A DNA stretch of 64,000 bases from the NCBI RefSeq assembly GCF_003353065.1, contig NZ_CP027806.1:1942501-2006500 (forward strand), given 5' to 3'. Below are positions 1-64,000 of this stretch, piece by piece; the first letter of the stretch is position 1, and each line of letters opens with the position of its first letter. The translations under genes and the position numbers were made by a program. The DNA is from Cyclonatronum proteinivorum. GTDB lineage: Bacteria > Bacteroidota > Rhodothermia > Balneolales > Cyclonatronaceae. The notes beneath the pieces are model-generated. The model worked only from the letters and a program-made list of their open reading frames with translations, had not been told where the DNA came from and searched no databases.

Positions 1-1
1 T

Positions 2-1933
2 AAAGCGAACAATCAGGCTATTATTCAGGCTACCGGAAAATATACGCTGCTTGTTAATCCCGATGTGCTGATTGGGGAGGATACGCTTGGGGTATTATTT
101 AATTTCATGGAAGCTCATCCTGATGTTGGTGCAAGCGGTTGTAAGATTTTAAATCCTGACGGTACATTCGCACCTGAATCACGCAGGTCTGTACCAACGC
201 CTATGAATGCCATGTATAAGGTGCTGGGCCTGACAAAGCTTTTCCCCAACCATCCCCGCTTTGCCTCATACTATGTTGGCGGTCAGAATGAGGACGAGGC
301 TTCAGACATTGAAGTTTTGTCCGGCTCCTTTATGTTTTACCGTACCGGTTTACTGCAAGAGCTCAATGGCTTTGACGAGCGCTTTTTTATGTATGGAGAA
401 GACATCGACCTTTGCTATCGTACGCTCAAAGCCGGGTACCGGATCCGCTATGTTCCTGATACAAGCATCATACATTATAAAGGAGAAAGCACCAAGAAAG
501 AAAACCTGCGCTATATCATAACTTTCAACAAAGTGCTGTATCAGTTCTTTGAAAAGCATTACAGTTATGGCTACAGCATCTTCTTCAAATATTTTATTCT
601 GCTGGGCGTCGTCACAAAATCAGCGGCGTCTTATGTGTTCTCTCTGTTTAACCGTTCACTGCGGCCGGTTTCCGACTTACTGCTGCTGAATCTTGTTTTG
701 GTCGGTTTCTTTTTATACCGTTACAGTATTGCTCCTGCAGATATTTTTCAGGCCTATCAGCCGATTTTCTTATCCGTAAACTTTTTGCATTCAGCGGCCT
801 ATCTGATTTTTGCGAAATACTACGGGCTCTATAATAAAAACCTGCACAGCTGGAGTCATGTAGTTAAAGCCTTGCTTTTTTCACTGGTTACAGTGGCAAG
901 CATCACTTTCTTCTTTAGGGATATTGCTTTCTCCAGGCTTATTCTTTTGGCAACTACGCTTGTATTGCTGCTGCTGCTGCCTGCTATTCGTCTTGTAACA
1001 GCGCGTTTCTTTTATCAGGGATCATCAGCCAAGGGCAGGATTCAGCCTGTACGGCTGCTTGTTGCGGGTATTGGGGATCATACGCAGCCGGCAATCCGCA
1101 AAATCAGGGGAGAGGTTGATTGGAATTACGATATTATCGGGCTTGTCACACAGCGGCAGGATGAACCGCTGCAAACCATAGAGGATATCCCAGTGCTTGG
1201 TCATGTGTCACAGCTTCCGGAGATGGTTAAAAATTATCGTGCGGATCAGGTGATTTTCATGCTTGAAAAGATCTCCCATGTGGACGTCCTTTCTTCCCTC
1301 AGTCAGTTACGGGACACGCAGGTGGTATGCAAGGTAGTGCCCGGATCTCTGGATTACATTATCGGAAAATCCAATGTGGAGTATTTCGATGATGTGCCCG
1401 TTGTGGATCTCGAAATTCCATCGCTGACAGCATGGAACCGGTTGCTGAAACGTGCTTTTGACTTCTCACTTTCCGGCTTCTTTTTGTTTGTGATGTTTCT
1501 GCCCTGGATATTTTTAAAGCTGAATGCATCCATCAAAAAAACTAAACGGGAGACGGTCAACCTGTTTATTGATTCCTCAACGTCTCAGAATATTGCGTTT
1601 TTTACGCCCTACAGTTCCCATAGGCTGCTCAATACCATAACTTTTATGCGAAAAGTATTTACCGGTGAATTCAGCCTTGTCGGGGCGCCGATAATTCCCA
1701 GCCGGCAGGGCAGTTTTGTGTATTACAAGCCGGGGCTGACCGGTCAGCGGCAGCTGAATGAGGACCGTTTGTTCCGCGATGATGAAAAACAGCGGCAAGA
1801 GCTGCACTACCTGCAGACTTACTCTATCTGGAAAGATGTCGAAATCCTTTTCAAATATTTGTCAGGTCCGCGCAAGCACTTTACAGCCTATTTGCAGGAA
1901 CGGGGGGCGGCTGCTCCAGAAAAGTCAGCGTGA
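2..1933 (+). CDS. GT2 glycosyltransferase fused to a degenerate sugar-phosphate transferase (5' partial)
   Basis: The frame is open from base 2 with no start, so the N-terminus lies outside the window; the first visible residues end in LLVNPDV, the nucleotide-sugar-binding end of a GT2 fold. GT2 motifs continue with LSGSFMFYR, GFDERFFMYGEDIDLCYR and the HYKGEST region, as in WbbL-type rhamnosyltransferases. After about residue 200 come several hydrophobic segments, then a Rossmann-like CoA-binding domain (VRLLVAGIGD), then a C-terminal domain resembling bacterial sugar transferases (LLKRAFDFSLSGFFLF, GEFSLVGAPI, KPGLTGQ). The usual catalytic stretch (RLDELPQLWNV, SLVGPRP, as in the intact gene at 3659) is missing or altered, so this part is probably a pseudoenzyme. 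The likely role is sugar transfer at the inner membrane during surface polysaccharide assembly. The domain calls are firm; the exact sugar is unknown. Confidence 0.8.
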   Translation, partial: KANNQAIIQATGKYTLLVNPDVLIGEDTLGVLFNFMEAHPDVGASGCKILNPDGTFAPESRRSVPTPMNAMYKVLGLTKLFPNHPRFASYYVGGQNEDEASDIEVLSGSFMFYRTGLLQELNGFDERFFMYGEDIDLCYRTLKAGYRIRYVPDTSIIHYKGESTKKENLRYIITFNKVLYQFFEKHYSYGYSIFFKYFILLGVVTKSAASYVFSLFNRSLRPVSDLLLLNLVLVGFFLYRYSIAPADIFQAYQPIFLSVNFLHSAAYLIFAKYYGLYNKNLHSWSHVVKALLFSLVTVASITFFFRDIAFSRLILLATTLVLLLLLPAIRLVTARFFYQGSSAKGRIQPVRLLVAGIGDHTQPAIRKIRGEVDWNYDIIGLVTQRQDEPLQTIEDIPVLGHVSQLPEMVKNYRADQVIFMLEKISHVDVLSSLSQLRDTQVVCKVVPGSLDYIIGKSNVEYFDDVPVVDLEIPSLTAWNRLLKRAFDFSLSGFFLFVMFLPWIFLKLNASIKKTKRETVNLFIDSSTSQNIAFFTPYSSHRLLNTITFMRKVFTGEFSLVGAPIIPSRQGSFVYYKPGLTGQRQLNEDRLFRDDEKQRQELHYLQTYSIWKDVEILFKYLSGPRKHFTAYLQERGAAAPEKSA

Positions 1934-1980
1934 GTATTCCTGCTTGCCGCTGCTTCAAATGGTGATATCAGAGCCATGCC

Positions 1981-3108
1981 CTAAAGCCGGGTCTTTACCT
2001 TTTCTATCATAGGAAGGTACCAATCCGCGAAGGTTCCCTCAGCAAGATTTCGTCTGACTTCCTCCATCAGCCATAAATAAAAAGTCAGGTTCTGCAGTGA
2101 TGCGAGGGTCATACCGAGAATTTCATTGCACCGGACGAGATGGTGCAGGTACGCCATGGTATATTTGGAACAGAAATCACTTGGGAAATCCTCATCAAGA
2201 GGCTTATGGTGGTTTTTCCACTTGGCATTGCGGAGGTTAACGATTCCGTTGCGGGTAAAAACTGTCCCGTTGCGGGCGTTTCGGGTAGGCATTACGCAGT
2301 CGAACATGTCCACCCCTCTCGCAACACCGTTGAGTAAATCTGCGGGTGTGCCAACGCCCATGAGATAGCGGGCTTTATGCGGCGGCAGGTAGTCCGTTAT
2401 ATGATCGGTCATTTCATACATAAGCTCGTTGGGTTCACCTACGCTCAGTCCTCCGATGGCATTGCCGTCAAAATCAAGTGCAGCGATGGCTTCTGCAGAG
2501 GCATTCCGCAGATCTTTGTAGGTGCTGCCCTGCGCAATACCGAACAGAAACTGCCTGTGTCCGTAAAGGGGCTCCGATTCGTCAAATGCTTTTTTGCACC
2601 GGGCAGCCCAGCGGTGTGTCAGGTGCATGGAATTGAGCGCGTACTCGTAGGTGGAAGGGTAGGGCGGGCACTCATCAAGTACCATCATGATGTCGGAACC
2701 CAGAATGCGCTCGGTTTCGATTACGCTTTCCGGGGTAAACTGATGTTTTGAACCGTCGAGATGACTTTTAAAGGTAACCCCTCGCTCTTCGAGCTTGCGG
2801 TTATCCGACAGCGAAAAAACCTGATATCCGCCGGAATCCGTTAGAATAGGCTTATCCCATTTCATGAACTGATGCAGACCACCCGCCTCACGCATGATTC
2901 CGTTGCCAGGCCTGAGATACAGGTGATACGTATTGCCAAGGATAATTTGCGCTTTGACCTGATCCTTCAGTTGCTGCTGTTCAACAGCCTTAACTGTAGC
3001 TAAGGTGCCCACAGGCATGAAAATTGGCGTCTCAATCGTGCCGTGATCAGTCGTTAGCCGGCCAAGCCGTGCTTTGGTTTTCGGGTCGTTCTTCAGAAGT
3101 TGAAACAC
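1981..3108 (-). CDS. tgt: Queuine tRNA-ribosyltransferase
   Basis: Exchanges guanine 34 in the anticodon of Asn, Asp, His and Tyr tRNAs for the queuosine precursor preQ1. At 375 residues it has normal family length. The N-terminus aligns with the family (ARLGRLTTDHGTIETPIFMPVGT), DSGGYQVFSL carries Asp91, GGLSVGE is at about 219, and MFDCVMPTRNARNG holds the catalytic Asp270. The usual zinc motif CxCxxC is reduced to Phe308-x-Ser310-x-x-Cys313, although the following YLHHL is kept. The start is GTG; no ATG lies just upstream in frame. It is transcribed against the polysaccharide genes on both sides, so it is probably a single-gene unit read from the 3109-3658 gap. Confidence 0.95.
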   Translation of the reverse strand: MFQLLKNDPKTKARLGRLTTDHGTIETPIFMPVGTLATVKAVEQQQLKDQVKAQIILGNTYHLYLRPGNGIMREAGGLHQFMKWDKPILTDSGGYQVFSLSDNRKLEERGVTFKSHLDGSKHQFTPESVIETERILGSDIMMVLDECPPYPSTYEYALNSMHLTHRWAARCKKAFDESEPLYGHRQFLFGIAQGSTYKDLRNASAEAIAALDFDGNAIGGLSVGEPNELMYEMTDHITDYLPPHKARYLMGVGTPADLLNGVARGVDMFDCVMPTRNARNGTVFTRNGIVNLRNAKWKNHHKPLDEDFPSDFCSKYTMAYLHHLVRCNEILGMTLASLQNLTFYLWLMEEVRRNLAEGTFADWYLPMIEKVKTRL

Positions 3109-3658
3109 TTTAGTCTTTATTTCCTTATTTTCAGCGTTCTTAAAAACGGTAAGTTAAGCAACTCTGAAGCGAATGCCGGAATAGAATTTTATTCTTATTA
3201 ACCGGTCCCAAATACAGGGTCAATTACTGTTCCTCTGTCGCATAAATCAAAACAGAATTATTTGTCGTTACTTTTTGTAATTTTTTTTGCATAGCCCATA
3301 ATATCAAAATCTTACACGGTGTGATGTTGTCTGTCAATAAACCGGTCCTGATGTTTACATGTCAGGCTAAACATACTGCATAGGATACTAAATAAAGCCC
3401 TGCAATGTTCACAAGGCCGTTTAGCAAGCTGTACTGTTGCCCGGCGAGCGTTGCCGCAATCATTCATCATCATTTCTGATCATTAAACAAACTTGCCTTG
3501 ATTAAAGCTTCTGACTGCATTTTTGGATTGCTGCGCCTTAGCTACGGTCGACCTGAAACCGTTAGCATTCAGAAAAGCACTTTTGTTGCAATGCAATCGA
3601 AACAAAGCTTATCCTGTGAAGTTTCCTGTCCTGAATCAATTCATTAACCTTTCATTGA
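3109..3658. promoter_or_regulatory. Divergent intergenic region between tgt and the glycosylphosphotransferase gene
   Basis: No supported gene is seen in these 550 bases. They must carry the promoters of both flanking genes. A weak match to a sigma-54 -24/-12 element for the + strand gene is present at 3575-3589 (AAGCAC, five bases, TTGC), but the important GG at -25/-24 is AG, so it is only a candidate. The rest is AT-rich with no clear hairpin. Confidence 0.3.
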
Positions 3659-5077
3659 GTGGAGCGCCGTAAAGACGTATTGGTCACTCTTCTGGGTGAC
3701 GCCTTAGCATTTTCTGTTGCATGGTATGTTTTTTACTACCTGCGGTTTGAGCTGCAGTGGTTTGGTGAAAACCAAACCGTCGCTCCGGCTTTGGTACTCC
3801 TTCCGGGTCTGATCATCACGGTCTATTGGCTGGCTATGTTTGCCTTTTTCGGTCTCTATAAGCGCCTTTATCTCGCTTCCCGGTTTGATGAAATTCTCAG
3901 GGTTGCGAAAATCAGCCTGATTGGCATTCTGGTTTTCTTTTTCCTGCTTTTCACGGACGACCTGAACTGGAATCCGCAAAATATCGCGCAGGCTAAAAAC
4001 TTAACCCTGGTATACTGGCTGCTCATTTTCGGATTCGTATCACTGAACCGTATTGTGGTTCGCACCATACAGAAAGTTGCGGTTTCCAAAGGGTACGGGC
4101 TTCATAAAGCGGTCATTATCGGCATTGGAGATACGGCAAAAGAAGTTTATGCCGACATCATGCGCCATAAAACAACCGGGCTAGATGTGGCGGGCTTCAT
4201 CGACGCTTCCCGTCATACAAAGGAAGACGACATTAAAATTGACCGGAAGCTGCTGCTTGGCAAGGTTCAGGAACTCAACACCATTATTGAAACCCATGGC
4301 ATAGAAGATGTCATTGTTGCGGTTGAGCCGGCCAACAGGGACAAGCTGATCACCATCCTCGATCTGATTAACAAACCCAACATCTCAGTTAAACTTATTC
4401 CGGATTTTTATCAGATTATCAGCGGTATGAACAAGACCAATCAGATTTTTGGCCTGCCGCTCATTGAGGTCATGCCGGATCCCATGCCTGCCTGGGAAAA
4501 ATCGGTGAAGCGGCTGATGGATGTTGTGCTCTCTATTCTCATTTTGGTCGTCAGTGCACCGGTTATGCTGCTCGTTGCGCTAATTATTCGCCTGACCGAC
4601 CCGGGGCCGGTCATTTTTGCGCAGGAGCGTGTAGGGCTTTTCGGCAGGCCTTTCATTATGTACAAGTTCAGGAGTATGTATGTAAATGCGGAGGCCAAGA
4701 CTGGTCCGACCTGGGCAACGGAGAACGATTCCCGAATCACCCCTGTGGGCTACTGGCTGCGTAAGCTTCGCCTCGACGAGCTGCCACAGCTCTGGAATGT
4801 GATCAAGGGCGATATGTCGCTGGTCGGCCCGCGACCTGAGCGGGAGCATTTTGTGAATCAGTTTAAAGCCCAAATCCCGCTTTATGCCCGGCGCTTGCGC
4901 GTAAGGCCGGGTATTACCGGCTGGGCACAGGTCAAGTGGAAGTACGATGAAACCTTTGATGATGTAAAAGAAAAAACCAAGTACGACCTCTTTTATGTGG
5001 AGAATATTTCGCTGAAAATGGACATCAAAATTTTGATTAATACCATTGCGACCATGCTGTCCGGGAAGGGGCAATAA
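3659..5077 (+). CDS. Undecaprenyl-phosphate glycosylphosphotransferase (WbaP/WcaJ type)
   Basis: Transfers a sugar-1-phosphate from a nucleotide sugar to undecaprenyl phosphate, the first membrane step of exopolysaccharide or O-unit assembly. The 472-residue protein has about four N-terminal transmembrane helices (residues 8-150), a Rossmann-like CoA-binding domain starting at HKAVIIGIGD, a reentrant helix around KRLMDVVLSILILVVSAP, and the complete catalytic domain: DPGPVIFAQERVG, YKFRSMYVNAE, LRLDELPQLWNV, MSLVGPRPE, RPGITGWAQV. The start is a GTG directly after an in-frame TGA at 3656-3658, so the N-terminus cannot extend further; no Shine-Dalgarno is seen. The next gene begins two bases after the stop, so the two are co-transcribed. 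The sugar cannot be told from sequence. Confidence 0.93.
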   Translation: MERRKDVLVTLLGDALAFSVAWYVFYYLRFELQWFGENQTVAPALVLLPGLIITVYWLAMFAFFGLYKRLYLASRFDEILRVAKISLIGILVFFFLLFTDDLNWNPQNIAQAKNLTLVYWLLIFGFVSLNRIVVRTIQKVAVSKGYGLHKAVIIGIGDTAKEVYADIMRHKTTGLDVAGFIDASRHTKEDDIKIDRKLLLGKVQELNTIIETHGIEDVIVAVEPANRDKLITILDLINKPNISVKLIPDFYQIISGMNKTNQIFGLPLIEVMPDPMPAWEKSVKRLMDVVLSILILVVSAPVMLLVALIIRLTDPGPVIFAQERVGLFGRPFIMYKFRSMYVNAEAKTGPTWATENDSRITPVGYWLRKLRLDELPQLWNVIKGDMSLVGPRPEREHFVNQFKAQIPLYARRLRVRPGITGWAQVKWKYDETFDDVKEKTKYDLFYVENISLKMDIKILINTIATMLSGKGQ

Positions 5078-5078
5078 A

Positions 5079-5810
5079 ATGACGGACCCAAAGACCATCG
5101 TAGTAATCCCTACATACGAAGAAGAAGAAAATGTCAGGCTGCTCATCCCGCGCCTAATGCAGCTGCGCGGCTGTGTGCATGTACTCTTTGTGGATGACAG
5201 CTCTCCGGACGGCACCCGTGAAATCATCAGGGAGCAAGCCCCCAAATATCCCGGGCGGATTCATCTGATTGAAAGGCCATCGAAACAGGGACTGGGTTCT
5301 GCCTATGTAGCCGGCTTCGCTTTTGCCCTGCGTCACGACTACGTTTACATTTGTGAAATGGACGCTGATATGTCGCATGATCCCAATGATGTGCCCCGGC
5401 TGGTTGAAGCCGTAGCGCAAGGCATCGGGGATGTGGTGATCGGTTCCCGCTATCAAAACGGGATCAGTATTATTAACTGGCCGCTTTCCCGCCTCATCCT
5501 GTCTTATTCTGCCAATGTGTATGCCCGCTGGGTTACCGGACTGCCTGTCAGGGATACAACGGCCGGTTTCAAATGCTTTCACAGAAAAGTACTGGAAAGC
5601 ATTCCGCTGAACCGGGTCAAGTCAAACGGCTACTCCTTTCAGATTGAACTGCACTACCGGGCCTGGAAAGCCGGATTTAAAGTAAGCGAACTTTCTATTA
5701 TATTCCGTGACCGTCAATTCGGGAAATCAAAAATATCAAAACCCATCATCCTTGAAGCCGTCTGGATGGTCTGGGCACTCAAGTTTCGTCATTTTTTTAA
5801 CCGGCTGTAG
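5079..5810 (+). CDS. Polyprenol-phosphate mannosyltransferase-like GT2 (DPM1 family)
   Basis: A GT2 enzyme that by family loads a sugar from a nucleotide donor onto a polyprenyl phosphate at the cytoplasmic face. The motifs are complete: VVIPTYEEEENV, LFVDDSSPDGT, CEMDADMSHDPNDV (the metal-binding DxD), VIGSRYQNG, DTTAGFKCF and GYSFQIELHYRAWKAGF, followed by the acceptor-side motif DRQFGKSKIS. At 243 residues it has the soluble DPM1 length without a C-terminal GtrA-like membrane domain. The ATG at 5079, two bases after the preceding stop, is preferred over an in-frame upstream start at 5046 inside the previous gene. It probably supplies a lipid-linked sugar for the same glycan pathway as its neighbour. 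Confidence 0.9.
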   Translation: MTDPKTIVVIPTYEEEENVRLLIPRLMQLRGCVHVLFVDDSSPDGTREIIREQAPKYPGRIHLIERPSKQGLGSAYVAGFAFALRHDYVYICEMDADMSHDPNDVPRLVEAVAQGIGDVVIGSRYQNGISIINWPLSRLILSYSANVYARWVTGLPVRDTTAGFKCFHRKVLESIPLNRVKSNGYSFQIELHYRAWKAGFKVSELSIIFRDRQFGKSKISKPIILEAVWMVWALKFRHFFNRL

Positions 5811-5887
5811 CACAGCATGTGCAGCTTGCGCAATCTGCTGAAAATCTATTCGTGAAGTGAACTACCTTTTCTCAAAACCTGATTTTT

Positions 5888-6847
5888 ATGAACTACCTTG
5901 ATTTTGAAAAGCCCATAGCGGATCTCGAGAAAAAAATCGAAGAGCTGAACGCTATTCGTATTCCGGAAAATGACGTGTTACGTCCCGAAATTGAACGTCT
6001 GCAGCAACGGGTTCATGATCTTCGTGTTTCTATATTTTCCAATCTTACGCCCTGGCAAAAAGTACAGCTGGCACGTCATCCCGAGCGGCCCTACACCCTC
6101 GATTATATTTATAAGATCTGCGAGCACTTCACAGAGCTGCACGGCGACCGGAAAATGAGCGATGATAAAGCTGTCGTTGGGGGTTTTGCGACCATTGACG
6201 GGATCTCGGTGATGATTATCGGTCAGCAAAAAGGGCGTGATACCAAGAGCCGGCAGTACCGCAATTTTGGTATGTCCAATCCTGAAGGCTACCGCAAAGC
6301 ACTCCGCCTGATGAAACTGGCGGAAAAGTTCGACATTCCCGTCATCACCCTGCTTGACACCCCGGGTGCATTCCCTGGTTTGGAAGCCGAAGAGCGGGGA
6401 CAGGCGGAAGCCATTGCCGATAACCTCCGCGAAATGGCGGTTCTCAAAGTACCCATCGTAACCGTTGTGATTGGGGAAGGCGCAAGCGGCGGAGCCTTGG
6501 GTATCGGTATGGGCAATGAAGTGTATATGATGGAAAATACCTGGTACTCGGTCATTTCACCCGAGTCCTGCTCCTCAATTTTATGGAAAACGTGGGAGTA
6601 TAAGGAACAGGCCGCTGAAGCCCTGAAACTCACCGCAACGGACCTTATGGAGCTGAAGATTATTGACGGGGTTATTCCCGAGCCGGTTGGTGGTGCACAC
6701 CGCGATTATGACGGCGCCGCTGCGGCTCTCAAAAAACAACTCCTTGAAAGCCTGCGCCGCCTCAAAAAACTGAACGCGCAGGAGATTGTTGATCAGCGCA
6801 TTGACAAATACGCCAATATGGGTTTTTATGACGAAAAAAATGCCTGA
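5888..6847 (+). CDS. accA: Acetyl-CoA carboxylase carboxyltransferase subunit alpha
   Basis: The alpha subunit of the carboxyltransferase that moves the carboxyl group from biotin to acetyl-CoA, giving malonyl-CoA for fatty acid synthesis; it pairs with AccD, not seen here. At 319 residues it has the standard length. Family landmarks are the N-terminal coiled segment ([15 protein letters not shown]), [33 protein letters not shown], the [10 protein letters not shown] region, [19 protein letters not shown], the oxyanion motif [15 protein letters not shown] and the [13 protein letters not shown] region. It leads a + strand run that continues with a thioesterase overlapping its 3' end, so lipid genes are grouped here. 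Confidence 0.97.
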
Positions 6848-7316
6848 TCCGCAATTGCAAGCCAATCCCATTAAAAGTAAACAGGTACCGCTCTACACGT
6901 ACGAGCTGAAGCTGCGCAGCCGCTACGCCGAAACAGATAAAATGGGCTACGTCTATCACGGCCGTTTTTTGGAGTATTTTGAACAGGCGCGGACGGAAAT
7001 GATTCGGGAAGCGGGCATTTCATACCTCAATCTGGAAGAAATGGGCGTTATGCTGCCCGTTGCGCACGTCTCCATCGATTACATGCGGCCGGTATTTTAT
7101 GATGAACTCATTACCATCCGCGTGCTGATTTTCGATCCCCCTTCCACGCGGCTGAATACCTGGTATGAAGTCGTTGGGGAAGACGGTAAAACACGACTTA
7201 CAGCACATGTTGTACTGGTATTTGTGAGTGAAGAAACCCGCCGGCCCTGTCCGCCGCCGGCCGCCTTTCTCGAAGGTATGAAAGCCGTCATGCATAAGGA
7301 AGACCATCAGGAGTAG
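6828..7316 (+). CDS. Hotdog-fold acyl-CoA thioesterase (YbgC/FadM-like)
   Basis: A single 4HBT hotdog domain with the signature [22 protein letters not shown], which matches the YbgC pattern TDxMGxVxHxxYxxxFExxR including the catalytic aspartate. Such enzymes hydrolyse acyl-CoA or acyl-ACP thioesters; the substrate is unknown. Two ATG starts are possible, 6828 (preceded by GGG five bases upstream) and 6840; both overlap the 3' end of accA, indicating translational coupling. The conserved domain begins about 25 residues in. The nadC start follows its stop after one base. Confidence 0.85.
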
Positions 7317-7317
7317 T

Positions 7318-8157
7318 ATGAATCCATTGGTTGAAGCCATTGTTGATCTGGCCCTGCGTGAAGATATTGGCAAGGGTGATGTCACGACCGAAGCCGTATT
7401 CTCCGGAGCCGAGCAAGCTGAAGCTTTTTTTGTAGCCAAAGAAGGCGGCATACTTGCCGGAAATGCGTTGGCAGCTTTTATTGCCGCACGCGTTGATTCC
7501 CGCATTCAGTTCAGGCAGCTGATCGAAGATGGCAGTAGGATCAAACGGGGGGATTTAATCGCCGAAATTACGGGACCTGCTGGGGCCATTTTAACAGCGG
7601 AACGTACCTGTTTGAACTTCATGCAGCGCATGAGCGGCATTGCTACCAAAACCAACCGTTTTGCTGCTGCACTTGAAGGCACTAACACAAGGCTGCTGGA
7701 TACCCGAAAAACCATGCCCGGACAGCGTTGGACCGATAAGCTCGCGGTAAAGCTGGGGGGCGGTACCAATCACCGCTTTTGCCTGGATGATATGTACCTG
7801 ATCAAGGAAAACCACATCACCGTCGCGGGTGGCGTACGGCAGGCACTGCAGGCTTGCGCCGCACATCGGGAAAAACTCGGGGGCACGCAGAAAATTGAAA
7901 TTGAAGTCGTAACGGCTTCCCAAATTGATGAAGTGCTGGAGACCGGTATTGCTGACATCATCCTCCTGGATAATATGAATAATAAAGAGCTCACCGAAGC
8001 GGTACAGCGTATAAATGGTGCTGCCCAAACGGAAGCCTCCGGCAATATGACGCTCGAACGTCTGCCCGAAGTAGCCCGTACGGGAGTGGATTTTGTTTCT
8101 GCAGGAAGCATTACACACTCAGTGCATGCACTTGATATTTCACTTCTGTTTGAGTGA
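7318..8157 (+). CDS. nadC: Nicotinate-nucleotide pyrophosphorylase (carboxylating)
   Basis: Quinolinate phosphoribosyltransferase of de novo NAD synthesis: quinolinate plus PRPP gives nicotinate mononucleotide and CO2. The 279-residue length is typical. Landmarks include EDIGKGDVTTEAV, ERTCLNFMQRMSGIAT, LLDTRKTMPG, the GGGTNHR loop, LIKENHI, IEIEVVTASQIDEVLE, IILLDNMN, ASGNMTLE and the C-terminal SAGSITHS motif, covering the quinolinate and PRPP sites. It is tightly spaced behind the thioesterase gene. The partner genes nadA and nadB are not in the window. Confidence 0.96.
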   Translation: MNPLVEAIVDLALREDIGKGDVTTEAVFSGAEQAEAFFVAKEGGILAGNALAAFIAARVDSRIQFRQLIEDGSRIKRGDLIAEITGPAGAILTAERTCLNFMQRMSGIATKTNRFAAALEGTNTRLLDTRKTMPGQRWTDKLAVKLGGGTNHRFCLDDMYLIKENHITVAGGVRQALQACAAHREKLGGTQKIEIEVVTASQIDEVLETGIADIILLDNMNNKELTEAVQRINGAAQTEASGNMTLERLPEVARTGVDFVSAGSITHSVHALDISLLFE

Positions 8158-8187
8158 TAAACAGCACGGGCTAAGGGGAGCGCACCT

Positions 8188-8637
8188 ATGAAAATGCCGG
8201 ATACCCGCCAAAGCCTCTGGCTGCTGTTAGCTGCTTCAGGCTATCTCATGCTAATGGCAAGCGGTTTCATATTTGTTGATGTGTCGTACCTGCACAGCCT
8301 GTCGCATGAAGCATTCCGGTATATGTGTCATCAACAGCCGGCTCGCAGTTTCGGGCTCGATGAACAAACCATGGCTGTTTGTGCCCGCTGCTTCGGCATT
8401 TATGCAGGCTTTTTTGCAGCTTCCCTCGCCGGGCTTCTGGCTCCTGTGAAGTTCAGCACGTCCCTGCGTTTTGCGCTCATTGTCACAGCCGCCGCTTTTT
8501 TACTCAACACAGCCGATGTAACCGGAAACTTTTTGGGGTGGTGGTCGAATACGGCGGCCACAAGGTTTGTTGCCGGTCTCGTTGCCGGCATGAGCCTCAT
8601 CCTCATTATTTATACTGCTGTTAAACCAAAATCATAG
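8188..8637 (+). CDS. DUF2085 family small membrane protein
   Basis: A 149-residue protein with about four hydrophobic helices. Between the first two lies the family signature: HEAFRYMCHQQPARSF followed by CARCFGIYAGFF, as in DUF2085 proteins (CHQxPxRSF and CxRCxGIYxG). The paired cysteines could bind a metal or form a disulfide, but no function is established for the family. An alternative ATG lies two codons downstream. It sits in the accA-cdsA run and precedes another membrane protein by seven bases. Confidence 0.75.
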   Translation: MKMPDTRQSLWLLLAASGYLMLMASGFIFVDVSYLHSLSHEAFRYMCHQQPARSFGLDEQTMAVCARCFGIYAGFFAASLAGLLAPVKFSTSLRFALIVTAAAFLLNTADVTGNFLGWWSNTAATRFVAGLVAGMSLILIIYTAVKPKS

Positions 8638-8644
8638 TTTAATT

Positions 8645-9172
8645 ATGGAATTACGCGAGCAAAACCCTTTTTTTGAATCCGCAGCTTTAAACGGTGCCGG
8701 CCTTGCAGCCGCAGCCTCTCTCATTTTGTACGGAGCCATGCTGCTTATGCCCGGCGTCAGCGGAATCCTGCTCGGCTGCCTCGGTTGCTGCGGTTTACTT
8801 TTTGCGCCCGGTCTGCTTACGACAAGACAGCATATAGCAACCTTCGGTGAAAACATCGAGCTCGGTCGGGGCGCCGTTATCGGTTTTACCGCAGGCGCCG
8901 TATTTGGTGTGGTATTCAGTTTTATGGATGTCATCTGGGGCTTACTCGGTGTGAATACCTCCGCGCTGTTTCTGGATAATCTCACCACTTTTATTGAAAC
9001 CTATGGTGATAATGAAGCCCTTGATAATATTGAAGACGCAAGAAGGCAACAGGAAGAAACCGGTTTCTCTGTTTTAGGCCTGCTTTTCAGCGTTAGTATG
9101 ATGGGTATCATCAATATGATTACCGGAATGGCGGGTACAGCCATATTCAAAAAGAAGGAAGGTGAGCTCTAA
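8645..9172 (+). CDS. Predicted membrane protein, possibly DUF4199-like
   Basis: A 175-residue protein with two hydrophobic segments in the first 70 residues (SLILYGAMLLMPGVSGILLG), a third at about 77-100 (GRGAVIGFTAGAVFGVVFSF) and one near the C-terminus (FSVLGLLFSVSMMGIINMI), with a polar loop rich in Asp, Glu and Asn between the last two. The layout resembles DUF4199 proteins common in Bacteroidota, but no diagnostic motif was recognised. Its stop codon directly abuts the start of the CPBP protease gene, so the two are probably translated together. Confidence 0.55.
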   Translation: MELREQNPFFESAALNGAGLAAAASLILYGAMLLMPGVSGILLGCLGCCGLLFAPGLLTTRQHIATFGENIELGRGAVIGFTAGAVFGVVFSFMDVIWGLLGVNTSALFLDNLTTFIETYGDNEALDNIEDARRQQEETGFSVLGLLFSVSMMGIINMITGMAGTAIFKKKEGEL

Positions 9173-10114
9173 ATGGAGCCAAAAAGAGAACCTGCAAACG
9201 GGTTCAACCCCTACATTATCCAGGTAAAAAAGCCCTGGTTTGAGCGAAACGGCTTTCCCGACTGGCTCGTCGCCTTTGCCTGGATTTTTATTGCGTTTCT
9301 GATTTTTCAGCTTGTAGGCGGACTCTTTGCCTTCGCCGGGATTCTACTCACCGAAGGGGTTGACTCGTTCACGATGGAGTCATTGGGAGAGAATATGGCG
9401 CTGCTCATTATCGGAAATTCGGCCGGGCAGATCGTAGGTTTGTTGCTCGCAACCCTGCTCGTTGCCCGCCTTTCTTTTTCCAAATCAAAGTATCGCGAAG
9501 CCATGCGGTTCAAAATGCCGCAAAACGCAAGCCTCACATTTCTGGTCGCTACACTGCTGATACTGGTCATTCAGCCGCTCATTTTATTTATGGGGTGGAT
9601 GAATCAGCTTATACCGATGCCGGAATTTATCATGGAGATGGAACAGGCGCAGGTGCAAATGCTGGAAAGCCTGCTTGTAGGTTCTTTTGCGCTATGGTTT
9701 CTGGTTGCCAACATTGGCGTCGTGCCGGCTATTTGTGAAGAAGTGATGTTTCGCTCCTATCTTCACCGGCTGTTTGAAAACGCCTACGGCATTATAGCCG
9801 CGATTTTCATAACCGGGTTGATTTTCGGACTCTTCCACCTGCGGCTCACGCAGCTCATTCCGCTTACTTTTATCGGCATGGTGCTGGGCTGGATTACGGT
9901 GAAAAGCGGCTCTGTGTATCCGGCTATGCTCATGCACTTTTTTCACAACTCGGGTACGGTCGCATTTGTGCACAGCAATCCGGATATGCTTGAAATGGCC
10001 GAATCAGCCATGATGCCTCCGCTTTGGCTTGTTGCCTCAAGTTTGATTCTTACCGTTTATTTGATTTACTTGTATAGCAAAAGGTCTGAAATATCCCTCA
10101 CCAAAACGGAGTAA
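9173..10114 (+). CDS. CPBP family intramembrane metalloprotease
   Basis: A 313-residue polytopic protein of the CAAX-protease and bacteriocin-processing (ABI) family. The three catalytic motifs are present in order: EEVMFRSYLHR (EExxxR), FGLFHLRL (FxxxH), and HFFHNS near residue 262 (HxxxN-like). About eight hydrophobic helices are visible, including one after the last motif. These proteins cleave within the membrane; substrates in Bacteroidota are largely unknown. The ATG begins on the base after the previous stop. Nothing nearby suggests a bacteriocin, so the role is open. Confidence 0.85.
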   Translation: MEPKREPANGFNPYIIQVKKPWFERNGFPDWLVAFAWIFIAFLIFQLVGGLFAFAGILLTEGVDSFTMESLGENMALLIIGNSAGQIVGLLLATLLVARLSFSKSKYREAMRFKMPQNASLTFLVATLLILVIQPLILFMGWMNQLIPMPEFIMEMEQAQVQMLESLLVGSFALWFLVANIGVVPAICEEVMFRSYLHRLFENAYGIIAAIFITGLIFGLFHLRLTQLIPLTFIGMVLGWITVKSGSVYPAMLMHFFHNSGTVAFVHSNPDMLEMAESAMMPPLWLVASSLILTVYLIYLYSKRSEISLTKTE

Positions 10115-10117
10115 ATT

Positions 10118-10399
10118 ATGTTTGGAAACGACCCCAAAGCCCCGGCCATTAAGGACTGGACCTGTGTGTACCAAACCAATATGGAGTTCGAAGCCGATAT
10201 GATGCGTAATTTCCTCAGCGACCGGGGATTCGACGCACAGCTGCTGTCTAAAAAAGATTCCGCCTATTCGGTAAATCATTCGCAGCTTTCGCTGCTCTAC
10301 GTTTATGTGCCCAACGATAAAGTCGATGACGCGCGCGCGGCCATCAAAGAATACGAAGACGGGGAGCTTCTTGATGATTTTCCCGGCAACGAAGAGTAG
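10118..10399 (+). CDS. DUF2007-like putative signal-transducing protein
   Basis: A 93-residue soluble protein. The core (DWTCVYQTNMEFEADMMR, then GFDAQLLSKKDSAY and LYVYVPNDKVDDARAAIKE) matches the DUF2007 pattern of a small GlnB-like alpha-beta fold, in which the opening strand is followed by a helix that reads as exploring a rapidly changing level. Function is not established. It starts four bases after the protease stop and is followed by cdsA after 57 bases, so it belongs to the same transcription unit. Confidence 0.65.
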   Translation: MFGNDPKAPAIKDWTCVYQTNMEFEADMMRNFLSDRGFDAQLLSKKDSAYSVNHSQLSLLYVYVPNDKVDDARAAIKEYEDGELLDDFPGNEE

Positions 10400-10456
10400 C
10401 CTGCGCTGAAGCACATCATATAAACTAAACCTAATATTTGTGAAACTGGGGGGATA

Positions 10457-11278
10457 ATGTCTGAGCTTCAGAAAAGGATACTGCTTGCAGTAATTGCAGC
10501 GCCCTTGTTTATGGGCGTGGTCTGGATGGGGGGATGGTCCTTCAAAATCATGATGTTAGCCGTTGTATTCATCATACAGTGGGAAATGGCGGCTATGTTC
10601 AACGAAGGGGGAACACGCCCGAGCCGGCCTTTTATGTACACCATTGGCTTCTGGGTGATGATGCTCCCGCACATCCCTTTCCCCTACCTTTGGGGGCTTG
10701 CCCTTTTCCTGCTGCTGATTGCTTCTGAAATTATTCGCGGAGCCGACCGCTCCTACAGTTCACTGGTGCACACCATCTTTTGCGGACTTTATGCACCGAT
10801 TGGCATTCTCACTTTGCTGCTGCTGCGTGAGCAAATCTTCCCGGATGACCTGTTTGCAGGCTTCGTGCTCACAGCTTCTGTGCTTATGATGGTTTGGGGT
10901 AATGACGTTTTCGCTTATTTCGCCGGTAAAAACTTCGGCAAAAACCTGCTTGCACCCAAAATAAGTCCCAAAAAAACCTGGGAAGGTTTTGCGGGAGGCT
11001 TCGCAGGTGCACTTGCCGGTCTTGTGATTGTTATGATGCTTGCGCGGCCTGAAGCCATCAGTCTGCTGCTCCTGCTGCCTGCCGTAATTCTCGTTTCCGT
11101 TTTTGGTCCTGTTGGAGATCTGGCAGCAAGCAAACTCAAGAGAATGTATGATACCAAAGACTCTTCCAACATTTTGCCAGGTCATGGGGGATTTTTTGAC
11201 CGCTTCGACGCGTTACTGCTTGCAGCGCCTGCCGTATATCTTTACCTGGAAGTACTTCGTATTTCCGGCATAATCTGA
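10457..11278 (+). CDS. cdsA: Phosphatidate cytidylyltransferase
   Basis: Makes CDP-diacylglycerol from phosphatidate and CTP, the branch point for all phospholipids, in the inner membrane. At 273 residues it has about seven hydrophobic helices. The diagnostic region is present: NDVFAYFAGKNFGK, SPKKTWEGFAGG, FGPVGDLAASKLKR and the C-terminal signature DSSNILPGHGGFFDRFD. It follows the small DUF2007 gene and sits in a run that also holds accA, so membrane lipid synthesis genes are grouped here. Confidence 0.96.
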   Translation: MSELQKRILLAVIAAPLFMGVVWMGGWSFKIMMLAVVFIIQWEMAAMFNEGGTRPSRPFMYTIGFWVMMLPHIPFPYLWGLALFLLLIASEIIRGADRSYSSLVHTIFCGLYAPIGILTLLLLREQIFPDDLFAGFVLTASVLMMVWGNDVFAYFAGKNFGKNLLAPKISPKKTWEGFAGGFAGALAGLVIVMMLARPEAISLLLLLPAVILVSVFGPVGDLAASKLKRMYDTKDSSNILPGHGGFFDRFDALLLAAPAVYLYLEVLRISGII

Positions 11279-11295
11279 CAACTGGTTTTTTATCC

Positions 11296-12198
11296 ATGCA
11301 TATTTCTATCACCGGGGGAACCGGACTTGTAGGATCATCGCTTGTAGCTTTATTGCTTGCTGAAGGGCACGAGGTAACCATTTTGACCCGAAACCCCGGC
11401 AAGCACAGCAAAAACATTAATCACCAGAAAGCACACCTTGCTTCGTATGACAACCTCGCGTCTGTGGTTGAAAAATCAGACGCCATCATCAATCTTGCCG
11501 GTCACAACCTTTTTGATCAGCGCTGGAATGAGGTCATCAAATCCAAAATCCTGAAAAGCCGCGTTAAAACGACCCGTGCGGTCGTTGATGCCATTGGAGA
11601 AGCACAGAACAAACCCAAGGTACTGGTCTCGGCCTCTGCGGTTGGCTACTACGGCTCGCGCGGCGACACCGTACTTGACGAAGACAGTCCGGCTGGGGAT
11701 GATTTTCTCGCCCGCGTATGTTTGCAGTGGGAAGAAGAAGCTGATGAAGTCCGTAAATTCGGGGTTCGTCTCGTTATGCCCCGAATCGGAATTGTGCTCG
11801 ACAAGGGCGGGGGCGCACTTGAAAAAATGATTACGCCCTTTTCCATGTATGTGGGCGGTCCCCTTGGCAACGGTAGTCAGTACTTCCCCTGGATTCACAC
11901 CGAAGATGTCAGCCGCGCACTGCTTTTTGCCATTCAGGAAGATCAGCTGCACGGCGCCTTCAACCTTTCGGCGCCGCACCCGCTGACCATGAAAGATTTT
12001 GCGCAGCAACTCGGCGAAGTCATGGGGCGGCCTTCCTTCTTTGCTGTGCCCGAGTTCGCCCTGCGCCTCGTTGTGGGCGAAGCCGCTGAAGCCCTTGTCG
12101 CAAGTCAGCGAACCGTACCCCGAAAGCTTGAAAAAGCCGGCTTCACCTTCAGCTATCCAACCCTGCTGAAAGCCCTTCAAAACTTATTCGAAGACTGA
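11296..12198 (+). CDS. TIGR01777 family NAD-dependent epimerase-like protein (YfcH type)
   Basis: An extended short-chain dehydrogenase fold of 300 residues. The nucleotide-binding loop is near the N-terminus (ISITGGTGLVGSSLVALLL), followed by INLAGHNLFDQRWNE, SRVKTTRAVVDAI, SASAVGYYGSRGD and the family-specific C-terminal region from GSQYFPWIHTEDV to FNLSAPHPLTMKDF and the QRTVPRKLEKAGF ending. The substrate of this family is unknown; the YYG triplet stands where classical members have YxxxK. It is the last gene of the accA run and is followed by a repeat and a strong terminator hairpin. Confidence 0.85.
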   Translation: MHISITGGTGLVGSSLVALLLAEGHEVTILTRNPGKHSKNINHQKAHLASYDNLASVVEKSDAIINLAGHNLFDQRWNEVIKSKILKSRVKTTRAVVDAIGEAQNKPKVLVSASAVGYYGSRGDTVLDEDSPAGDDFLARVCLQWEEEADEVRKFGVRLVMPRIGIVLDKGGGALEKMITPFSMYVGGPLGNGSQYFPWIHTEDVSRALLFAIQEDQLHGAFNLSAPHPLTMKDFAQQLGEVMGRPSFFAVPEFALRLVVGEAAEALVASQRTVPRKLEKAGFTFSYPTLLKALQNLFED

Positions 12199-12243
12199 TC
12201 CTGCCACAAACAATCTCGCGCGGAACCGGCCTGTCAGCGGGTT

Positions 12244-12338
12244 CGTGCTTTTTTATTTTTGGGGAAAATTCCGGGAACAGCACTGTTTTTCGTGTTAAAA
12301 CTGGTCTCCCAAACCTAAGAGGAATCCCTTGCTTTTTT
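12244..12338 (+). repeat. Interspersed 3'-end repeat, copy A
   Basis: First of three diverged copies of a roughly 90-95 base element in this window; the others are at 47904-48000 and 59204-59300. Shared blocks in order are a T-rich start (CTTTTTTATTTTTGGGG), GAACA-CAC, TTTCGTG, then CCCAAACCTAAGA and GAATCCCTTGC. This copy lies 46 bases after the stop of the epimerase gene and points the same way. No reading frame is apparent. Confidence 0.75.
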
Positions 12339-12358
12339 TGTCCGGGGCATTAACAAAC

Positions 12359-12399
12359 AAAAGGGCATTCAACGAATCACATACGTTGAATGCCCTTTT
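12359..12399. terminator. Strong bidirectional terminator hairpin
   Basis: Perfect 16-base arms (AAAAGGGCATTCAACG and its complement at 12384-12399) enclose a nine-base loop, with T-runs after the stem on both strands. It lies between the converging epimerase and lipoprotein genes and can end transcription from both sides. Confidence 0.9.
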
Positions 12400-12427
12400 G
12401 TTTTAGGCAGTAAACCGGGCGGCTTTT

Positions 12428-15148
12428 TTAATTCCGTATGGCCCAGCTGCTGACGCCGTTGCTTGTGCCTGCGATGATATTTGTGAGGCCGTCGGAGCCA
12501 AGCCGTGTTGTGATCGGTAATCGCACGCTTGTAGCGGGTAGCCCTTGATACGCGTTGCCGTTTTCAATCGTCCAGGCAAACATCCGCCCGAATTGCGCGG
12601 TAACCAGAATCTCAGGCCTGCCGTCGCGGTTGAGGTCGTCAATAATGATGGGACTGTTCGTATCCACCGGACGCCCAATGGAGCGCGTAAAGCGCAGCCT
12701 GCCCTCGAGATCATACAGAAAAACGGAGCTGCCGCTTTGTACAGCTATAAGGCGCGTTAGCTCGGTTTGCGGCTGCGATGAATCACGATTGTTGTTTTCG
12801 TTTGCTTCTTCCTCGTCATCCTGTACAAACACAGGGACGCGCAGGTTCTGAATGGTGCTTACGCTTACGTCACCCGAACTTACTTCCACAGCCCTTATCC
12901 GGTACAGGGCGTCACCCGGCAAATCGCTGTCTTCGGCTGAAGCGCTGACTTCCGGCAGGAAGGATTCATCTTTCGAAATGGCGTATAAACGTCCGTTTTG
13001 TCCGCCGGTGTACAGACGGTTTTGGTGCACAACGGGAGCGCCATAGAGCGGGGCGTCTGCAAAAACAGGAAAGCCCGTGCGGCTTGAGCCATCTGTATTC
13101 CACGCAAAAACGGCGTTACCAGCCTGCGCAATCAGGCTCAGACGACCGTCGAAATCGGTGAAAACAGCTTTGTGTGTTATGGCCGTGTTCACGGTTTGCG
13201 GCCACCCGGAAATGTTGGTACCCCGCCCTCCCAAAACATGCAGGCGACGGTCGCGCGTGGCAACGATCGCTTCAGGCAGTCCGCTGCGGCTGATATCTTT
13301 GACAAGAAGCGGACTCGTAATTTCTTCATCAAGTTCAAACGGGAAATTCGGGAGAAGCTGCCCGCGGTTGTTCCAGCCGTAAATCTTATTGCCCGCAGCA
13401 ATGAGCACGGCTGTTTGGTTATTGGCATACCAATCGAATAAAACCGGAGAACCAATCGGGCGGTCTTCATTGGTTGAGGCCGTGAAGATTTCCGTACCAT
13501 CGGCAGCAAGGGCTATAACCCGGTTGGCTGAAGTCGCAAAAACAATATCATTGCGGCTGTTTTGCTGCAGGTTTCCAACCGCTGGCGGTCCGGTTAGCTC
13601 GCCGCGGCTGACAGGGAAAAACCAGCGGTCAACAAAGGGCAGCGATTGCCGCTCAATTTGGTCAAGGCGGGTCTGAAGTTCAAGTACATCGCGGTTTTGG
13701 CGCACGGAAACGCCAAGAATATCGAAAAAGCCAAGATAAGCCAGGGCTACCGAACCCGGATCGGTATACGGCTCAATGAAGGAGCGGAAGCTGCTGTTAT
13801 CCGCATAAAAGAACGCGCTCAGCCGCTCAGGGTGTGCGCGACGCCGGCTGAGGTAATCATCATCAAAAAATAAAACCCGCCGCCGGTTGATGTCAGTTGA
13901 GATCCGCTGTATAAGCCCGGTGCGGGGTGCGAGTACAACAACATCCCCCAAAATGCCAACCGTAAAGTTTTCGTAGGGTGTCAGCTCCCCACCCAAAATC
14001 TGTGCAAGGGTACGGCTTCTGAAGGCGTAAAAATTTCCGGAGCGAGTTCCAAGACCATCTTCAACCAGCCGGTCAAGCTGTGTGCGCAGGGTGCTGCGGT
14101 CACTGACAAGACGAAGCCAGGCGGATTCCTCCAGCGGAGAAAAGCCGAGGGTATAAAATCCGGCAAAAGCCGCCTGTGTGCCAAGTGTTGAGGATATTGC
14201 AGAAACAACTTGCTGACGCTCCTGCAGAAAGCGGTCGAGGTCGGTCTCATCTTGTTCTGCTGCCGTTTCACCCGCTCTACCGAGCCGCTCTGCCTGAAAC
14301 ATCCCAAAAACGGCAGCGTCCCGAGGAATGTAGCGATCCATACGCAGCGCAACCGGCGGCATGGACAGAAGCTGTGTGAGCGCTGCACGCGGCGTACTCA
14401 GGGGAATCCGTGAGGTCAGCTCCATGCTTTGGCGGCCCTCGCCCAGCTGTTCAACGCTGACTGCGGCGGGTTCGAGACCGGTAAAGCTGTCTTCGATTAT
14501 TGGGCGAAATATCGGAAGACCCAGCTGCATTATAAACTGATCTGCGCTCCGGTAATTCATAAACACCTTGCTGTTTTGGGCAGGAATGCCATCCTCCCCA
14601 AATGACATTTGCGCAGCCACACCCGTAAAGCTTTTTAAAGATTCCTCCAGGGCCCGGCTGTTGGGAGAAACGGCAAGTGCGTTGCCGATTTGCGTGAGAA
14701 ACCAAACCTGTCCGCTCTGCAAATAGAGCCGGTAAATCCGGTTGCCGTTAAAGCGGTAGCTGTTTTGTGTGAAAGGCCGGCTGAAATAAGCTGCAAAGGC
14801 GGATGCGGAAACCGGTTTTTGCAGCAACCATACAGGAGCAAGCGCATTAGAAGCGGCGGGGTTTACCACAAGCGCGTGCACAAAAACCGTCTCGGAGACA
14901 TTTGCCGGAATTTGTTCAATGGTCTCAAGCTGCGGCAGTGCGGTTTCACGCAAAAAAGCGGCGGCCTCACCTTCAAGAATCCGCTCCGGACTCATCCCTT
15001 CATCGAAAATGAACGCCATAACAGCCGTGTCGGGAATCGCTGTAGACCAGTGACCATCACCGGATCTGTTGCAGGAAGTCAGCACAAAAAGCAGGGATAC
15101 AAAAAGCAAAACAGACCTGAAAAGGGATGAAACCGGCATTTGATTCAT
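12428..15148 (-). CDS. Beta-propeller lipoprotein with DUF3352-like N-terminal half
   Basis: A secreted lipoprotein of 906 residues if begun at the ATG at 15146-15148; that start gives a clean signal (RSVLLFVSLLFVLTSC) ending in a lipobox, whereas the frame open to 15295 adds 49 unlikely residues. The first half (IPDTAVMAFIFDEG onward) resembles DUF3352 proteins, with long stretches alternating strands and helices. From about residue 580 a repeated pattern appears (NRVIALAADGTEIF, NKIYGWNNRGQLLPNFPF, RRLHVLGGRG, NAVFAWNTDGSSRTGFPVF, NGRLYAISKD), typical of PQQ or FG-GAP beta-propeller blades. A linker rich in Glu and Asn (DDEEEANENNNRDS) splits the last blades. The role is unknown; surface or periplasmic binding is plausible. 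It is divergent from the BatA-like gene. Confidence 0.75.
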   Translation of the reverse strand: MNQMPVSSLFRSVLLFVSLLFVLTSCNRSGDGHWSTAIPDTAVMAFIFDEGMSPERILEGEAAAFLRETALPQLETIEQIPANVSETVFVHALVVNPAASNALAPVWLLQKPVSASAFAAYFSRPFTQNSYRFNGNRIYRLYLQSGQVWFLTQIGNALAVSPNSRALEESLKSFTGVAAQMSFGEDGIPAQNSKVFMNYRSADQFIMQLGLPIFRPIIEDSFTGLEPAAVSVEQLGEGRQSMELTSRIPLSTPRAALTQLLSMPPVALRMDRYIPRDAAVFGMFQAERLGRAGETAAEQDETDLDRFLQERQQVVSAISSTLGTQAAFAGFYTLGFSPLEESAWLRLVSDRSTLRTQLDRLVEDGLGTRSGNFYAFRSRTLAQILGGELTPYENFTVGILGDVVVLAPRTGLIQRISTDINRRRVLFFDDDYLSRRRAHPERLSAFFYADNSSFRSFIEPYTDPGSVALAYLGFFDILGVSVRQNRDVLELQTRLDQIERQSLPFVDRWFFPVSRGELTGPPAVGNLQQNSRNDIVFATSANRVIALAADGTEIFTASTNEDRPIGSPVLFDWYANNQTAVLIAAGNKIYGWNNRGQLLPNFPFELDEEITSPLLVKDISRSGLPEAIVATRDRRLHVLGGRGTNISGWPQTVNTAITHKAVFTDFDGRLSLIAQAGNAVFAWNTDGSSRTGFPVFADAPLYGAPVVHQNRLYTGGQNGRLYAISKDESFLPEVSASAEDSDLPGDALYRIRAVEVSSGDVSVSTIQNLRVPVFVQDDEEEANENNNRDSSQPQTELTRLIAVQSGSSVFLYDLEGRLRFTRSIGRPVDTNSPIIIDDLNRDGRPEILVTAQFGRMFAWTIENGNAYQGLPATSVRLPITTRLGSDGLTNIIAGTSNGVSSWAIRN

Positions 15149-15331
15149 TTTGTTAAACTGTTGTGATAAACCTGATAATATAGCGGATGAAGTTTTGCTG
15201 TGATTTGTTTTTAGTATCTTCAAAACGTGATTTCGTTCGTTGTAATGAATTTTCAGGCAGTCGCCCGACATCCCTTTCGGGGTTTTCCGGTTCACTAATT
15301 AGAATAGCTGCCTAAATTAATATTTTTCTGC

Positions 15332-17458
15332 ATGAGTTTTCTCACCCCGCTTTATTTACTTGGTATTCTGGCTGTGGCCATCCCAATAATCCTGCACCTG
15401 ATTAACTTCAGGAAGCCGCAAAAGCAGGTTTTTTCAACCCTTGTTTTTTTTAAAAGGCTACAGAAAACATCGGTGAGGCAGCTCAAACTTAAGAAACGCA
15501 TTTTATTAGCCATTCGCATAGCGGCCATAATCTTACTTGCGGCAGCACTTGCACGCCCCATGCTTTCACCGGGCTCGCTTCTTACGTTCAGCAGCGGATC
15601 AGTCCTCTATATGATCTTGCTGGAAAACGGTCCCGGCATGACACAAATCGATGAGCGCGGGCCGCTTATGGAAACTGCCAGAAACGCAGCGGTAAGCCTC
15701 ACAGAAGCCGCTTCCTCCGACGACCGCTTCCTCATCTACAACACGCACGGCGAGCTTTTGATGGCCGAAGAGATGAATCCTGGGCAAGCAAGGCGTTTGC
15801 TTGAGCAGCTTGAGCCGGTTAATGCGGGCAACTTTACCCGTGAACGGACTGAGCAGCTCGTCCGGCGCGCGGGTATCACTGATCAGGAAAACCGTACGGC
15901 TTATTTTATCGGAAGGGGCTCTGACAATCTTGCCGCGCAGCTTGATAACCTTAGCCTTGACCCGCAGTTCAATCTCAACCTGATGCCTTTCACGTCTATA
16001 CTGATGGGCGAAGAACCCGCGGCCAATGTTGGTATCACAGATATCAGCAGCCGCAGTCAGATAGCAGCGGGCGGACGTCCCCTTACCATTGATGTAGAAG
16101 TGACCAACTACAGCGAGCGGCCGGTCCTCAACTATTTCCTCTCTCTTGAAAGCCGCGGCGAGATTGCGGGTCAGTATCAGATCAACCTTGATCCCATGCA
16201 GAGCGGGGTCTGGTCTTTCGAAGTGATTCCGCCGGATTCCGGCGCCTTTACCGGTCGTGCTGTGCTGGAAGGCGACCCGATCAGCTTCGACAATGTTCGC
16301 TATTTTGCTTTCGAGTTGCCCGAAACGAGATCTATTCTGATTGTAAACGAGTCGCGACCGGGTACCCGAATGGTTTCCTGGCTCAAGCCCGTCTTTGAAG
16401 CCGCACAACGCACCGCCGGCAGGGTAGAAGTAGCGCGTATCACCTGGGATGACTTCACAACCGCCATACAGGACGGTGCAGATGCCGTAATTCTGGAAGG
16501 CGTGTCGGATATTCCCGAATTCAGCTGGCCTGACCTACTCACCTTCGTACAGCAGGGCGGGGGGCTTGTGATCTTTCCGGGTGAAGCGGGTAGTCCGGAC
16601 CGCATAAACCGATTTCTGGAGCGGGTCAATGCCGGACGCTTCACCGGTATCCTTGGCGACCCCGGACGTTTCTCGAGCGTCGCACAGGTAGGCATGATCG
16701 TGCGCGGACACCCGGTGCTCGATGATATATTTGACATTACCGACGATGAAGATGTCAGAATTGATCTGCCTGATATTTTCCATTACTGGCGCTATTCCGT
16801 CAGTGGCGGAAGTGCAGCGCAGCAAATTCTAAGAACAAGCCTCGGTGATCCGCTACTGGTACAGCACAACCTGGGTGAAGGGCGCCTGTTTGTATCTGCC
16901 GTAAACACAAGCCCGGAATGGTCCGCATTTTCCGTAAACCCGCTGTTCGCTCCGTTGTTTTACCGTCTCGGCCTGTACGCTGCCTCAGGGGAGAGCGGGG
17001 GGCTGAACACCTTCTCACTCGGCAATACTTTTGAATGGCTTGCCGGAAATGAATTTAATCAGGCAACCATCCGTTTAGGAGATCAGGTTCTTGTACCGGA
17101 AATCAGTACGCAGGGACGCGGCGTTCGGCTCATGTCAGATACAGAAAGCTGGCAGCCGGGCATTGCCCGTATTGAAGCACGTGATGATACGCTTAAGGTG
17201 GCCGTAAACCAGCAAACAACAGAATCTGATTTGCGGACGTTAAGCCCGCAGGCCATTGATGAGTTGTTTTCTCAGCACTTTCCGAATGTCAGGGTTACCG
17301 CTTTGCAGGCTGATCAGACAAATCTTGCCGGGCAGATTGGCACAGCCCGTACAGGGCGGGAAATATGGAATTGGTTTGTTTTAATTGGAATTATTTTGTT
17401 ACTATCAGAGAGTATCGTTACCAAAAAGTTTTCGGGAGATTCAACTGATGCCGTTTAG
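15332..17458 (+). CDS. BatA N-terminal domain membrane protein
   Basis: The first 80 residues are the BatA-type N-terminal module: MSFLTPLYLLGILAVAIPII, a juxtamembrane HLINFRKPQKQVFSTLVF, then a second helix (ILLAIRIAAIILLAAALARP). The following region looks like a von Willebrand A fold with a degraded metal site (LYMILLENGPGM), then beta-rich stretches, a GATase-like fold (ILIVNESRPGTRMVSWLKP, DAVILEGVSDIPEFSWPDLL, GGGLVIFPGE), and a final helix (WNWFVLIGIILLLSESIV). Proteins of this build are common in Bacteroidota and are thought to act in envelope homeostasis, though their function is unproven. The next gene overlaps its 3' end by 11 bases. Confidence 0.8.
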   Translation: MSFLTPLYLLGILAVAIPIILHLINFRKPQKQVFSTLVFFKRLQKTSVRQLKLKKRILLAIRIAAIILLAAALARPMLSPGSLLTFSSGSVLYMILLENGPGMTQIDERGPLMETARNAAVSLTEAASSDDRFLIYNTHGELLMAEEMNPGQARRLLEQLEPVNAGNFTRERTEQLVRRAGITDQENRTAYFIGRGSDNLAAQLDNLSLDPQFNLNLMPFTSILMGEEPAANVGITDISSRSQIAAGGRPLTIDVEVTNYSERPVLNYFLSLESRGEIAGQYQINLDPMQSGVWSFEVIPPDSGAFTGRAVLEGDPISFDNVRYFAFELPETRSILIVNESRPGTRMVSWLKPVFEAAQRTAGRVEVARITWDDFTTAIQDGADAVILEGVSDIPEFSWPDLLTFVQQGGGLVIFPGEAGSPDRINRFLERVNAGRFTGILGDPGRFSSVAQVGMIVRGHPVLDDIFDITDDEDVRIDLPDIFHYWRYSVSGGSAAQQILRTSLGDPLLVQHNLGEGRLFVSAVNTSPEWSAFSVNPLFAPLFYRLGLYAASGESGGLNTFSLGNTFEWLAGNEFNQATIRLGDQVLVPEISTQGRGVRLMSDTESWQPGIARIEARDDTLKVAVNQQTTESDLRTLSPQAIDELFSQHFPNVRVTALQADQTNLAGQIGTARTGREIWNWFVLIGIILLLSESIVTKKFSGDSTDAV

Positions 17459-18053
17459 TGAATATTCAGGTCAGCTGTATTTTTTACTTACATCGGTACT
17501 GATTTTTTTCAGTATCGCTTCTTTTTTTCTGTCTGTCTTTACCCTCAGCAATGCCTGGCGCCTGAGAAACGTAAGGCTGAGCTGGAATACCGGCCGTTTT
17601 TTTGGCTTCCCCCTGTTTGCCTCCTTATTCATGTGCCTTTCCCTTGCGCTTGGCGGCATAGCATGGTATAACGGCATGAGCGCACATTACATGGTTGCGG
17701 GTTTGTACACCTTTCTCGCATTAAACTGGATGGTAGCAAGCTATTTCATGTCGCGCCGCTACATTACTGATCATGGAATCATGAAAAACATCAACGATCC
17801 CTCCCAAACGGTAGCCTGGCATGAAATACATGATTTTGCGGAAAACGAAGTGCAGGATGGCATGGCTTTTGTTTTTATATACAAGCGTACCTCCGAGTAT
17901 TTCGAGCTTGCACAGTTTAACCGGTTGGAAATAACCGTACCCCGCGAAACCGCTGAAAACCTGCGCAAAATCCTGAATCACAAATTGGGCCGCCGGTTCA
18001 GATACACCCTCACGGATGAAAGCATTCTCAATAAAATTAATAGTAAGCCTTAA
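17448..18053 (+). CDS. Small membrane protein with C-terminal cytosolic domain
   Basis: The start chosen is the ATG at 17448, which overlaps the preceding gene by 11 bases; an earlier in-frame start at 17385 lies deep inside that gene. The 201-residue product has three hydrophobic helices (LYFLLTSVLIFFSIASFFL, FGFPLFASLFMCLSLALGG, HYMVAGLYTFLALNWMVAS) followed by about 90 polar residues (RYITDHGIMKNI, VAWHEIHDF, ITVPRETAENLRKIL). That pattern of a short strand, an invariant-looking Trp and a terminal helix resembles bacterial PH-like (DUF5673) domains, but this is a guess. It is probably functionally tied to the BatA-like protein. Confidence 0.65.
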   Translation: MPFSEYSGQLYFLLTSVLIFFSIASFFLSVFTLSNAWRLRNVRLSWNTGRFFGFPLFASLFMCLSLALGGIAWYNGMSAHYMVAGLYTFLALNWMVASYFMSRRYITDHGIMKNINDPSQTVAWHEIHDFAENEVQDGMAFVFIYKRTSEYFELAQFNRLEITVPRETAENLRKILNHKLGRRFRYTLTDESILNKINSKP

Positions 18054-18098
18054 TCCATAAAGGGTTAAGAAACACCTTCATTCCTTACACCTACCTGT

Positions 18099-19397
18099 TT
18101 GAGTTTTACAGAAGATCAGAAAAAAAGCAATCAACCTGAAAAAGTACTGTTAACCGGACTGTACAGCAGCGAAATACCGCAGTACAAAGCTTCAGAATAC
18201 CTTGATGAGCTTGAAATGCTCGTGAATACAGCGGGCGGAGAAGTTGTGGGCAAAGTTCTGCAAAACCGGGAGAGACCCGATGTAAGTACCTATTTGGGGC
18301 GCGGCAAACTGGGGGAAGTTGCCTCCCTTGCCAGAGAGAAAAATGCGGGCATGATTGTTTTTGATGATGACCTTTCCCCTACTCAGGCCCGCAATATAGA
18401 GAAGGAGACCAAGCTCAAAATCATTGATCGCAGCGGTCTCATCCTTGATATCTTTGCTTCCCGTGCACAAACTGCAGCCGCTAAAACGCAGGTAGAACTT
18501 GCACAGCTTCAGTATATCCTGCCCCGTCTGACCCGCTTCTGGACACACCTCTCACGACAATCTGGCGGAATCGGTACAAAGGGTCCCGGTGAAACACAGA
18601 TTGAAACGGATCGCCGTATTATTGGCAAGCGCATTTCCGTACTCAAAGAAAAACTGGAAAAACTTGACCGGCAGCGTAAAACACAGCGTAAAGGCCGCGA
18701 TGGCATTATGCGTATAGCGCTTGTGGGATACACCAATGTCGGTAAATCCTCCCTTCTCAATGCGCTCACGCACACGGAAGTGCTGGCAGAAAACAAGCTG
18801 TTCGCAACGCTCGATTCAACCGTAAGGCGCTTCGATACCGAAAGCACAACGGTTCTTCTGTCCGATACCGTAGGCTTCATCCGGAAACTGCCACATCACT
18901 TGGTTGATAGTTTTAAGTCCACCCTCGATGAAATCCGCGAAGCGGATGTGCTTTTGCATGTGATGGACGCCTCTTCGCCTTCCGTGCTTGAATACAAAGC
19001 TGTGGTTGATGAAACCCTGAAGGGTATTGAGAGCAGTGATAAACCTACGCTTCTGGTTTTCAATAAAACAGACGCGGTAAAAGATCCGGAAGTACTTGCA
19101 GGCCTCAGGCGTGAATTCCCGGAAGCTGTGTTTATTTCGGCAAGCCGCGGTATCGGATTGTCTGATCTACAGCTCAAAATTGAGCAGCAGGCTCTCACGG
19201 ACTATGTCAAAACTGAAATGAATATTTCGCTTCAGAATTTCAAGGCTATCAGTTACATTTTCGACAGTGCCGAAGTCTTCTATAAAAAATATCACGATGA
19301 ACACATCGAAATCAGTTTCCGTATCAGAAAAGATAAGCTCGCAAAGCTTGAAGAAATGTTTGCGCCGAACGATTTGATTTCATCTGAGTTAATCTAA
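18099..19397 (+). CDS. hflX: Ribosome-associated GTPase HflX
   Basis: A GTPase that binds and splits stalled ribosomes, especially after heat stress. The 432-residue protein has the HflX N-terminal domain (TYLGRGKLGEVASLA, VFDDDLSPTQARNIE, DRSGLILDIFASRAQTAAAK, LQYILPRLTRFWTHLSRQSG, the GPGETQIETDRR motif), a coiled linker, then the G domain: GYTNVGKSSLLNAL (G1), the switch region LFATLDSTVRRF, DTVGFIRKLPHHLVDSF (G3) and FNKTDAV (G4). The start is a TTG; no ATG occurs before residue 40, and the conserved region begins at about residue 14, so TTG is favoured. Confidence 0.95.
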   Translation: MSFTEDQKKSNQPEKVLLTGLYSSEIPQYKASEYLDELEMLVNTAGGEVVGKVLQNRERPDVSTYLGRGKLGEVASLAREKNAGMIVFDDDLSPTQARNIEKETKLKIIDRSGLILDIFASRAQTAAAKTQVELAQLQYILPRLTRFWTHLSRQSGGIGTKGPGETQIETDRRIIGKRISVLKEKLEKLDRQRKTQRKGRDGIMRIALVGYTNVGKSSLLNALTHTEVLAENKLFATLDSTVRRFDTESTTVLLSDTVGFIRKLPHHLVDSFKSTLDEIREADVLLHVMDASSPSVLEYKAVVDETLKGIESSDKPTLLVFNKTDAVKDPEVLAGLRREFPEAVFISASRGIGLSDLQLKIEQQALTDYVKTEMNISLQNFKAISYIFDSAEVFYKKYHDEHIEISFRIRKDKLAKLEEMFAPNDLISSELI

Positions 19398-19440
19398 GCA
19401 CAATCAGGATTCGTCAGGCCTAACCCCATATTCAGATTCT

Positions 19441-20109
19441 ATGTTTATCCACGAAATACTCAACCCGATTTATCAGCCCCTGTGCGCCTCCAGCTCTTTG
19501 GAAGATGGCCTTCAGGCTATGGGCGTTCAGCACAGCGATGTGTTGCCGGTCGTGGATCTGACTACGGGCAAAACACTCGGCACGGTTTGTCTGGAAGACA
19601 TCCGCTACGAAAAAGACGTTCAGCAAACGATTTTTTCTAAAATAAGCCGCAATCCCTGCAGAATCGAACCGGGCATGCACATCATGGATGCGGGAAGAAA
19701 AATGATTCGGGAAAATGCAAATGCTGCAGTCGTTTGTGATGAGCAGCAGGCCTACAGCGGTTTTGTGCTGCGGGAAGAAATTAACGAAGCCTTACTGCAA
19801 TTACTTAATATTTCAAGAGATGGGGCAACGATTATGTTTGAGCTGCAGCCGGCAGATTACAGCCTGACTGAGCTCGTAAGACTGATTGAGATGGAAGGCG
19901 GCAAAATTATGGGTATTGGCGTAGAGCCGGCCGCCTCTTCCGCAGATCGTTTTCGTGTATCCGTTAAGCTCAATACGGACGATATCGACCCGATTCTGAG
20001 AATCCTCAACCGTTACGGCTTCATCATAACGTCCAAGTCAGCTGAAACCGAGTCCGATGACGACCTGCACGACCGTGCCGATGAGCTCATGCGCTTTCTG
20101 AGTATCTGA
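19441..20109 (+). CDS. CBS-pair protein with C-terminal ACT-like domain
   Basis: A 222-residue cytosolic protein. Residues 1-125 form a tandem CBS module (DVLPVVDLTTGKTLGTVCLEDI; AGRKMIRENANAAVVCDEQQ and GFVLREEINEALL), which usually senses adenine nucleotides. From about residue 135 an ACT-like alpha-beta fold follows (FELQPADYSLTELVRLIEME, GGKIMGIGVE, FRVSVKLNTDDIDPILRIL), as in AcuB-like proteins. Its target is unknown. It lies alone between hflX and the TPR gene with moderate gaps. Confidence 0.75.
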   Translation: MFIHEILNPIYQPLCASSSLEDGLQAMGVQHSDVLPVVDLTTGKTLGTVCLEDIRYEKDVQQTIFSKISRNPCRIEPGMHIMDAGRKMIRENANAAVVCDEQQAYSGFVLREEINEALLQLLNISRDGATIMFELQPADYSLTELVRLIEMEGGKIMGIGVEPAASSADRFRVSVKLNTDDIDPILRILNRYGFIITSKSAETESDDDLHDRADELMRFLSI

Positions 20110-20269
20110 CGCTTTGCGATTCCGCAAATCTAAACCTTTTGCGGCTACAGCTAACCGTAAGCTTTGGTAAATCTGTATATGCTCGCAGAGATCAAGCAAT
20201 TTTGCAAAGCGAGCGTACTAAACGTTATATTTGCCAGTTCCTCTCAACCAACCTTAAGTCAGGCAGACC

Positions 20270-23260
20270 TTGGATTCTCTGAATCGCATTTTATCACTTA
20301 TCATTTGGGGCTGTATTTTATTGTCTTTCCCGCTTGCCGCCTCAGCACAGCACCAGCAGCAGCCGGATCAGGATGCGCTGTTTACCGGCATTAACTTGTA
20401 CGAAAACGGACAATTCGAGCAGGCCGTCCTCTTTTTTGAAAGATTCATCAGACAGCCGGACACTGATCAGCAGCTCAAAATGGCCCGCTATTACAAGGCG
20501 CTTTCCAGGGCAGCACTCGAGCCGGATCGTACCCTTCTCCACTATGAAGCCTTTATCGCTGACTTCCCAAACACCCGTCAGGCCGGTGAGTTGTTTGTGA
20601 ACCTGGGCCACGCTGCCTTCAAATCAGATGAGTTTGCAGATGCGGCGGAAATGTACGGACGTGCACTTGAATTGCGCCTTCCGGCAGCTTTTGAACGTGA
20701 TGTGCTGTACTGGAATGCACAATCCTACATGGAACTTTCCGATACCGAACGTGCACATCAGCTGTTGGCCCGCATACACGAAGAACACCCCAATACCGAA
20801 GATGCAGCTGAAGCCCTGTTTACCCGGGGCCGGCTCTTTCTCGATGCGGAAGCTTATGATGACGCCGCAGAAATGTTTGAAGCCCTCCGGCAGGGTTATC
20901 CCACAGCTTCTGTTACCGAGCGGGTAGGCACGGCCCTCGGTGAAGCCTATTACCGTCAGGGACGTTTTGCGGAAGCCGTCGAGTCCCTGCAAAGTGCCTA
21001 TTCGCGCCTGAATCAGGAGCAGCGGTCAAAAGCCGCCATGATAATGGCCGAAAGCTTCAATTTTATGGGGGATCTTGAAAGTGCTTCACGCTGGTACAGG
21101 ACTTACATCCGTCTGAATGAAGGCGGAGATGTCCGGCTTGCACACTACGGACTGGGGTGGGTTTTTCACAGGCAGCAGATTTACCACTGGGCAGCTGATT
21201 CTTTCAACAATGCCGTAAGTGAAGCGGATGATGACCTCACGCGCAGGGCACTGTATTATAAAGCCGTGAACCACAAGCTCAGCGGCCGGTATGATCTTGC
21301 AGTCGAGACCTTTGAAACGTTTTCGAACCGGTTCTCCAGCGGCCCTTGGGTTGAACAGGTATATTATGAATGGGCGCTTATTTTCGCTGAAATCGGCGAC
21401 CATGTTTCAGCGATTGAACGGCTTCTGTTCGTAGTGCGTAATTTGCAGCCCCTTGAGCGGCCGGGGGAAGTGTTTAGCCTTTTAGGGGAAGCCTATTTTG
21501 CCAATGCGGAATACCGCCGCGCCATTGAAGCCTTTCAGCAGGCAGAAGCCGCGGGCACGGTTACGCCCGAAGTACAGCTGCAGGCCCGGTTTCAGCGCGC
21601 GTGGGTGCTGTTCCGAAACCGCGCCTGGGACGAAGCACAGCCGATTTTTGAGAGTGTGTTTGGCGCCGCACCAGATACGGAGCTGGGCAGTGAAGCCTTG
21701 TTCTGGAGCGCTGACAGCTACTTCAATATGGAAGAGTTCGGACCTGCCGCGATACGGTTTGCCCGCTACATCCGGAGTTTTCCGGACGGAGAGTTTGCGG
21801 CGGCAGCCCGGTATTCACTCGGCTGGAGCTACTTCATGATGGGCGAGTTTGATAATGCTATTGCCCCGTTTCAGGCATTTCTCGATGATTTTAGTCAGCC
21901 TGAAATTGCTGTTTTTACATACGATATCGATGCAAAACTGCGGATAGCAGATGCCAAATTTGCGTTGCGGAATTTTGATGATGCCATTCTGTTTTATGAA
22001 AAGTCACTCGCCTTTGATCGCAGTGCCGACTACGCAACCTATCAGATTGCAAACAGTTTTTACCGCGCTGACCGCACCTTCGAAGCCGTCCGAACCTTTA
22101 GGGAGCTGATCAGTGATTTTCCGCAAAGTCCGTTTCGGGAGCAGGCCATGTACAATATCGGTTACATTTACCTACTTTCCGGTAATTATGCGCAGGCAGT
22201 TGATGAGTTTGAACAGGTCATCCGTCGTTTCCCGCGTTCGCAGTGGGCCGCGCGCGCTCAGTTTAATATTGGGAATGCTTTTTTCAATGCAGCGCAGTTT
22301 GATGAAGCCATCGAAGCCTACAAGCAGGTGCTGAGCCGTTTTCCTCAAAGTGACCTGATCATAGATGCCGTAAACGGGATACAGTTTGCGCAGCAGTCAG
22401 CCGGAATGCCGGATACCAGTAATGATGTGCTCGAAGATTTTCTTGCCGGCAACCCGCAGGCGGGTACAGCAGATCAGCTGAGATTCAGGCAAGCCCTGTC
22501 CTTACTCGAGATTGCTTCTTTTGAAGAAGCCATTGCAGCCTTCCGGCAATACATCCGGGTAACCAACAATGAGCGCAGGATTCCGGAAGCCCTGTTGCGA
22601 ATTGCAGAAGCACACCGGGCATTGGGGGAGAATGAAGCCGCGAGAACGGCCTACCGAACCATTATCGACGAGCACACCAATGCCCGCGAAAGCGACGTGG
22701 CGTTACTTGAACTCGGCAACATGTTTCTGGATGCCGGTGAGTACAACAGTGCAAGTCAGCAGTTTACCATGTTAAGGGAAGGCAGCAACAGGATGCGGTT
22801 TGAAGCACTTATTGGCCTTGGGAATGCGGCCATCGGTCTTGGGGAAATTTCACAGGCGCAATCGCATTTTCAGGCCGCTTCCCGTCTGAGCGGAAATCAG
22901 AACCTGGTAAAACTCGGCCTTGGACGCGTAGCTTATGCGCGTTCTGATTTTGCAGATGCCGCGGCGTTCTTTAAAGAAATCGCTGATAGCAGTACTGGTG
23001 AAACCGGTGCAGAAGCACAGTTCCGGCATGCGCTTTCTTTGCAGCGTCAGAACCTGCACACCGACGCCCTGCGTGAGTTTGGTAACGTACGCATTTTCTT
23101 TGGCGCGTACACCAACTGGGTGGCCGAAGCCATGCTCGGTTCCATCACCTCCAACCTTGCGGTTGGCAACCGAACCGAAGCCGAGCAGATAGGCCGAATC
23201 ATCCGTGATGAATACCCGGACAGCAGCTACGCCCAGCGCGCGCAGGCCTTGCTGCGATAA
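20270..23260 (+). CDS. Large secreted TPR protein
   Basis: A 996-residue protein beginning at TTG; the resulting N-terminus is a signal peptide (ILSLIIWGCILLSFPLAASAQ) and no ATG fits. The rest is almost wholly tetratricopeptide repeats, with many 34-residue units of the form AxYxLGxxxFxxGxYxxAIxxFxxFLxxFPxS; clear examples are AQFNIGNAFFNAAQFDEAIE, AMYNIGYIYLLSGNYAQAVD and ARYSLGWSYFMMGEFDNAIA. It resembles the YbgF, BamD and other periplasmic TPR scaffolds and probably holds envelope proteins together, but no partner is shown. It is followed by aroA after about 110 bases. Confidence 0.85.
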   Translation: MDSLNRILSLIIWGCILLSFPLAASAQHQQQPDQDALFTGINLYENGQFEQAVLFFERFIRQPDTDQQLKMARYYKALSRAALEPDRTLLHYEAFIADFPNTRQAGELFVNLGHAAFKSDEFADAAEMYGRALELRLPAAFERDVLYWNAQSYMELSDTERAHQLLARIHEEHPNTEDAAEALFTRGRLFLDAEAYDDAAEMFEALRQGYPTASVTERVGTALGEAYYRQGRFAEAVESLQSAYSRLNQEQRSKAAMIMAESFNFMGDLESASRWYRTYIRLNEGGDVRLAHYGLGWVFHRQQIYHWAADSFNNAVSEADDDLTRRALYYKAVNHKLSGRYDLAVETFETFSNRFSSGPWVEQVYYEWALIFAEIGDHVSAIERLLFVVRNLQPLERPGEVFSLLGEAYFANAEYRRAIEAFQQAEAAGTVTPEVQLQARFQRAWVLFRNRAWDEAQPIFESVFGAAPDTELGSEALFWSADSYFNMEEFGPAAIRFARYIRSFPDGEFAAAARYSLGWSYFMMGEFDNAIAPFQAFLDDFSQPEIAVFTYDIDAKLRIADAKFALRNFDDAILFYEKSLAFDRSADYATYQIANSFYRADRTFEAVRTFRELISDFPQSPFREQAMYNIGYIYLLSGNYAQAVDEFEQVIRRFPRSQWAARAQFNIGNAFFNAAQFDEAIEAYKQVLSRFPQSDLIIDAVNGIQFAQQSAGMPDTSNDVLEDFLAGNPQAGTADQLRFRQALSLLEIASFEEAIAAFRQYIRVTNNERRIPEALLRIAEAHRALGENEAARTAYRTIIDEHTNARESDVALLELGNMFLDAGEYNSASQQFTMLREGSNRMRFEALIGLGNAAIGLGEISQAQSHFQAASRLSGNQNLVKLGLGRVAYARSDFADAAAFFKEIADSSTGETGAEAQFRHALSLQRQNLHTDALREFGNVRIFFGAYTNWVAEAMLGSITSNLAVGNRTEAEQIGRIIRDEYPDSSYAQRAQALLR

Positions 23261-23374
23261 CAGCGGGATTTGCGTAGCTGAGCTGAAGCTGATAGCGCAT
23301 GCCACACCCCGCTGAAACCTGAAACCGGTCAGCGGATGAACATGCCGCTTAATCCTGAACAAACAACCTGTTTT

Positions 23375-24682
23375 ATGATAAAAACCATCACACCGGCAAC
23401 CGCACTCAGGGGAGAGCTCAGCAGCCTTCCCCCGGACAAGTCAATCGCACACCGGGCAGCCCTTTTTGCTTCTGTGGCCAAAGGGGAGTCGGTGATCAGA
23501 AACTACTCCGCAGCTGAAGACCCGCAAAGCACGCTCAGCTGCCTGCGTGATCTTGGTGTTCCGGTCGAAACCGATGGTTCTACCGTCATCATCAGGGCGA
23601 AAGGACGCAAAACCTTTTCGCCGGTCAGGCAGCTCATAGACTGCGGCAACTCAGGTACTACCATGCGGTTGCTCAGCGGGCTTGTTGCCGGTGCGGGGCT
23701 TGATGTAACGCTCACAGGGGATGCGTCTCTTTCATCCCGCCCCATGAAACGTATCATGGACCCGCTGGGCCTGATGGGCGCACAAATTGCCTCTTCTGAC
23801 AAAAATCGCCCGCCGCTGCAATTTGCTTCCCACAAAGGCCTTCGTGCCATCGATTACACCCTGCCGATGGCGAGTGCGCAGGTGAAATCATGCGTATTAC
23901 TTGCCGGTTTATTTGCCGACGGCGAAACACGGGTGACGGAAACCCTGCCAAGCCGCGATCACACCGAGCGGATGCTTGGCCTTGAAACAGACTTTAATGC
24001 CGATGGCAGCCGGGTTCTGAAATCAAGCCGCGAATTCGAAGTCCTGCCACAGCAGCTAAAAATCCCCAATGATATTTCGGCGGCCGCTTTTTGGATGGTT
24101 GCCGCCTCTATCATTCCGGGTTCTGAAATCGTACTCCGGGGCGTCGGTATCAATCCCTCGCGCAGTGCTGTAATAACGATATTGCAGCGTATGGGTGCAG
24201 ATATCCGCGTGAGTGTGCCTCCTGAAGCCTCTACATCTACCACCGTAGGCGAGCCCCTGGCTGATATCACCATTAAAAGCGCAAAGCTAAGTGCCACTGA
24301 CCTCCTTGAGACCGAGATTCCGAATGCCATAGATGAGATTCCGGTCCTTGCCGTTGCGATGGCATTTGCTGAAGGAAAATCGACGGTACGCAAAGCCGCT
24401 GAACTCCGTGCGAAAGAATGTGACCGGATTGCCGCCGTCGCAGAAATGCTGCAGAAAGCCGGCCTCAACATTAAGGAATATGCTGACGGCTTTGACGTGA
24501 GCGGTTCGCGAAGCAACGCTTGTCAGGCGGCAGACTATTCGTCCCATCATGATCACCGGATTGCCATGGCTGCCGCTGTCCTTTCCCTCAAAGCGGATGC
24601 CCCCTCAACCATTCATGATGCTGACTGTGCCGCGATATCCTATCCTACTTTTTTCCGGGATCTCGAAAGCCTGCGCAGCTGA
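23375..24682 (+). CDS. aroA: 3-phosphoshikimate 1-carboxyvinyltransferase (EPSP synthase)
   Basis: Condenses shikimate-3-phosphate with phosphoenolpyruvate in the shikimate pathway. Landmarks are PPDKSIAHRAALFAS near the N-terminus, DCGNSGTTMRLLSGLVAG with the conserved NSGTTMR, LTGDASLSSRPMKR, the MASAQVKSCVLLAGL segment, SRDHTERML, NDISAAAFWMVAA, PNAIDEIPVLAVAMAFAEG and the C-terminal RAKECDRI, DHRIAMA. Starting at the ATG at 23375 gives 435 residues, the usual length; ATGs at 23336 and 23342 would add 11-13 residues with no family match. Confidence 0.97.
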   Translation: MIKTITPATALRGELSSLPPDKSIAHRAALFASVAKGESVIRNYSAAEDPQSTLSCLRDLGVPVETDGSTVIIRAKGRKTFSPVRQLIDCGNSGTTMRLLSGLVAGAGLDVTLTGDASLSSRPMKRIMDPLGLMGAQIASSDKNRPPLQFASHKGLRAIDYTLPMASAQVKSCVLLAGLFADGETRVTETLPSRDHTERMLGLETDFNADGSRVLKSSREFEVLPQQLKIPNDISAAAFWMVAASIIPGSEIVLRGVGINPSRSAVITILQRMGADIRVSVPPEASTSTTVGEPLADITIKSAKLSATDLLETEIPNAIDEIPVLAVAMAFAEGKSTVRKAAELRAKECDRIAAVAEMLQKAGLNIKEYADGFDVSGSRSNACQAADYSSHHDHRIAMAAAVLSLKADAPSTIHDADCAAISYPTFFRDLESLRS

Positions 24683-24708
24683 CAGGCACATTTCCCGTTC
24701 CAAACCAA

Positions 24709-24736
24709 TGACGTACCGCTTGTGATGATTACGTCA
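24709..24736. promoter_or_regulatory. Candidate upstream activator site (inverted repeat)
   Basis: TGACGTA at 24709-24715 and its exact complement TACGTCA at 24730-24736 are separated by 14 bases. The centre lies about 113 bases upstream of the expected start of the sigma-54 promoter at 24810-24825, a distance usual for binding sites of sigma-54 activators. Seven-base arms can occur by chance, so this is only a candidate. Confidence 0.35.
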
Positions 24737-24809
24737 GGCGCTGATACAATTATGGCAGACCGTGACTGGCCATTGACAATACGACAGGTGCACCAAGGGG
24801 GACTTTTTT

Positions 24810-24825
24810 TGGCACTATGTTTGCA
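24810..24825 (+). promoter_or_regulatory. Sigma-54 (RpoN) promoter for hsp20-dnaK
   Basis: TGGCACTATGTTTGCA matches the -24/-12 consensus (TGGCAC, five bases, TTGC, then A or T) at every fixed position with correct spacing. Transcription would start near 24836, giving a leader of about 29 bases before the GTG of the small heat-shock gene. No other promoter-like sequence is as clear here. Confidence 0.75.
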
Positions 24826-24864
24826 AAAGATGGGTGAAACTAAATTCAACTCACCTGAACAAGC

Positions 24865-25299
24865 GTGTCTCAATTTAACATCAGCGAACTTGAAAACAGA
24901 CTTGCCGAGCTGGGCAGGGACGTGCAGAAGTTTGCCGAAAACATTGGTTTAAGTACTGTTTCTGAACGGGAAACGGGTTTTAACCCGCGTCTTGACGTTC
25001 TTAAAGAACCACATGTAGTAACGGTTCTGATGGATTTACCCGGAATGGAAAAAGACGATATACACGTCGGTCTTTCCGGTAATCAGCTCACCATATCCGG
25101 CAAGAGAGAAATTTTTTATGCGACTGAAGCGGAAACGCTCAAAAAAGAGCGGCAGACCGGAGCCTTCACGCGCGCTGTTTCCATGTCGGCTCATGCCAAT
25201 GCAGCCGGCATTAAAGCCGTTTTTCGGAACGGGGTACTGCGGGTAACGATACCGATCGGGCCTGAAGTGCCAAATACCGATAAGATCATCATAGAATAA
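24865..25299 (+). CDS. Small heat shock protein, Hsp20/alpha-crystallin family
   Basis: An ATP-independent holdase that keeps denaturing proteins soluble. The 144-residue protein has a short N-terminal arm ([15 protein letters not shown]), then an alpha-crystallin domain: [41 protein letters not shown], a short Arg-containing segment ([16 protein letters not shown]), and the family-typical NGVLRVTIP. The C-terminus is short and ends EIIIE-like (TDKIIIE). The start is a GTG; the upstream frame has no better start. The dnaK start lies 30 bases further on, so the two form an operon, apparently driven by the sigma-54 promoter at 24810. Confidence 0.92.
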
Positions 25300-25328
25300 A
25301 CACACCACCCAAAAACCAAAACAGAATC

Positions 25329-27257
25329 ATGGGAAAAATTATAGGAATTGACCTCGGAACAACCAACTCTTGCGTTTCCGTAATGGAAGGCAACGACCCG
25401 GTTGTTATCCCGAATGCAGAAGGCGGCAGAACAACGCCTTCAGTAGTTGCTTTCAGCAAAGACGGCGAGCGCCTTATCGGTGCACCGGCCAAACGTCAGG
25501 CGATTACCAACCCGCAGAAAACGATTGCTTCCATTAAGCGCTTTATGGGGCGTAAATATGATGAAGTAACCAACGAAATTGCCGACAACCCCTACGATGT
25601 TGTCCGCGGCGATGACGGTACTGCGCGTGTGAATATCGATGACCGCAAGTACGCTCCGCAGGAAATTTCTGCCATGGTACTTCAGAAAATGAAGCAGACC
25701 GCAGAAGAGTACCTCGGCGAAAAAGTTACCGAAGCCGTAATTACTGTGCCCGCCTATTTCAACGATGCACAGCGTAAGGCAACGCAGGAAGCCGGTGCTA
25801 TTGCAGGTCTTGAAGTGAAGCGGATCATCAACGAGCCAACCGCTGCAGCCCTCGCGTATGGCCTCGACAAGAAAGATAAAAACCAGACCATCGCAGTCTA
25901 TGACCTTGGCGGCGGTACCTTCGATATTTCCGTGCTCGAGCTCGGTGATGGTGTTTTCGAAGTGAAGTCAACCAACGGTGACACGCACCTTGGTGGCGAT
26001 GACTTTGACACACGTATCATCAAATTCCTTGTGCAGGAATTCAAAAACAGCGACGGTATTGATCTGAGCAACGATGCCATGGCCATGCAGCGCCTCAAGG
26101 ACGCCGCTGAAAAAGCCAAAATCGAGCTCTCAAGTTCATCCAAGACCAACATTAACCTGCCGTTCATTACGGCAGATTCAAGTGGTCCTAAGCACATGAA
26201 CATCGACCTTTCCCGCTCCAAGTTTGAGCAGCTGGTTGATGATTTGGTGAAGCGTACCCTTGAGCCTTGCGAAAAAGCGATTAAGGACGCCAAAATCTCC
26301 AAGAGTCAGATTGATCAGGTTATTTTGGTGGGCGGCTCAACCCGTATTCCGAAAATTCAGGAATCTGTTAAAGCCTTTTTCGGTAAAGACCCAAGCAAAG
26401 GCGTTAACCCCGACGAAGTTGTAGCCGTAGGCGCAGCCATTCAGGGTGGCGTTCTCACCGGTGATGTGAAAGACGTGGTACTTCTTGATGTAACCCCGCT
26501 TTCTCTCGGTATTGAAACCCTTGGCGGTGTGATGACCAAACTCATCGACGCCAATACCACGATCCCGACCAGCAAGAAGGAAGTCTTCTCTACGGCTGCG
26601 GATAACCAAACGTCCGTTGAAATCCACATTTTGCAGGGTGAGAGAACCCGTGCGATGGATAACCGTACCCTCGGCAAATTCCACCTCGACGGAATCCCGC
26701 CTGCACCACGCGGCATGCCACAGGTTGAAGTGACCTTCGATATCGACGCAAATGGCGTGCTGAATGTGAGCGCAAAGGATAAGGCTACCGGTAAGGAGCA
26801 GAAAATCCGTATCGAATCAAGCTCAGGTCTTTCTGAAGCAGAAATCGAAAAAATGCGTCAGGCGGCGCAGGAGCACGCGGACGAAGACAAGAAAATCCGC
26901 GAGCGCATTGACAAGCTCAATCAGGCTGACTCCCTGATTTTCTCAACGGAGAAGCAGCTGACCGAATTCGGTGATAAGCTTTCTGAAGGAACCAAAGCTT
27001 CCATCACACAGGCACTGAATGATCTGAAAGAAGCCCATAAAGCTGAAGATGTTGACGCCATCGACGCCAAAGTCGAAGCACTGAACAAAGCATGGGCTGA
27101 CGCAACCCAAGAAATGCAGGCCGCAGCCGGTGCAGGCGCACAGCCCGGCGCAGGTCCTGATATGGGCGCCGAAGCAGATCAGCAGCAGGCTTCAGATGAC
27201 GGTGCGGTTGATGCCGATTACGAAGTCGTTGATGACAACGAGCAGAAGAAAGATTAA
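25329..27257 (+). CDS. dnaK: Chaperone DnaK (Hsp70)
   Basis: The ATP-driven chaperone Hsp70. It has the normal length of 642 residues. The signatures are [18 protein letters not shown] at the N-terminus, [44 protein letters not shown], then the substrate-binding domain ([35 protein letters not shown]) and a lid ending in a Gly-, Ala- and Asp-rich tail closing with DDNEQKKD. grpE and a classical zinc-finger dnaJ are not adjacent; instead dnaK follows hsp20. A terminator hairpin lies just downstream. Confidence 0.98.
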
Positions 27258-27292
27258 TCAGTCTGCACGGGAAATATTACCTTCATTATACA

Positions 27293-27326
27293 GAAAAGCC
27301 TTTCCGTACACACGGGAAGGCTTTTC
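27293..27326 (+). terminator. Intrinsic terminator after dnaK
   Basis: GAAAAGCCTTTCC and GGGAAGGCTTTTC form a near-perfect stem about 40 bases after the dnaK stop, followed by a short T-rich stretch. It ends the hsp20-dnaK unit before ackA. Confidence 0.8.
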
Positions 27327-27431
27327 GTGTTTATGGCGTCCATCATCGTATATTATGCGGCTAAGTGAAGCTTCAACAGCTATTTTTTGGACGTAACACA
27401 GAAATCAGATTATTATTAAATACGTTTTTAT

Positions 27432-28655
27432 ATGTTAGTTTTGGTGATTAATTGCGGAAGCTCATCCGTGAAGTACGACCTCATTCACACAGAAACACGC
27501 GAAGGCGTTTGCCGCGGACTTGTAGAGCGGATTGGTGCAGTAACCGCAATCGTAAAGCATGAGCCTGCCAAAGGGAAGAAGTACAAAGAGACGATGATTA
27601 TTCAAAATCACACGGAAGCACTCAAAGAAGTACTGCAGTATTTGCTGAGCCCGGAGAATAAAATCATCGAGAGCATTACCGATATCAAAGCTGTGGGACA
27701 TCGGGTTGTGCATGGCAGCGATATGTTCAAAGATTCTGTTTTGATTGATGAAGATGTGATGGAAGCCATAGAGCAGGCCTTTGACCTCGCGCCCTTGCAT
27801 AATCCGCCCAATCTTAAGGGGATTCAGGCCGCCAAAGAAGCCCTGCCGGATATTCCGCATGTTGCAGTTTTTGATACCGCCTTTCACCATTCTATTCCGG
27901 CGCATGCCTACCTTTACGGCATTCCGAACCGGCTGTACCGCCGCTACAAAATCCGGAAGTACGGTTTCCACGGAACCTCCCATTATTTTGTGAGCCGTCA
28001 GTACTACAAGCTTATTCTGAAAGACGTGAAGGAAACCAAGGTGATCAGCTGTCACCTCGGCAACGGTGCTTCAATTTGTGCGATAGACGGGGGGAAGTCT
28101 GTAGATACCTCAATGGGTTTCACGCCGCTGTCAGGTCTGGTGATGGGCACACGAAGCGGCGATCTCGATCCGTCGATTCTCTTTTATTTGGTTGAAAAAG
28201 AAGAGCTGCCGCTCAGCAGCGTCCATTCACTCCTGAACAGACACAGCGGACTTCTCGGACTCAGCGGGTATGCCGCTGACATGCGTGACCTCATCGAAGA
28301 AGCCCAAAAAGGCGACCGCAGGTGTCAGCAGGCGATAGATGTGTTTTGCTATAAAATCAGACAGCACATCGGTTCCTACATCGCTTCTATGAACGGCTGT
28401 GACGCCATACTGTTTACTGCGGGAATTGGTGAAAACTCCTCTTTAATCCGCAAAAAAGCCGTAGAGAAGATGGATTTCATGGGCGTGAAACTTGATGAAG
28501 ACCGCAATGAAAGCGTCAAGCCCGGAGAGCTGACCCGAATCAGTACAGATGATTCCAAAGTCGGTATTTATGTTGTTCCTACCAACGAAGAGCTCGTTAT
28601 CGCGATCGACGCCGCAAAAATTGCACGTGCCTCCGCTCAGTCACCCTGGATCTGA
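27432..28655 (+). CDS. ackA: Acetate kinase
   Basis: Interconverts acetate plus ATP with acetyl phosphate plus ADP. The protein has 407 residues. The landmarks are VINCGSSSVKYDLIH at the N-terminus, VGHRVVHGSDMF, PLHNPPNLKGI, VAVFDTAFHHSIPAHAYLYG, YGFHGTSHYFVSRQ, ISCHLGNGASICAI, DTSMGFTPLSGLVMGTRSGD, and ILFTAGIGENSSLIRKKAVE. A phosphotransacetylase gene is not next to it. It is separated from dnaK by a terminator, so it is probably transcribed on its own. Confidence 0.97.
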   Translation: MLVLVINCGSSSVKYDLIHTETREGVCRGLVERIGAVTAIVKHEPAKGKKYKETMIIQNHTEALKEVLQYLLSPENKIIESITDIKAVGHRVVHGSDMFKDSVLIDEDVMEAIEQAFDLAPLHNPPNLKGIQAAKEALPDIPHVAVFDTAFHHSIPAHAYLYGIPNRLYRRYKIRKYGFHGTSHYFVSRQYYKLILKDVKETKVISCHLGNGASICAIDGGKSVDTSMGFTPLSGLVMGTRSGDLDPSILFYLVEKEELPLSSVHSLLNRHSGLLGLSGYAADMRDLIEEAQKGDRRCQQAIDVFCYKIRQHIGSYIASMNGCDAILFTAGIGENSSLIRKKAVEKMDFMGVKLDEDRNESVKPGELTRISTDDSKVGIYVVPTNEELVIAIDAAKIARASAQSPWI

Positions 28656-28678
28656 GCAGGCGCATAACAGGCCGTTTC

Positions 28679-29530
28679 TCAGCCCTGATTCAGACTTTCG
28701 GGATCAGTTAAAGCATAAAGCGCGATAGCCGTACTTATAGCAGCATTCAGGCTTTCAACCTGTTCCGGCATGCCCTGAATATAAACCGCGGGATAGCGCT
28801 CACGAAGAGCCTGACTTATGCCGCGGGCTTCATTGCCGGTCACCAGCAGCAGCGGTGACCGGCTTTCTTTTTTTAAACCCGCGCGGTTACCGGCAACCTC
28901 ATGCAGCGGGCGTGCTCCGGGATTTAGGTCGAGCAGCAGGATTTCAGCACCCCGTGCTTCAAAACGCGGCAGTGCTGTAAGGAGATCAGTTTCGCTGAAC
29001 GGAAGTGTTCCCGTTGCACCGGCAGTGCTTCGGATAACCTTGGGATTATAAAAATCTGCACAGCCGGTACCAAGCAGCAGTCCGGAAACCCCAAACCAGG
29101 CAGCCGTCCGGTAAATCGTCCCCAGATTTCCGGGATCCTGAAGATCGTCAAGGGCGAGATACAAGCTCCCGTTCGGCAAAGGGGTATTTCCTGACAGACC
29201 GGGGCTCATACACTTGCAAACAGCCAGAATACCCTGCGGATTTGCCGTATCTGAAAGCTGTCTGAAAGATTCTGAAGTACAACTGTACACCGGGATCTGA
29301 TGTGCTGCACAGATGGCGGAATAAAAATCATCCCCTTCAAAGTCTGTGCTGACAATTACCGCTTCGACTGCAGGCTTCATCCGGATTAAAAATTGTTCAA
29401 CCGTACGCGCGCCTTCAGCGATAAAAAGCTGGTGTTTGCTGCGGTATTTTTTCCGGAGCAGGCTGCCGAACTTCTTCAGCAGCGCCTTGCTGAGCGGGAT
29501 TTGTATGGGAAGCGTCCTGTTTTCATGCAT
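28679..29530 (-). CDS. TrmH/SpoU family RNA 2'-O-methyltransferase
   Basis: A SPOUT-fold enzyme that methylates a ribose in rRNA or tRNA using S-adenosylmethionine. The N-terminal substrate-binding region contains KYRSKHQLFIAEGARTVEQF; the catalytic part has NPQGILAV, LYLALDDLQDPGNLGTIYRT (motif 1, with the conserved Asn and Arg), GADFYNPKVIRSTAGA-like sequence (motif 2 as CADFYNPKVIRSTAGA) and TGNEARGIS with NAAISTAIALY at the knot (motif 3). The ATG at 29528-29530 gives 283 residues; a start further upstream at 29590 adds 20 unmatched residues. The exact RNA target cannot be told. Confidence 0.9.
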   Translation of the reverse strand: MHENRTLPIQIPLSKALLKKFGSLLRKKYRSKHQLFIAEGARTVEQFLIRMKPAVEAVIVSTDFEGDDFYSAICAAHQIPVYSCTSESFRQLSDTANPQGILAVCKCMSPGLSGNTPLPNGSLYLALDDLQDPGNLGTIYRTAAWFGVSGLLLGTGCADFYNPKVIRSTAGATGTLPFSETDLLTALPRFEARGAEILLLDLNPGARPLHEVAGNRAGLKKESRSPLLLVTGNEARGISQALRERYPAVYIQGMPEQVESLNAAISTAIALYALTDPESLNQG

Positions 29531-29660
29531 GCAAAGATGATAGCCTTCCTGCAGGGTCTTTTCCAAAAAGTTTCTCTGTCCCGGCTGCATTACGGCAGGG
29601 CCAGGGGTTTGTCATCTGTCGTGCTTTGGCTTACCTTAATTAGTTATAAATCAAACTTGC

Positions 29661-31727
29661 ATGCGCGCATTCAACCTCCCCTTTAAAATCAGCAATGGTA
29701 TACGATCCGGCATTTCACGTGCACGGTCTGTGTGGTTTGCAGTTGTTTTTTGCGGGATGATTGCGGGCGTCCTGCCGCAGTCCGCAGCAGGGCAATCAGA
29801 ATCCCCGGGATTTGGAGCAGGCACAGGGCTTCTTCACGGGCTTGAAGGCGAAGCCCGGTTCCGGCGACAGCTCGACTCGTTTTTCTGGACGTACAGCGGT
29901 GCATTCAACAGGTCCGGGGAAGATTTCTCGGTCGAAATCGGCAATGTATTCAATTCCCGCTTTTACTTGCTTCGTGGAGAACCTCAGAACATACAGGACG
30001 AAAACATAGCCCGGCTTGCAGGGGCCTTTCAGGTACATGATCAGGCCTCGCTATTGGTCGAATCCCGCTCCGTGCGTATTACGAGCACCAATCTGCGTCA
30101 GGACTGGGGGATGGCAGGCGTATCCTGGCAGCCGGTTGACGGCTATCAGATTTCCGGGCTTGCAGGCTTTATGCAGGATGAGCGCAGCGGTATCCGTGAT
30201 GAAGGTGTCTTACTTGGCATGCGTGCCACAACCGCAGCTTTCGAAGCCGGGGATTTTCTACTGCAGGCGCGCGCCCATGCAGATTACGGCGACATCAGCC
30301 CCCGAACGTTTCAAAACTGGCGCGTGGGTTCGAATGCGTTGCTTGACCTCGATGACTTCCGGCTTGAAGCAGAGTTGGGACTTGCCCGCAAGATCCGGGA
30401 CAGCTATCAGGCCAGTAGTTTTTTTAACCGCGAGCAGACTGATTTCATTGAATCTGTGCGTAATGACACCACGGATATCGCAGCTACGGCCTATTTCCCG
30501 ATCGCCCGTCACATTCAGGCACGGGTGGATTTGAGCACACTTGTGAACGTAAGAACTGTGCGCAACCAGGCGCTTGTTGATGATATTGAAGAAGATCTGT
30601 TCGACACACAAATCAGCAGACAGCAGTATGCGCTGCGGTTCGAAGGCCGCTATGAGCAGGACGGTGCGGATTTGCGTGCCGGGTTTTTATACAGTATCGG
30701 AAGCCGGCAGGCACGCTTGCTGAGCAGGAGAGAAACCCTGGCAAGTCAGGAGACGGCGCTGCAGCGAACGGATATTTTGGCCAATTCCAACTTTGAGCAG
30801 CAGCGTTTTGAACTTTTTGCCGACGCCACAGTTCCGGCAGGTTTGCAGAACACAACGCGCCTGACGGGCCGAATCAGCATTTTCAACTACGACACCCCGG
30901 AAATAAACCGGGATGACCGGGATGAACTGTTCTGGCAGCTTTCGCTCTCAAATCGTCATCAGTTTTCCGATCAGTTCCAGCTGAGCGTATCCTTAGCCGG
31001 CGAAGCCACACATACGGTCTATTTATTTGCCGAGCGCAGTATTGAAAACAACTGGCGACGGTCTGTGCGCCTGGCTCCGGCAATCATGTGGAATCCCTTG
31101 CCCTGGCTGCGAACAAGACATCAGTTTTTGGTGCGCGCCAACTACACGGTCGATGACTTTCAGCAGCCCGGCAGTACCAATAACGATCAGGCTTCCCGCG
31201 AGCTGCGAATGCAGTCTGAAGCCGATATCCGGCTGGATTCCGAATGGTCGGTTTCTCTCGCCGCGAGCCGCTCGGAACTGCGGATCGGACGCTTACTCTG
31301 GCAGGAGTTTCGTGAAATTCCTACCGACACCCTCATCACATGGGATGGCCGCGCAACCCTAAACCATCAGGCAGGCAGCCTTCAGACTTCTGTCGGACTG
31401 CGCTACTTTGTGAAGTACGACTTCCTGCCCCGGGCAACAGTTACGGCGGAGCCATCTGATTCAGACGGAGATGCAGCACCTGCAGCTACCCGAACAGCGC
31501 CCGGCCGGCAAACGACCGTGCAATGGGGCCCTCTCGTAAGCATGCGGTTGCCGCTATACGCACGCAACGAGCTGTATGTGAACGGCTGGTATCAGATGCA
31601 GTCGGTGAGAACCCGCTTATACACCGAGTATCCCGAAGCACAACGCGAAGCTTTCCTGAGAGCTGAACGACGTGCAAGACGGGTAAACTATCCCAACCTT
31701 GAAATGATCGTGCGGTTTTATTTTTGA
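29661..31727 (+). CDS. Predicted outer membrane beta-barrel protein, function unknown
   Basis: A 688-residue protein with an N-terminal signal (VWFAVVFCGMIAGVLPQSAAGQ). The rest is strand-rich with alternating hydrophobic and polar residues and many aromatic belts, for example LRFEGRYEQDGADLRAGFLY and LSLSNRHQFSDQFQLSVSLA. The last residues (LEMIVRFYF) end in phenylalanine with alternating hydrophobics, the usual signal for insertion by the BAM complex. Short loops rich in Asp and Ala (DSDGDAAPAAT) fit surface exposure. No known family was recognised and no TonB box or plug was seen. It is preceded by a divergent methyltransferase gene. Confidence 0.65.
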   Translation: MRAFNLPFKISNGIRSGISRARSVWFAVVFCGMIAGVLPQSAAGQSESPGFGAGTGLLHGLEGEARFRRQLDSFFWTYSGAFNRSGEDFSVEIGNVFNSRFYLLRGEPQNIQDENIARLAGAFQVHDQASLLVESRSVRITSTNLRQDWGMAGVSWQPVDGYQISGLAGFMQDERSGIRDEGVLLGMRATTAAFEAGDFLLQARAHADYGDISPRTFQNWRVGSNALLDLDDFRLEAELGLARKIRDSYQASSFFNREQTDFIESVRNDTTDIAATAYFPIARHIQARVDLSTLVNVRTVRNQALVDDIEEDLFDTQISRQQYALRFEGRYEQDGADLRAGFLYSIGSRQARLLSRRETLASQETALQRTDILANSNFEQQRFELFADATVPAGLQNTTRLTGRISIFNYDTPEINRDDRDELFWQLSLSNRHQFSDQFQLSVSLAGEATHTVYLFAERSIENNWRRSVRLAPAIMWNPLPWLRTRHQFLVRANYTVDDFQQPGSTNNDQASRELRMQSEADIRLDSEWSVSLAASRSELRIGRLLWQEFREIPTDTLITWDGRATLNHQAGSLQTSVGLRYFVKYDFLPRATVTAEPSDSDGDAAPAATRTAPGRQTTVQWGPLVSMRLPLYARNELYVNGWYQMQSVRTRLYTEYPEAQREAFLRAERRARRVNYPNLEMIVRFYF

Positions 31728-32339
31728 AATGAAATCTCATCACCCTAACAATTGCATTTGGTTAATTCAATGTCAGAAAAGCCGGAAAGCCTGCGCCTGA
31801 CATTAGTAAACCAAATAAAATCAAAGTTGTACCATTTAGCCAAGTTCTTAAGGGTTGTTTATGCGTGTAAATTTACGCTGTTAAGAAATGTTTAATATTA
31901 ATAACATGCCTGGTTGATTGAGTGTAGTTATTTACGTTTTCGTTTTCCATATTGGACCTATCCATTAGCAACCGGGTAATGTCTTGTCTAAAGTGTTAAT
32001 TGAACTGCAAACTCTGGTTTAATACAGAAGTCATACCTTACAGTTGTCTAATGGTGATATGTGTGATATCCTTTTTTGAAAAAAAGCTTTAGCAAGTAAG
32101 AAGGATAACGGGGTTATCTGTAGCATAACTCTGATCTTCAGCCCAAAAAGCAGGGTATTTGTGTGATTTTAGGCGCTCTGTAACACAGATAGGGGTTATT
32201 TGTGTATACCTGAGCAAACTCGAAGGGTTTAACAGAGTTGTCTGTTCAAATACATTTATTTATGTGATGGGCTGTAATTGCGATTACAAATTGAGCAAAA
32301 CGAACACTATCAATCAATTAATCAATTCATAATCTATCT
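31728..32339. other. Long AT-rich leader region upstream of the broken protease gene
   Basis: No gene or terminator hairpin is supported in these 612 bases. A repeated phrase of the form GGGTTATYTGTR occurs near 32112 and 32193, and GTAATTGCGATTAC at 32275-32288 is a short inverted repeat. They may be control sites for the secreted protease, but no consensus can be named. Confidence 0.3.
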
Positions 32340-32503
32340 ATGCGTCAAATATCAATTACTACATGCAGGAAGCTGATATTTAGCCTTGCGGCATTGCTGC
32401 TGGTTTTTCCGGCTTCCGTTTTAGCTCAGGATCAGATTGAATGGCATGAAGGCTATTAAAAATAAAGTTTGCTCCTGATGCGGCCGACCTGCTAAACAGA
32501 TCT

Positions 32504-33289
32504 ATGGTTGAGGAAAATCCAAGACTGAGTGGCATTTCGTCCGTTGACATGCTTAGCGAGCAATTTAATGTCTTGTCAATGGAGCAGGTTTTCGTAACTG
32601 ATCCCCGATTTGCGGAACGTCATCGCCGCCATGGTCTTGACCGTTGGTTCAAAATCTATTTTGAATCCGAAGCAGACGAGTTGACAGTTGCTCAGATGTA
32701 TAGTGAGCTTCCGGAAATTGAAGTTGCCGAACGCGTTTACCAGCGCTACCACATGGGTGAAGCATTGTCCTTAGATGAAATTCTTAATTTCAACGATCCC
32801 TTGCTTCCACAGCAGTGGCATTACAACAACACCGGGCAGACGGGTGGAACACCGGGTGCCGATATCAATTTGTTCCCCGCATGGAATTTCAGCACAGGTA
32901 GTCAGGATGTAATTGTAAAGGTCGTGGACTCAGGGATTGACCTACAACATCCGGATTTGATCGAAAGTCTGTGGCAAAACCCCGTTCCGGGGCCTGAGAA
33001 CGGATTTGATGGTGATATTCACGGCTGGAACTTTGCCAATAATAACAGCAACATTCAGGATACCAACGATCACGGAACACACGTGTCAGGTACTATCGCC
33101 GCGCGAAGCGGCAATGGTATTGGTGTGGCCGGGGTAGCCGGTGGTAACGAAGCCGGTCCTGGGGTTCAGATTATGACAGCCCGTACATTTGCCAATACAA
33201 ACGGTGGTTTCCCCCAAAGCTTCGTTTATGGTGCCGATAATGGTGCCGTAATCTCAAATAACAGCTGGGGAGGCGGCGGTGCATCATAA
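32504..33289 (+). CDS. Protease fragment 1: pro-region and first half of the S8 domain
   Basis: This open segment of 261 codons holds a pro-region with MYSELPEIEVAERVYQRY, a likely peptidase inhibitor I9-like end, then the start of the subtilisin fold. PLLPQQWHYNNTGQTGG is the usual entry of S8 domains, VDSGIDLQHPDL holds catalytic Asp142, and TNDHGTHVSGTIAA holds catalytic His190. It ends at TAA 33287-33289 immediately after SWGGGGAS, inside the fold. The frame is already open upstream to about 32456 (reading LKIKFAPDAADLL), so the ATG at 32504 is not a true start. Alone this piece lacks the catalytic serine. Confidence 0.7.
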   Translation: MVEENPRLSGISSVDMLSEQFNVLSMEQVFVTDPRFAERHRRHGLDRWFKIYFESEADELTVAQMYSELPEIEVAERVYQRYHMGEALSLDEILNFNDPLLPQQWHYNNTGQTGGTPGADINLFPAWNFSTGSQDVIVKVVDSGIDLQHPDLIESLWQNPVPGPENGFDGDIHGWNFANNNSNIQDTNDHGTHVSGTIAARSGNGIGVAGVAGGNEAGPGVQIMTARTFANTNGGFPQSFVYGADNGAVISNNSWGGGGAS

Positions 33290-33586
33290 GCACTTCGAGA
33301 CGCCATTCTGTACTTCATTGAGAATGCCGGTTTCGATGCTGACGGCAACCCTGTTGGAGCCGTTCAGGGTGGTGTTGTCTTTTTTGCAGCTGGTAACAGC
33401 ACATGTGCCACACCAACACAGCCTATTCTTTCAAATCCTGAAGTAATCGCTGTTGCTTCAACAGACCTCAATGATCGCAAATCAGGCTTTAGCTGCTACG
33501 GTCCATGGATCGATGTTTCTGCACCGGGTTCTGCCGTACTCAGTACAGTTACTGGTGGCGGATACTCTTCGTTCAGTGGCACTTCT

Positions 33587-34693
33587 ATGGCATCCCCGCA
33601 CGCTGCGGGTGTTGCGGCGCTGATTGCTTCTTATCAGCCGGGCCTTACCGTTCAGGAAATTTACGATAGAATGGTTTTCACCGGTGACAACATTGATGAT
33701 TTGAATCCAAACTTTGCTGGTCAGCTCGGTACAAGGGTGAATGCCGGTGCAGCACTTGCCTCCTTCGGTGGTGGTAGTTTTTCTGCCAATGAAACCGAGC
33801 TGGATTTTAATCTTGTTGTACAGGGCTTCACTGCTGAGAGAAGCTTTAGACTGACAAATTCCAATGCGGATCCCGTAACCGTAAACGCTGTAACATCCGA
33901 TCACGGCACTTTCACCGTAGATTTTAGCGGACCGGTAACGCTCAATTTTGGTCAGTCAATTACCGTAACTGTCACTTTTGCCCCGCAAGAGATTGGTTCG
34001 TTCAATGGTGAGATCACGGTTGAAAGCGATGATGCCGAAAATGGTATCATCACGATTGCGCTTATTGGAGAAGGAATAGGTGCCCCGCAGATTGGACTGA
34101 ATCCAACGGTCGTGAGCGCATCAGGTCTGAGCGGACGCTTCATTGATGCTACTTTTGATATCTCAAACAGCGGAGACGGAACACTGCTTTACACCATACC
34201 GGGTTTTACCTCTTCCAGGATTTTTGACCCATCCGCTGATCAATTCTCTGAGATCAGAACTGTTCTGCTTAGCAACTACCTGGATATGATACAAAGTGTG
34301 CAGGGTGATGAAGCAGCATACACGGCAAAAACAATTCTGGATGCCTACTTCAGCGGTAATCTGCATATTGATGATGCTGCCCCAATGCAACGCGCAACAC
34401 TGTCAGATTTTGAAGATTTTGTACTACAGGATGAAAACCTTCAAAGCCTCGACTATACGGTCAGCTTTTCAGGTCTCTCTTTGGTTTCGCTTGCAGCAAC
34501 GCCTGTTGATCAGGATTTAATTGGCGAGCTGTTAAGTGTAACGCCTAATTTCAGCCGACAAAGTACGGGCTTCTTTGCAGCCCCGGCCCGTGCACTTGCC
34601 CTTGTTTTTCACAGTGGTGCAGCTGTTAATGCAGGTACGGTTGTTCTTCAGGTAGGCGGGGAGGTAAATATTGGCCCCAGCCGAATCAGTTGA
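33587..34693 (+). CDS. Protease fragment 2: end of the S8 domain and first HYDIN-like domain
   Basis: The frame is open from 33290 (ALRDAILYFIENAG) and contains FFAAGNSTC (oxyanion Asn), the catalytic Ser codon at 33584-33586 and ASPHAAGVAALIAS; the nominal ATG at 33587 is the Met following that Ser. From about residue 65 a choice-of-anchor D (HYDIN-like) domain follows: LDFNLVVQGFTAERSFRLTN, then ITVTVTFAPQEIGSFNGEIT. A second, less clear domain begins at PQIGLNPTVVSASGL. It ends with TGA 34691-34693; the same frame stays open into the next fragment (PGSGNSVTSPVTIP). Confidence 0.7.
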   Translation: MASPHAAGVAALIASYQPGLTVQEIYDRMVFTGDNIDDLNPNFAGQLGTRVNAGAALASFGGGSFSANETELDFNLVVQGFTAERSFRLTNSNADPVTVNAVTSDHGTFTVDFSGPVTLNFGQSITVTVTFAPQEIGSFNGEITVESDDAENGIITIALIGEGIGAPQIGLNPTVVSASGLSGRFIDATFDISNSGDGTLLYTIPGFTSSRIFDPSADQFSEIRTVLLSNYLDMIQSVQGDEAAYTAKTILDAYFSGNLHIDDAAPMQRATLSDFEDFVLQDENLQSLDYTVSFSGLSLVSLAATPVDQDLIGELLSVTPNFSRQSTGFFAAPARALALVFHSGAAVNAGTVVLQVGGEVNIGPSRIS

Positions 34694-34756
34694 CCCGGCA
34701 GCGGAAACTCCGTTACATCGCCGGTAACAATTCCCACCCCGCTGAACCTGGCCGGT

Positions 34757-37700
34757 TTGAATGTGTCGCTTGTACATGCCGATCCGGGAACTTTTGGGGT
34801 TTTACCACGCACCCAAACCTGGAACGGCTCTATCACGCTAAACCGTGCAGCCAACAATATATTTGCTGTGGATGAAGCTTCAGGTCAGGTTGAACCCGGC
34901 GATTCCAAAACCATTACGCTAACGCTTGATGCCCGCCGGTATCCGGGTAGCGAATACACCAATACGCTTGCCATTCTTTCCAACGATCCGGCAACGCCTT
35001 CTGCTGAGCTGGAAGTAAACCTGGAAGTCCAGGATGCGGCTGCATTTACCGTAAATACAGAAATGGTTTCCTTCCCTGAGATTTTTGTCGGAAATACAGT
35101 AACCCGCAACTTCAGTATTAGGAATATGGGGTCGATTCCGCTTGAAGTAAGCAGCATGACTACCGATAGTGGCGAGTTTATTGTTAGCGATGAGCCGTTT
35201 AGCCTCGAAAGTGGTGAGCGTCGTACGATTTCAGTTCAGTTTGCGCCTGCAAGCAGCGGCAGTAAATCGGCGGTATTAACCTTTAATACCAATGACGGTG
35301 CTCATACTCTTGGCCTGAGCGGAAATGCTGTAAATCCTGGTTTTCTCACGCTTAACCCAACATCGATTGAAGTAGATGTTCTAACAGGAAACAATAGCTC
35401 ATTCAGTTTTCTGATCTCAAACGATGGTGAATCTGAATTGGAATTTTCTGTTGGAGGGGATGCGCTGGAAGATCAGGAGCGCTATCTCACCCCAAAAAAT
35501 GAAGTAACTTCCATTGAACTCAATCACCGTACGCAAGAAGATGATTATGCAATGGTTCCTGGTGATTTCGGGTTCATGCAGTCTTCGAAATCCGAGATAG
35601 TTGCAACAGATGAAAAATTCAATAACGGACAGACCTTCTTCACCCGCGGTTTACTTAGCAATGAAGTTATTCTGACCCACTCCAATTCTCAGGATCCGAC
35701 ATCCTCAGGGATTCGCTGTGGTGCAGACACCACAACTGCGCTAAATCGCTTCTTAAGAACTTATACGCTCACGGACTTCGATATTGAGGGTGGAATAGAA
35801 GTGACGGCGCTGCAGTTCGGTTTGCTGTTAGCGACAGGAAGCCCTCTCAATAGTTTTGCAAGGGTATACCTTCTCGATGGTGATTTATCCTACGATAACA
35901 TGACCCTGATAGGCGAATCCGCTTTCCCGATAGATAGTTCAAGTGACGCTTCGGTCATTACGATACCGGTTTCTGCTACGGTCCCTGCCGGTTCTACCAT
36001 CGTGGCTGAAATTGAAGTGCCCGAATCACCTGTAAGCGATATGTTCCCGGGTTCAAACGAAGCCGGTCAAACTGCGCCCTCATATATTCAGGCACCCGAC
36101 TGTGGTATTGATACGCCTACAACAATTGAGTCCTTAGGGTTTCCCGAGGTTGCACATATCGTAAATGTCATTGGTCTCACGGAAGACGGACTTTTCAGTT
36201 TTGATGTTCGGTCTGGTACACTCGCCCCACAAGAGTCAGTAACGGTTAATGTTACAACCAATACCGAAGAAGTTGCTGAGGGTTCATATCCCGGAGAAAT
36301 CCGTGTTACGACCAATTCTCCGGCGACTCCGCTCGGCCTTATGGATGTAATGGTGAATGTTATTGATGCCCCTCAGATTGGCGTTGATTTAACTGAGTTG
36401 TCTCAAGAACTTGAGCTGTATCCTGATTTTGCAGAAACAGGACAGCAAACCCTGACCATCTCAAATACGGGCACGAAAGACCTTGAATTCACCATTTCGC
36501 CCTTTACCTCTATGACTTCTCAGCCTGGTTTGGAAGGGCGTACGATGCTCAACGACGACATGCAGGATTTAACAGCTGCGTCATGGCTTACCACAGATAT
36601 CAGCAGCGGTACGGTTGCACCGGGTGAAACAGCAGAGGTGATCGTAACCTTTGATGCCGTTGGCCTCACTCCCGGTGAGTATTCAGGTGGTCTGATCATT
36701 GAAAACAATGCTTTCAATGACCCTTCCCTTGTAATCGAAGCAGCGCTTACCGTGTATAACTTCTTCGGTACCTGGAGTCAGCAGTTTGATGGCAGTGAAG
36801 GCTGGCGCCTTGTTGCCTCGCCGGTTCGTGGAACCATTTACGAAGAAATGTTGTCAAGTATCTGGACACAAGGGTATCCGGGGTCGGCATCTTCCAATGA
36901 ATTCGCTGAGCCCAACGTATTGTTCTATAGTGAACCCAACCGTGAATGGTTGCCGCCGAGCAATGCTACCAATGTTGTAGCCTCTGGTTCGGATAATGAA
37001 AACTTCAACAATGCCGGACGTAGCTTTCTGGTTTATATGTTCGACCGGGATGAAATCGGTGGTCCGGTGCAATGGCCCAAAACCCTCACGGTTGAAGGAC
37101 GTCGTAATAATCGCGTAGTACCCGTTGTTCTGACACGTACAGAAAGTGACGGGCGCATTGAAGGTGATGAACCTGAGCCAGGTTGGAACATGGTTGCAAA
37201 CCCGTATCCTTTTGATATAAACTGGAACACGGTTGTAGCTGACGGCGGCCTTTCCCGCGTATTCTCAACCATTTTTGTTCAGGACCCTGAAGCAAACCTG
37301 AATTCAGGTGCATTCCGTCCAAGTTTTGGATTCCAAATGTCAGGACTTGCAGCAGAAATTGCTCACGATGGTATTATACGCGGCTTTGAAGGCTTTCAGG
37401 CACGTGTGTTTGCGAGTCGCACAAGCGGTAGGATCACGTTCCGTGAATCGCATGCTGCAAGTGCCCGGGGCAACGAAATGCCGGAATCGGAGCAGGTACC
37501 TTACCTTGCGCTTTCTGTTACAAACGGTTCATTGTCAGATTTGGCAGTGATTACCCTGGTGGGTGATGAAGCCGAAGGTCAGACAGCTGTTGCACGTCCG
37601 CAGGCACTTACGGTACCAGCTATCACCATGGGTTTGAGAGGTATAGATGATCAGTTGTTTGTTCAGCAGAACCTTAACCTGGGCTTTGGAGAGCACGTAT

Positions 37701-38287
37701 CGCTTCCGATTGCCTTTGCTTCAACGCATGGTGGCAACTTCAGCCTGCATCTCGATGGGTTTGATGGCTGGGCAAGCGACTATTATGTCAGCCTTTTTGA
37801 TCGCCAAACAGGCATGATTCATGAACTTGCTGAAGGCCATCCTTACACTTTTGTAAATACGCCAAGCCAGAGTAACCTGCAGCGTGTCGTTACCGCCGCT
37901 GGCATGGATGCTGTCAGTATTGCACAGCATTCGGAACTGGTTAATCTTGAAATGGAAGATCGTTTCGAGCTTATTATCAGCAACGGTGTACCAACCTCTA
38001 TAGAGCCCGTTCAGGAAACGCCACATAGTTTTTCTCTGAAGCAGAACTACCCCAATCCGTTTAATCCTACGACTATGATTTCATACAGCCTGCAGGAAAG
38101 TACAGATGTAAGGCTTGAAGTTTTCAATATTCAGGGTCAGCGGGTTGCTGTTCTGGTGAATGGTGCACAAAACGCGGGTGTACATACCGTATCGTTTGAT
38201 GCGCAGCGACTCTCAAGCGGTGTTTACATTTACCGGCTGACAGCTGGCAGCTTCAGTGAAAGCCGCAAAATGACGCTTATCAAATAA
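34757..38287 (+). CDS. Protease fragment 3: HYDIN-like repeats and type IX sorting domain
   Basis: An uninterrupted 1,176-codon segment in the same frame as fragments 1 and 2. It carries HYDIN/choice-of-anchor D domains (from about residues 95-190: VSFPEIFVGNTVTRNFSIRN to LTFNTNDGAHTLGLSGNA; again near ISNTGTKDLEFTIS), a less defined region from about 660 (WSQQFDGSEGWRLVASPV), and the C-terminal sorting domain starting at SLKQNYPNPFNPTT with LEVFNIQGQRVAVLV and SSGVYIYRLTAGSFSESRKM. This domain directs export through the type IX system and then is cut off or used for anchoring. Its start codon is nominal, since no signal peptide is present. Confidence 0.75.
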   Translation: MNVSLVHADPGTFGVLPRTQTWNGSITLNRAANNIFAVDEASGQVEPGDSKTITLTLDARRYPGSEYTNTLAILSNDPATPSAELEVNLEVQDAAAFTVNTEMVSFPEIFVGNTVTRNFSIRNMGSIPLEVSSMTTDSGEFIVSDEPFSLESGERRTISVQFAPASSGSKSAVLTFNTNDGAHTLGLSGNAVNPGFLTLNPTSIEVDVLTGNNSSFSFLISNDGESELEFSVGGDALEDQERYLTPKNEVTSIELNHRTQEDDYAMVPGDFGFMQSSKSEIVATDEKFNNGQTFFTRGLLSNEVILTHSNSQDPTSSGIRCGADTTTALNRFLRTYTLTDFDIEGGIEVTALQFGLLLATGSPLNSFARVYLLDGDLSYDNMTLIGESAFPIDSSSDASVITIPVSATVPAGSTIVAEIEVPESPVSDMFPGSNEAGQTAPSYIQAPDCGIDTPTTIESLGFPEVAHIVNVIGLTEDGLFSFDVRSGTLAPQESVTVNVTTNTEEVAEGSYPGEIRVTTNSPATPLGLMDVMVNVIDAPQIGVDLTELSQELELYPDFAETGQQTLTISNTGTKDLEFTISPFTSMTSQPGLEGRTMLNDDMQDLTAASWLTTDISSGTVAPGETAEVIVTFDAVGLTPGEYSGGLIIENNAFNDPSLVIEAALTVYNFFGTWSQQFDGSEGWRLVASPVRGTIYEEMLSSIWTQGYPGSASSNEFAEPNVLFYSEPNREWLPPSNATNVVASGSDNENFNNAGRSFLVYMFDRDEIGGPVQWPKTLTVEGRRNNRVVPVVLTRTESDGRIEGDEPEPGWNMVANPYPFDINWNTVVADGGLSRVFSTIFVQDPEANLNSGAFRPSFGFQMSGLAAEIAHDGIIRGFEGFQARVFASRTSGRITFRESHAASARGNEMPESEQVPYLALSVTNGSLSDLAVITLVGDEAEGQTAVARPQALTVPAITMGLRGIDDQLFVQQNLNLGFGEHVSLPIAFASTHGGNFSLHLDGFDGWASDYYVSLFDRQTGMIHELAEGHPYTFVNTPSQSNLQRVVTAAGMDAVSIAQHSELVNLEMEDRFELIISNGVPTSIEPVQETPHSFSLKQNYPNPFNPTTMISYSLQESTDVRLEVFNIQGQRVAVLVNGAQNAGVHTVSFDAQRLSSGVYIYRLTAGSFSESRKMTLIK

Positions 38288-38323
38288 AATGACCCCAATT
38301 CAACCTTAATTTTTCGGATAATT

Positions 38324-38461
38324 ATGGAAAAGAAATCATATGAAAAGCCCGAAGTACGGGTCACATCTTTTGACAATGTTACCTCAGCAGTGCTGATGTC
38401 ACCCCCTCCGGGACCGCTGGGAAATCCTGTGACATTACCACCACCTCCAGCCCAAAGCTGA
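38324..38461 (+). CDS. 45-residue proline-rich peptide gene
   Basis: A short open frame starting at ATG 38324, 36 bases after the protease stop, ending at TGA 38459-38461. The product starts MEKKSYEKPEVRVTSF and ends with a Pro-rich stretch (SPPPGPLGNP, then a run of four Pro). The leader fits the YxxPx(V/L) pattern seen in leaders of some ribosomally made peptides such as lasso peptides, and also many small Bacteroidota proteins starting KKxYxKPxV, which have no known job. No maturation enzyme is nearby. Three successive hairpins follow (38473-38489, 38492-38522, 38532-38569). That it is a gene is inferred from its position, start context and composition; the function is unknown. Confidence 0.55.
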   Translation: MEKKSYEKPEVRVTSFDNVTSAVLMSPPPGPLGNPVTLPPPPAQS

Positions 38462-38531
38462 AGTAAAGTGAAGACAGTTTAGCACTGTCTCTGCCGGCCT
38501 GATATACTTAGGATAACCGGCATTTCAGTTA

Positions 38532-38569
38532 AAACCGCCGCAGCTTATTGTAGTTGCGGCGGTTTTTTT
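38532..38569 (+). terminator. Intrinsic terminator after the peptide gene
   Basis: AAACCGCCGCA and TGCGGCGGTTT form an 11-base stem around a 13-base loop, followed by a run of T. It closes the protease-peptide unit. Confidence 0.9.
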
Positions 38570-38580
38570 ATGGGGTTACT

Positions 38581-38832
38581 AACCAGCATTATTCACCAAG
38601 AAATTTTCTTGCTGGCAAGGCGAAGATGAAAACTCAGCGGAGGGGTACCTAATGAGCATGAGTTTTCAGCTTCAACGTAGCCAGCGGGGAAATTTCGCTG
38701 CGTGGGAATCGCTTCGCTCGGTGCGCGGTCTTTACACCACACTCAAATTTAGGCTACCGGTGTTTTTCAATAAGCCCATTTTAAACTAACATTTAGCAAA
38801 TGTTTTCTGTTTAATTGTGAATAATGCGGGTT
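38581..38832 (-). mobile_element. MITE-like element, copy 1
   Basis: A 252-base non-coding element ending in inverted repeats of AACC-A/C-GCATTATTCAC. Its reverse complement matches 43855-44084 nearly throughout, including AAAACACCGGTAGCC, AAATTTGAGTGTGGTG and GCCTTGCCAGCAAGAAAATTTC. Compared with that copy it has an extra block of about 31 bases (ending GAGCGAAGCGATTCCCACGCA in antisense) and lacks nine bases in the palindrome around GGTACC. It holds no gene, so mobility would need an enzyme in trans. Confidence 0.75.
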
Positions 38833-38855
38833 AGGTAATCAAAACCCTTTTCATT

Positions 38856-38873
38856 GTGAGTAGTGCGGGCTAA
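38856..38873. repeat. Degenerate terminal repeat of the MITE-like element
   Basis: GTGAGTAGTGCGGGCTAA differs from the element end GTGAATAATGCGGGTTAA at three places. It lies 24 bases beyond copy 1 and may be the remains of another copy or an altered insertion end. Confidence 0.45.
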
Positions 38874-38891
38874 ATCATGCGCATAAAAAAA

Positions 38892-38915
38892 GGCAGCCCG
38901 GTTCATGGGGCTGCC
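38892..38915 (-). terminator. Terminator for the MFS transporter gene
   Basis: GGCAGCCC and GGGCTGCC pair around an eight-base loop. On the - strand the stem is followed by seven T, so it fits as terminator of the MFS gene that ends at 39049. Confidence 0.75.
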
Positions 38916-38978
38916 TTTGTTACTATGTATATCATCTAACAAAAGTATACAGTTAAAGATGATCCTACATCTAACTTA

Positions 38979-39014
38979 TCAATCAATCAACCTATCAATC
39001 AACCTATCAATCAA
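38979..39014. repeat. Short tandem repeat of CCTATCAATCAA
   Basis: Two exact 12-base units at 38991-39002 and 39003-39014, preceded by two related ATCA-rich units, lie in the 3' region of the MFS gene. No role can be assigned. Confidence 0.5.
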
Positions 39015-39048
39015 TATTTCACTAAAATCAATGTGTTGGGCTAAAATT

Positions 39049-40536
39049 TTATTTCAGGGCGGGGTTGTCGGTCATGCGGTCTTCGGGCTCTTTCACAAAG
39101 GTCCATGAAATGGCAGAAGCAGCAACGGTAACGGCACAGATGATGAGCAGGATGTTCTTGGCTTCGACGGCTTCAACGATTTCCCCGATCGCAAAGCTTG
39201 AAACAAGCTGTGGTAAAACTACCGAGAGGTTGAAAAGTCCCATATAAAGCCCCATCTGATTTTGCGCAACTTTCTGACTCATGATGGCAAAAGAAAGACT
39301 GATAATGGAAGCCCATCCGATACCAACAACCAGCATGAGCAGGTAGATGGTCCAGGGGGTGACCCCCAGAAAGGCAATGCCGGTGTAGCCGCCTGCCATG
39401 ATAAAAAGGGCGCCGGTATGCGTTTTTACCCGGCCAATTCTGTTGGCGATAGGTTCAAGAATAAATACCGGGATAACTGCAGCCACAAGGTTAAGTGTAA
39501 AAAAGCTCCAGTTTACCACAGAGCCGATTTCATCGCTCGTGAGATCGGGGATCTGAAAATCCACAAAAGCAAAGAAATAGATGAACATGCTTTGCACGCC
39601 AATCCATGAAAATGAGTGGGCAGCGAGTATTTTCTGAAAGCCAATTTTGCTTGCCTCTTCAGGTGATTTCCCCTCTTCTTTTTTGATGAGCGCTTCAAGA
39701 ACCAGATAAACAGTGATAACAAGCGCGAAGACTTCAAAGTAATAGCCCGGGAATTCGAAACCGGAAAGGCGCTTCACAATCGCATAAATACCATATAGCA
39801 GAAACCCCCAGAGCGGACGGATATTGAAGAAAATTTCGGCAGGAGATGCATACTGTTTGGGAGTCGGATCCTGATCAGCCATAGATTTGGTGATCTCATC
39901 TTCATCTTCCCCGTAACGCCCGAGATAGCGCGGCTCTTTAATAAAGAAAGGCGGGATGATGGAGAAGAGAAGTACAACAACGGCACCGGAATAAATCAGA
40001 AAAATATTCCCCATCGTAGCCCCAACAAAGTAGGACAGTACACCAAATGAGCCTGAAACAAACTGCATCCACGTATAGCCTTTGGTGCGTTCCCGGCCTT
40101 CAGGGGTCACGTCGGCAATAATGGAGCGGGTAGGGTTGAAGGAGACATTAATGGAGAGGTCAAGTACCATTGAAATTACGATGGCAATACCCAATATGGC
40201 CTCAATCCCCAGCGAGGCCTGAATAATGCCGATATTGGGCAGCGCAAGGAGCATTAAAGAAGCCAGCACTCCTCCAACAAGGATAAATACCCGCCGCCTG
40301 CCATTCATGACCCAAACATTATCGCTGATAATCCCGATAACGACCTGTCCGATAATCCCCGCGATAGGTCCCGTAGCCCATACGAGCCCGATGTCGCTGA
40401 TCGAGAGATTATACTGATACGTCAGAAGCCAGCTTAAGGCGGCGATCTGAATCGAGAGTCCAAGCCCCATTGCAGTAGCCGGAAGGGCCAGGAGGGCAAA
40501 GAAAGAATTAGAAAGTCGTTTTTGAATGTCGAGCAT
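39049..40536 (-). CDS. MFS sugar transporter (SLC45/GPH-like)
   Basis: A 495-residue transporter with about twelve hydrophobic helices. The loop between helices 2 and 3 has GIISDNVWVMNGRRRVFILVG, matching the RRRxxx signature of sucrose and maltose transporters of the SLC45 and GPH type. The central loop is polar (DEDEITKSMADQDPTPKQYA). Such proteins import disaccharides with protons. It is transcribed away from the TonB-linked receptor gene, with a LacI-type operator sequence between them, so a role in sugar uptake is likely; the sugar is not known. Confidence 0.8.
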   Translation of the reverse strand: MLDIQKRLSNSFFALLALPATAMGLGLSIQIAALSWLLTYQYNLSISDIGLVWATGPIAGIIGQVVIGIISDNVWVMNGRRRVFILVGGVLASLMLLALPNIGIIQASLGIEAILGIAIVISMVLDLSINVSFNPTRSIIADVTPEGRERTKGYTWMQFVSGSFGVLSYFVGATMGNIFLIYSGAVVVLLFSIIPPFFIKEPRYLGRYGEDEDEITKSMADQDPTPKQYASPAEIFFNIRPLWGFLLYGIYAIVKRLSGFEFPGYYFEVFALVITVYLVLEALIKKEEGKSPEEASKIGFQKILAAHSFSWIGVQSMFIYFFAFVDFQIPDLTSDEIGSVVNWSFFTLNLVAAVIPVFILEPIANRIGRVKTHTGALFIMAGGYTGIAFLGVTPWTIYLLMLVVGIGWASIISLSFAIMSQKVAQNQMGLYMGLFNLSVVLPQLVSSFAIGEIVEAVEAKNILLIICAVTVAASAISWTFVKEPEDRMTDNPALK

Positions 40537-40654
40537 GAAGGATGTTCCTGTACGCGCTAATCCTGCGGGGTGAAGAAAATTCGTTTATAGGAGAGATACA
40601 CAAGCCTGCCGGTAGCATTCTGATGTGCTGTTTACCGAAAGCGACTAAAATTAG

Positions 40655-40668
40655 TGAAAGCGCTTACA
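40655..40668. promoter_or_regulatory. LacI/CcpA-type operator
   Basis: TGAAAGCGCTTACA matches TGWAANCGNTNWCA, the consensus of operators bound by LacI/GalR-family repressors and CcpA, at every position. It lies 119 bases upstream of the MFS start. A further palindrome, AACCGGTT, is at 40744-40751 nearer the receptor gene. The regulator is not in this window. Confidence 0.55.
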
Positions 40669-40849
40669 TTTTCCAATACAATTTTTCACGATCCCGTGGG
40701 GAACAAATCGCTGCAAATCGGGATTTATCAGACGCTGACGGCGAACCGGTTACAGATACAGGCGTCTAAGGTTTTATCTCCCAAAGCCATAAAAGAGGAG
40801 ATAAAAACAACAAAATCTCACCCCATCCATCTTTTTTGCTATTCATTTT

Positions 40850-43777
40850 ATGTCAGAAGTTACGATTGTTCAGCGAGAGGCCTTACTAAAGGCCTTTTCT
40901 TTTTTCATCCTTAGTTTGCTGTTCACGCAGCCGGTAGTCGCGCAGTCCGGAGGTCAGAATATGCAGGATAGGACGCAGCGTACGCTGGTTGAAGGCACCA
41001 TTGTCGATGCCGAAACGCAGGAGCCGCTTGTTGGTGCCAATGTCGCGCTTTTTGCACTACCGGATACGGTTCTTGTACGCGGTGCAACTTCGATGGATGA
41101 CGGCTCTTTTGCTCTGCGCATGACCCGTCCGGGTACGCACTTGCTGCAGGTTTCATTCATCGGATATTTTACACAGATTGAATCGCTCGAGTGGACCGGC
41201 GAAGAAGATCTGCCTTTCACCAGGAATTTTGCCCTCACGCTGAACCGCGAAGCACTCGATGAAGTACGCATTACCGGCCGTATGCAGCGGATGGAAATTC
41301 GGGGAGATACCACCGCTTTTAATGCCGATGCTTTTACTACCGGCCGTGATGCAACCGTAGAAGACCTTATCCAGAGAATGCCAGGTATTGTGGTGCAGGA
41401 TGGGCGCGTTGAGGCTCAGGGTGAGCAGGTCCGGCGCGTGTTGGTTGACGGTAATGAGTTTTTCGGGGATGATGCTACCATGGCCATCCGTAATCTACCT
41501 GCGGAAGTGGTTTCACAAATTGAAGTCTTCGACCGGATGGGGGAGCAGGCGCGCTTTACCGGTTTTGATGACGGCAGTCAGGAGCGCACCATCAATATTG
41601 TTACCCGGATGGGAATCCGCAACGGTCAGTTTGGCCGCTTCAATTCCGGATACGGTTCGGAAGACCGTTACAACGCCGGCGGAAATTACAACTACTTCAG
41701 CGGTGCGCGACGGATTTCGGTGCTGGGAATGACCAACAATGTGAATCAGCAGAATTTCTCCGGGGATGACCTTTCGGGCGTTCAGGCGGCTTCCATGCGG
41801 CGCCCCGGGATGGGGCTTGGTGCCGGACGCGCAGGCGGTTGGGGCGGCGGCGCAACCCGTGACTTTCTCGTAGGGCAGCAGGATGGTATCACCACAACCC
41901 ATGCTTTCGGGCTCAACTACATAGACCGGCCTTCGCAGCAGCTTAACATAAACAGCAGCTACTTTTTTAATGCTGCGGATAATGACCGCGAACGCACAAG
42001 CGAAAGACGCTACACCGGCGGTTTTTTCGGCAATCAGCTGTATGATGAGTTTTCAGGCGGGGTGACCGACAATTTTAATCATCGGTTCAATGCGCGGGTT
42101 GAGTACAACATGAGCGAGCAGACGTCTTTTATTTTTACTCCGCGCCTGAATGTTCAGCAAAACAGTTCAAACAGTTTTCTCGACGCCGAAACCTTTAATT
42201 CGAGCGGTCTTCCTTTGAATGAAACCTTGAATCAATCTACTGTTGATCTAAGTACCTATGATATGAGCGGTTCATTACTGTGGCGACAGCGATTCGATAC
42301 ACCAGGTCGCACACTTTCTGTTAATTTTCAGGGAGATACAAATAACCGTACCGGTGATCAGGGGCGCATTGGAACGACCATCTTCTTCGATCCCGAAGGT
42401 AATGAAATTATTGATGATCAAAATCAGCGTACCGATATCAGCGATAACGGCTATACCCTCGGCACTACCGTAACCTGGACTGAGCGTGCAAGTGAGCGTG
42501 TTCAGCTGCAGTTTTCGTACAACCCCTCATTTTCAGTGGACAAGGCTGACCGGCGTGCTTTTAGCTTTAATGAAATTACGGAAGCCTACGACATTCCGGA
42601 CGTAGGTTTGTCGAATGCCTTTGAAAATGAAATCTGGCGGCAGCGGGTCAGTTCCGGGATGAATTTCCGGCGTGACAGCTTCCGCCTGAATGTTACCCTT
42701 GCGTATCAGAATACCTTGCTTCGGGGGGATCAGGTGTTTCCGGTTGAAGCTTCTACGCGTCAGGTGTATCACAACTTGTTGCCAAGTGCGAATGCGAATT
42801 TCAATACCGGCGAAAATCAGAACATGTTTATTCGCTACAACACCAACACCCGTACGCCTTCGGCCAATCAGCTCCAAAACGTTATTGATAACAGCAATCC
42901 CGTGCAGCTGTCCGGCGGAAATCCGGCACTTGAGCAGCAGTACACGCACTCGCTGATGACCCGCTGGCGCCGCACAAATCCACAAACCGGCAGCTCCATG
43001 GTATTTTTTGTTATGGGGAACTACACGCTGAATACCATTGGAAATGAAACCTTTATTGCACAGCGTGACAGCACCCTGCCCGGCAATGTGTTTTTTGGAG
43101 CCGGATCGCGTCTTACCCTGCCGGACAATGTGGGCGACTCATGGTCGGTCCGGGCATTTGCCGCACGCGGACTTGTCTGGGATCTCATCCGCAGCAACGT
43201 AAACTTTAACGCCGGTGCCACCTTCAACAGCACCCCAACCGCGATAAACGGGCAGCGGTTTACCGCTGAAACCTGGAGTCTTAACTCCGGTTTTGTAGCA
43301 AGCAGCAATATCAGCCCTGAAATTGACTTTCGGATTTCATATCAGGCCAACTACAATATCACCGATAACTCTGTGCCGACCGGATTCGACTCCAACTACT
43401 ATGTGGGAACAGCCGCATTCCGCTTCAACGTACAGCCGTGGCGCGGCCTGTTTTTTGAATCGGATACCCGAATCCGACATCTTAGCGGGCTCGATGACGC
43501 TTTCAATAATGACGTCATCTTCTGGAATTTAGGTCTGGGGTACCGCTTCCTGAATGATCGTGCCGCGGAGCTGAAGTTCACCGTGATTGATGTGCTCAAT
43601 CAAAATGATAACATCAACCGCATTATCGAAGATACCTTTGTTGAAGATGTGCGCTCCAACGTGTTGTCACGCTACGCGATGGTGACCTTTACCTACAATT
43701 TCCGCGCAATACAGCAGGGCGGTCAGCCTCAAAGACCCGGCATGGCACCCGGCATGAGAGGCGACTGGCGACAGTAG
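40850..43777 (+). CDS. TonB-linked outer membrane beta-barrel receptor
   Basis: A 975-residue outer membrane protein. It has a signal peptide (LLKAFSFFILSLLFTQPVVAQ), a carboxypeptidase regulatory-like domain (VEGTIVDAETQEPLVGANVA), a plug domain (VEDLIQRMPGIVVQDGRVEAQ-like segment, VLVDGNEFFGDD, IRNLPAEVVSQIEVFDRM) and a beta-barrel of the outer membrane protein beta-barrel family type (Asn-, Arg- and aromatic-rich strands, such as NAGGNYNYFSGARR). No TonB box was recognised. It is divergent from the sugar MFS gene, consistent with a shared pathway. A GGCC hairpin with a T-run overlaps codons 10-19 of its signal peptide. Confidence 0.85.
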   Translation: MSEVTIVQREALLKAFSFFILSLLFTQPVVAQSGGQNMQDRTQRTLVEGTIVDAETQEPLVGANVALFALPDTVLVRGATSMDDGSFALRMTRPGTHLLQVSFIGYFTQIESLEWTGEEDLPFTRNFALTLNREALDEVRITGRMQRMEIRGDTTAFNADAFTTGRDATVEDLIQRMPGIVVQDGRVEAQGEQVRRVLVDGNEFFGDDATMAIRNLPAEVVSQIEVFDRMGEQARFTGFDDGSQERTINIVTRMGIRNGQFGRFNSGYGSEDRYNAGGNYNYFSGARRISVLGMTNNVNQQNFSGDDLSGVQAASMRRPGMGLGAGRAGGWGGGATRDFLVGQQDGITTTHAFGLNYIDRPSQQLNINSSYFFNAADNDRERTSERRYTGGFFGNQLYDEFSGGVTDNFNHRFNARVEYNMSEQTSFIFTPRLNVQQNSSNSFLDAETFNSSGLPLNETLNQSTVDLSTYDMSGSLLWRQRFDTPGRTLSVNFQGDTNNRTGDQGRIGTTIFFDPEGNEIIDDQNQRTDISDNGYTLGTTVTWTERASERVQLQFSYNPSFSVDKADRRAFSFNEITEAYDIPDVGLSNAFENEIWRQRVSSGMNFRRDSFRLNVTLAYQNTLLRGDQVFPVEASTRQVYHNLLPSANANFNTGENQNMFIRYNTNTRTPSANQLQNVIDNSNPVQLSGGNPALEQQYTHSLMTRWRRTNPQTGSSMVFFVMGNYTLNTIGNETFIAQRDSTLPGNVFFGAGSRLTLPDNVGDSWSVRAFAARGLVWDLIRSNVNFNAGATFNSTPTAINGQRFTAETWSLNSGFVASSNISPEIDFRISYQANYNITDNSVPTGFDSNYYVGTAAFRFNVQPWRGLFFESDTRIRHLSGLDDAFNNDVIFWNLGLGYRFLNDRAAELKFTVIDVLNQNDNINRIIEDTFVEDVRSNVLSRYAMVTFTYNFRAIQQGGQPQRPGMAPGMRGDWRQ
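40878..40906 (+). promoter_or_regulatory. Terminator-like hairpin inside the receptor's signal peptide
   Basis: AGGCCTT (40878-40884) and AAGGCCT (40889-40895) form a seven-base stem with a four-base loop, followed directly by TTTTCTTTTTT. This is the form of an intrinsic terminator but lies in the coding sequence from codon 10. It could attenuate the gene when translation is slow; codon choice alone may also explain it. Confidence 0.4.
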
Positions 43778-43804
43778 CAAATCAATCTGCAAAAGCATAA
43801 TGCG

Positions 43805-43848
43805 AAAAAAAAGCCCTGAACTGACAAGTCGTCAAATCAGGGCTTTTT
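43805..43848. terminator. Bidirectional terminator after the receptor gene
   Basis: AAAAAAAAGCCCTGA pairs with TCAGGGCTTTTT around a loop of 17 bases that holds a smaller TGAC/GTCA stem. A-run and T-run flank it, so it works on either strand. It follows the receptor stop by 28 bases. Confidence 0.88.
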
Positions 43849-43854
43849 CGTTTT

Positions 43855-44084
43855 AACCCGCATTATTCACAATTAAACAGGTTTTATTTGCTAAGTGTAT
43901 GTTTAAATATGTCTTATCGAAAAACACCGGTAGCCCAAATTTGAGTGTGGTGTAAAGACTGCGAAATTTCCCCGCTGGCGGCGTTGAATCTGAAAACTCA
44001 TGCTCAGGGTACTTAGGTACCCTTCCGCTGAGTTTTCAGATTCGCCTTGCCAGCAAGAAAATTTCTTGGTGAATAATGCGGGTT
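43855..44084 (+). mobile_element. MITE-like element, copy 2
   Basis: A 230-base element with perfect 16-base inverted ends, AACCCGCATTATTCAC at 43855 and GTGAATAATGCGGGTT at 44069-44084. It is the reverse complement of the element at 38581-38832. Its right half contains a large palindrome (CTGAAAACTCA ... TGAGTTTTCAG with AGGGTAC and GTACCCT inside). It holds no gene. Six bases separate it from the receptor's terminator. Confidence 0.8.
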
Positions 44085-44141
44085 AAGGGATTCAAACGGA
44101 GCTATTGTTCCTCAAGCTGTCATGCTCATATCACAAGGAAT

Positions 44142-45098
44142 TCAGGACGGGAAGGCCTGCCGGATGAGTTCTTTCTGTTCCGGCGTGAGGTACTGCGGGA
44201 TTTCCGCCTGCATGCGTACGTAGAGTGGTCCCTTGTTTTCCGGTTTTCTGAATTCGGGAAAGCCCATGTTGGGTATGCGGAAGACCTTTCCGTTTGGCGT
44301 ACTTTCCGTGAGGTTGAGGCGCAGCTGTTTTTCGGGGGTTTGTACCGTTATGCTGCCGCCAAGCAACATCTGTGCTACGCTTACCGGCTGATTGAGATAG
44401 AGCTTGTCGCCTTCAAGGCTGAGCGTCGGGTGCGGGTGATGTGCAACTTTAAGAATGAGATCACCCCTTGTAAAGCCATCCGGGCCGGGCTGTCCTTTCC
44501 CTTTCAGCTTGAGTTTGGTACCGGCTTTTGTCCCCGCGGGAATTTTGACGGTTACCTTTTCAGTACCAATCCGAAGGTCGCGGCTCGTTCCGCTGATGGC
44601 CTCTTCAATGGTGATTTTGACTTCGGCCTGTATATCGGCACCTTTAGCGGGACGCGACCGCTGCCGCTGCCTGGATTGGCTGTGCGGGCCACCTGCGCCG
44701 AAGGGCGAACCGCCTCCGCCAAAGATGGACTCGAAAAAATCACCGAAATCAGCGCCTCCCGACTGTCCAAAAGGGTTGCCGCCTTGCTGCCGGAAGCCGT
44801 TTGCCCCAAATCCGCCTGCACCCGCGCCAGCCCCGGCGAAAGGGTTGTCCGGATCAACGTCGGCCTGTTGGTACTGTTTCCATTGCTCACCGAATTTATC
44901 GTAATACTTACGTTTTTCGGGATCCTTAAGCACCTCGTAGGCTTCGCTGATTTCGGCAAATTTTCGCGTTGCTTCTTCGGTGCCGCCGTGCTTATCAGGG
45001 TGATGGAGCGCTGCAAGCTTACGATACGCTTTCTTCAGCTCGTCAGCGCCGGCTGTTTTAGAAACACCCAGAGTTTTGTAAAAGTCTTTGTGGCTCAT
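44142..45098 (-). CDS. cbpA: CbpA-type DnaJ co-chaperone
   Basis: A J-domain co-chaperone. Residues 5-70 form the J domain with the essential HPD (LAALHHPDKHGG), then a Gly-, Phe- and Pro-rich linker (NPFAGAGAGAGG to FFESIFGGGGSPFGAG), then two substrate-binding domains (GADIQAEVKITIEEAISG; YLNQPVSVAQMLLGGSITVQ). It lacks the CxxCxGxG zinc repeats of true DnaJ, so it is a CbpA type. The ATG at 45098 is preferred over 45125 because the sigma-54 promoter predicts a transcript start near 45120, after the upstream codon. The antisense frame of similar length is a shadow. Confidence 0.9.
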   Translation of the reverse strand: MSHKDFYKTLGVSKTAGADELKKAYRKLAALHHPDKHGGTEEATRKFAEISEAYEVLKDPEKRKYYDKFGEQWKQYQQADVDPDNPFAGAGAGAGGFGANGFRQQGGNPFGQSGGADFGDFFESIFGGGGSPFGAGGPHSQSRQRQRSRPAKGADIQAEVKITIEEAISGTSRDLRIGTEKVTVKIPAGTKAGTKLKLKGKGQPGPDGFTRGDLILKVAHHPHPTLSLEGDKLYLNQPVSVAQMLLGGSITVQTPEKQLRLNLTESTPNGKVFRIPNMGFPEFRKPENKGPLYVRMQAEIPQYLTPEQKELIRQAFPS

Positions 45099-45130
45099 TA
45101 CGTTTGTGATTTGGTTTTTTGCCATTAAGC

Positions 45131-45146
45131 TGCAAAAATCCTGCCA
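45131..45146 (-). promoter_or_regulatory. Sigma-54 promoter for cbpA
   Basis: On the - strand the bases read TGGCAGGATTTTTGCA, differing from the TGGCAC-N5-TTGCA consensus only at the sixth base. The spacing is exact. The expected start is near 45120, 22 bases ahead of the ATG at 45098. It parallels the promoter of hsp20-dnaK. Confidence 0.65.
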
Positions 45147-45284
45147 ACCAAGGAGCTGTATGAATCCAATGACAATATTGTATTATTGCATTTTTTGATA
45201 AGCTACCGCTGAGATGGCATTAGATTGAGACATTAATTGAATAGTTTCCCCGGCTGTAACTTGCATATTCGGAAAACGAGGCTT

Positions 45285-45339
45285 TTTGCAACTAACAAAT
45301 TCGGAATTACTAACATATTCCGATTTTGCAAGTTGCAAA
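45285..45339. repeat. Nested inverted repeat upstream of the NusG-like gene
   Basis: Outer arms TTTGCAACT (45285-45293) and AGTTGCAAA (45331-45339) are perfect complements; inner arms AAATTCGGAAT (45297-45307) and ATTCCGATTTT (45317-45327) match at ten of eleven. The rest of the 45126-45607 gap is AT-rich and shows no gene. The structure could be an operator or an RNA hairpin for either divergent gene. Confidence 0.5.
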
Positions 45340-45607
45340 TTACGTATGACAACTCGAGCATTGCTGACTGAATCTTTGATACACCTTTTTTGAGAATTTC
45401 ATTGCAATCAAATTACTATGTAAATATAAATTACGAAAATTTAGAATTTTATGTAAATATTTAACGGTATTCTCATCAGAAGTTTTAGGCTTGCGCTATT
45501 TACATTGAACCGCTGATAAGCCGAAAGGGGGAGACGCAATAAAGCTTTTTCGCTTTTCGGCAGTTTGTTATTTTAGCACCCCATTTAAGCTGCACAAAAA
45601 CCGGATT

Positions 45608-46459
45608 ATGAGTACCCCAAATAAACCCCATTCAGAAGCTGGTGCACCACAGCAGAAGCCCACTGATGCAAATCATTCAAATACACGCTCACAACAGGAC
45701 GAATCCCGCGATAGTATTCCATCCGAAACCCCTGAAACAGAAGCGGCTCCGGATCAGCAGGAGGTAGCCGGGGCAGAAGCTGAGTCTGAAGCAACAAACG
45801 AGGCTGACACGACTGATACAGATAAAGAAGAAGCTGAACCGGTAAAAGCTGAGCCTTGGATGCTTAAATCAGGGATCACTTTGCGGGAGTCTTCGAAACG
45901 CCCCAAAAAAGAGCATGTGCTCCGGAAGATTGCCGCGAAGAATGAAAGGCCGCGCTGGTATGCCCTGAAAACCAAGCCAAGGGCGGAGAAAAAAACGGAT
46001 ATTCGTCTGCGTGAAACGGGCTTCTCAAGCTATTGCCCGATCGTGAAAGAGCTGCGCAAATGGAGTGATCGCAAAAAGTGGGTGGAAGTACCCCTGTTTA
46101 ACGGATACATTTTTGTGAATACCGTTACATCGCAGTTTTCAGCTGTGCTTGCAGATGAGGGGGCTGTCCATTTCGTCAAGTTTGCGGGGCAGACATCAGC
46201 CGTGCCGGATGAGCAGATTGCCTTCATCCAAAAAGTCGTTGAAAACAAGCTGCGCTATGAGGTGACCGAGGTTCGGTTTGAAAAAGGAGATACCGTTGAA
46301 ATTACGCAGGGGCCGCTGAAGGGACACACCGCTGTCTGGATGAAAAAGAAATCGAAATATAATGTCGCCCTTGAAATCAAACAGCTGAATTCCGTGATTG
46401 CTGTCGAGATTCCGGCTGCCTTTCTCAGAAAGGCAGAACAGGACGATGACAAAAGCTGA
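45608..46459 (+). CDS. UpxY-like NusG paralogue with acidic N-terminal extension
   Basis: A specialised NusG-family antiterminator that by family helps RNA polymerase read through long surface polysaccharide operons. The NGN domain starts at about residue 114 (RPRWYALKTKPRAEKK, then SSYCPIVKELRKWSDRKKWVEVPLFNGYIFV) and is followed by a KOW motif (EKGDTVEITQGPLKGH). The first 112 residues are unusual: a low-complexity stretch rich in Glu, Asp, Ser, Thr and Gln with a basic end (SSKRPKKEHVLRKIAAK). General NusG is about 180 residues, so the total of 283 is long. No polysaccharide operon is adjacent. A terminator lies just downstream. Confidence 0.85.
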   Translation: MSTPNKPHSEAGAPQQKPTDANHSNTRSQQDESRDSIPSETPETEAAPDQQEVAGAEAESEATNEADTTDTDKEEAEPVKAEPWMLKSGITLRESSKRPKKEHVLRKIAAKNERPRWYALKTKPRAEKKTDIRLRETGFSSYCPIVKELRKWSDRKKWVEVPLFNGYIFVNTVTSQFSAVLADEGAVHFVKFAGQTSAVPDEQIAFIQKVVENKLRYEVTEVRFEKGDTVEITQGPLKGHTAVWMKKKSKYNVALEIKQLNSVIAVEIPAAFLRKAEQDDDKS

Positions 46460-46494
46460 GCACACGGCTCATTATTATCCGCTGTTTTTTCCCA

Positions 46495-46523
46495 CAAAAA
46501 AAGCCCCGTAAGAGGCTTTTTTT
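46495..46523. terminator. Bidirectional terminator after the NusG-like gene
   Basis: AAAAAAAGCC and GGCTTTTTTT enclose CCGTAAGA or nearly so, 36 bases after the stop. It serves the NusG-like gene and, on the other strand, the dehydrogenase gene ending at 46593. Confidence 0.8.
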
Positions 46524-46592
46524 GTATTGGGTCTGTTTTTATTCACATCGAATGATGCATGACCGTAAATAAGCGGGATCAGAAATATGATT

Positions 46593-47594
46593 CTAATTCA
46601 GGTTCCGGCAAAGGGCTTCTGTGAAGCTGGCCGTTGTGCCCTTGCCGCCGAGGTCAGCTGTGCGAACTTCCGTGTCGGCGAGGGTTTTGAGTGCCGCGGC
46701 ATGAATGCGTTCGTAGTGTTCATTCATGTCAAGGTGACGCAACATCATGAGGGCTGAAAAGAGGAGCGCGGTAGGATTGGCTTTGTTCTGACCCGCGATG
46801 TCCGGTGCAGAGCCGTGTACCGCTTCAAAGACCGCATAGTTTTCGCCAATATTGGCGCCGGGGGTAACCCCAAGGCCGCCGACGAGGCCGGAGGCGAGAT
46901 CAGACATGATGTCACCAAAGAGGTTGGTGGTAACTATTACATCAAATTGCTGCGGACGCATGACAAGCTGCATGGCCATGTTATCGATAATCATATCGGA
47001 AAATTCAACCTTTGGGTATTCCTTGGCAACTTCGTAGCCGATTTTGAGGAATAGGCCGGTTGACTCTTTCAGAATATTGGCTTTGTGGCCGAGCGTTACT
47101 TTTTTGAGGTTGTATTTGGTAGCATACTCGCAGGCTGCCCGGATAATGCGCTCGCTGGCTTTGCGCGTAATAAGACCGATAAGCTCCACATTGTCAGGAT
47201 CGATCACGCGTTCGTGGCCAATGTAGAGGCCTTGTGTGTTTTCGCGGAAAGTTACGATATCAACATCTGGATAAGCTGTCTGAACCCCGGGTAAAGACTT
47301 TACGGGTCGCACGTTGGCGTAGAGGTCGAGGGTTTGGCGGAGGGTTACGTTTGCAGACCTGAATCCTTTGCCAACAGGTGTGGTGAGGGGAGCTTTGAGC
47401 GCAATTTTGTGCTCTTTAATCAGATTCAGGGTTTCTTCCGGAAGAGGGTTGCCGGTATCTTCGTAGGCTCTGAGGCCTGCCGGGGCTTCAATCCAGCTTA
47501 TGGGTACGCCGGCTTCTTTAAATATGGTACATACTGAGCTTGTGATTTCGGGCCCGATTCCGTCTCCGGTGATGAGCACTACATTCTGGTTCAT
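46593..47594 (-). CDS. NAD-dependent isocitrate dehydrogenase (isopropylmalate dehydrogenase family)
   Basis: A beta-decarboxylating dehydrogenase of 333 residues, like the mitochondrial IDH3 type. Landmarks are ITGDGIGPEITSSV, the substrate loop SANVTLRQTLDLYANVRPV (with the S-x-N and LR residues of isocitrate enzymes), FRENTQGLYIGHE, GHKANILKESTGLFL, the IIDNMAMQLVMRP region, TTNLFGDIMSDLASGLVGGLG and the closing EAVHGSAPDIAGQNKANP. Its job is oxidation of isocitrate to 2-oxoglutarate in the citric acid cycle; homoisocitrate or isopropylmalate activity is less likely given the substrate loop. It stands alone on the - strand. Confidence 0.85.
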   Translation of the reverse strand: MNQNVVLITGDGIGPEITSSVCTIFKEAGVPISWIEAPAGLRAYEDTGNPLPEETLNLIKEHKIALKAPLTTPVGKGFRSANVTLRQTLDLYANVRPVKSLPGVQTAYPDVDIVTFRENTQGLYIGHERVIDPDNVELIGLITRKASERIIRAACEYATKYNLKKVTLGHKANILKESTGLFLKIGYEVAKEYPKVEFSDMIIDNMAMQLVMRPQQFDVIVTTNLFGDIMSDLASGLVGGLGVTPGANIGENYAVFEAVHGSAPDIAGQNKANPTALLFSALMMLRHLDMNEHYERIHAAALKTLADTEVRTADLGGKGTTASFTEALCRNLN

Positions 47595-47903
47595 AAATAA
47601 TAACGGCTTAAGGATTTTGGTTTGTTAAACAGGACATGCAAATGAATCATCCCGGACTAACGGGCTAAGATTCGCTTCTTAATTAATGTTGGTTTCAAGC
47701 AGGCTGAAATACTTTTTGCTTGCGGATTGTAAGGATAAGCAGCATTGTAGCCACCTTACATATTAGGCAGCGAAAGGCATGTACTTATTTGAATCAGTCG
47801 CATAAAATAAGAAAAAGCGAGCTCAAATTTGGAACCGCTTTCAGTTTACTTTGTATGACGAGCCCGGTGGGAAGCCTTCATTTCTGAGACCTGAATCAAC
47901 CCA

Positions 47904-48000
47904 CAAAAAGCAAGGGATTCATCTTAGGTTTGGGGTCTTACAATCTGCCACGAAAGACCGTGATGTTCACGGAGTTTCCCCCAAAAAAATTAAAGCCCGA
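47904..48000 (-). repeat. Interspersed 3'-end repeat, copy B
   Basis: Read on the - strand it begins CTTTAATTTTTTTGGGGGAA and continues through GAACATCACGGTCTTTCGTG to CCCAAACCTAAGATGAATCC. It lies 20 bases after the stop of the glycosyltransferase gene at 48021, in the same direction. The remaining bases of the 47595-48020 gap are AT-rich with nothing recognised. Confidence 0.8.
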
Positions 48001-48020
48001 ACAATGAGGCAGCCGGGTTT

Positions 48021-49061
48021 TTACTGATAAAAGTTTTTCTCAAAGGAGAAGGTAACGGGTTCATTGCGCAGCCGGAATTTGTAGAGCCCTTTCATGAGGC
48101 CGAGTCCGTAGCCGCTTAGCTGTACGAAGGAGGCGGGGACGCTTAGCAGGCTCACGCGCAGGCTTGCGGTTGTGCGCATGGCGTGGAAGAGGAGCATGAA
48201 CAGGAAAAAAAGGAAGCCAAAGAAGGCCGCCGGGAAATACAGGGTGATGAGCGGCAGCAAGGTGAGACCAATCACGAAGAAGGAGGGCAGCAGGTGTACC
48301 GCTTTCAGGCTGCCCGGGTGACGCTTTTCGAGCACGACCCGCGCCATGCCTGAGTTAAATACCTGCCTGAAAAAAGCCCGGAGCGTGGTGCGGCGTCGGT
48401 GATATACTGCGAGGTCGGGAATGAGGGCCGACTGTCCGCCCGCTTCGAGAACGCGCATGCTCAGGTCAAGGTCTTCCCCGAACCGCAGCGCGCTGAAGCC
48501 GCCGAGTGCGACGAAGGTGTCCTTGCGAATGCCCATGTTGAAGGAGCGGGGGTAGAACCGGTCGAGGGCTTTTGACCCGCCCCGTATGCCGCCGGTTGTG
48601 AGGGGGGAGGTCATGGCGTAGTTGATGGCTTTTTGGATGAGGGTGAAATCTGCGCGGTCACGGTCGGGACCCCCGAACAGGCTTAGCTGCGGATCCGCAT
48701 GCTGAAGCTGTGCGATGAGCCGGTTCAGGAAGCCGGAGGGCAGCTCGCAGTCGCTGTCGAGGAAGAGGAGCCAGCTGCCACGGGCGGATTCGGCAGCCCG
48801 GTTTCGTGCAGCTCCGGGTCCGGCGTTTTCCTGCCGCAGGAGGTTCGTGAAGGGCTGAATGTTTTGCGGAATGCGCAGCGTACCAGCAAGAGGCGGCTCA
48901 GAACCGTCGTCAGTCAGAATGATTTCGATCAGCTTTGCATGTTCTGAAGGGATGAAGTCTTCCGAAATGCTGCGCAGCAGTTCCTGAACTTCGGCTGCGC
49001 GGTTGTAAACCGGGACGATGAGGGAAACCAATATTTCAGGAGAAGCAGGCGTATCAGCCAT
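48021..49061 (-). CDS. GT2 family glycosyltransferase
   Basis: A 346-residue GT2 enzyme. Motifs are VSLIVPVYNRAAEVQELL, IEIILTDDGSEPP, NAGPGAARNRAAESA, WLLFLDSDCELPSGFL (DxD), the RSFNMGIRKDTFVALGGF segment, and FGEDLDLSMRVLEAGGQ (the ED acid of the acceptor site). Two C-terminal hydrophobic segments (LPSFFVIGLTLLPLITLYF and AFFGFLFFLFMLLF) anchor it in the inner membrane. It is not in a cluster with other glycan genes here; the sugar and acceptor are unknown. Confidence 0.9.
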   Translation of the reverse strand: MADTPASPEILVSLIVPVYNRAAEVQELLRSISEDFIPSEHAKLIEIILTDDGSEPPLAGTLRIPQNIQPFTNLLRQENAGPGAARNRAAESARGSWLLFLDSDCELPSGFLNRLIAQLQHADPQLSLFGGPDRDRADFTLIQKAINYAMTSPLTTGGIRGGSKALDRFYPRSFNMGIRKDTFVALGGFSALRFGEDLDLSMRVLEAGGQSALIPDLAVYHRRRTTLRAFFRQVFNSGMARVVLEKRHPGSLKAVHLLPSFFVIGLTLLPLITLYFPAAFFGFLFFLFMLLFHAMRTTASLRVSLLSVPASFVQLSGYGLGLMKGLYKFRLRNEPVTFSFEKNFYQ

Positions 49062-49184
49062 GGTTTTTAGGAAAAAATGTGGGTACCGGAACCCGGAGGT
49101 GAGGTCCCAACTTGGGTTTAGGTATATGGGTTAATACTGTTATTTTAGACCTGCAATTAACAGCAGACGGCTAAGCTTGGCCGA

Positions 49185-50408
49185 ATGCGAAAGACGCTCT
49201 CAAAACTAAACATTAACGCCATCTTAATGAAATTCCTGAATCAGGCTTTATGCAGCAGCACATTTTTAGTGTTTGTGCTTGCCCTTTTTGTCATCTTCGC
49301 AGCGGACGTCAGAACCGCGCAGAGTCAGCGTATCGATGTATCACCTGTTCTTCAATCCGGAGCCGCGCATACGGCGAGTTTTTCCAACGGCTGGCACATC
49401 AGTCTCAGAAACGGAACCTTTACCAGCGAAAGTCCTTCGTTTACGGCGGATGACGTCCTTGATTTCGATGTATCTCCCGACAACAGGCATGTGGCCATTC
49501 TTCGCAGCCGTACAGACGGTTCCGGCGGACACAAAATTGAAATTATCAACCGGGAAGGACTTGTTATTGCCCGGCATGACGGCATTAGTGATCTTGATCC
49601 CGCTGATCCTTCGCTAAAACTCTACCTTCTTGCCGGTGGGAATGTTGTGCTGCGCGATAATATCGTAACTTTTTCGGTGTACACGCACCGGAGCGGGTTT
49701 ATTGACCGCGTATCGAACTCATCCGGCAGTCCTGACGGGGAGGCGATGTCGCGGCTCATCAGTAGTGCGGATGGTACGCAGGTATTTGTGTATAATCCGC
49801 GTATTATCCGGCAGGACGGTGTTTCGAGCCGCCTGAGCCGCCTGAATATTGAGGAGGGGGCCATCGAAAACCTTTTTGTGGACGACAGCAGAGAAATCAC
49901 AAATCTTACCGCTTCAAATGACGGCGCTTTTGTGTATGTACTTTTGCAGGATCAGCAGAATAATGTTGAGCTCGTAAAGCTGAGTGATGACGGCAGTCAG
50001 CTTGCCACTGTCAGAGCCGAAAATCAGGGCTCCGGTGCCTATGTACAGCCTGAAAACAACACGGTTACTTTTTTCCATCAGAGCAATGCGCAGGTGTACG
50101 ATGTGGATAGCGGCGAGCGCCTTGCCAATGCCTTTTTTCGCCAGCAAAATATCGTCTTTGCTTATTTTGAACCGCGTGATAATCTCGTACTTGCCCTTAC
50201 GGGGCGGCGAAACAACCGGGATGGTAACATTCAGGCGAATGCGGTGCGGGCTGTTGACCTGACGGCACGGAGCCTTATACACAGCAATGATCTCAGCCAT
50301 ACGTTTACGTTTCGTCCGGAAGATGAGCCGCGTATGCACCGTTTGCAGGCCAATGTATATGAATTGCTGGGCGTAACTAACGCCGTTCGTATCACGGTAA
50401 CCCGTTAA
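49185..50408 (+). CDS. Secreted protein, probable beta-propeller, function unknown
   Basis: A 407-residue protein with a signal peptide (FLVFVLALFVIFAADVRTAQS); the ATG at 49227 would give a more usual signal length than 49185. The mature part is strand-rich with repeated blade-like units (DVLDFDVSPDNRHVAILRSR; ITNLTASNDGAFVYVLLQDQ; NNTVTFFHQSNAQVYDVDSG), like WD40 or TolB-type propellers. No catalytic or metal motif is seen, and there is no type IX sorting domain. It is divergent from the glycosyltransferase gene. Confidence 0.6.
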   Translation: MRKTLSKLNINAILMKFLNQALCSSTFLVFVLALFVIFAADVRTAQSQRIDVSPVLQSGAAHTASFSNGWHISLRNGTFTSESPSFTADDVLDFDVSPDNRHVAILRSRTDGSGGHKIEIINREGLVIARHDGISDLDPADPSLKLYLLAGGNVVLRDNIVTFSVYTHRSGFIDRVSNSSGSPDGEAMSRLISSADGTQVFVYNPRIIRQDGVSSRLSRLNIEEGAIENLFVDDSREITNLTASNDGAFVYVLLQDQQNNVELVKLSDDGSQLATVRAENQGSGAYVQPENNTVTFFHQSNAQVYDVDSGERLANAFFRQQNIVFAYFEPRDNLVLALTGRRNNRDGNIQANAVRAVDLTARSLIHSNDLSHTFTFRPEDEPRMHRLQANVYELLGVTNAVRITVTR

Positions 50409-50470
50409 GCGGTAGCTTTCGCAAAGCTGATGTACGCCTGAATCAGGCGGGCAAAACAAATCAGCAGGAA

Positions 50471-50947
50471 ATGACTTCAACCCGGAATTCTACAGCAGAT
50501 AATAGTTTGGAAAGCGGACATCCCTACTCGGCACACATGCAGCAGCTTATTCAGGCCGCGAAGGCTGCAGGTACACCGTATGCGAGCATGCTTCTGAATG
50601 AAGCAGGCGATGTGGTCGTACAAAATGTGAATACCGTAAAGCAGCAGTGCGACCCGACCGCCCATGCTGAAATGAATACGATACGACAGGCGGCAGCTAA
50701 ACTGGGACGGGTGAATCTCAGCGGATGTCATCTCATTACAACCTGCGAGCCCTGCCCTATGTGTGCGGCAGCGGCTTTTTGGAGTAACATATCAAAGGTT
50801 ACCTTCGGCTTGTCTATTGCAGGCATTACGGCGGCAGGACATCGGCAAATACCAATTAAAGCGGACGACATTCTGCGACACAGCAAGGCAAAGGCAGAAG
50901 TTGAAGGTGGTCTTTTGGCAGATGAAGTTCGCAAAATTTTTCCCTGA
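50471..50947 (+). CDS. Nucleoside or guanine deaminase-like cytidine deaminase fold
   Basis: A zinc-dependent deaminase of 158 residues. The zinc and catalytic residues are clear: AHAEMNTIRQA (HAE) and TTCEPCPMCAAAAFWSNI (PCxxC). The pattern VTFGLSI and the length fit guanine deaminases and tRNA adenosine deaminases (TadA-like nucleoside deaminases); substrate cannot be decided by eye. The N-terminal 20 residues are weakly conserved, so the start is uncertain. It follows the propeller gene by 62 bases. Confidence 0.82.
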   Translation: MTSTRNSTADNSLESGHPYSAHMQQLIQAAKAAGTPYASMLLNEAGDVVVQNVNTVKQQCDPTAHAEMNTIRQAAAKLGRVNLSGCHLITTCEPCPMCAAAAFWSNISKVTFGLSIAGITAAGHRQIPIKADDILRHSKAKAEVEGGLLADEVRKIFP

Positions 50948-51102
50948 ATCAACACTGCGTCAGCTCCGAAAGCTTCGAAGCAGCAGGAGCGTTTTTTATG
51001 ATTTCCACCCGCTTACGCTATCCTTGTCTTCGCTTCTATATATTGCCTGAACAGTTATTGTCGCCAGAATGGTCTGTCCGTACACTGATGGCTTTCAGGC
51101 AT

Positions 51103-51140
51103 AAAAAAAGCACCCATCGTAGTGATGCGTGCTTTTTTTT
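51103..51140. terminator. Bidirectional terminator between deaminase and HiPIP genes
   Basis: AAAAAAAGCAC-CATC and GATG-GTGCTTTTTTTT form the stem of a hairpin (with a one-base bulge on each side) with A and T runs. It serves the converging deaminase and HiPIP genes. Confidence 0.85.
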
Positions 51141-51161
51141 ATGTTGTAGTAGTATCGCGGA

Positions 51162-51524
51162 TTAACCGGCTACCCAAGCTGAGCACCAGCCAGCTGGATT
51201 TACAGGACCTGCCATAATGGCACAGCCGCCGCATGGGCTGCCGGCTTCGGGCTCGATCCAAAGCGCGCAGTTGTCACAGCGCTGTTCCGGAATTTCGGTT
51301 TGTCCAATATAATTAAGCGCGTCGCGACCTGCGATTTCAGAATCTGTAAGACCTTCAGTACCGCATGGATCGGCAGATGCCTCACCGGCTGAATCCATTG
51401 TAGGGGCGGGTGCGTCATCACCACCGCCACATGCTTTAAGCAGGGTTGTAGCACCAAGTGCACTGATGCCAAAAAGTGAAACTTTTTTGAAAAAGTCTTT
51501 TCTGTTAATACTGTCGTTGTTCAT
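51162..51524 (-). CDS. High-potential iron-sulfur protein, lipid-anchored
   Basis: A HiPIP, a small electron carrier with one 4Fe-4S cluster at high potential. The mature part has the four cluster cysteines in the family spacing: RCDNCALW (CxxC), SPCGGCAI and GWCSAW. The signal is unusual: NRKDFFKKVSLFGISALGATTLLKAC resembles a Tat signal with RK for RR and ends in a lipobox cysteine, so the folded carrier would be exported and then anchored by lipid. The ATG at 51522-51524 is preferred; an upstream start would place 16 polar residues first. HiPIP donates electrons to a terminal oxidase in Rhodothermus marinus, so a similar role is likely. Confidence 0.88.
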   Translation of the reverse strand: MNNDSINRKDFFKKVSLFGISALGATTLLKACGGGDDAPAPTMDSAGEASADPCGTEGLTDSEIAGRDALNYIGQTEIPEQRCDNCALWIEPEAGSPCGGCAIMAGPVNPAGWCSAWVAG

Positions 51525-51716
51525 AGACTTGCTGATTGGTTTTTGGATGGTTGAATAATGTGGCTGTAACATAAGACAACTAACCTAATAAACAGCCTTC
51601 AAATTCGAGAAAGGCATAATTTGGAAGTAGTTTAAATAAATTTCAGGCATCCTAATTTAGGTATGCAGTGGGTTCGGGTATTTCTTAAAAAGCCCGGAAA
51701 ACAATCGCAGCTTATC

Positions 51717-52088
51717 TTACCAGCGCAGAAAATAACTCAGGGCCAGCAGTACGCAGGCCAGAAGTACGAGACTAATCCGGAAGCGGGTGCGGAACATGAT
51801 GGGATGAAACATGAAGCCGATACTCATGGGGTAGCCTGCCAGCCATTCGTAGTAGTGATGCCGGTGCAGACCCCCGAGCGCCATGGTAACATGCCCGTGC
51901 AGCACCGTCATCATAAAAGGAAGGGCGAAAACAAAAGCGCCGACATAGGCAATGGCGGCAGAAATCCCCGTCCAGGTTGCGACCAGGTAGTAGGGCCAGG
52001 CAAAAAGCACAATCATGGGAAGGGTTAGGCTCCAGTTGATGAAGCATATTCTGCGGTAATTCTTTTCGGAAAGCTCAGAGTATCGCAT
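51717..52088 (-). CDS. Small membrane protein of unknown function
   Basis: A 123-residue protein starting at the ATG at 52086-52088 (RYSELSEKNYRRICFINWSL). Three hydrophobic helices follow (SLTLPMIVLFAWPYYLVATW; AIAYVGAFVFALPFMMTVLHG; ISLVLLACVLLALSYFL), with His-rich loops (LGGLHRHHYYEW; MFHPIMF). The histidines could bind metal or haem, but no family was recognised. Its neighbour is the HiPIP gene, so a link to respiration is possible but unproven. Confidence 0.6.
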   Translation of the reverse strand: MRYSELSEKNYRRICFINWSLTLPMIVLFAWPYYLVATWTGISAAIAYVGAFVFALPFMMTVLHGHVTMALGGLHRHHYYEWLAGYPMSIGFMFHPIMFRTRFRISLVLLACVLLALSYFLRW

Positions 52089-52190
52089 GGCGTTCGGTTG
52101 AAAGGGTGACGCACAAGTTACCAATAAAAAAGCAGACTGCACGTAGCCGCACAGTCTGCCGTATAATGGAAGCGGGGGAAGCGTTTTGCC

Positions 52191-53864
52191 TTAGCGCCCG
52201 GCTGCCTCGAGTGCCTGCATGCGGGCAGCTTCAAACTCATCGCCCGGCACCCAGCTTTGCATTTGGGGATCGTTGGCGATCCGATAGGCTACGTTGAACA
52301 GCAGGCGCAGATCGTCTTCTGCCCCTTTGAAAGTCATCACATTTTCGATGGTGTCGTGTACGGTATGGTAGATGTGCCGCAGATGTGGTATAACGACATC
52401 CTGATGGAAGTTCTCATCATGGATGTAATCTACACCCGGATTCGGGAAAAGTGCGGGGATACCTACGCGGGCAAAGGAGAAGTGATCAGAGCGGTAGTAA
52501 AAACCCTGACCCGGGTCCTGATCGGGCACAACATAGCGCCCCATTTTTTCGGCTTCTTCAATCATGATATCATCCATTGAAGTGCGGCCTTTGCCGACAA
52601 TTACAACGTCGTGTGTTTGGCCGAAACCGTTGATCATATCAATATTGATGTTGGCCGTAATCTTGCCAACCGGCACCGGGGAGTTCAGCGCGAGATAGCG
52701 GGACCCCAGCAAGCCGGACTCTTCAGCGCCAACCGCGGCAAACATCAGACTGCGCTTAACATTCGGCTGAATAGAAGCAAAAGCGCGTGCCATTTCAATC
52801 ATGCCGCTTGTGCCGCTCGCATTATCCATGGCGCCGTTGTACACGGAATCACCGTCCACAGCTAAGCCGGTGCCCAGATGATCATGGTGGGCGGAGAACA
52901 CGAGATGCTCATCACGCAGTCTTCTGTCGCTGCCTGGCAGCACTCCGACTACGTTTTGGAACTCGAGTTCGGAATAGGTTGCGGTAAGGTCGATGTCGAG
53001 TTTAACGCCTTCCAGCACAACGGGATGAAAGTCAGGGCTTTCCGCTTCATCAAGAAGGGCGTCGATATCCAAGCCGGCTTCCTGAAAAATACGCTCAGCG
53101 GCGTAAAACTGAATCCATGCATTGAGTTCCGTTTCTGAGTCTTCCTGCATTTCATCGGCCAGCGCAAAACGTTCGCGGCTCCATCCGCCGGAAACAACGT
53201 TCCAGCCGTAGCCGGCTGTTGGCAGGGTGTGAATGATGATGGCTCCCAGTGCGCCCAGCTCTTCAGCTATTTCATATTTGTAGCTCCAGCGCCCGTAGTA
53301 CAGGCGGGTGTTACCGGCAAAGCGGTCCGGATGTGTGCTCGGGTCACTGTTTTTGAACACCAGTATTTTGCCGCTAACATCCATGCCTTTGTAGTCGTCC
53401 CAGTCTTCTTCCGGGGCAATGATTCCATAGCCGACGTACACCAGCTCGGCGTCGCGGATGTTCACTTCCCGCTGACCCGCTGCCGGCCAGGCCATCATAT
53501 CGGTGAAGTAGTCAAATTCATGCAGGGTCCGGCTGCCGTTGTGGAAGCGCATGACAGAGCCGGGGGCCGTTTGCTGCCCTACGGCCGGCACCCGCTGTAC
53601 AAAGCTACCGTCGGGCATGCCGCCCACAAGGCCGATTTCCTCAAATTCGCGAATGATGTAGTCCACGGTCATTTGTTCGCCTTCGGTACCCGGCGCCCTG
53701 CCCATGGTTGAGTCGTGTGCCAGGGCTTCAACGTGCCGCATGATGCCTTCTTCGGTAATGATGCTGCGGGCGGCTTCCAGATCAGGTTCCTGCGGACTGC
53801 AGGCCAGCGCCAGGAATCCGGCCGCAAAAAAGAAAAGAGTAAGGCTAACTTTCAGAGTTTTCAT
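52191..53864 (-). CDS. M28 family lipoprotein aminopeptidase
   Basis: A 557-residue exported peptidase. The signal ends in a lipobox (FFFAAGFLALACS). A PA-like insert (RDAELVYVGYGIIAPEEDWDDY to GALGAIIIHT) precedes the catalytic part, which shows the zinc ligands in order: SAHHDHLG (His), MDNASGTSG (Asp), GAEESGLLGSR (catalytic Glu and ligand Glu), INIDMING (Asp) and FHQDVVIPHLRHIYHTVHDT (His). It would remove amino acids from peptides in the periplasm or outside. It is followed by an alanine dehydrogenase gene, a pairing that fits peptide use. Confidence 0.93.
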   Translation of the reverse strand: MKTLKVSLTLFFFAAGFLALACSPQEPDLEAARSIITEEGIMRHVEALAHDSTMGRAPGTEGEQMTVDYIIREFEEIGLVGGMPDGSFVQRVPAVGQQTAPGSVMRFHNGSRTLHEFDYFTDMMAWPAAGQREVNIRDAELVYVGYGIIAPEEDWDDYKGMDVSGKILVFKNSDPSTHPDRFAGNTRLYYGRWSYKYEIAEELGALGAIIIHTLPTAGYGWNVVSGGWSRERFALADEMQEDSETELNAWIQFYAAERIFQEAGLDIDALLDEAESPDFHPVVLEGVKLDIDLTATYSELEFQNVVGVLPGSDRRLRDEHLVFSAHHDHLGTGLAVDGDSVYNGAMDNASGTSGMIEMARAFASIQPNVKRSLMFAAVGAEESGLLGSRYLALNSPVPVGKITANINIDMINGFGQTHDVVIVGKGRTSMDDIMIEEAEKMGRYVVPDQDPGQGFYYRSDHFSFARVGIPALFPNPGVDYIHDENFHQDVVIPHLRHIYHTVHDTIENVMTFKGAEDDLRLLFNVAYRIANDPQMQSWVPGDEFEAARMQALEAAGR

Positions 53865-53920
53865 GTATGGATAAGTAATGAGATGTTGTTTGAGAGAAGG
53901 TTTCGGTGATTTTGGGAAGG

Positions 53921-55141
53921 TCAGATACGGCTCGCAATCAGCATTTCGATATCACGAAAAGGGATGTCGAAAAAGCGGGACAGTGATTTTTTGGTGAGAT
54001 TCTTTTTATACACATAGGTACCGCTTCGAAGGCTGTGATTCGACCAAAGCGCGGCAGCAAAACCACCTTCATCACCGATTTCAAGCAAAAAGGGCACGAC
54101 CACATTGTTGAGCGCGTAGGTTGATGTACGGGCTACACCTGACGGAATATTAGGCACACAATAATGAATGACGTCGTGCTTCTGAAATACCGGCGACGTA
54201 TGCCGTGTCGGACGGCTTGTTGCCACACAGCCGCCCTGATCAATAACCGTATCCACAATTACGCTGCCGGGCTTCATTGATTCGACCATTTGTTCGGTAA
54301 CCATACACGGGGCCCGATGGCCTTCAACCATGGCCGCACCGATAATCACATCAGCGGCACGGGTAGCCGAGCTCAGATACTGATGGTTGGCCATCATGGT
54401 GATAATCCGGCGGTTGAGCGCATTCTCGAGATGACGCAACCGGCTCAGGTCGTTATCCATCACATACACCTGCGCGCCGTAGCCCAGGGCTGTGCGGGCT
54501 GCATATTCTGCAATGGTTCCTGCGCCCAAAATCACAACCGTTGCCGGCGGAATGCCCGAAATCCCTCCAAGCATAACGCCCTGCCCGTTGGCATAACTTT
54601 CCAGATAATGCGCGGCAATCTGCACCGACATGGAGCCGGTAATCTCGTGCAGCATGCGCACAATGGGGAATGAGCCATCCGTGAGCTGCATGAACTCGAA
54701 GCCCACCCCGGTTATGCCTTTCTGAATCAGCGTTTGAAAAAAAAGCTTGTCCGCATTGCCCAGGTGAATGGCCGACAGCACAATCTGCCCGCTTTCGATA
54801 TGCTCAAGCTCATCCGGTACGGGCGGCGCAACTTTGACAATCATTTCACACCGCCTGAAAACTTCGCGGGCGGTATCGCAGACCGCTGCGCCCGCTTCCG
54901 AATACTCCGTATCAGAAAAATTGGCGCCCTCACCGGCGCCCCGCTCTATAAAAACCTCGTGACCGTTTGCGATCAGCACAGATACGCCGCCGGGCGTCAC
55001 GCTTACCCGGTTTTCATCATTCGACCGCTCTTTCGGGAAACCGATTTTCAGGCTTATCCCCCCGTTCTCTTTCTTGAGCGTTTTTTCAAGCGTCTCAAGT
55101 CCAAGACGCTGGGTAAATTCATCCGGATTTAAAATTTCCAT
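53921..55141 (-). CDS. ald: Alanine dehydrogenase
   Basis: Converts L-alanine to pyruvate and ammonia with NAD. The 406-residue protein has an N-terminal extension of about 30 residues (MEILNPDEFTQRLGLE) before the core start KIGFPKERSNDENRVSVTPGG, a form I recall from other Bacteroidota. Further landmarks are GHEVFIERGAGEGANFSD, KVAPPVPDEL, the nucleotide site (PATVVILGAGTIAEYAARTA), DVIIGAAMVEGHRAPCMV and the C-terminal PNIPSGVARTSTYALNNVV. It lies next to a peptidase gene on the same strand. Confidence 0.95.
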   Translation of the reverse strand: MEILNPDEFTQRLGLETLEKTLKKENGGISLKIGFPKERSNDENRVSVTPGGVSVLIANGHEVFIERGAGEGANFSDTEYSEAGAAVCDTAREVFRRCEMIVKVAPPVPDELEHIESGQIVLSAIHLGNADKLFFQTLIQKGITGVGFEFMQLTDGSFPIVRMLHEITGSMSVQIAAHYLESYANGQGVMLGGISGIPPATVVILGAGTIAEYAARTALGYGAQVYVMDNDLSRLRHLENALNRRIITMMANHQYLSSATRAADVIIGAAMVEGHRAPCMVTEQMVESMKPGSVIVDTVIDQGGCVATSRPTRHTSPVFQKHDVIHYCVPNIPSGVARTSTYALNNVVVPFLLEIGDEGGFAAALWSNHSLRSGTYVYKKNLTKKSLSRFFDIPFRDIEMLIASRI

Positions 55142-55275
55142 GTATTAAACGCTATATTGACCGGCTGTGAGCTGCACAGCGCGTTAGACAAAAAAAGTGG
55201 ACAGCCATCGGCAAAAGTCCATTTTTTAAAATACCTCAATCCCATCCCTTAAACAAAGATAATCCGCACAGCCCC

Positions 55276-56043
55276 ATGAACCTGCGACCCAAAAAGAGCC
55301 TCGGACAGCATTTTTTACGTGATCAGAATATCCTTCGCAAAATTGCGCTTTCGGCGGGCATTCAGAAAGGGGACCGGGTAATCGAAATCGGGCCCGGCGA
55401 AGGCGCGCTCACTGAGTACCTTCTGAGCGTGAGCGATGATGTGTGTGCGGTTGAAGTTGACCCGAGAGCGGTCGAACTCCTCCGCCTGAAATTTCTCGGT
55501 TTAGACGTTCGCCATGCCGACTTTCTTTCGGTCGAGTTGGATGCTTTGCTTGAAGCGGGCAGGCAGCATGTCATCATCGGAAACATCCCTTACAACATCA
55601 CAAGCCCGATTTTGTTTAAGGTGATGGATGCAGGACCTGTATTCCGGCGCGCCGTGTTTCTCATGCAGAAAGAAGTAGCCGAGCGTTTGGTTGCGCGTCC
55701 GGGCAGCAAAGCTTATGGTATCCTGAGCGTGCAGGCGCAGCTGTTGGGAACCGTTGCATATCTCTTTGATGTATCGCGGCACGTCTTTTTTCCCAAACCA
55801 AAGGTTGAGAGCGGGGTAATTACGTTCACGCCGCGGGAAAGTCCGCTCGAAGTCCCGACCGATCAGCTCAAAACCGTGGTACGTATGGCCTTCAATCAGC
55901 GGCGCAAAAAAATGTCGAACAGCCTCAAATCGCTGATTGCGGAACATAAACCTGACGGGGTGAGTTTTGACCTTAATCTCAGGCCCGATCAGCTGACCCC
56001 GCCGGAGTTTATCACCCTCACGCAAGCTATTTTTGAACCATGA
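55276..56043 (+). CDS. rsmA: 16S rRNA dimethyladenosine transferase
   Basis: Dimethylates the two adjacent adenines near the 3' end of 16S rRNA, a late ribosome assembly step. At 255 residues it has normal length. Motifs are KKSLGQHFLRDQNILRKI, VIEIGPGEGALTEYL (SAM site), VCAVEVDPRAVELL, NIPYNITSPILFK (catalytic NIPY) and LMQKEVAERLVARPGSKAYG. The next gene starts inside the stop codon (ATGA overlap), so the two are co-translated. Confidence 0.97.
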   Translation: MNLRPKKSLGQHFLRDQNILRKIALSAGIQKGDRVIEIGPGEGALTEYLLSVSDDVCAVEVDPRAVELLRLKFLGLDVRHADFLSVELDALLEAGRQHVIIGNIPYNITSPILFKVMDAGPVFRRAVFLMQKEVAERLVARPGSKAYGILSVQAQLLGTVAYLFDVSRHVFFPKPKVESGVITFTPRESPLEVPTDQLKTVVRMAFNQRRKKMSNSLKSLIAEHKPDGVSFDLNLRPDQLTPPEFITLTQAIFEP

Positions 56044-58526
56044 ATACCTTCCCGCCAAACATCACCGCTGCGCTAAGGTGCACACTCTTTCTTGTGTTTT
56101 TTTTCGGGATGATGGCTGCCAGCCCTCATGACGTTCGGGCGCAGCAACCGGCACTGTCAGATCCGATCGATGTTATACAGGCTTTTGCGCAGCACCATCA
56201 GGATCTGCCGCGGGAACAGGCTTTCATCCTCACCGATCGGGAGCGCTATTTTTGGGGCAACCGAATCTGGTTTTCGGCTTTCGTGACAGCTGGGGCCGAT
56301 AATTTGTTCTCCGGTATCAGTCGACTCCTGTATGTCGAACTCTATGATGATACCGGCAGCCGAATCGACCGCACCTATGTTCGCCTTGAAAACGGCTCGG
56401 GGCATGGCAGCCTCACTTTTGGCGAAACGCAGCCCCGAAGCGGCACTTTCACTCTTACTGCATACACGAGCTGGATGCTCAATTTTGAAGAAAACCTGAT
56501 GTTCCGAAAACCGCTGCAGGTGACCGAGCTGGGGAAGCTTGTCCGGCCCGCTGAACCCGATACGGAAGACATCAGCCTTGCATTTTTCCCTGAAAGCGGT
56601 CAGTTGCTGGCCGGCGTAACGTCTGAAGTTGTTGTTAAGGCAAGTCTGCCCGACGGGCGTGCCGCAGCCGTTTCCGGTGAAATCCGAACGGCTTCGGGCG
56701 AAAGGGTCGCAACTTTTGAAACAGACGCGACCGGTCTTGGCGCATTCCGGATCAGCCCGGAAGCGGGGCAGCGACTGGAAGCGGTCATCCCGCAAAACCC
56801 CCAGCCTTACGAGCTTGCCGGGGTGCAGCAAACCGGAGTAAGGCTGAACGTTCAGCAAGATCACGACAACGGACAGTTTGTGCTGCATGTACAGAAAAGC
56901 GGGGGAAAAGCAGGTCAGGTGACCGTTTTCGGACACCACAGGGGACGGATTTATTACCTCAGCGAAATGGAGCTGTCAGAGAGCGGAAGCGGCATGGGTT
57001 GGGCTGCGATGGAACTGTTCCCGCCGGGTGCAGTGGAATTCATTGTGCTGGATGAGCGCGGAGACCTTATCGCCCGACGGCCGGTACTCATGCTGAATGA
57101 TGTCCGTCCGCTGCGACTTTCAGCCGAAATCTCAGCCCCGGTTTTTGGACCCCGTGAACAGGTCCGGTTGCGCCTTAACCTCAGAAATGAAACCGGCATG
57201 GCCGTACAAGGCATGGCGACGGTAAGCGTAAGCGCCCAGGAATTTTCAGCCGCAACACCTACGCAGGACGGCTTCCCTGCAAGCCGTCTGAAGCAGCGGT
57301 TGCTTGCCGATCACCTTCTTGGCTTCAGCGAACCAGCCCTTTTACTCCCGCGCTTTCTGGAAAACGACATGCTGACACATGCTGACTGGCTCATCCAAAC
57401 CGCGCCGCCGCAGGACTTCGCCTGGGAGCTTATTTCGAATCCGGAAAAGCTGGCGAATATCCGGCTGCCCGAGAACGGCTTTTCTGTATCGGGAACCATT
57501 CGCACCGGATTCCGTGGCCGTCCGGTTGATGAAGCCAACGTCATTTTTGCTATGGGTCCGAATGATGAAGACCTCTTTGTAATCGATACCAATGAAGACG
57601 GGCGCTTCCTGATGTCGGACATCGATATTATGGGATCATCCCAAATCAGTATTCGTGCAACCGACCGGCGGGGCAGGAGTAATGTTCGGATTGGCCTGGA
57701 TGAACAGTTTGATTTTTTGCCCGATTTTGAAGTGAAGGCGCCGCAGCCCTTTGTGGCAGTCAGTACTGATGAGCAGGAATCGGCGGAGCGCATTGCAAGT
57801 CAGGTACAGCAAACCCGGTTGCTTGAAGAACAACATATCATGGCCGCCATGCAGCTCGATCTCGAAGCCGTAACGGTCACGGCTGAGCGCGAAGATGTGC
57901 AGGAAAACCTGCGCCGGCTTGCAGACGGTGATGTGGGCGGAACCGTGCTGCGGGTGAGTGACAGGCCCGAGCTGCAAAGCCTGACCATCTTTGATTTACT
58001 CATGCGCCTGCCCGGGGTTCAGGTTTCCGGCAACAGCATACGGGTACGCACCGGTGCAATTCAGAACCAGCCGCCGATACTGTTAATTGATGGCGCAGCT
58101 ATAGAAGAAGAACTCATTGCCTCTGTCTCGGCTTCTGATGTGGACAATATCTCAGTGCTTCGCCGACCGGATCAGCTTGCCCGCTTTGGCGCGCAGGGGG
58201 CGACAGGCGTCATTTCCATCCGAACGATCAGGGGGGAGGGACTGCCGGGACGCAGCCTGCCGGTCGTAACTGCTTTCCTGAAAGGATTCGATGAGCCCCC
58301 GCCTTTCTTCTCACCCAACTACACCGGCGTACTCCCGCAGCTCACGGACGAAACCGAAGACAACCGCCTGACGCTGCACTGGCAACCCAACTTTGTCATC
58401 CGGCCCGAAGGCCGCGAAATCCTGTTCTGGACGGGCGACCGCCCCGGCACCTACTGCGCAACCATCGAAGGCCTCTCAACCGACGGCCGCGCTTTCAGCG
58501 AGCACCTCTGTTTTGATGTAGAATGA
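56040..58526 (+). CDS. MG2-type and TonB plug domain surface protein without barrel
   Basis: An 828-residue exported protein; the signal is TLFLVFFFGMMAASPHDVRA. The N-terminal domain starts QAFILTDRERYFWGNRIWFSAFV, the pattern of macroglobulin (MG2-like) domains in Bacteroidota outer membrane proteins, and several more beta domains follow. Near residue 600 is a carboxypeptidase regulatory-like stretch (IRTGFRGRPVDEANVIFAMG is about 490), then a plug domain (LTIFDLLMRLPGVQVSG, LLIDGAAIEEEL, GATGVISIRT). No beta-barrel follows; the C-terminus is short. Its coupling to rsmA is probably by position. The function is unknown. Confidence 0.75.
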   Translation: MNTFPPNITAALRCTLFLVFFFGMMAASPHDVRAQQPALSDPIDVIQAFAQHHQDLPREQAFILTDRERYFWGNRIWFSAFVTAGADNLFSGISRLLYVELYDDTGSRIDRTYVRLENGSGHGSLTFGETQPRSGTFTLTAYTSWMLNFEENLMFRKPLQVTELGKLVRPAEPDTEDISLAFFPESGQLLAGVTSEVVVKASLPDGRAAAVSGEIRTASGERVATFETDATGLGAFRISPEAGQRLEAVIPQNPQPYELAGVQQTGVRLNVQQDHDNGQFVLHVQKSGGKAGQVTVFGHHRGRIYYLSEMELSESGSGMGWAAMELFPPGAVEFIVLDERGDLIARRPVLMLNDVRPLRLSAEISAPVFGPREQVRLRLNLRNETGMAVQGMATVSVSAQEFSAATPTQDGFPASRLKQRLLADHLLGFSEPALLLPRFLENDMLTHADWLIQTAPPQDFAWELISNPEKLANIRLPENGFSVSGTIRTGFRGRPVDEANVIFAMGPNDEDLFVIDTNEDGRFLMSDIDIMGSSQISIRATDRRGRSNVRIGLDEQFDFLPDFEVKAPQPFVAVSTDEQESAERIASQVQQTRLLEEQHIMAAMQLDLEAVTVTAEREDVQENLRRLADGDVGGTVLRVSDRPELQSLTIFDLLMRLPGVQVSGNSIRVRTGAIQNQPPILLIDGAAIEEELIASVSASDVDNISVLRRPDQLARFGAQGATGVISIRTIRGEGLPGRSLPVVTAFLKGFDEPPPFFSPNYTGVLPQLTDETEDNRLTLHWQPNFVIRPEGREILFWTGDRPGTYCATIEGLSTDGRAFSEHLCFDVE

Positions 58527-58760
58527 TCAAGCGGCAGCCGGATTGTTGGGGATAAATTTTTTTGTGACAGGTCTGCGGCTGACGGCGGATGATGCCGACG
58601 TATGCAGATTTGGCTTTTCCTGCCCCCCTTTGTTTTGAACAAGATTTTTAGGATTGCGGGATGGACAGGATTTTGAAAATAACCTCACAAACCAGTTCAA
58701 ACCACGTTCTCGTGCCTGAACCGTACTTGAACCCGTACCTACCCCAACGCCAACTCGAAC

Positions 58761-59018
58761 GCGTCATCCCGGAAATGCTGCAATTCGGCGTTTTTTAACC
58801 ATCACGAAAAGAGGTGCAGCATTATCCGGGATCTGCCAAGCCTGAACTATCGCAATGCAATAGCTGGCCTGGGAAGCCGGAACCACAAAGCCCCCAGTCG
58901 CCATTGGAGGCCCAGTTACCGGCATGGTCGCAGGCCGAAGCTGGTAGATCCCGGATAACGCCGTTGAGCTATGGCATTGATAATAATGCACCTAAGTGGG
59001 TGTTTTCGGGATGACGCC
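58761..59018. repeat. Large nested inverted repeat in a gene-free stretch
   Basis: Outer arms GCGTCATCCCGGAAA (58761) and TTTTCGGGATGACGCC (59003-59018) are near complements. Inner arms TTATCCGGGATCTGCCA and TGGTAGATCCCGGATAA (58942 on) match at 16 of 17, about 105 bases apart. Sequence of the CATCCCGGA type is common in intergenic repeats. The 58527-59370 gap holds no gene that I can support; it also has GC-rich CCGCGGTC repeats near 59166-59196 and repeat copy C. Confidence 0.65.
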
Positions 59019-59203
59019 GTGGGGCTTCGATGGGCTTTTGAGGCAAAGCGTATCTTTGGGGCTTTGATTGTGGCGTTGCCATGCCCCGGTGTTCGGGATG
59101 ACGCGTTTTTTGCATTTTTTGGGGTGACGAGCGGTCGTTCACCGTCCGCTCTCCGTCTTCCCCGGCCCGCGGTCTCCGGTCCGCGGTCCGCGGTCTGCCG
59201 TCC

Positions 59204-59300
59204 CAAAAAAGCAACGCATTCATCTTTGATTTGGGATCTCACAATCTGTCACGAAAGACCGTGATGTTCTCTGAGTTTCCCCCAAAAATAAAAAAGCATG
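59204..59300 (-). repeat. Interspersed 3'-end repeat, copy C
   Basis: Read on the - strand: GCTTTTTTATTTTTGGGGGA, then GAACATCACGGTCTTTCGTG and a more diverged end (CCCAAATCAAAGATGAAT). It lies 70 bases after the stop of the DUF418 gene at 59371 and in its direction. It is the most diverged of the three copies at its far end. Confidence 0.8.
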
Positions 59301-59370
59301 TTTTGGCAATGTTGCCGGGGGTAGGGGTTTTTGTGCGACCTGCGACTTGCAGTACCTGGTCGTCGCCCGG

Positions 59371-60642
59371 CTATTTCAGGTAGGTGCCTTTGCGCCAGAG
59401 CCATTCGAGCGGACCCATTTTGCGGGTTTTGAAGTAATAGTTGCTGTACACGATCTGCACGGCGAAGATGGCGAGAGCGAGCGGAATGGTACCAAGCGGG
59501 CTCAGGCTTCCGTAGAAACCGAGGCCGTAGCCGAGGAAAATGGTGGTGCAGATCACGGACTGCAGGATGTAGTTGGTGAGGGCCATGCGTCCGACAGGGG
59601 CGGCGAGGTGCAGCTGTCTGCCGAAGGCGCTTTCGCCGGATTCGTGCTTTTCGAGCAGGCGGAGGATGTAGCCCACGTAGGCCATGGTGAGGGCGGGGGT
59701 GCCAATCAGGAAGCTGATGAGCTGAATGAGTACCCAGCTGTTCATGCCGACGGCGTCGGCTTGCAGGCCGGACCAGGCGTAAAGCCCTGAAAAAATGAGG
59801 CCTGCAATGAGGTTGCGCTGCCGGGTTGGGATGAACCATTCGCGGAGCTGTTTGGGGTTTTGGAGCAGGCCCTGTCCTTTGCGGGCGACGAGCAGGCCGA
59901 AGATGAAGACCGAGAAAATCCACGCGTAGCCTGCCGGAGAAAACAGCATGCCGAACCAGGCAAAGTGCAGCTCTTCCTGGCGGTAGGCCATCATCTCGCG
60001 GAAGCTGCCTTCGAGATAGACGATATAGCCGCGATCCATCTGTTCCTGAAACTCCGCCCGTTGCTGCGCGAATGCGGCTTCGATTTCTGCGGCGGCTTCG
60101 GGCATGCTCATCCCCCAGGCAACGAGCGCAACGAGTGCGGCATTGATGAATACCAGGAGACCCAGCGCGATGCCGATCCAGATTTTGAGGGTTTTGTCGG
60201 TGCGCTTCATGAAAAGGAGGAGCAACAGGCCGATGACTGCGTAGGGCAGGAGGATGTCGCCGGACCACAGAAAGTGTCCGTGTGCCAGACCAATGAGGAG
60301 AAGGATGCCCATGCGGCGGCTGAAGACAATGCCCGGACTTAGCCCTTTTTCGCGCAGCCGCTCCGTGAAGATGTAGAAGCCCAGCCCGAAGAGGAAGGAG
60401 AAGAGGGTAATGAATTTGCCTTCAAAAAACAACCGGATGAAGAAGGCTGCAGCGTCCTGAAGCGGGCCGCCGGGGATTAGTCCCTCCGCCGCGTACTGAA
60501 ACATGGGGTGAGAAAACAGCGCGAGGTTCACGACAAGAATGCCAAAAAGGGCAATCCCCCGCAAAATGTCGAGGTCAGCGATGCGGGCTACGGGTTTGAC
60601 TGGCGCAGCGGTTTCTGCGGTCTGCGATGATATGGGCGACAT
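59371..60642 (-). CDS. DUF418 family membrane protein
   Basis: A 423-residue polytopic protein with about ten helices. The first conserved region is RIADLDILRGIALFGILVVN, followed by KFITLFSFLFGLGFYIF and RRMGILLLIGLAHGHFLWSG, as in YeiB-like DUF418 proteins. The C-terminal DUF418 domain is AAPVGRMALTNYILQSVICT, then IYSNYYFKTRKMGPLEWLWR-like sequence. Related families transfer acyl groups across the membrane, but the job of DUF418 proteins is unproven. It lies 112 bases from uvrA on the same strand. Confidence 0.85.
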   Translation of the reverse strand: MSPISSQTAETAAPVKPVARIADLDILRGIALFGILVVNLALFSHPMFQYAAEGLIPGGPLQDAAAFFIRLFFEGKFITLFSFLFGLGFYIFTERLREKGLSPGIVFSRRMGILLLIGLAHGHFLWSGDILLPYAVIGLLLLLFMKRTDKTLKIWIGIALGLLVFINAALVALVAWGMSMPEAAAEIEAAFAQQRAEFQEQMDRGYIVYLEGSFREMMAYRQEELHFAWFGMLFSPAGYAWIFSVFIFGLLVARKGQGLLQNPKQLREWFIPTRQRNLIAGLIFSGLYAWSGLQADAVGMNSWVLIQLISFLIGTPALTMAYVGYILRLLEKHESGESAFGRQLHLAAPVGRMALTNYILQSVICTTIFLGYGLGFYGSLSPLGTIPLALAIFAVQIVYSNYYFKTRKMGPLEWLWRKGTYLK

Positions 60643-60754
60643 GGTGTATGCTGAATAATGTTCGGAAAAGGCAGTGCGTATAAGTCGTTGAAAATACGTA
60701 TTGCCTTGTTCAGATTCCCCTTTATTTACTCAGCATATCATGTGCCGCAGGCAG

Positions 60755-63613
60755 TTAGGATGTAACCGCTTTTTTGAGGGACGCTGCGTGCCTTTCAAGC
60801 TCTTCCCTGAGAAAGCGACCGGTGACGCTTTCGTCATTTTGGGCGACTTCTTCCGGCGTGCCCTGAGCAATAATCTGCCCGCCGGCCCGTCCGCCTTCCG
60901 GACCCATATCAATAAGGTGATCCGCCGCTTTGATGAGGTCGAGGTTGTGCTCAATCACGAGCACGGTGTTGCCCTTATCGACCAGCATTTGAATGACATC
61001 GACCAGCATGCGCACATCTTCGAAGTGCAGGCCGGTTGTGGGTTCATCCATCACATAAAGGGTGTTGCCGGTTCCGATTTTGGAGAGTTCGCGCGCGAGT
61101 TTGATGCGCTGCGCTTCGCCCCCGCTGAGGGTTGTACTCGGCTGACCAATGGTGAGGTAGCCGAGGCCGACGGCGTTCAGGGTTTCGAGTATGCGTTTGA
61201 TGCGGGGCATGGCATCGAAGAAGTCCACGGCTTCGCTCACCGGCATGTTCAGCACGTCGTTGATATTCTTGCCTTTGTAGTAAATCTCGAGGGTTTCGCG
61301 GTTATAGCGCTTGCCGTTGCAGGCCTCGCATTTCACATACACATCGGGCAGGAAATTCATCTCGATTTTCTTGAGGCCGTCCCCGCCGCAGGCTTCGCAG
61401 CGTCCGCCCTTTACATTGAACGAGAACCGGCCCTGATCATAGCCGCGGATGCGCGACTCGGCCAGTTCAGCGAAGAGCGAGCGGATGGCGTCAAAAACTT
61501 TGGTGTAGGTGCCGGGATTGGAGCGGGGCGTGCGCCCGATCGGACTCTGATCGATGGAGATGATTTTGTCGATGTTGTCGATACCGATGACTTCATCGTA
61601 AGGCAGGGCGGCTTGTTTGGCGCGGTAGAAGTGATTGGAAAGCACCGGAACCAGCGTTTGGTTGATGAGCGAGCTTTTTCCGCTGCCGCTCACGCCGGTT
61701 GCCGCGATGAAGGTGCCGAGGGGAAGCTCCAGATCCACGCGCTTGAGGTTGTGTCCGCGCGCACCCCGCACCGATAGGGTTTTGCCGTTGCCTTTGCGGC
61801 GCTTCGGACGGATTTCCACGAGCTTGTCATAGCGCAGATAGGCGGAGGTCATGGTTTCGGGAGCCAGTTCTTCGGGCCGGCCTTTGGTGACGATTTCACC
61901 GCCGTAGGTGCCTGCGCCCGGACCCATGTCGATCACGAAATCGGCATGCTCGATGGTTTCGCGGTCGTGCTCCACAACGAGCACGCTGTTGCCGAGATCA
62001 CGCAGGGTTTTAAGGGAGTTGATGAGCTTGATGTTGTCGCGCTGATGCAGGCCGATGCTTGGCTCGTCCAGAATGTAGAGCACCCCGACAAGCTGCGTGC
62101 CGATCTGCGTCGCAAGCCGGATGCGCTGTGCTTCGCCCCCGCTGAGGGTCTGCGCTTCGCGGTCGAGGGTGAGGTAGTTCAGCCCTACGTTTAACAGAAA
62201 ATCGAGACGGTCGCGGATTTCTTTGATAACCTGCGAGCCGATCAGCCGCTGCCGGTCGGTGAGTTCAAGCCGGTCGATGGTGTACCGCAGCTCTGCGATG
62301 TCGAGTTGCACGAGGTCGGCGATGGTATGCTCGCCCAATTTGTAAGAGAGCGCTTCTTTGTTGAGACGTCCGCCCCCGCAGGCAGCGCATTTCACCTTAT
62401 TCATGAAAGCTTCGGCTTTCTTTTTTTGGCCTTTGGTGCTGCCTTCACTGAAGGATTCGCGCACCATAGCCGCAAGGCCTTCAAACTTTTGCTTGTAGAA
62501 GACGTCGCCGTCGCCAAAGTTGTACTTCACTTTGTAAGTCTTATTCCCGCTGCCATAGAAAAGCACGTTCAGTACCGGAGCCGGAATTTCACTGAAAGGG
62601 GTGTCAAGACCGAAGCCGGCTTCTTCGAGCACCGCTTCGATTTGTTTGAAGGCGAAGTTGGTTTTGGGCGTCCCGAGAAAGCGGATGGCGCCCTGATTCA
62701 CTGAAAGGGAGTGATTGGGTATGACGAGATCGGGATCGACATCGTAGTCGTAGCCGAGACCGTCGCAGGTCGGGCAGGCGCCGTAGGGGGAGTTGAAGGA
62801 AAACAGGTTGGGCGCCGGATCTTCGTAGGCAAGGCCGCTTTCGGCGTCGAAGAGCTTCATCGAATAGAGCTGGTCTCGGGCGGATTCGCCCCCGCTTTCA
62901 GGGATGTGCAAAATCACGTTGCCGTCGGCCATTTGCAGCGCGGTTTCGACAGACTGCGCGATGCGAGTGCGGCTGTTTTCGGTCACGACAAAGCGGTCGA
63001 TGACCACATCTATATTATGCGTCTTGTAGCGGTCGAGCTTCATGTCCGGCGCGAGTTCCAGAAACTTCCCGTTCACCCGCACGCGGATGTAGCCCTGTTT
63101 CAGGGTTTGCTCGAAGAGCTCGCGGTAATGCCCTTTGCGGCCGCGCACGACCGGCGCAAGGCAGTAGGCCTTCGTTTTTTCGGGCAGCTGCATGATGGTA
63201 TCCACAACCTGATCGGTGGTTTGCTTCTGCATTTTGTTGCCGCTCAGGTAGGAGTAGGGGATGCCGACCCGGGCGTAGAGCAGGCGCAGGTAGTCGTAAA
63301 TCTCAGTTACGGTGCCGACCGTTGAGCGCGGATTCCGGTTGGTCGTTTTCTGATCGATGGAAATCACCGGGGAAAGCCCGTCGATGAAATCCACATCAGG
63401 ACGCTCCATCATCCCTAAAAACTGCCGCGCGTAGGCCGAGAGCGACTCCATGAAGCGGCGCTGCCCTTCGGCATAGATGGTGTCGAAAGCGAGAGAAGAC
63501 TTTCCCGAACCGGAAAGTCCGGTAATGACGACGAGCTGTTCGCGGGGAATGTCGATGTCGATTTTTTTCAGGTTATGCTCGCGGGCGCCGCGTACGATAA
63601 TGGACGAATACAA
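60755..63613 (-). CDS. uvrA: UvrABC system protein A
   Basis: The damage-sensing ATPase of nucleotide excision repair. It carries two ABC modules: [20 protein letters not shown] (first Walker A), the [13 protein letters not shown] region and [12 protein letters not shown] zinc modules, [16 protein letters not shown] and [10 protein letters not shown], then [22 protein letters not shown] ... [11 protein letters not shown] (second zinc module), [17 protein letters not shown] and [14 protein letters not shown]. The start is uncertain: TTG at 63611-63613 gives 952 residues, close to the family norm, with the conserved [11 protein letters not shown] at once. An upstream TTG at 63700 adds 29 residues with no match. 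Confidence 0.95.
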
Positions 63614-63920
63614 AATGTGTTTTTTTGGGATGGGTTTGGGATTGCACCGAAAGGCTTTTCGATAAACTAGGCTGAGCCACAATAGCTTCAGGTTCTGCAA
63701 AAGACCAATCCCAAAGATAAGGTTTCCTGCATTAACATAGTTCCGCTTTCCCCTGCGGTTACGGTTACCGCGCTAAATCATGCAGCATGAATTAAGAGAA
63801 GTAATTACGCCCCGAAAACCTTATTTTAGCGCCCTTTATACTAAGACCTGCCGTCTTTAAACAAGCTTTTTACTGATACTCAATTTTCTGCCTGACTTAT
63901 AGGACGTACATTTTTTGCTC

Positions 63921-64000
63921 ATGCATTCAACCGATACACATCAAAAAAAGGCTGCACCAGCAGCTGCAGCACCAACAACGGACTGGAACCCCCTAAGCTG
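63921..64000 (+). CDS. 5' end of an unidentified gene (truncated by window)
   Basis: An ATG at 63921 opens a frame (MHSTDTHQKKAAPAAA, then PTTDWNPLS) that runs off the window end after 26 codons. It is divergent from uvrA. The product cannot be identified from so short a piece; the Ala- and Pro-rich start suggests a flexible N-terminus. The 63614-63920 gap must hold both promoters but shows no clear consensus. Confidence 0.4.
   Translation, partial: MHSTDTHQKKAAPAAAAPTTDWNPLS

Follow-up and report, generated by a model that had tools for sequence, protein, structure and literature searches.

The window analysed here is a 64,000-nt stretch of the Cyclonatronum proteinivorum genome (contig NZ_CP027806.1, positions 1,942,501 to 2,006,500, forward strand); positions in it are given without prefix, and genome positions as C1. 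It contains a chaperone operon on the plus strand, consisting of hsp20, which encodes a small heat-shock protein of 144 aa (24865..25299, GTG start at 24865; Pfam PF00011, E = 5.5e-16), and dnaK, which encodes an Hsp70 of 642 aa (25329..27257; NCBIfam NF001413, 1037.7 bits, over the cut-off). The first gene is hsp20, and dnaK follows 29 nt downstream, a gap that is too short for a separate promoter of the sigma-54 type. Between aroA (stop codon 24680-24682) and the hsp20 GTG lies TGGCACTATGTTTGCA (24810..24825, plus strand), a perfect -24/-12 element assigned by sequence match and by its conservation in Balneolales, with the hsp20 start 40 nt further downstream. This agrees with a sequence-only reading of the window, in which a consensus sigma-54 promoter 40 bases before hsp20 was proposed to drive hsp20 and dnaK. 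The TGGCAC-N5-TTGC context places 10 nt between the -24 GG and the -12 GC. Because this GG-N10-GC spacing is the canonical -24/-12 geometry, the transcription start is predicted at 24836, which gives a predicted 5' untranslated region of 29 nt (24836..24864, plus strand), inferred from the position of the -12 element.

Conservation of the promoter in Balneolales

All 30 of the first relatives with an hsp20-dnaK pair carried TGGCA[CT]N5TTG 41-68 nt before the hsp20 match, and dnaK lay downstream of hsp20 in 30 of 30 relatives checked. The same element was found in named GTDB genomes including Gracilimonas, Rhodohalobacter, Balneola, Fodinibius and Aliifodinibius. Of 82 Balneolales promoters lying before hsp20-dnaK or dnaK, 79 had the site in a strict form, TGG[CT]A[CT]N5TTG[CT], where dinucleotide shuffles predict 0.2, which excludes a chance match; the TGG and TTG columns of this 82-promoter set are fixed by the search pattern, and the intervening spacer varies. 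Three promoters carried a weakened -12 element (TTGA or TTGG).

In one family (f3), most genomes have a dnaK without an adjoining hsp20. Among the f3 genomes that lack hsp20 before dnaK, the element stood directly upstream of dnaK in 16 of 16, in its strict form in 15. Many f3 genomes also contain an AAGTAA-N(5-8)-TTACTT inverted repeat followed by GACGAATGTTA in the dnaK leader, between promoter and gene; the repeat may serve as an operator or form a structure in the leader.

A conserved site at fixed distance upstream

Upstream of the promoter, conservation marked out a 13-bp activator-type site (UAS) of the TGNC-N5-GNCA type, TGACAATACGACA (24774..24786, plus strand), which begins 36 nt before the TGG and is centred at about -56. 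With the first T left free in the test pattern, 76 of 79 promoters had TGNC-N5-GNCA, most commonly as TGTCAATACGTCA, with its first base 35-37 nt ahead of the TGG; chance predicts 0.16. The combination of UAS and promoter occurred once in the window (0.00 expected). Across 98 Balneolales genomes, 28 of the 36 exact copies of TGTCAATACGTCA were located at the dnaK promoter, 27 of them before hsp20 and 1 directly before dnaK, and the site looks dedicated to dnaK. A search for TGNCAATNCGNCA elsewhere in the C. proteinivorum genome found no second regulon member. The only other hsp20 gene detected in the genome (C1:2007996, just beyond the window end) has TGNCA half-sites near -28 and -57 relative to its own TGG. 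The exact TGNC-N5-GNCA form was not found at htpG or hslVU, and the htpG genes of the genus have a sigma-54 site and no such UAS.

The sequence-only reading had placed a candidate activator site at about -113. The inverted repeat TGACGTA-N14-TACGTCA is indeed there (24709..24736, no strand assigned) and is unique in the genome, but it was absent upstream in five relatives of the same genus, and we rejected it as the enhancer; the conserved UAS is the site at 24774-24786. The repeat is composed of the same TGAC/GTCA half-sites as the UAS and is at best an extra peculiar to this species, possibly an accessory pair of half-sites.

Sigma-54 enhancers typically lie at about -80 to -200, farther out than this UAS with its fixed spacing and its centre near -56. 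The site might thus bind a repressor or an accessory or architectural protein instead, with the -24/-12 promoter real and the activator acting from solution or from elsewhere. The fixed 35-37 nt to the -24 element, unusual for an enhancer that works by looping, speaks for such an operator. The palindromic TGNC/GNCA form, however, suits a dimer of Fis-type helix-turn-helix (HTH) domains, and the recurrence of TGNCA half-sites upstream of the second hsp20 also argues against it, so that we consider this explanation unlikely.

RpoN and candidate activators

The presence of rpoN and of an activator gene had been proposed as a check on the promoter assignment, with a lack of rpoN counting as its refutation, and both were found. 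The genome has one full rpoN (C1:3074888-3075355, E = 1.2e-54), whose product carries all three sigma-54 domains (AID, CBD and DBD), and three sigma-54 activators, all of them AAA+ proteins with a Fis-type HTH. Two of these have a receiver domain, an orphan NtrC-like protein (C1:3100523) and a kinase-adjacent one (C1:1845769). The third, encoded between miaB and lptE, has PF00158 and PF02954 and no PF00072, and is thus receiver-less. The kinase-linked gene (L051:7326-8687; C1:1845325-1846686) adjoins genes for a histidine kinase and a PhnD-like binding protein, and its product has GAFSGA instead of GAFTGA in the loop.

A census of 41 genomes gave 36 with the miaB-lptE activator, 26 with the orphan response regulator and 8 with the kinase-linked activator. 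All 22 genomes of at least 95% completeness had the miaB-lptE activator; the five assemblies in which it did not turn up are incomplete, and in G021 and G024 among them only another activator was seen. Its lptE neighbour is conserved, and miaB usually so. In three genomes of 80-93% completeness (G029, G031 and G039), it was the only activator detected, and promoter and UAS were both kept.

The census weakened the case for either response regulator as the dnaK activator. That one of them (C1:3100523 or C1:1845769), rather than the miaB-lptE protein, binds the UAS of a real sigma-54 promoter would be in keeping with both being intact sigma-54 activators with receiver domains, and with the occurrence of the first type in 26 of the 41 genomes. 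Against this, the C1:3100523 type is missing in most f3 genomes, including two nearly complete ones (G012, 98%, and G015, 97%) that have promoter and UAS; the C1:1845769 type is confined to the 8 genomes noted above; and neither was seen in three f3 genomes that retain promoter and UAS. We therefore judge it improbable that a response regulator fills this role. By elimination, the miaB-lptE protein is the best activator candidate.

The AAA+ domain relates this candidate to PspF, ZraR and NtrC. It resembles PspF of the phage-shock system in combining an AAA+ domain with a Fis-type HTH in the absence of a receiver domain, and differs from it in a long linker before the HTH, in its miaB-lptE location and in its proposed chaperone targets. 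Scored against the NCBIfam PspF model, it reached 290.9 bits, below the cut-off of 443.55, and by this test is not a PspF orthologue.

Other promoter classes at hsp20-dnaK

HrcA/CIRCE and sigma-32 systems control the same target genes in other heat-shock responses, but no element of either kind was found in the window: CIRCE (TTAGCACTC-N9-GAGTGCTAA) gave no match with up to 3 mismatches allowed, and the sigma-32 promoter CTTGAA-N11-18-CCCATNT gave none. No sigma-70-like element was found at the hsp20-dnaK promoter. The proposal of sigma-54 control at this promoter is supported, although the idea is less novel than it appeared, sigma-54 enrichment at Bacteroidota chaperone genes having been predicted in a 2025 survey discussed below.

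The Bacteroidota housekeeping promoter combines a -7 element, TAnnTTTG, with a TTG at about -33. A -7 match, TATGTTTG, occurs once upstream of hsp20, at 24816-24823, inside the -24/-12 element, and would allow a housekeeping promoter to drive the operon, with the -24/-12 match coincidental. No TTG was found 15-30 nt upstream of TATGTTTG, however, and the full pattern is lacking. Moreover, the TAnnTTTG letters fall in the variable spacer, with A there in only 13 of 78 promoters, whereas TGG and TTG[CT] are nearly universal (TGG and TTG being set by the search pattern). We excluded the motif because of its location in this non-conserved spacer, and a housekeeping promoter at this position is very improbable.

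Sigma-54 sites elsewhere in the genome

Scoring of TGGCAC-N5-TTGC sites across the genome had also been suggested, and a search with the exact pattern gave a divided answer: the count was unremarkable, but the locations were not. The window contains one match against 0.20 expected, and 17% of shuffles contain one; the 4.29-Mb genome contains 7, against 13 for a reversed control pattern. In neither window nor genome does the bare count exceed chance, and by itself it is weak evidence; for this reason location and conservation were used as evidence instead. Four of the seven genomic sites lie just upstream of heat-shock operons, namely hsp20-dnaK, the second hsp20, htpG (L004) and hslV-hslU (L007), a coincidence with a chance probability of about 3e-14 on the assumption of about 10 such operons in the genome. 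A fifth site (L002:1501-1516; C1:417587) precedes an fmdB-like gene, and two are within coding regions (L003 and L008). The variant TGGCATN5TTGC gave 4 matches in this genome, all of them away from any evident promoter.

The second hsp20 and the htpG genes of the genus likewise retain sigma-54 sites. The recurrence at three other heat-shock operons, together with conservation across Balneolales, bears out the proposed sigma-54 promoter of hsp20-dnaK; both conservation and location are far beyond chance. That the -24/-12 match arose by chance, with the chaperones under sigma-32, HrcA/CIRCE or sigma-70 as usual, would fit the site counts but is scarcely credible in view of the four heat-shock operons, the conservation in about 80 genomes and the lack of a CIRCE, sigma-32-like or sigma-70-like match at the promoter.

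Among the htpG genes read, a perfect sigma-54 site was present in all 5 genomes of the genus with a readable htpG start; no perfect site was seen at htpG in the other families read, and most other Balneolales families yielded no htpG. The fmdB-like gene encodes a zinc-ribbon protein (MPTYEYIREDG...), with the exact site about 55 nt upstream and an aspartate aminotransferase gene preceding the site. The sigma-54 chaperone regulon of this organism probably comprises hsp20-dnaK, the second hsp20, htpG and hslVU, with the fmdB-like gene as a possible further member.

Distribution beyond Balneolales and relation to known systems

Among 28 Bacteroidota genomes outside the class, 16 had a sigma-54-like site within 200 nt of dnaK, against 0.08 expected, and others had such a site before an upstream hsp20. 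At seven loci from several other Bacteroidota families, the -12 of the dnaK site reads TTGA, not TTGC. Nine members of the class (Rhodothermia) outside Balneolales showed no such site within 200 nt of dnaK. At five loci of other Rhodothermia, CGGCA[CT]N5TTGA[GT] and no TGGCAC was found before dnaK, in some with TGACATTCTGACGCAC upstream; this sequence is possibly a drifted sigma-54 promoter.

The distribution outside the class fits the enrichment in Flavobacteriia, Bacteroidia and Cytophagia reported by Carrera-Reyna, Cruz-Flores and Merino (2025, PLoS One, PMC12316311), who computed sigma-54 sites to be enriched at GroEL, IbpA, GroES, GrpE, DnaJ, DnaK, HSP90 and protease genes. The survey covers Bacteroidota and Planctomycetota; its main text names these three classes and not Balneolales or Rhodothermia. 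It does not assign activators to the chaperone promoters and, in the sections considered here, does not describe an enhancer element. For what it says on B. thetaiotaomicron and F. psychrophilum, the survey refers to the genome paper of a Blattabacterium (its ref. 80). Sigma-54 at chaperone genes is common to that prediction and to our analysis. The principle is not new for Bacteroidota chaperones, and the additions made here are the predicted Balneolales regulon, the fixed putative enhancer and the candidate activator.

Sigma-54 transcription of a small heat-shock gene is also on record for E. coli ibpB, as cited in PMC4370416. There sigma-54 adds to sigma-32 control, whereas the hsp20-dnaK promoter has no sigma-32-like element and dnaK itself is included. 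Our literature search on chaperone induction in Bacteroidota-related bacteria turned up a single computational survey but no experiments, and chaperone switching in these bacteria appears to have been little studied.

Proposed mechanism

Taken together, the comparisons make it highly probable that hsp20-dnaK has a real sigma-54-dependent promoter within a small chaperone regulon. The promoter would be opened by an activator bound at the UAS, for which the miaB-lptE protein is the likeliest candidate. From the sequence comparisons, we infer that RpoN transcribes hsp20-dnaK, that the miaB-lptE activator binds the site at 24774-24786, and that the circuit responds to heat or misfolded protein. 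In the proposed pathway, RNA polymerase with RpoN would be held as a closed complex at the -24/-12 element. A hexameric AAA+ activator on the TGNC-N5-GNCA site, at about -56 with near-constant spacing, would then hydrolyse ATP, opening the complex. This activator would be the receiver-less miaB-lptE protein, with its PspF-like plan of an AAA+ domain plus Fis-type HTH, and the signal might, for example, free it from a chaperone or another negative partner.

A broader proposal can be advanced tentatively, and we hold it to be somewhat less probable than its negation: that this is an old, phylum-wide heat-shock circuit of Bacteroidota, in which sigma-54 and a dedicated receiver-less miaB-lptE activator at a fixed site near -56, perhaps restrained by a chaperone, replace sigma-32 and HrcA.

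The putative enhancer and the single candidate activator narrow a general prediction to one promoter, one 13-bp site and one protein. They also suggest what a widely conserved activator, apparently of no known role, may act on. Judging from their promoters, the chaperones of Balneolales seem to be activated by another route than those of E. coli or Bacillus. If the sigma-54 circuit is true, their silent promoters would be opened through ATP hydrolysis, and not by a swap of sigma factors or the loss of a repressor.
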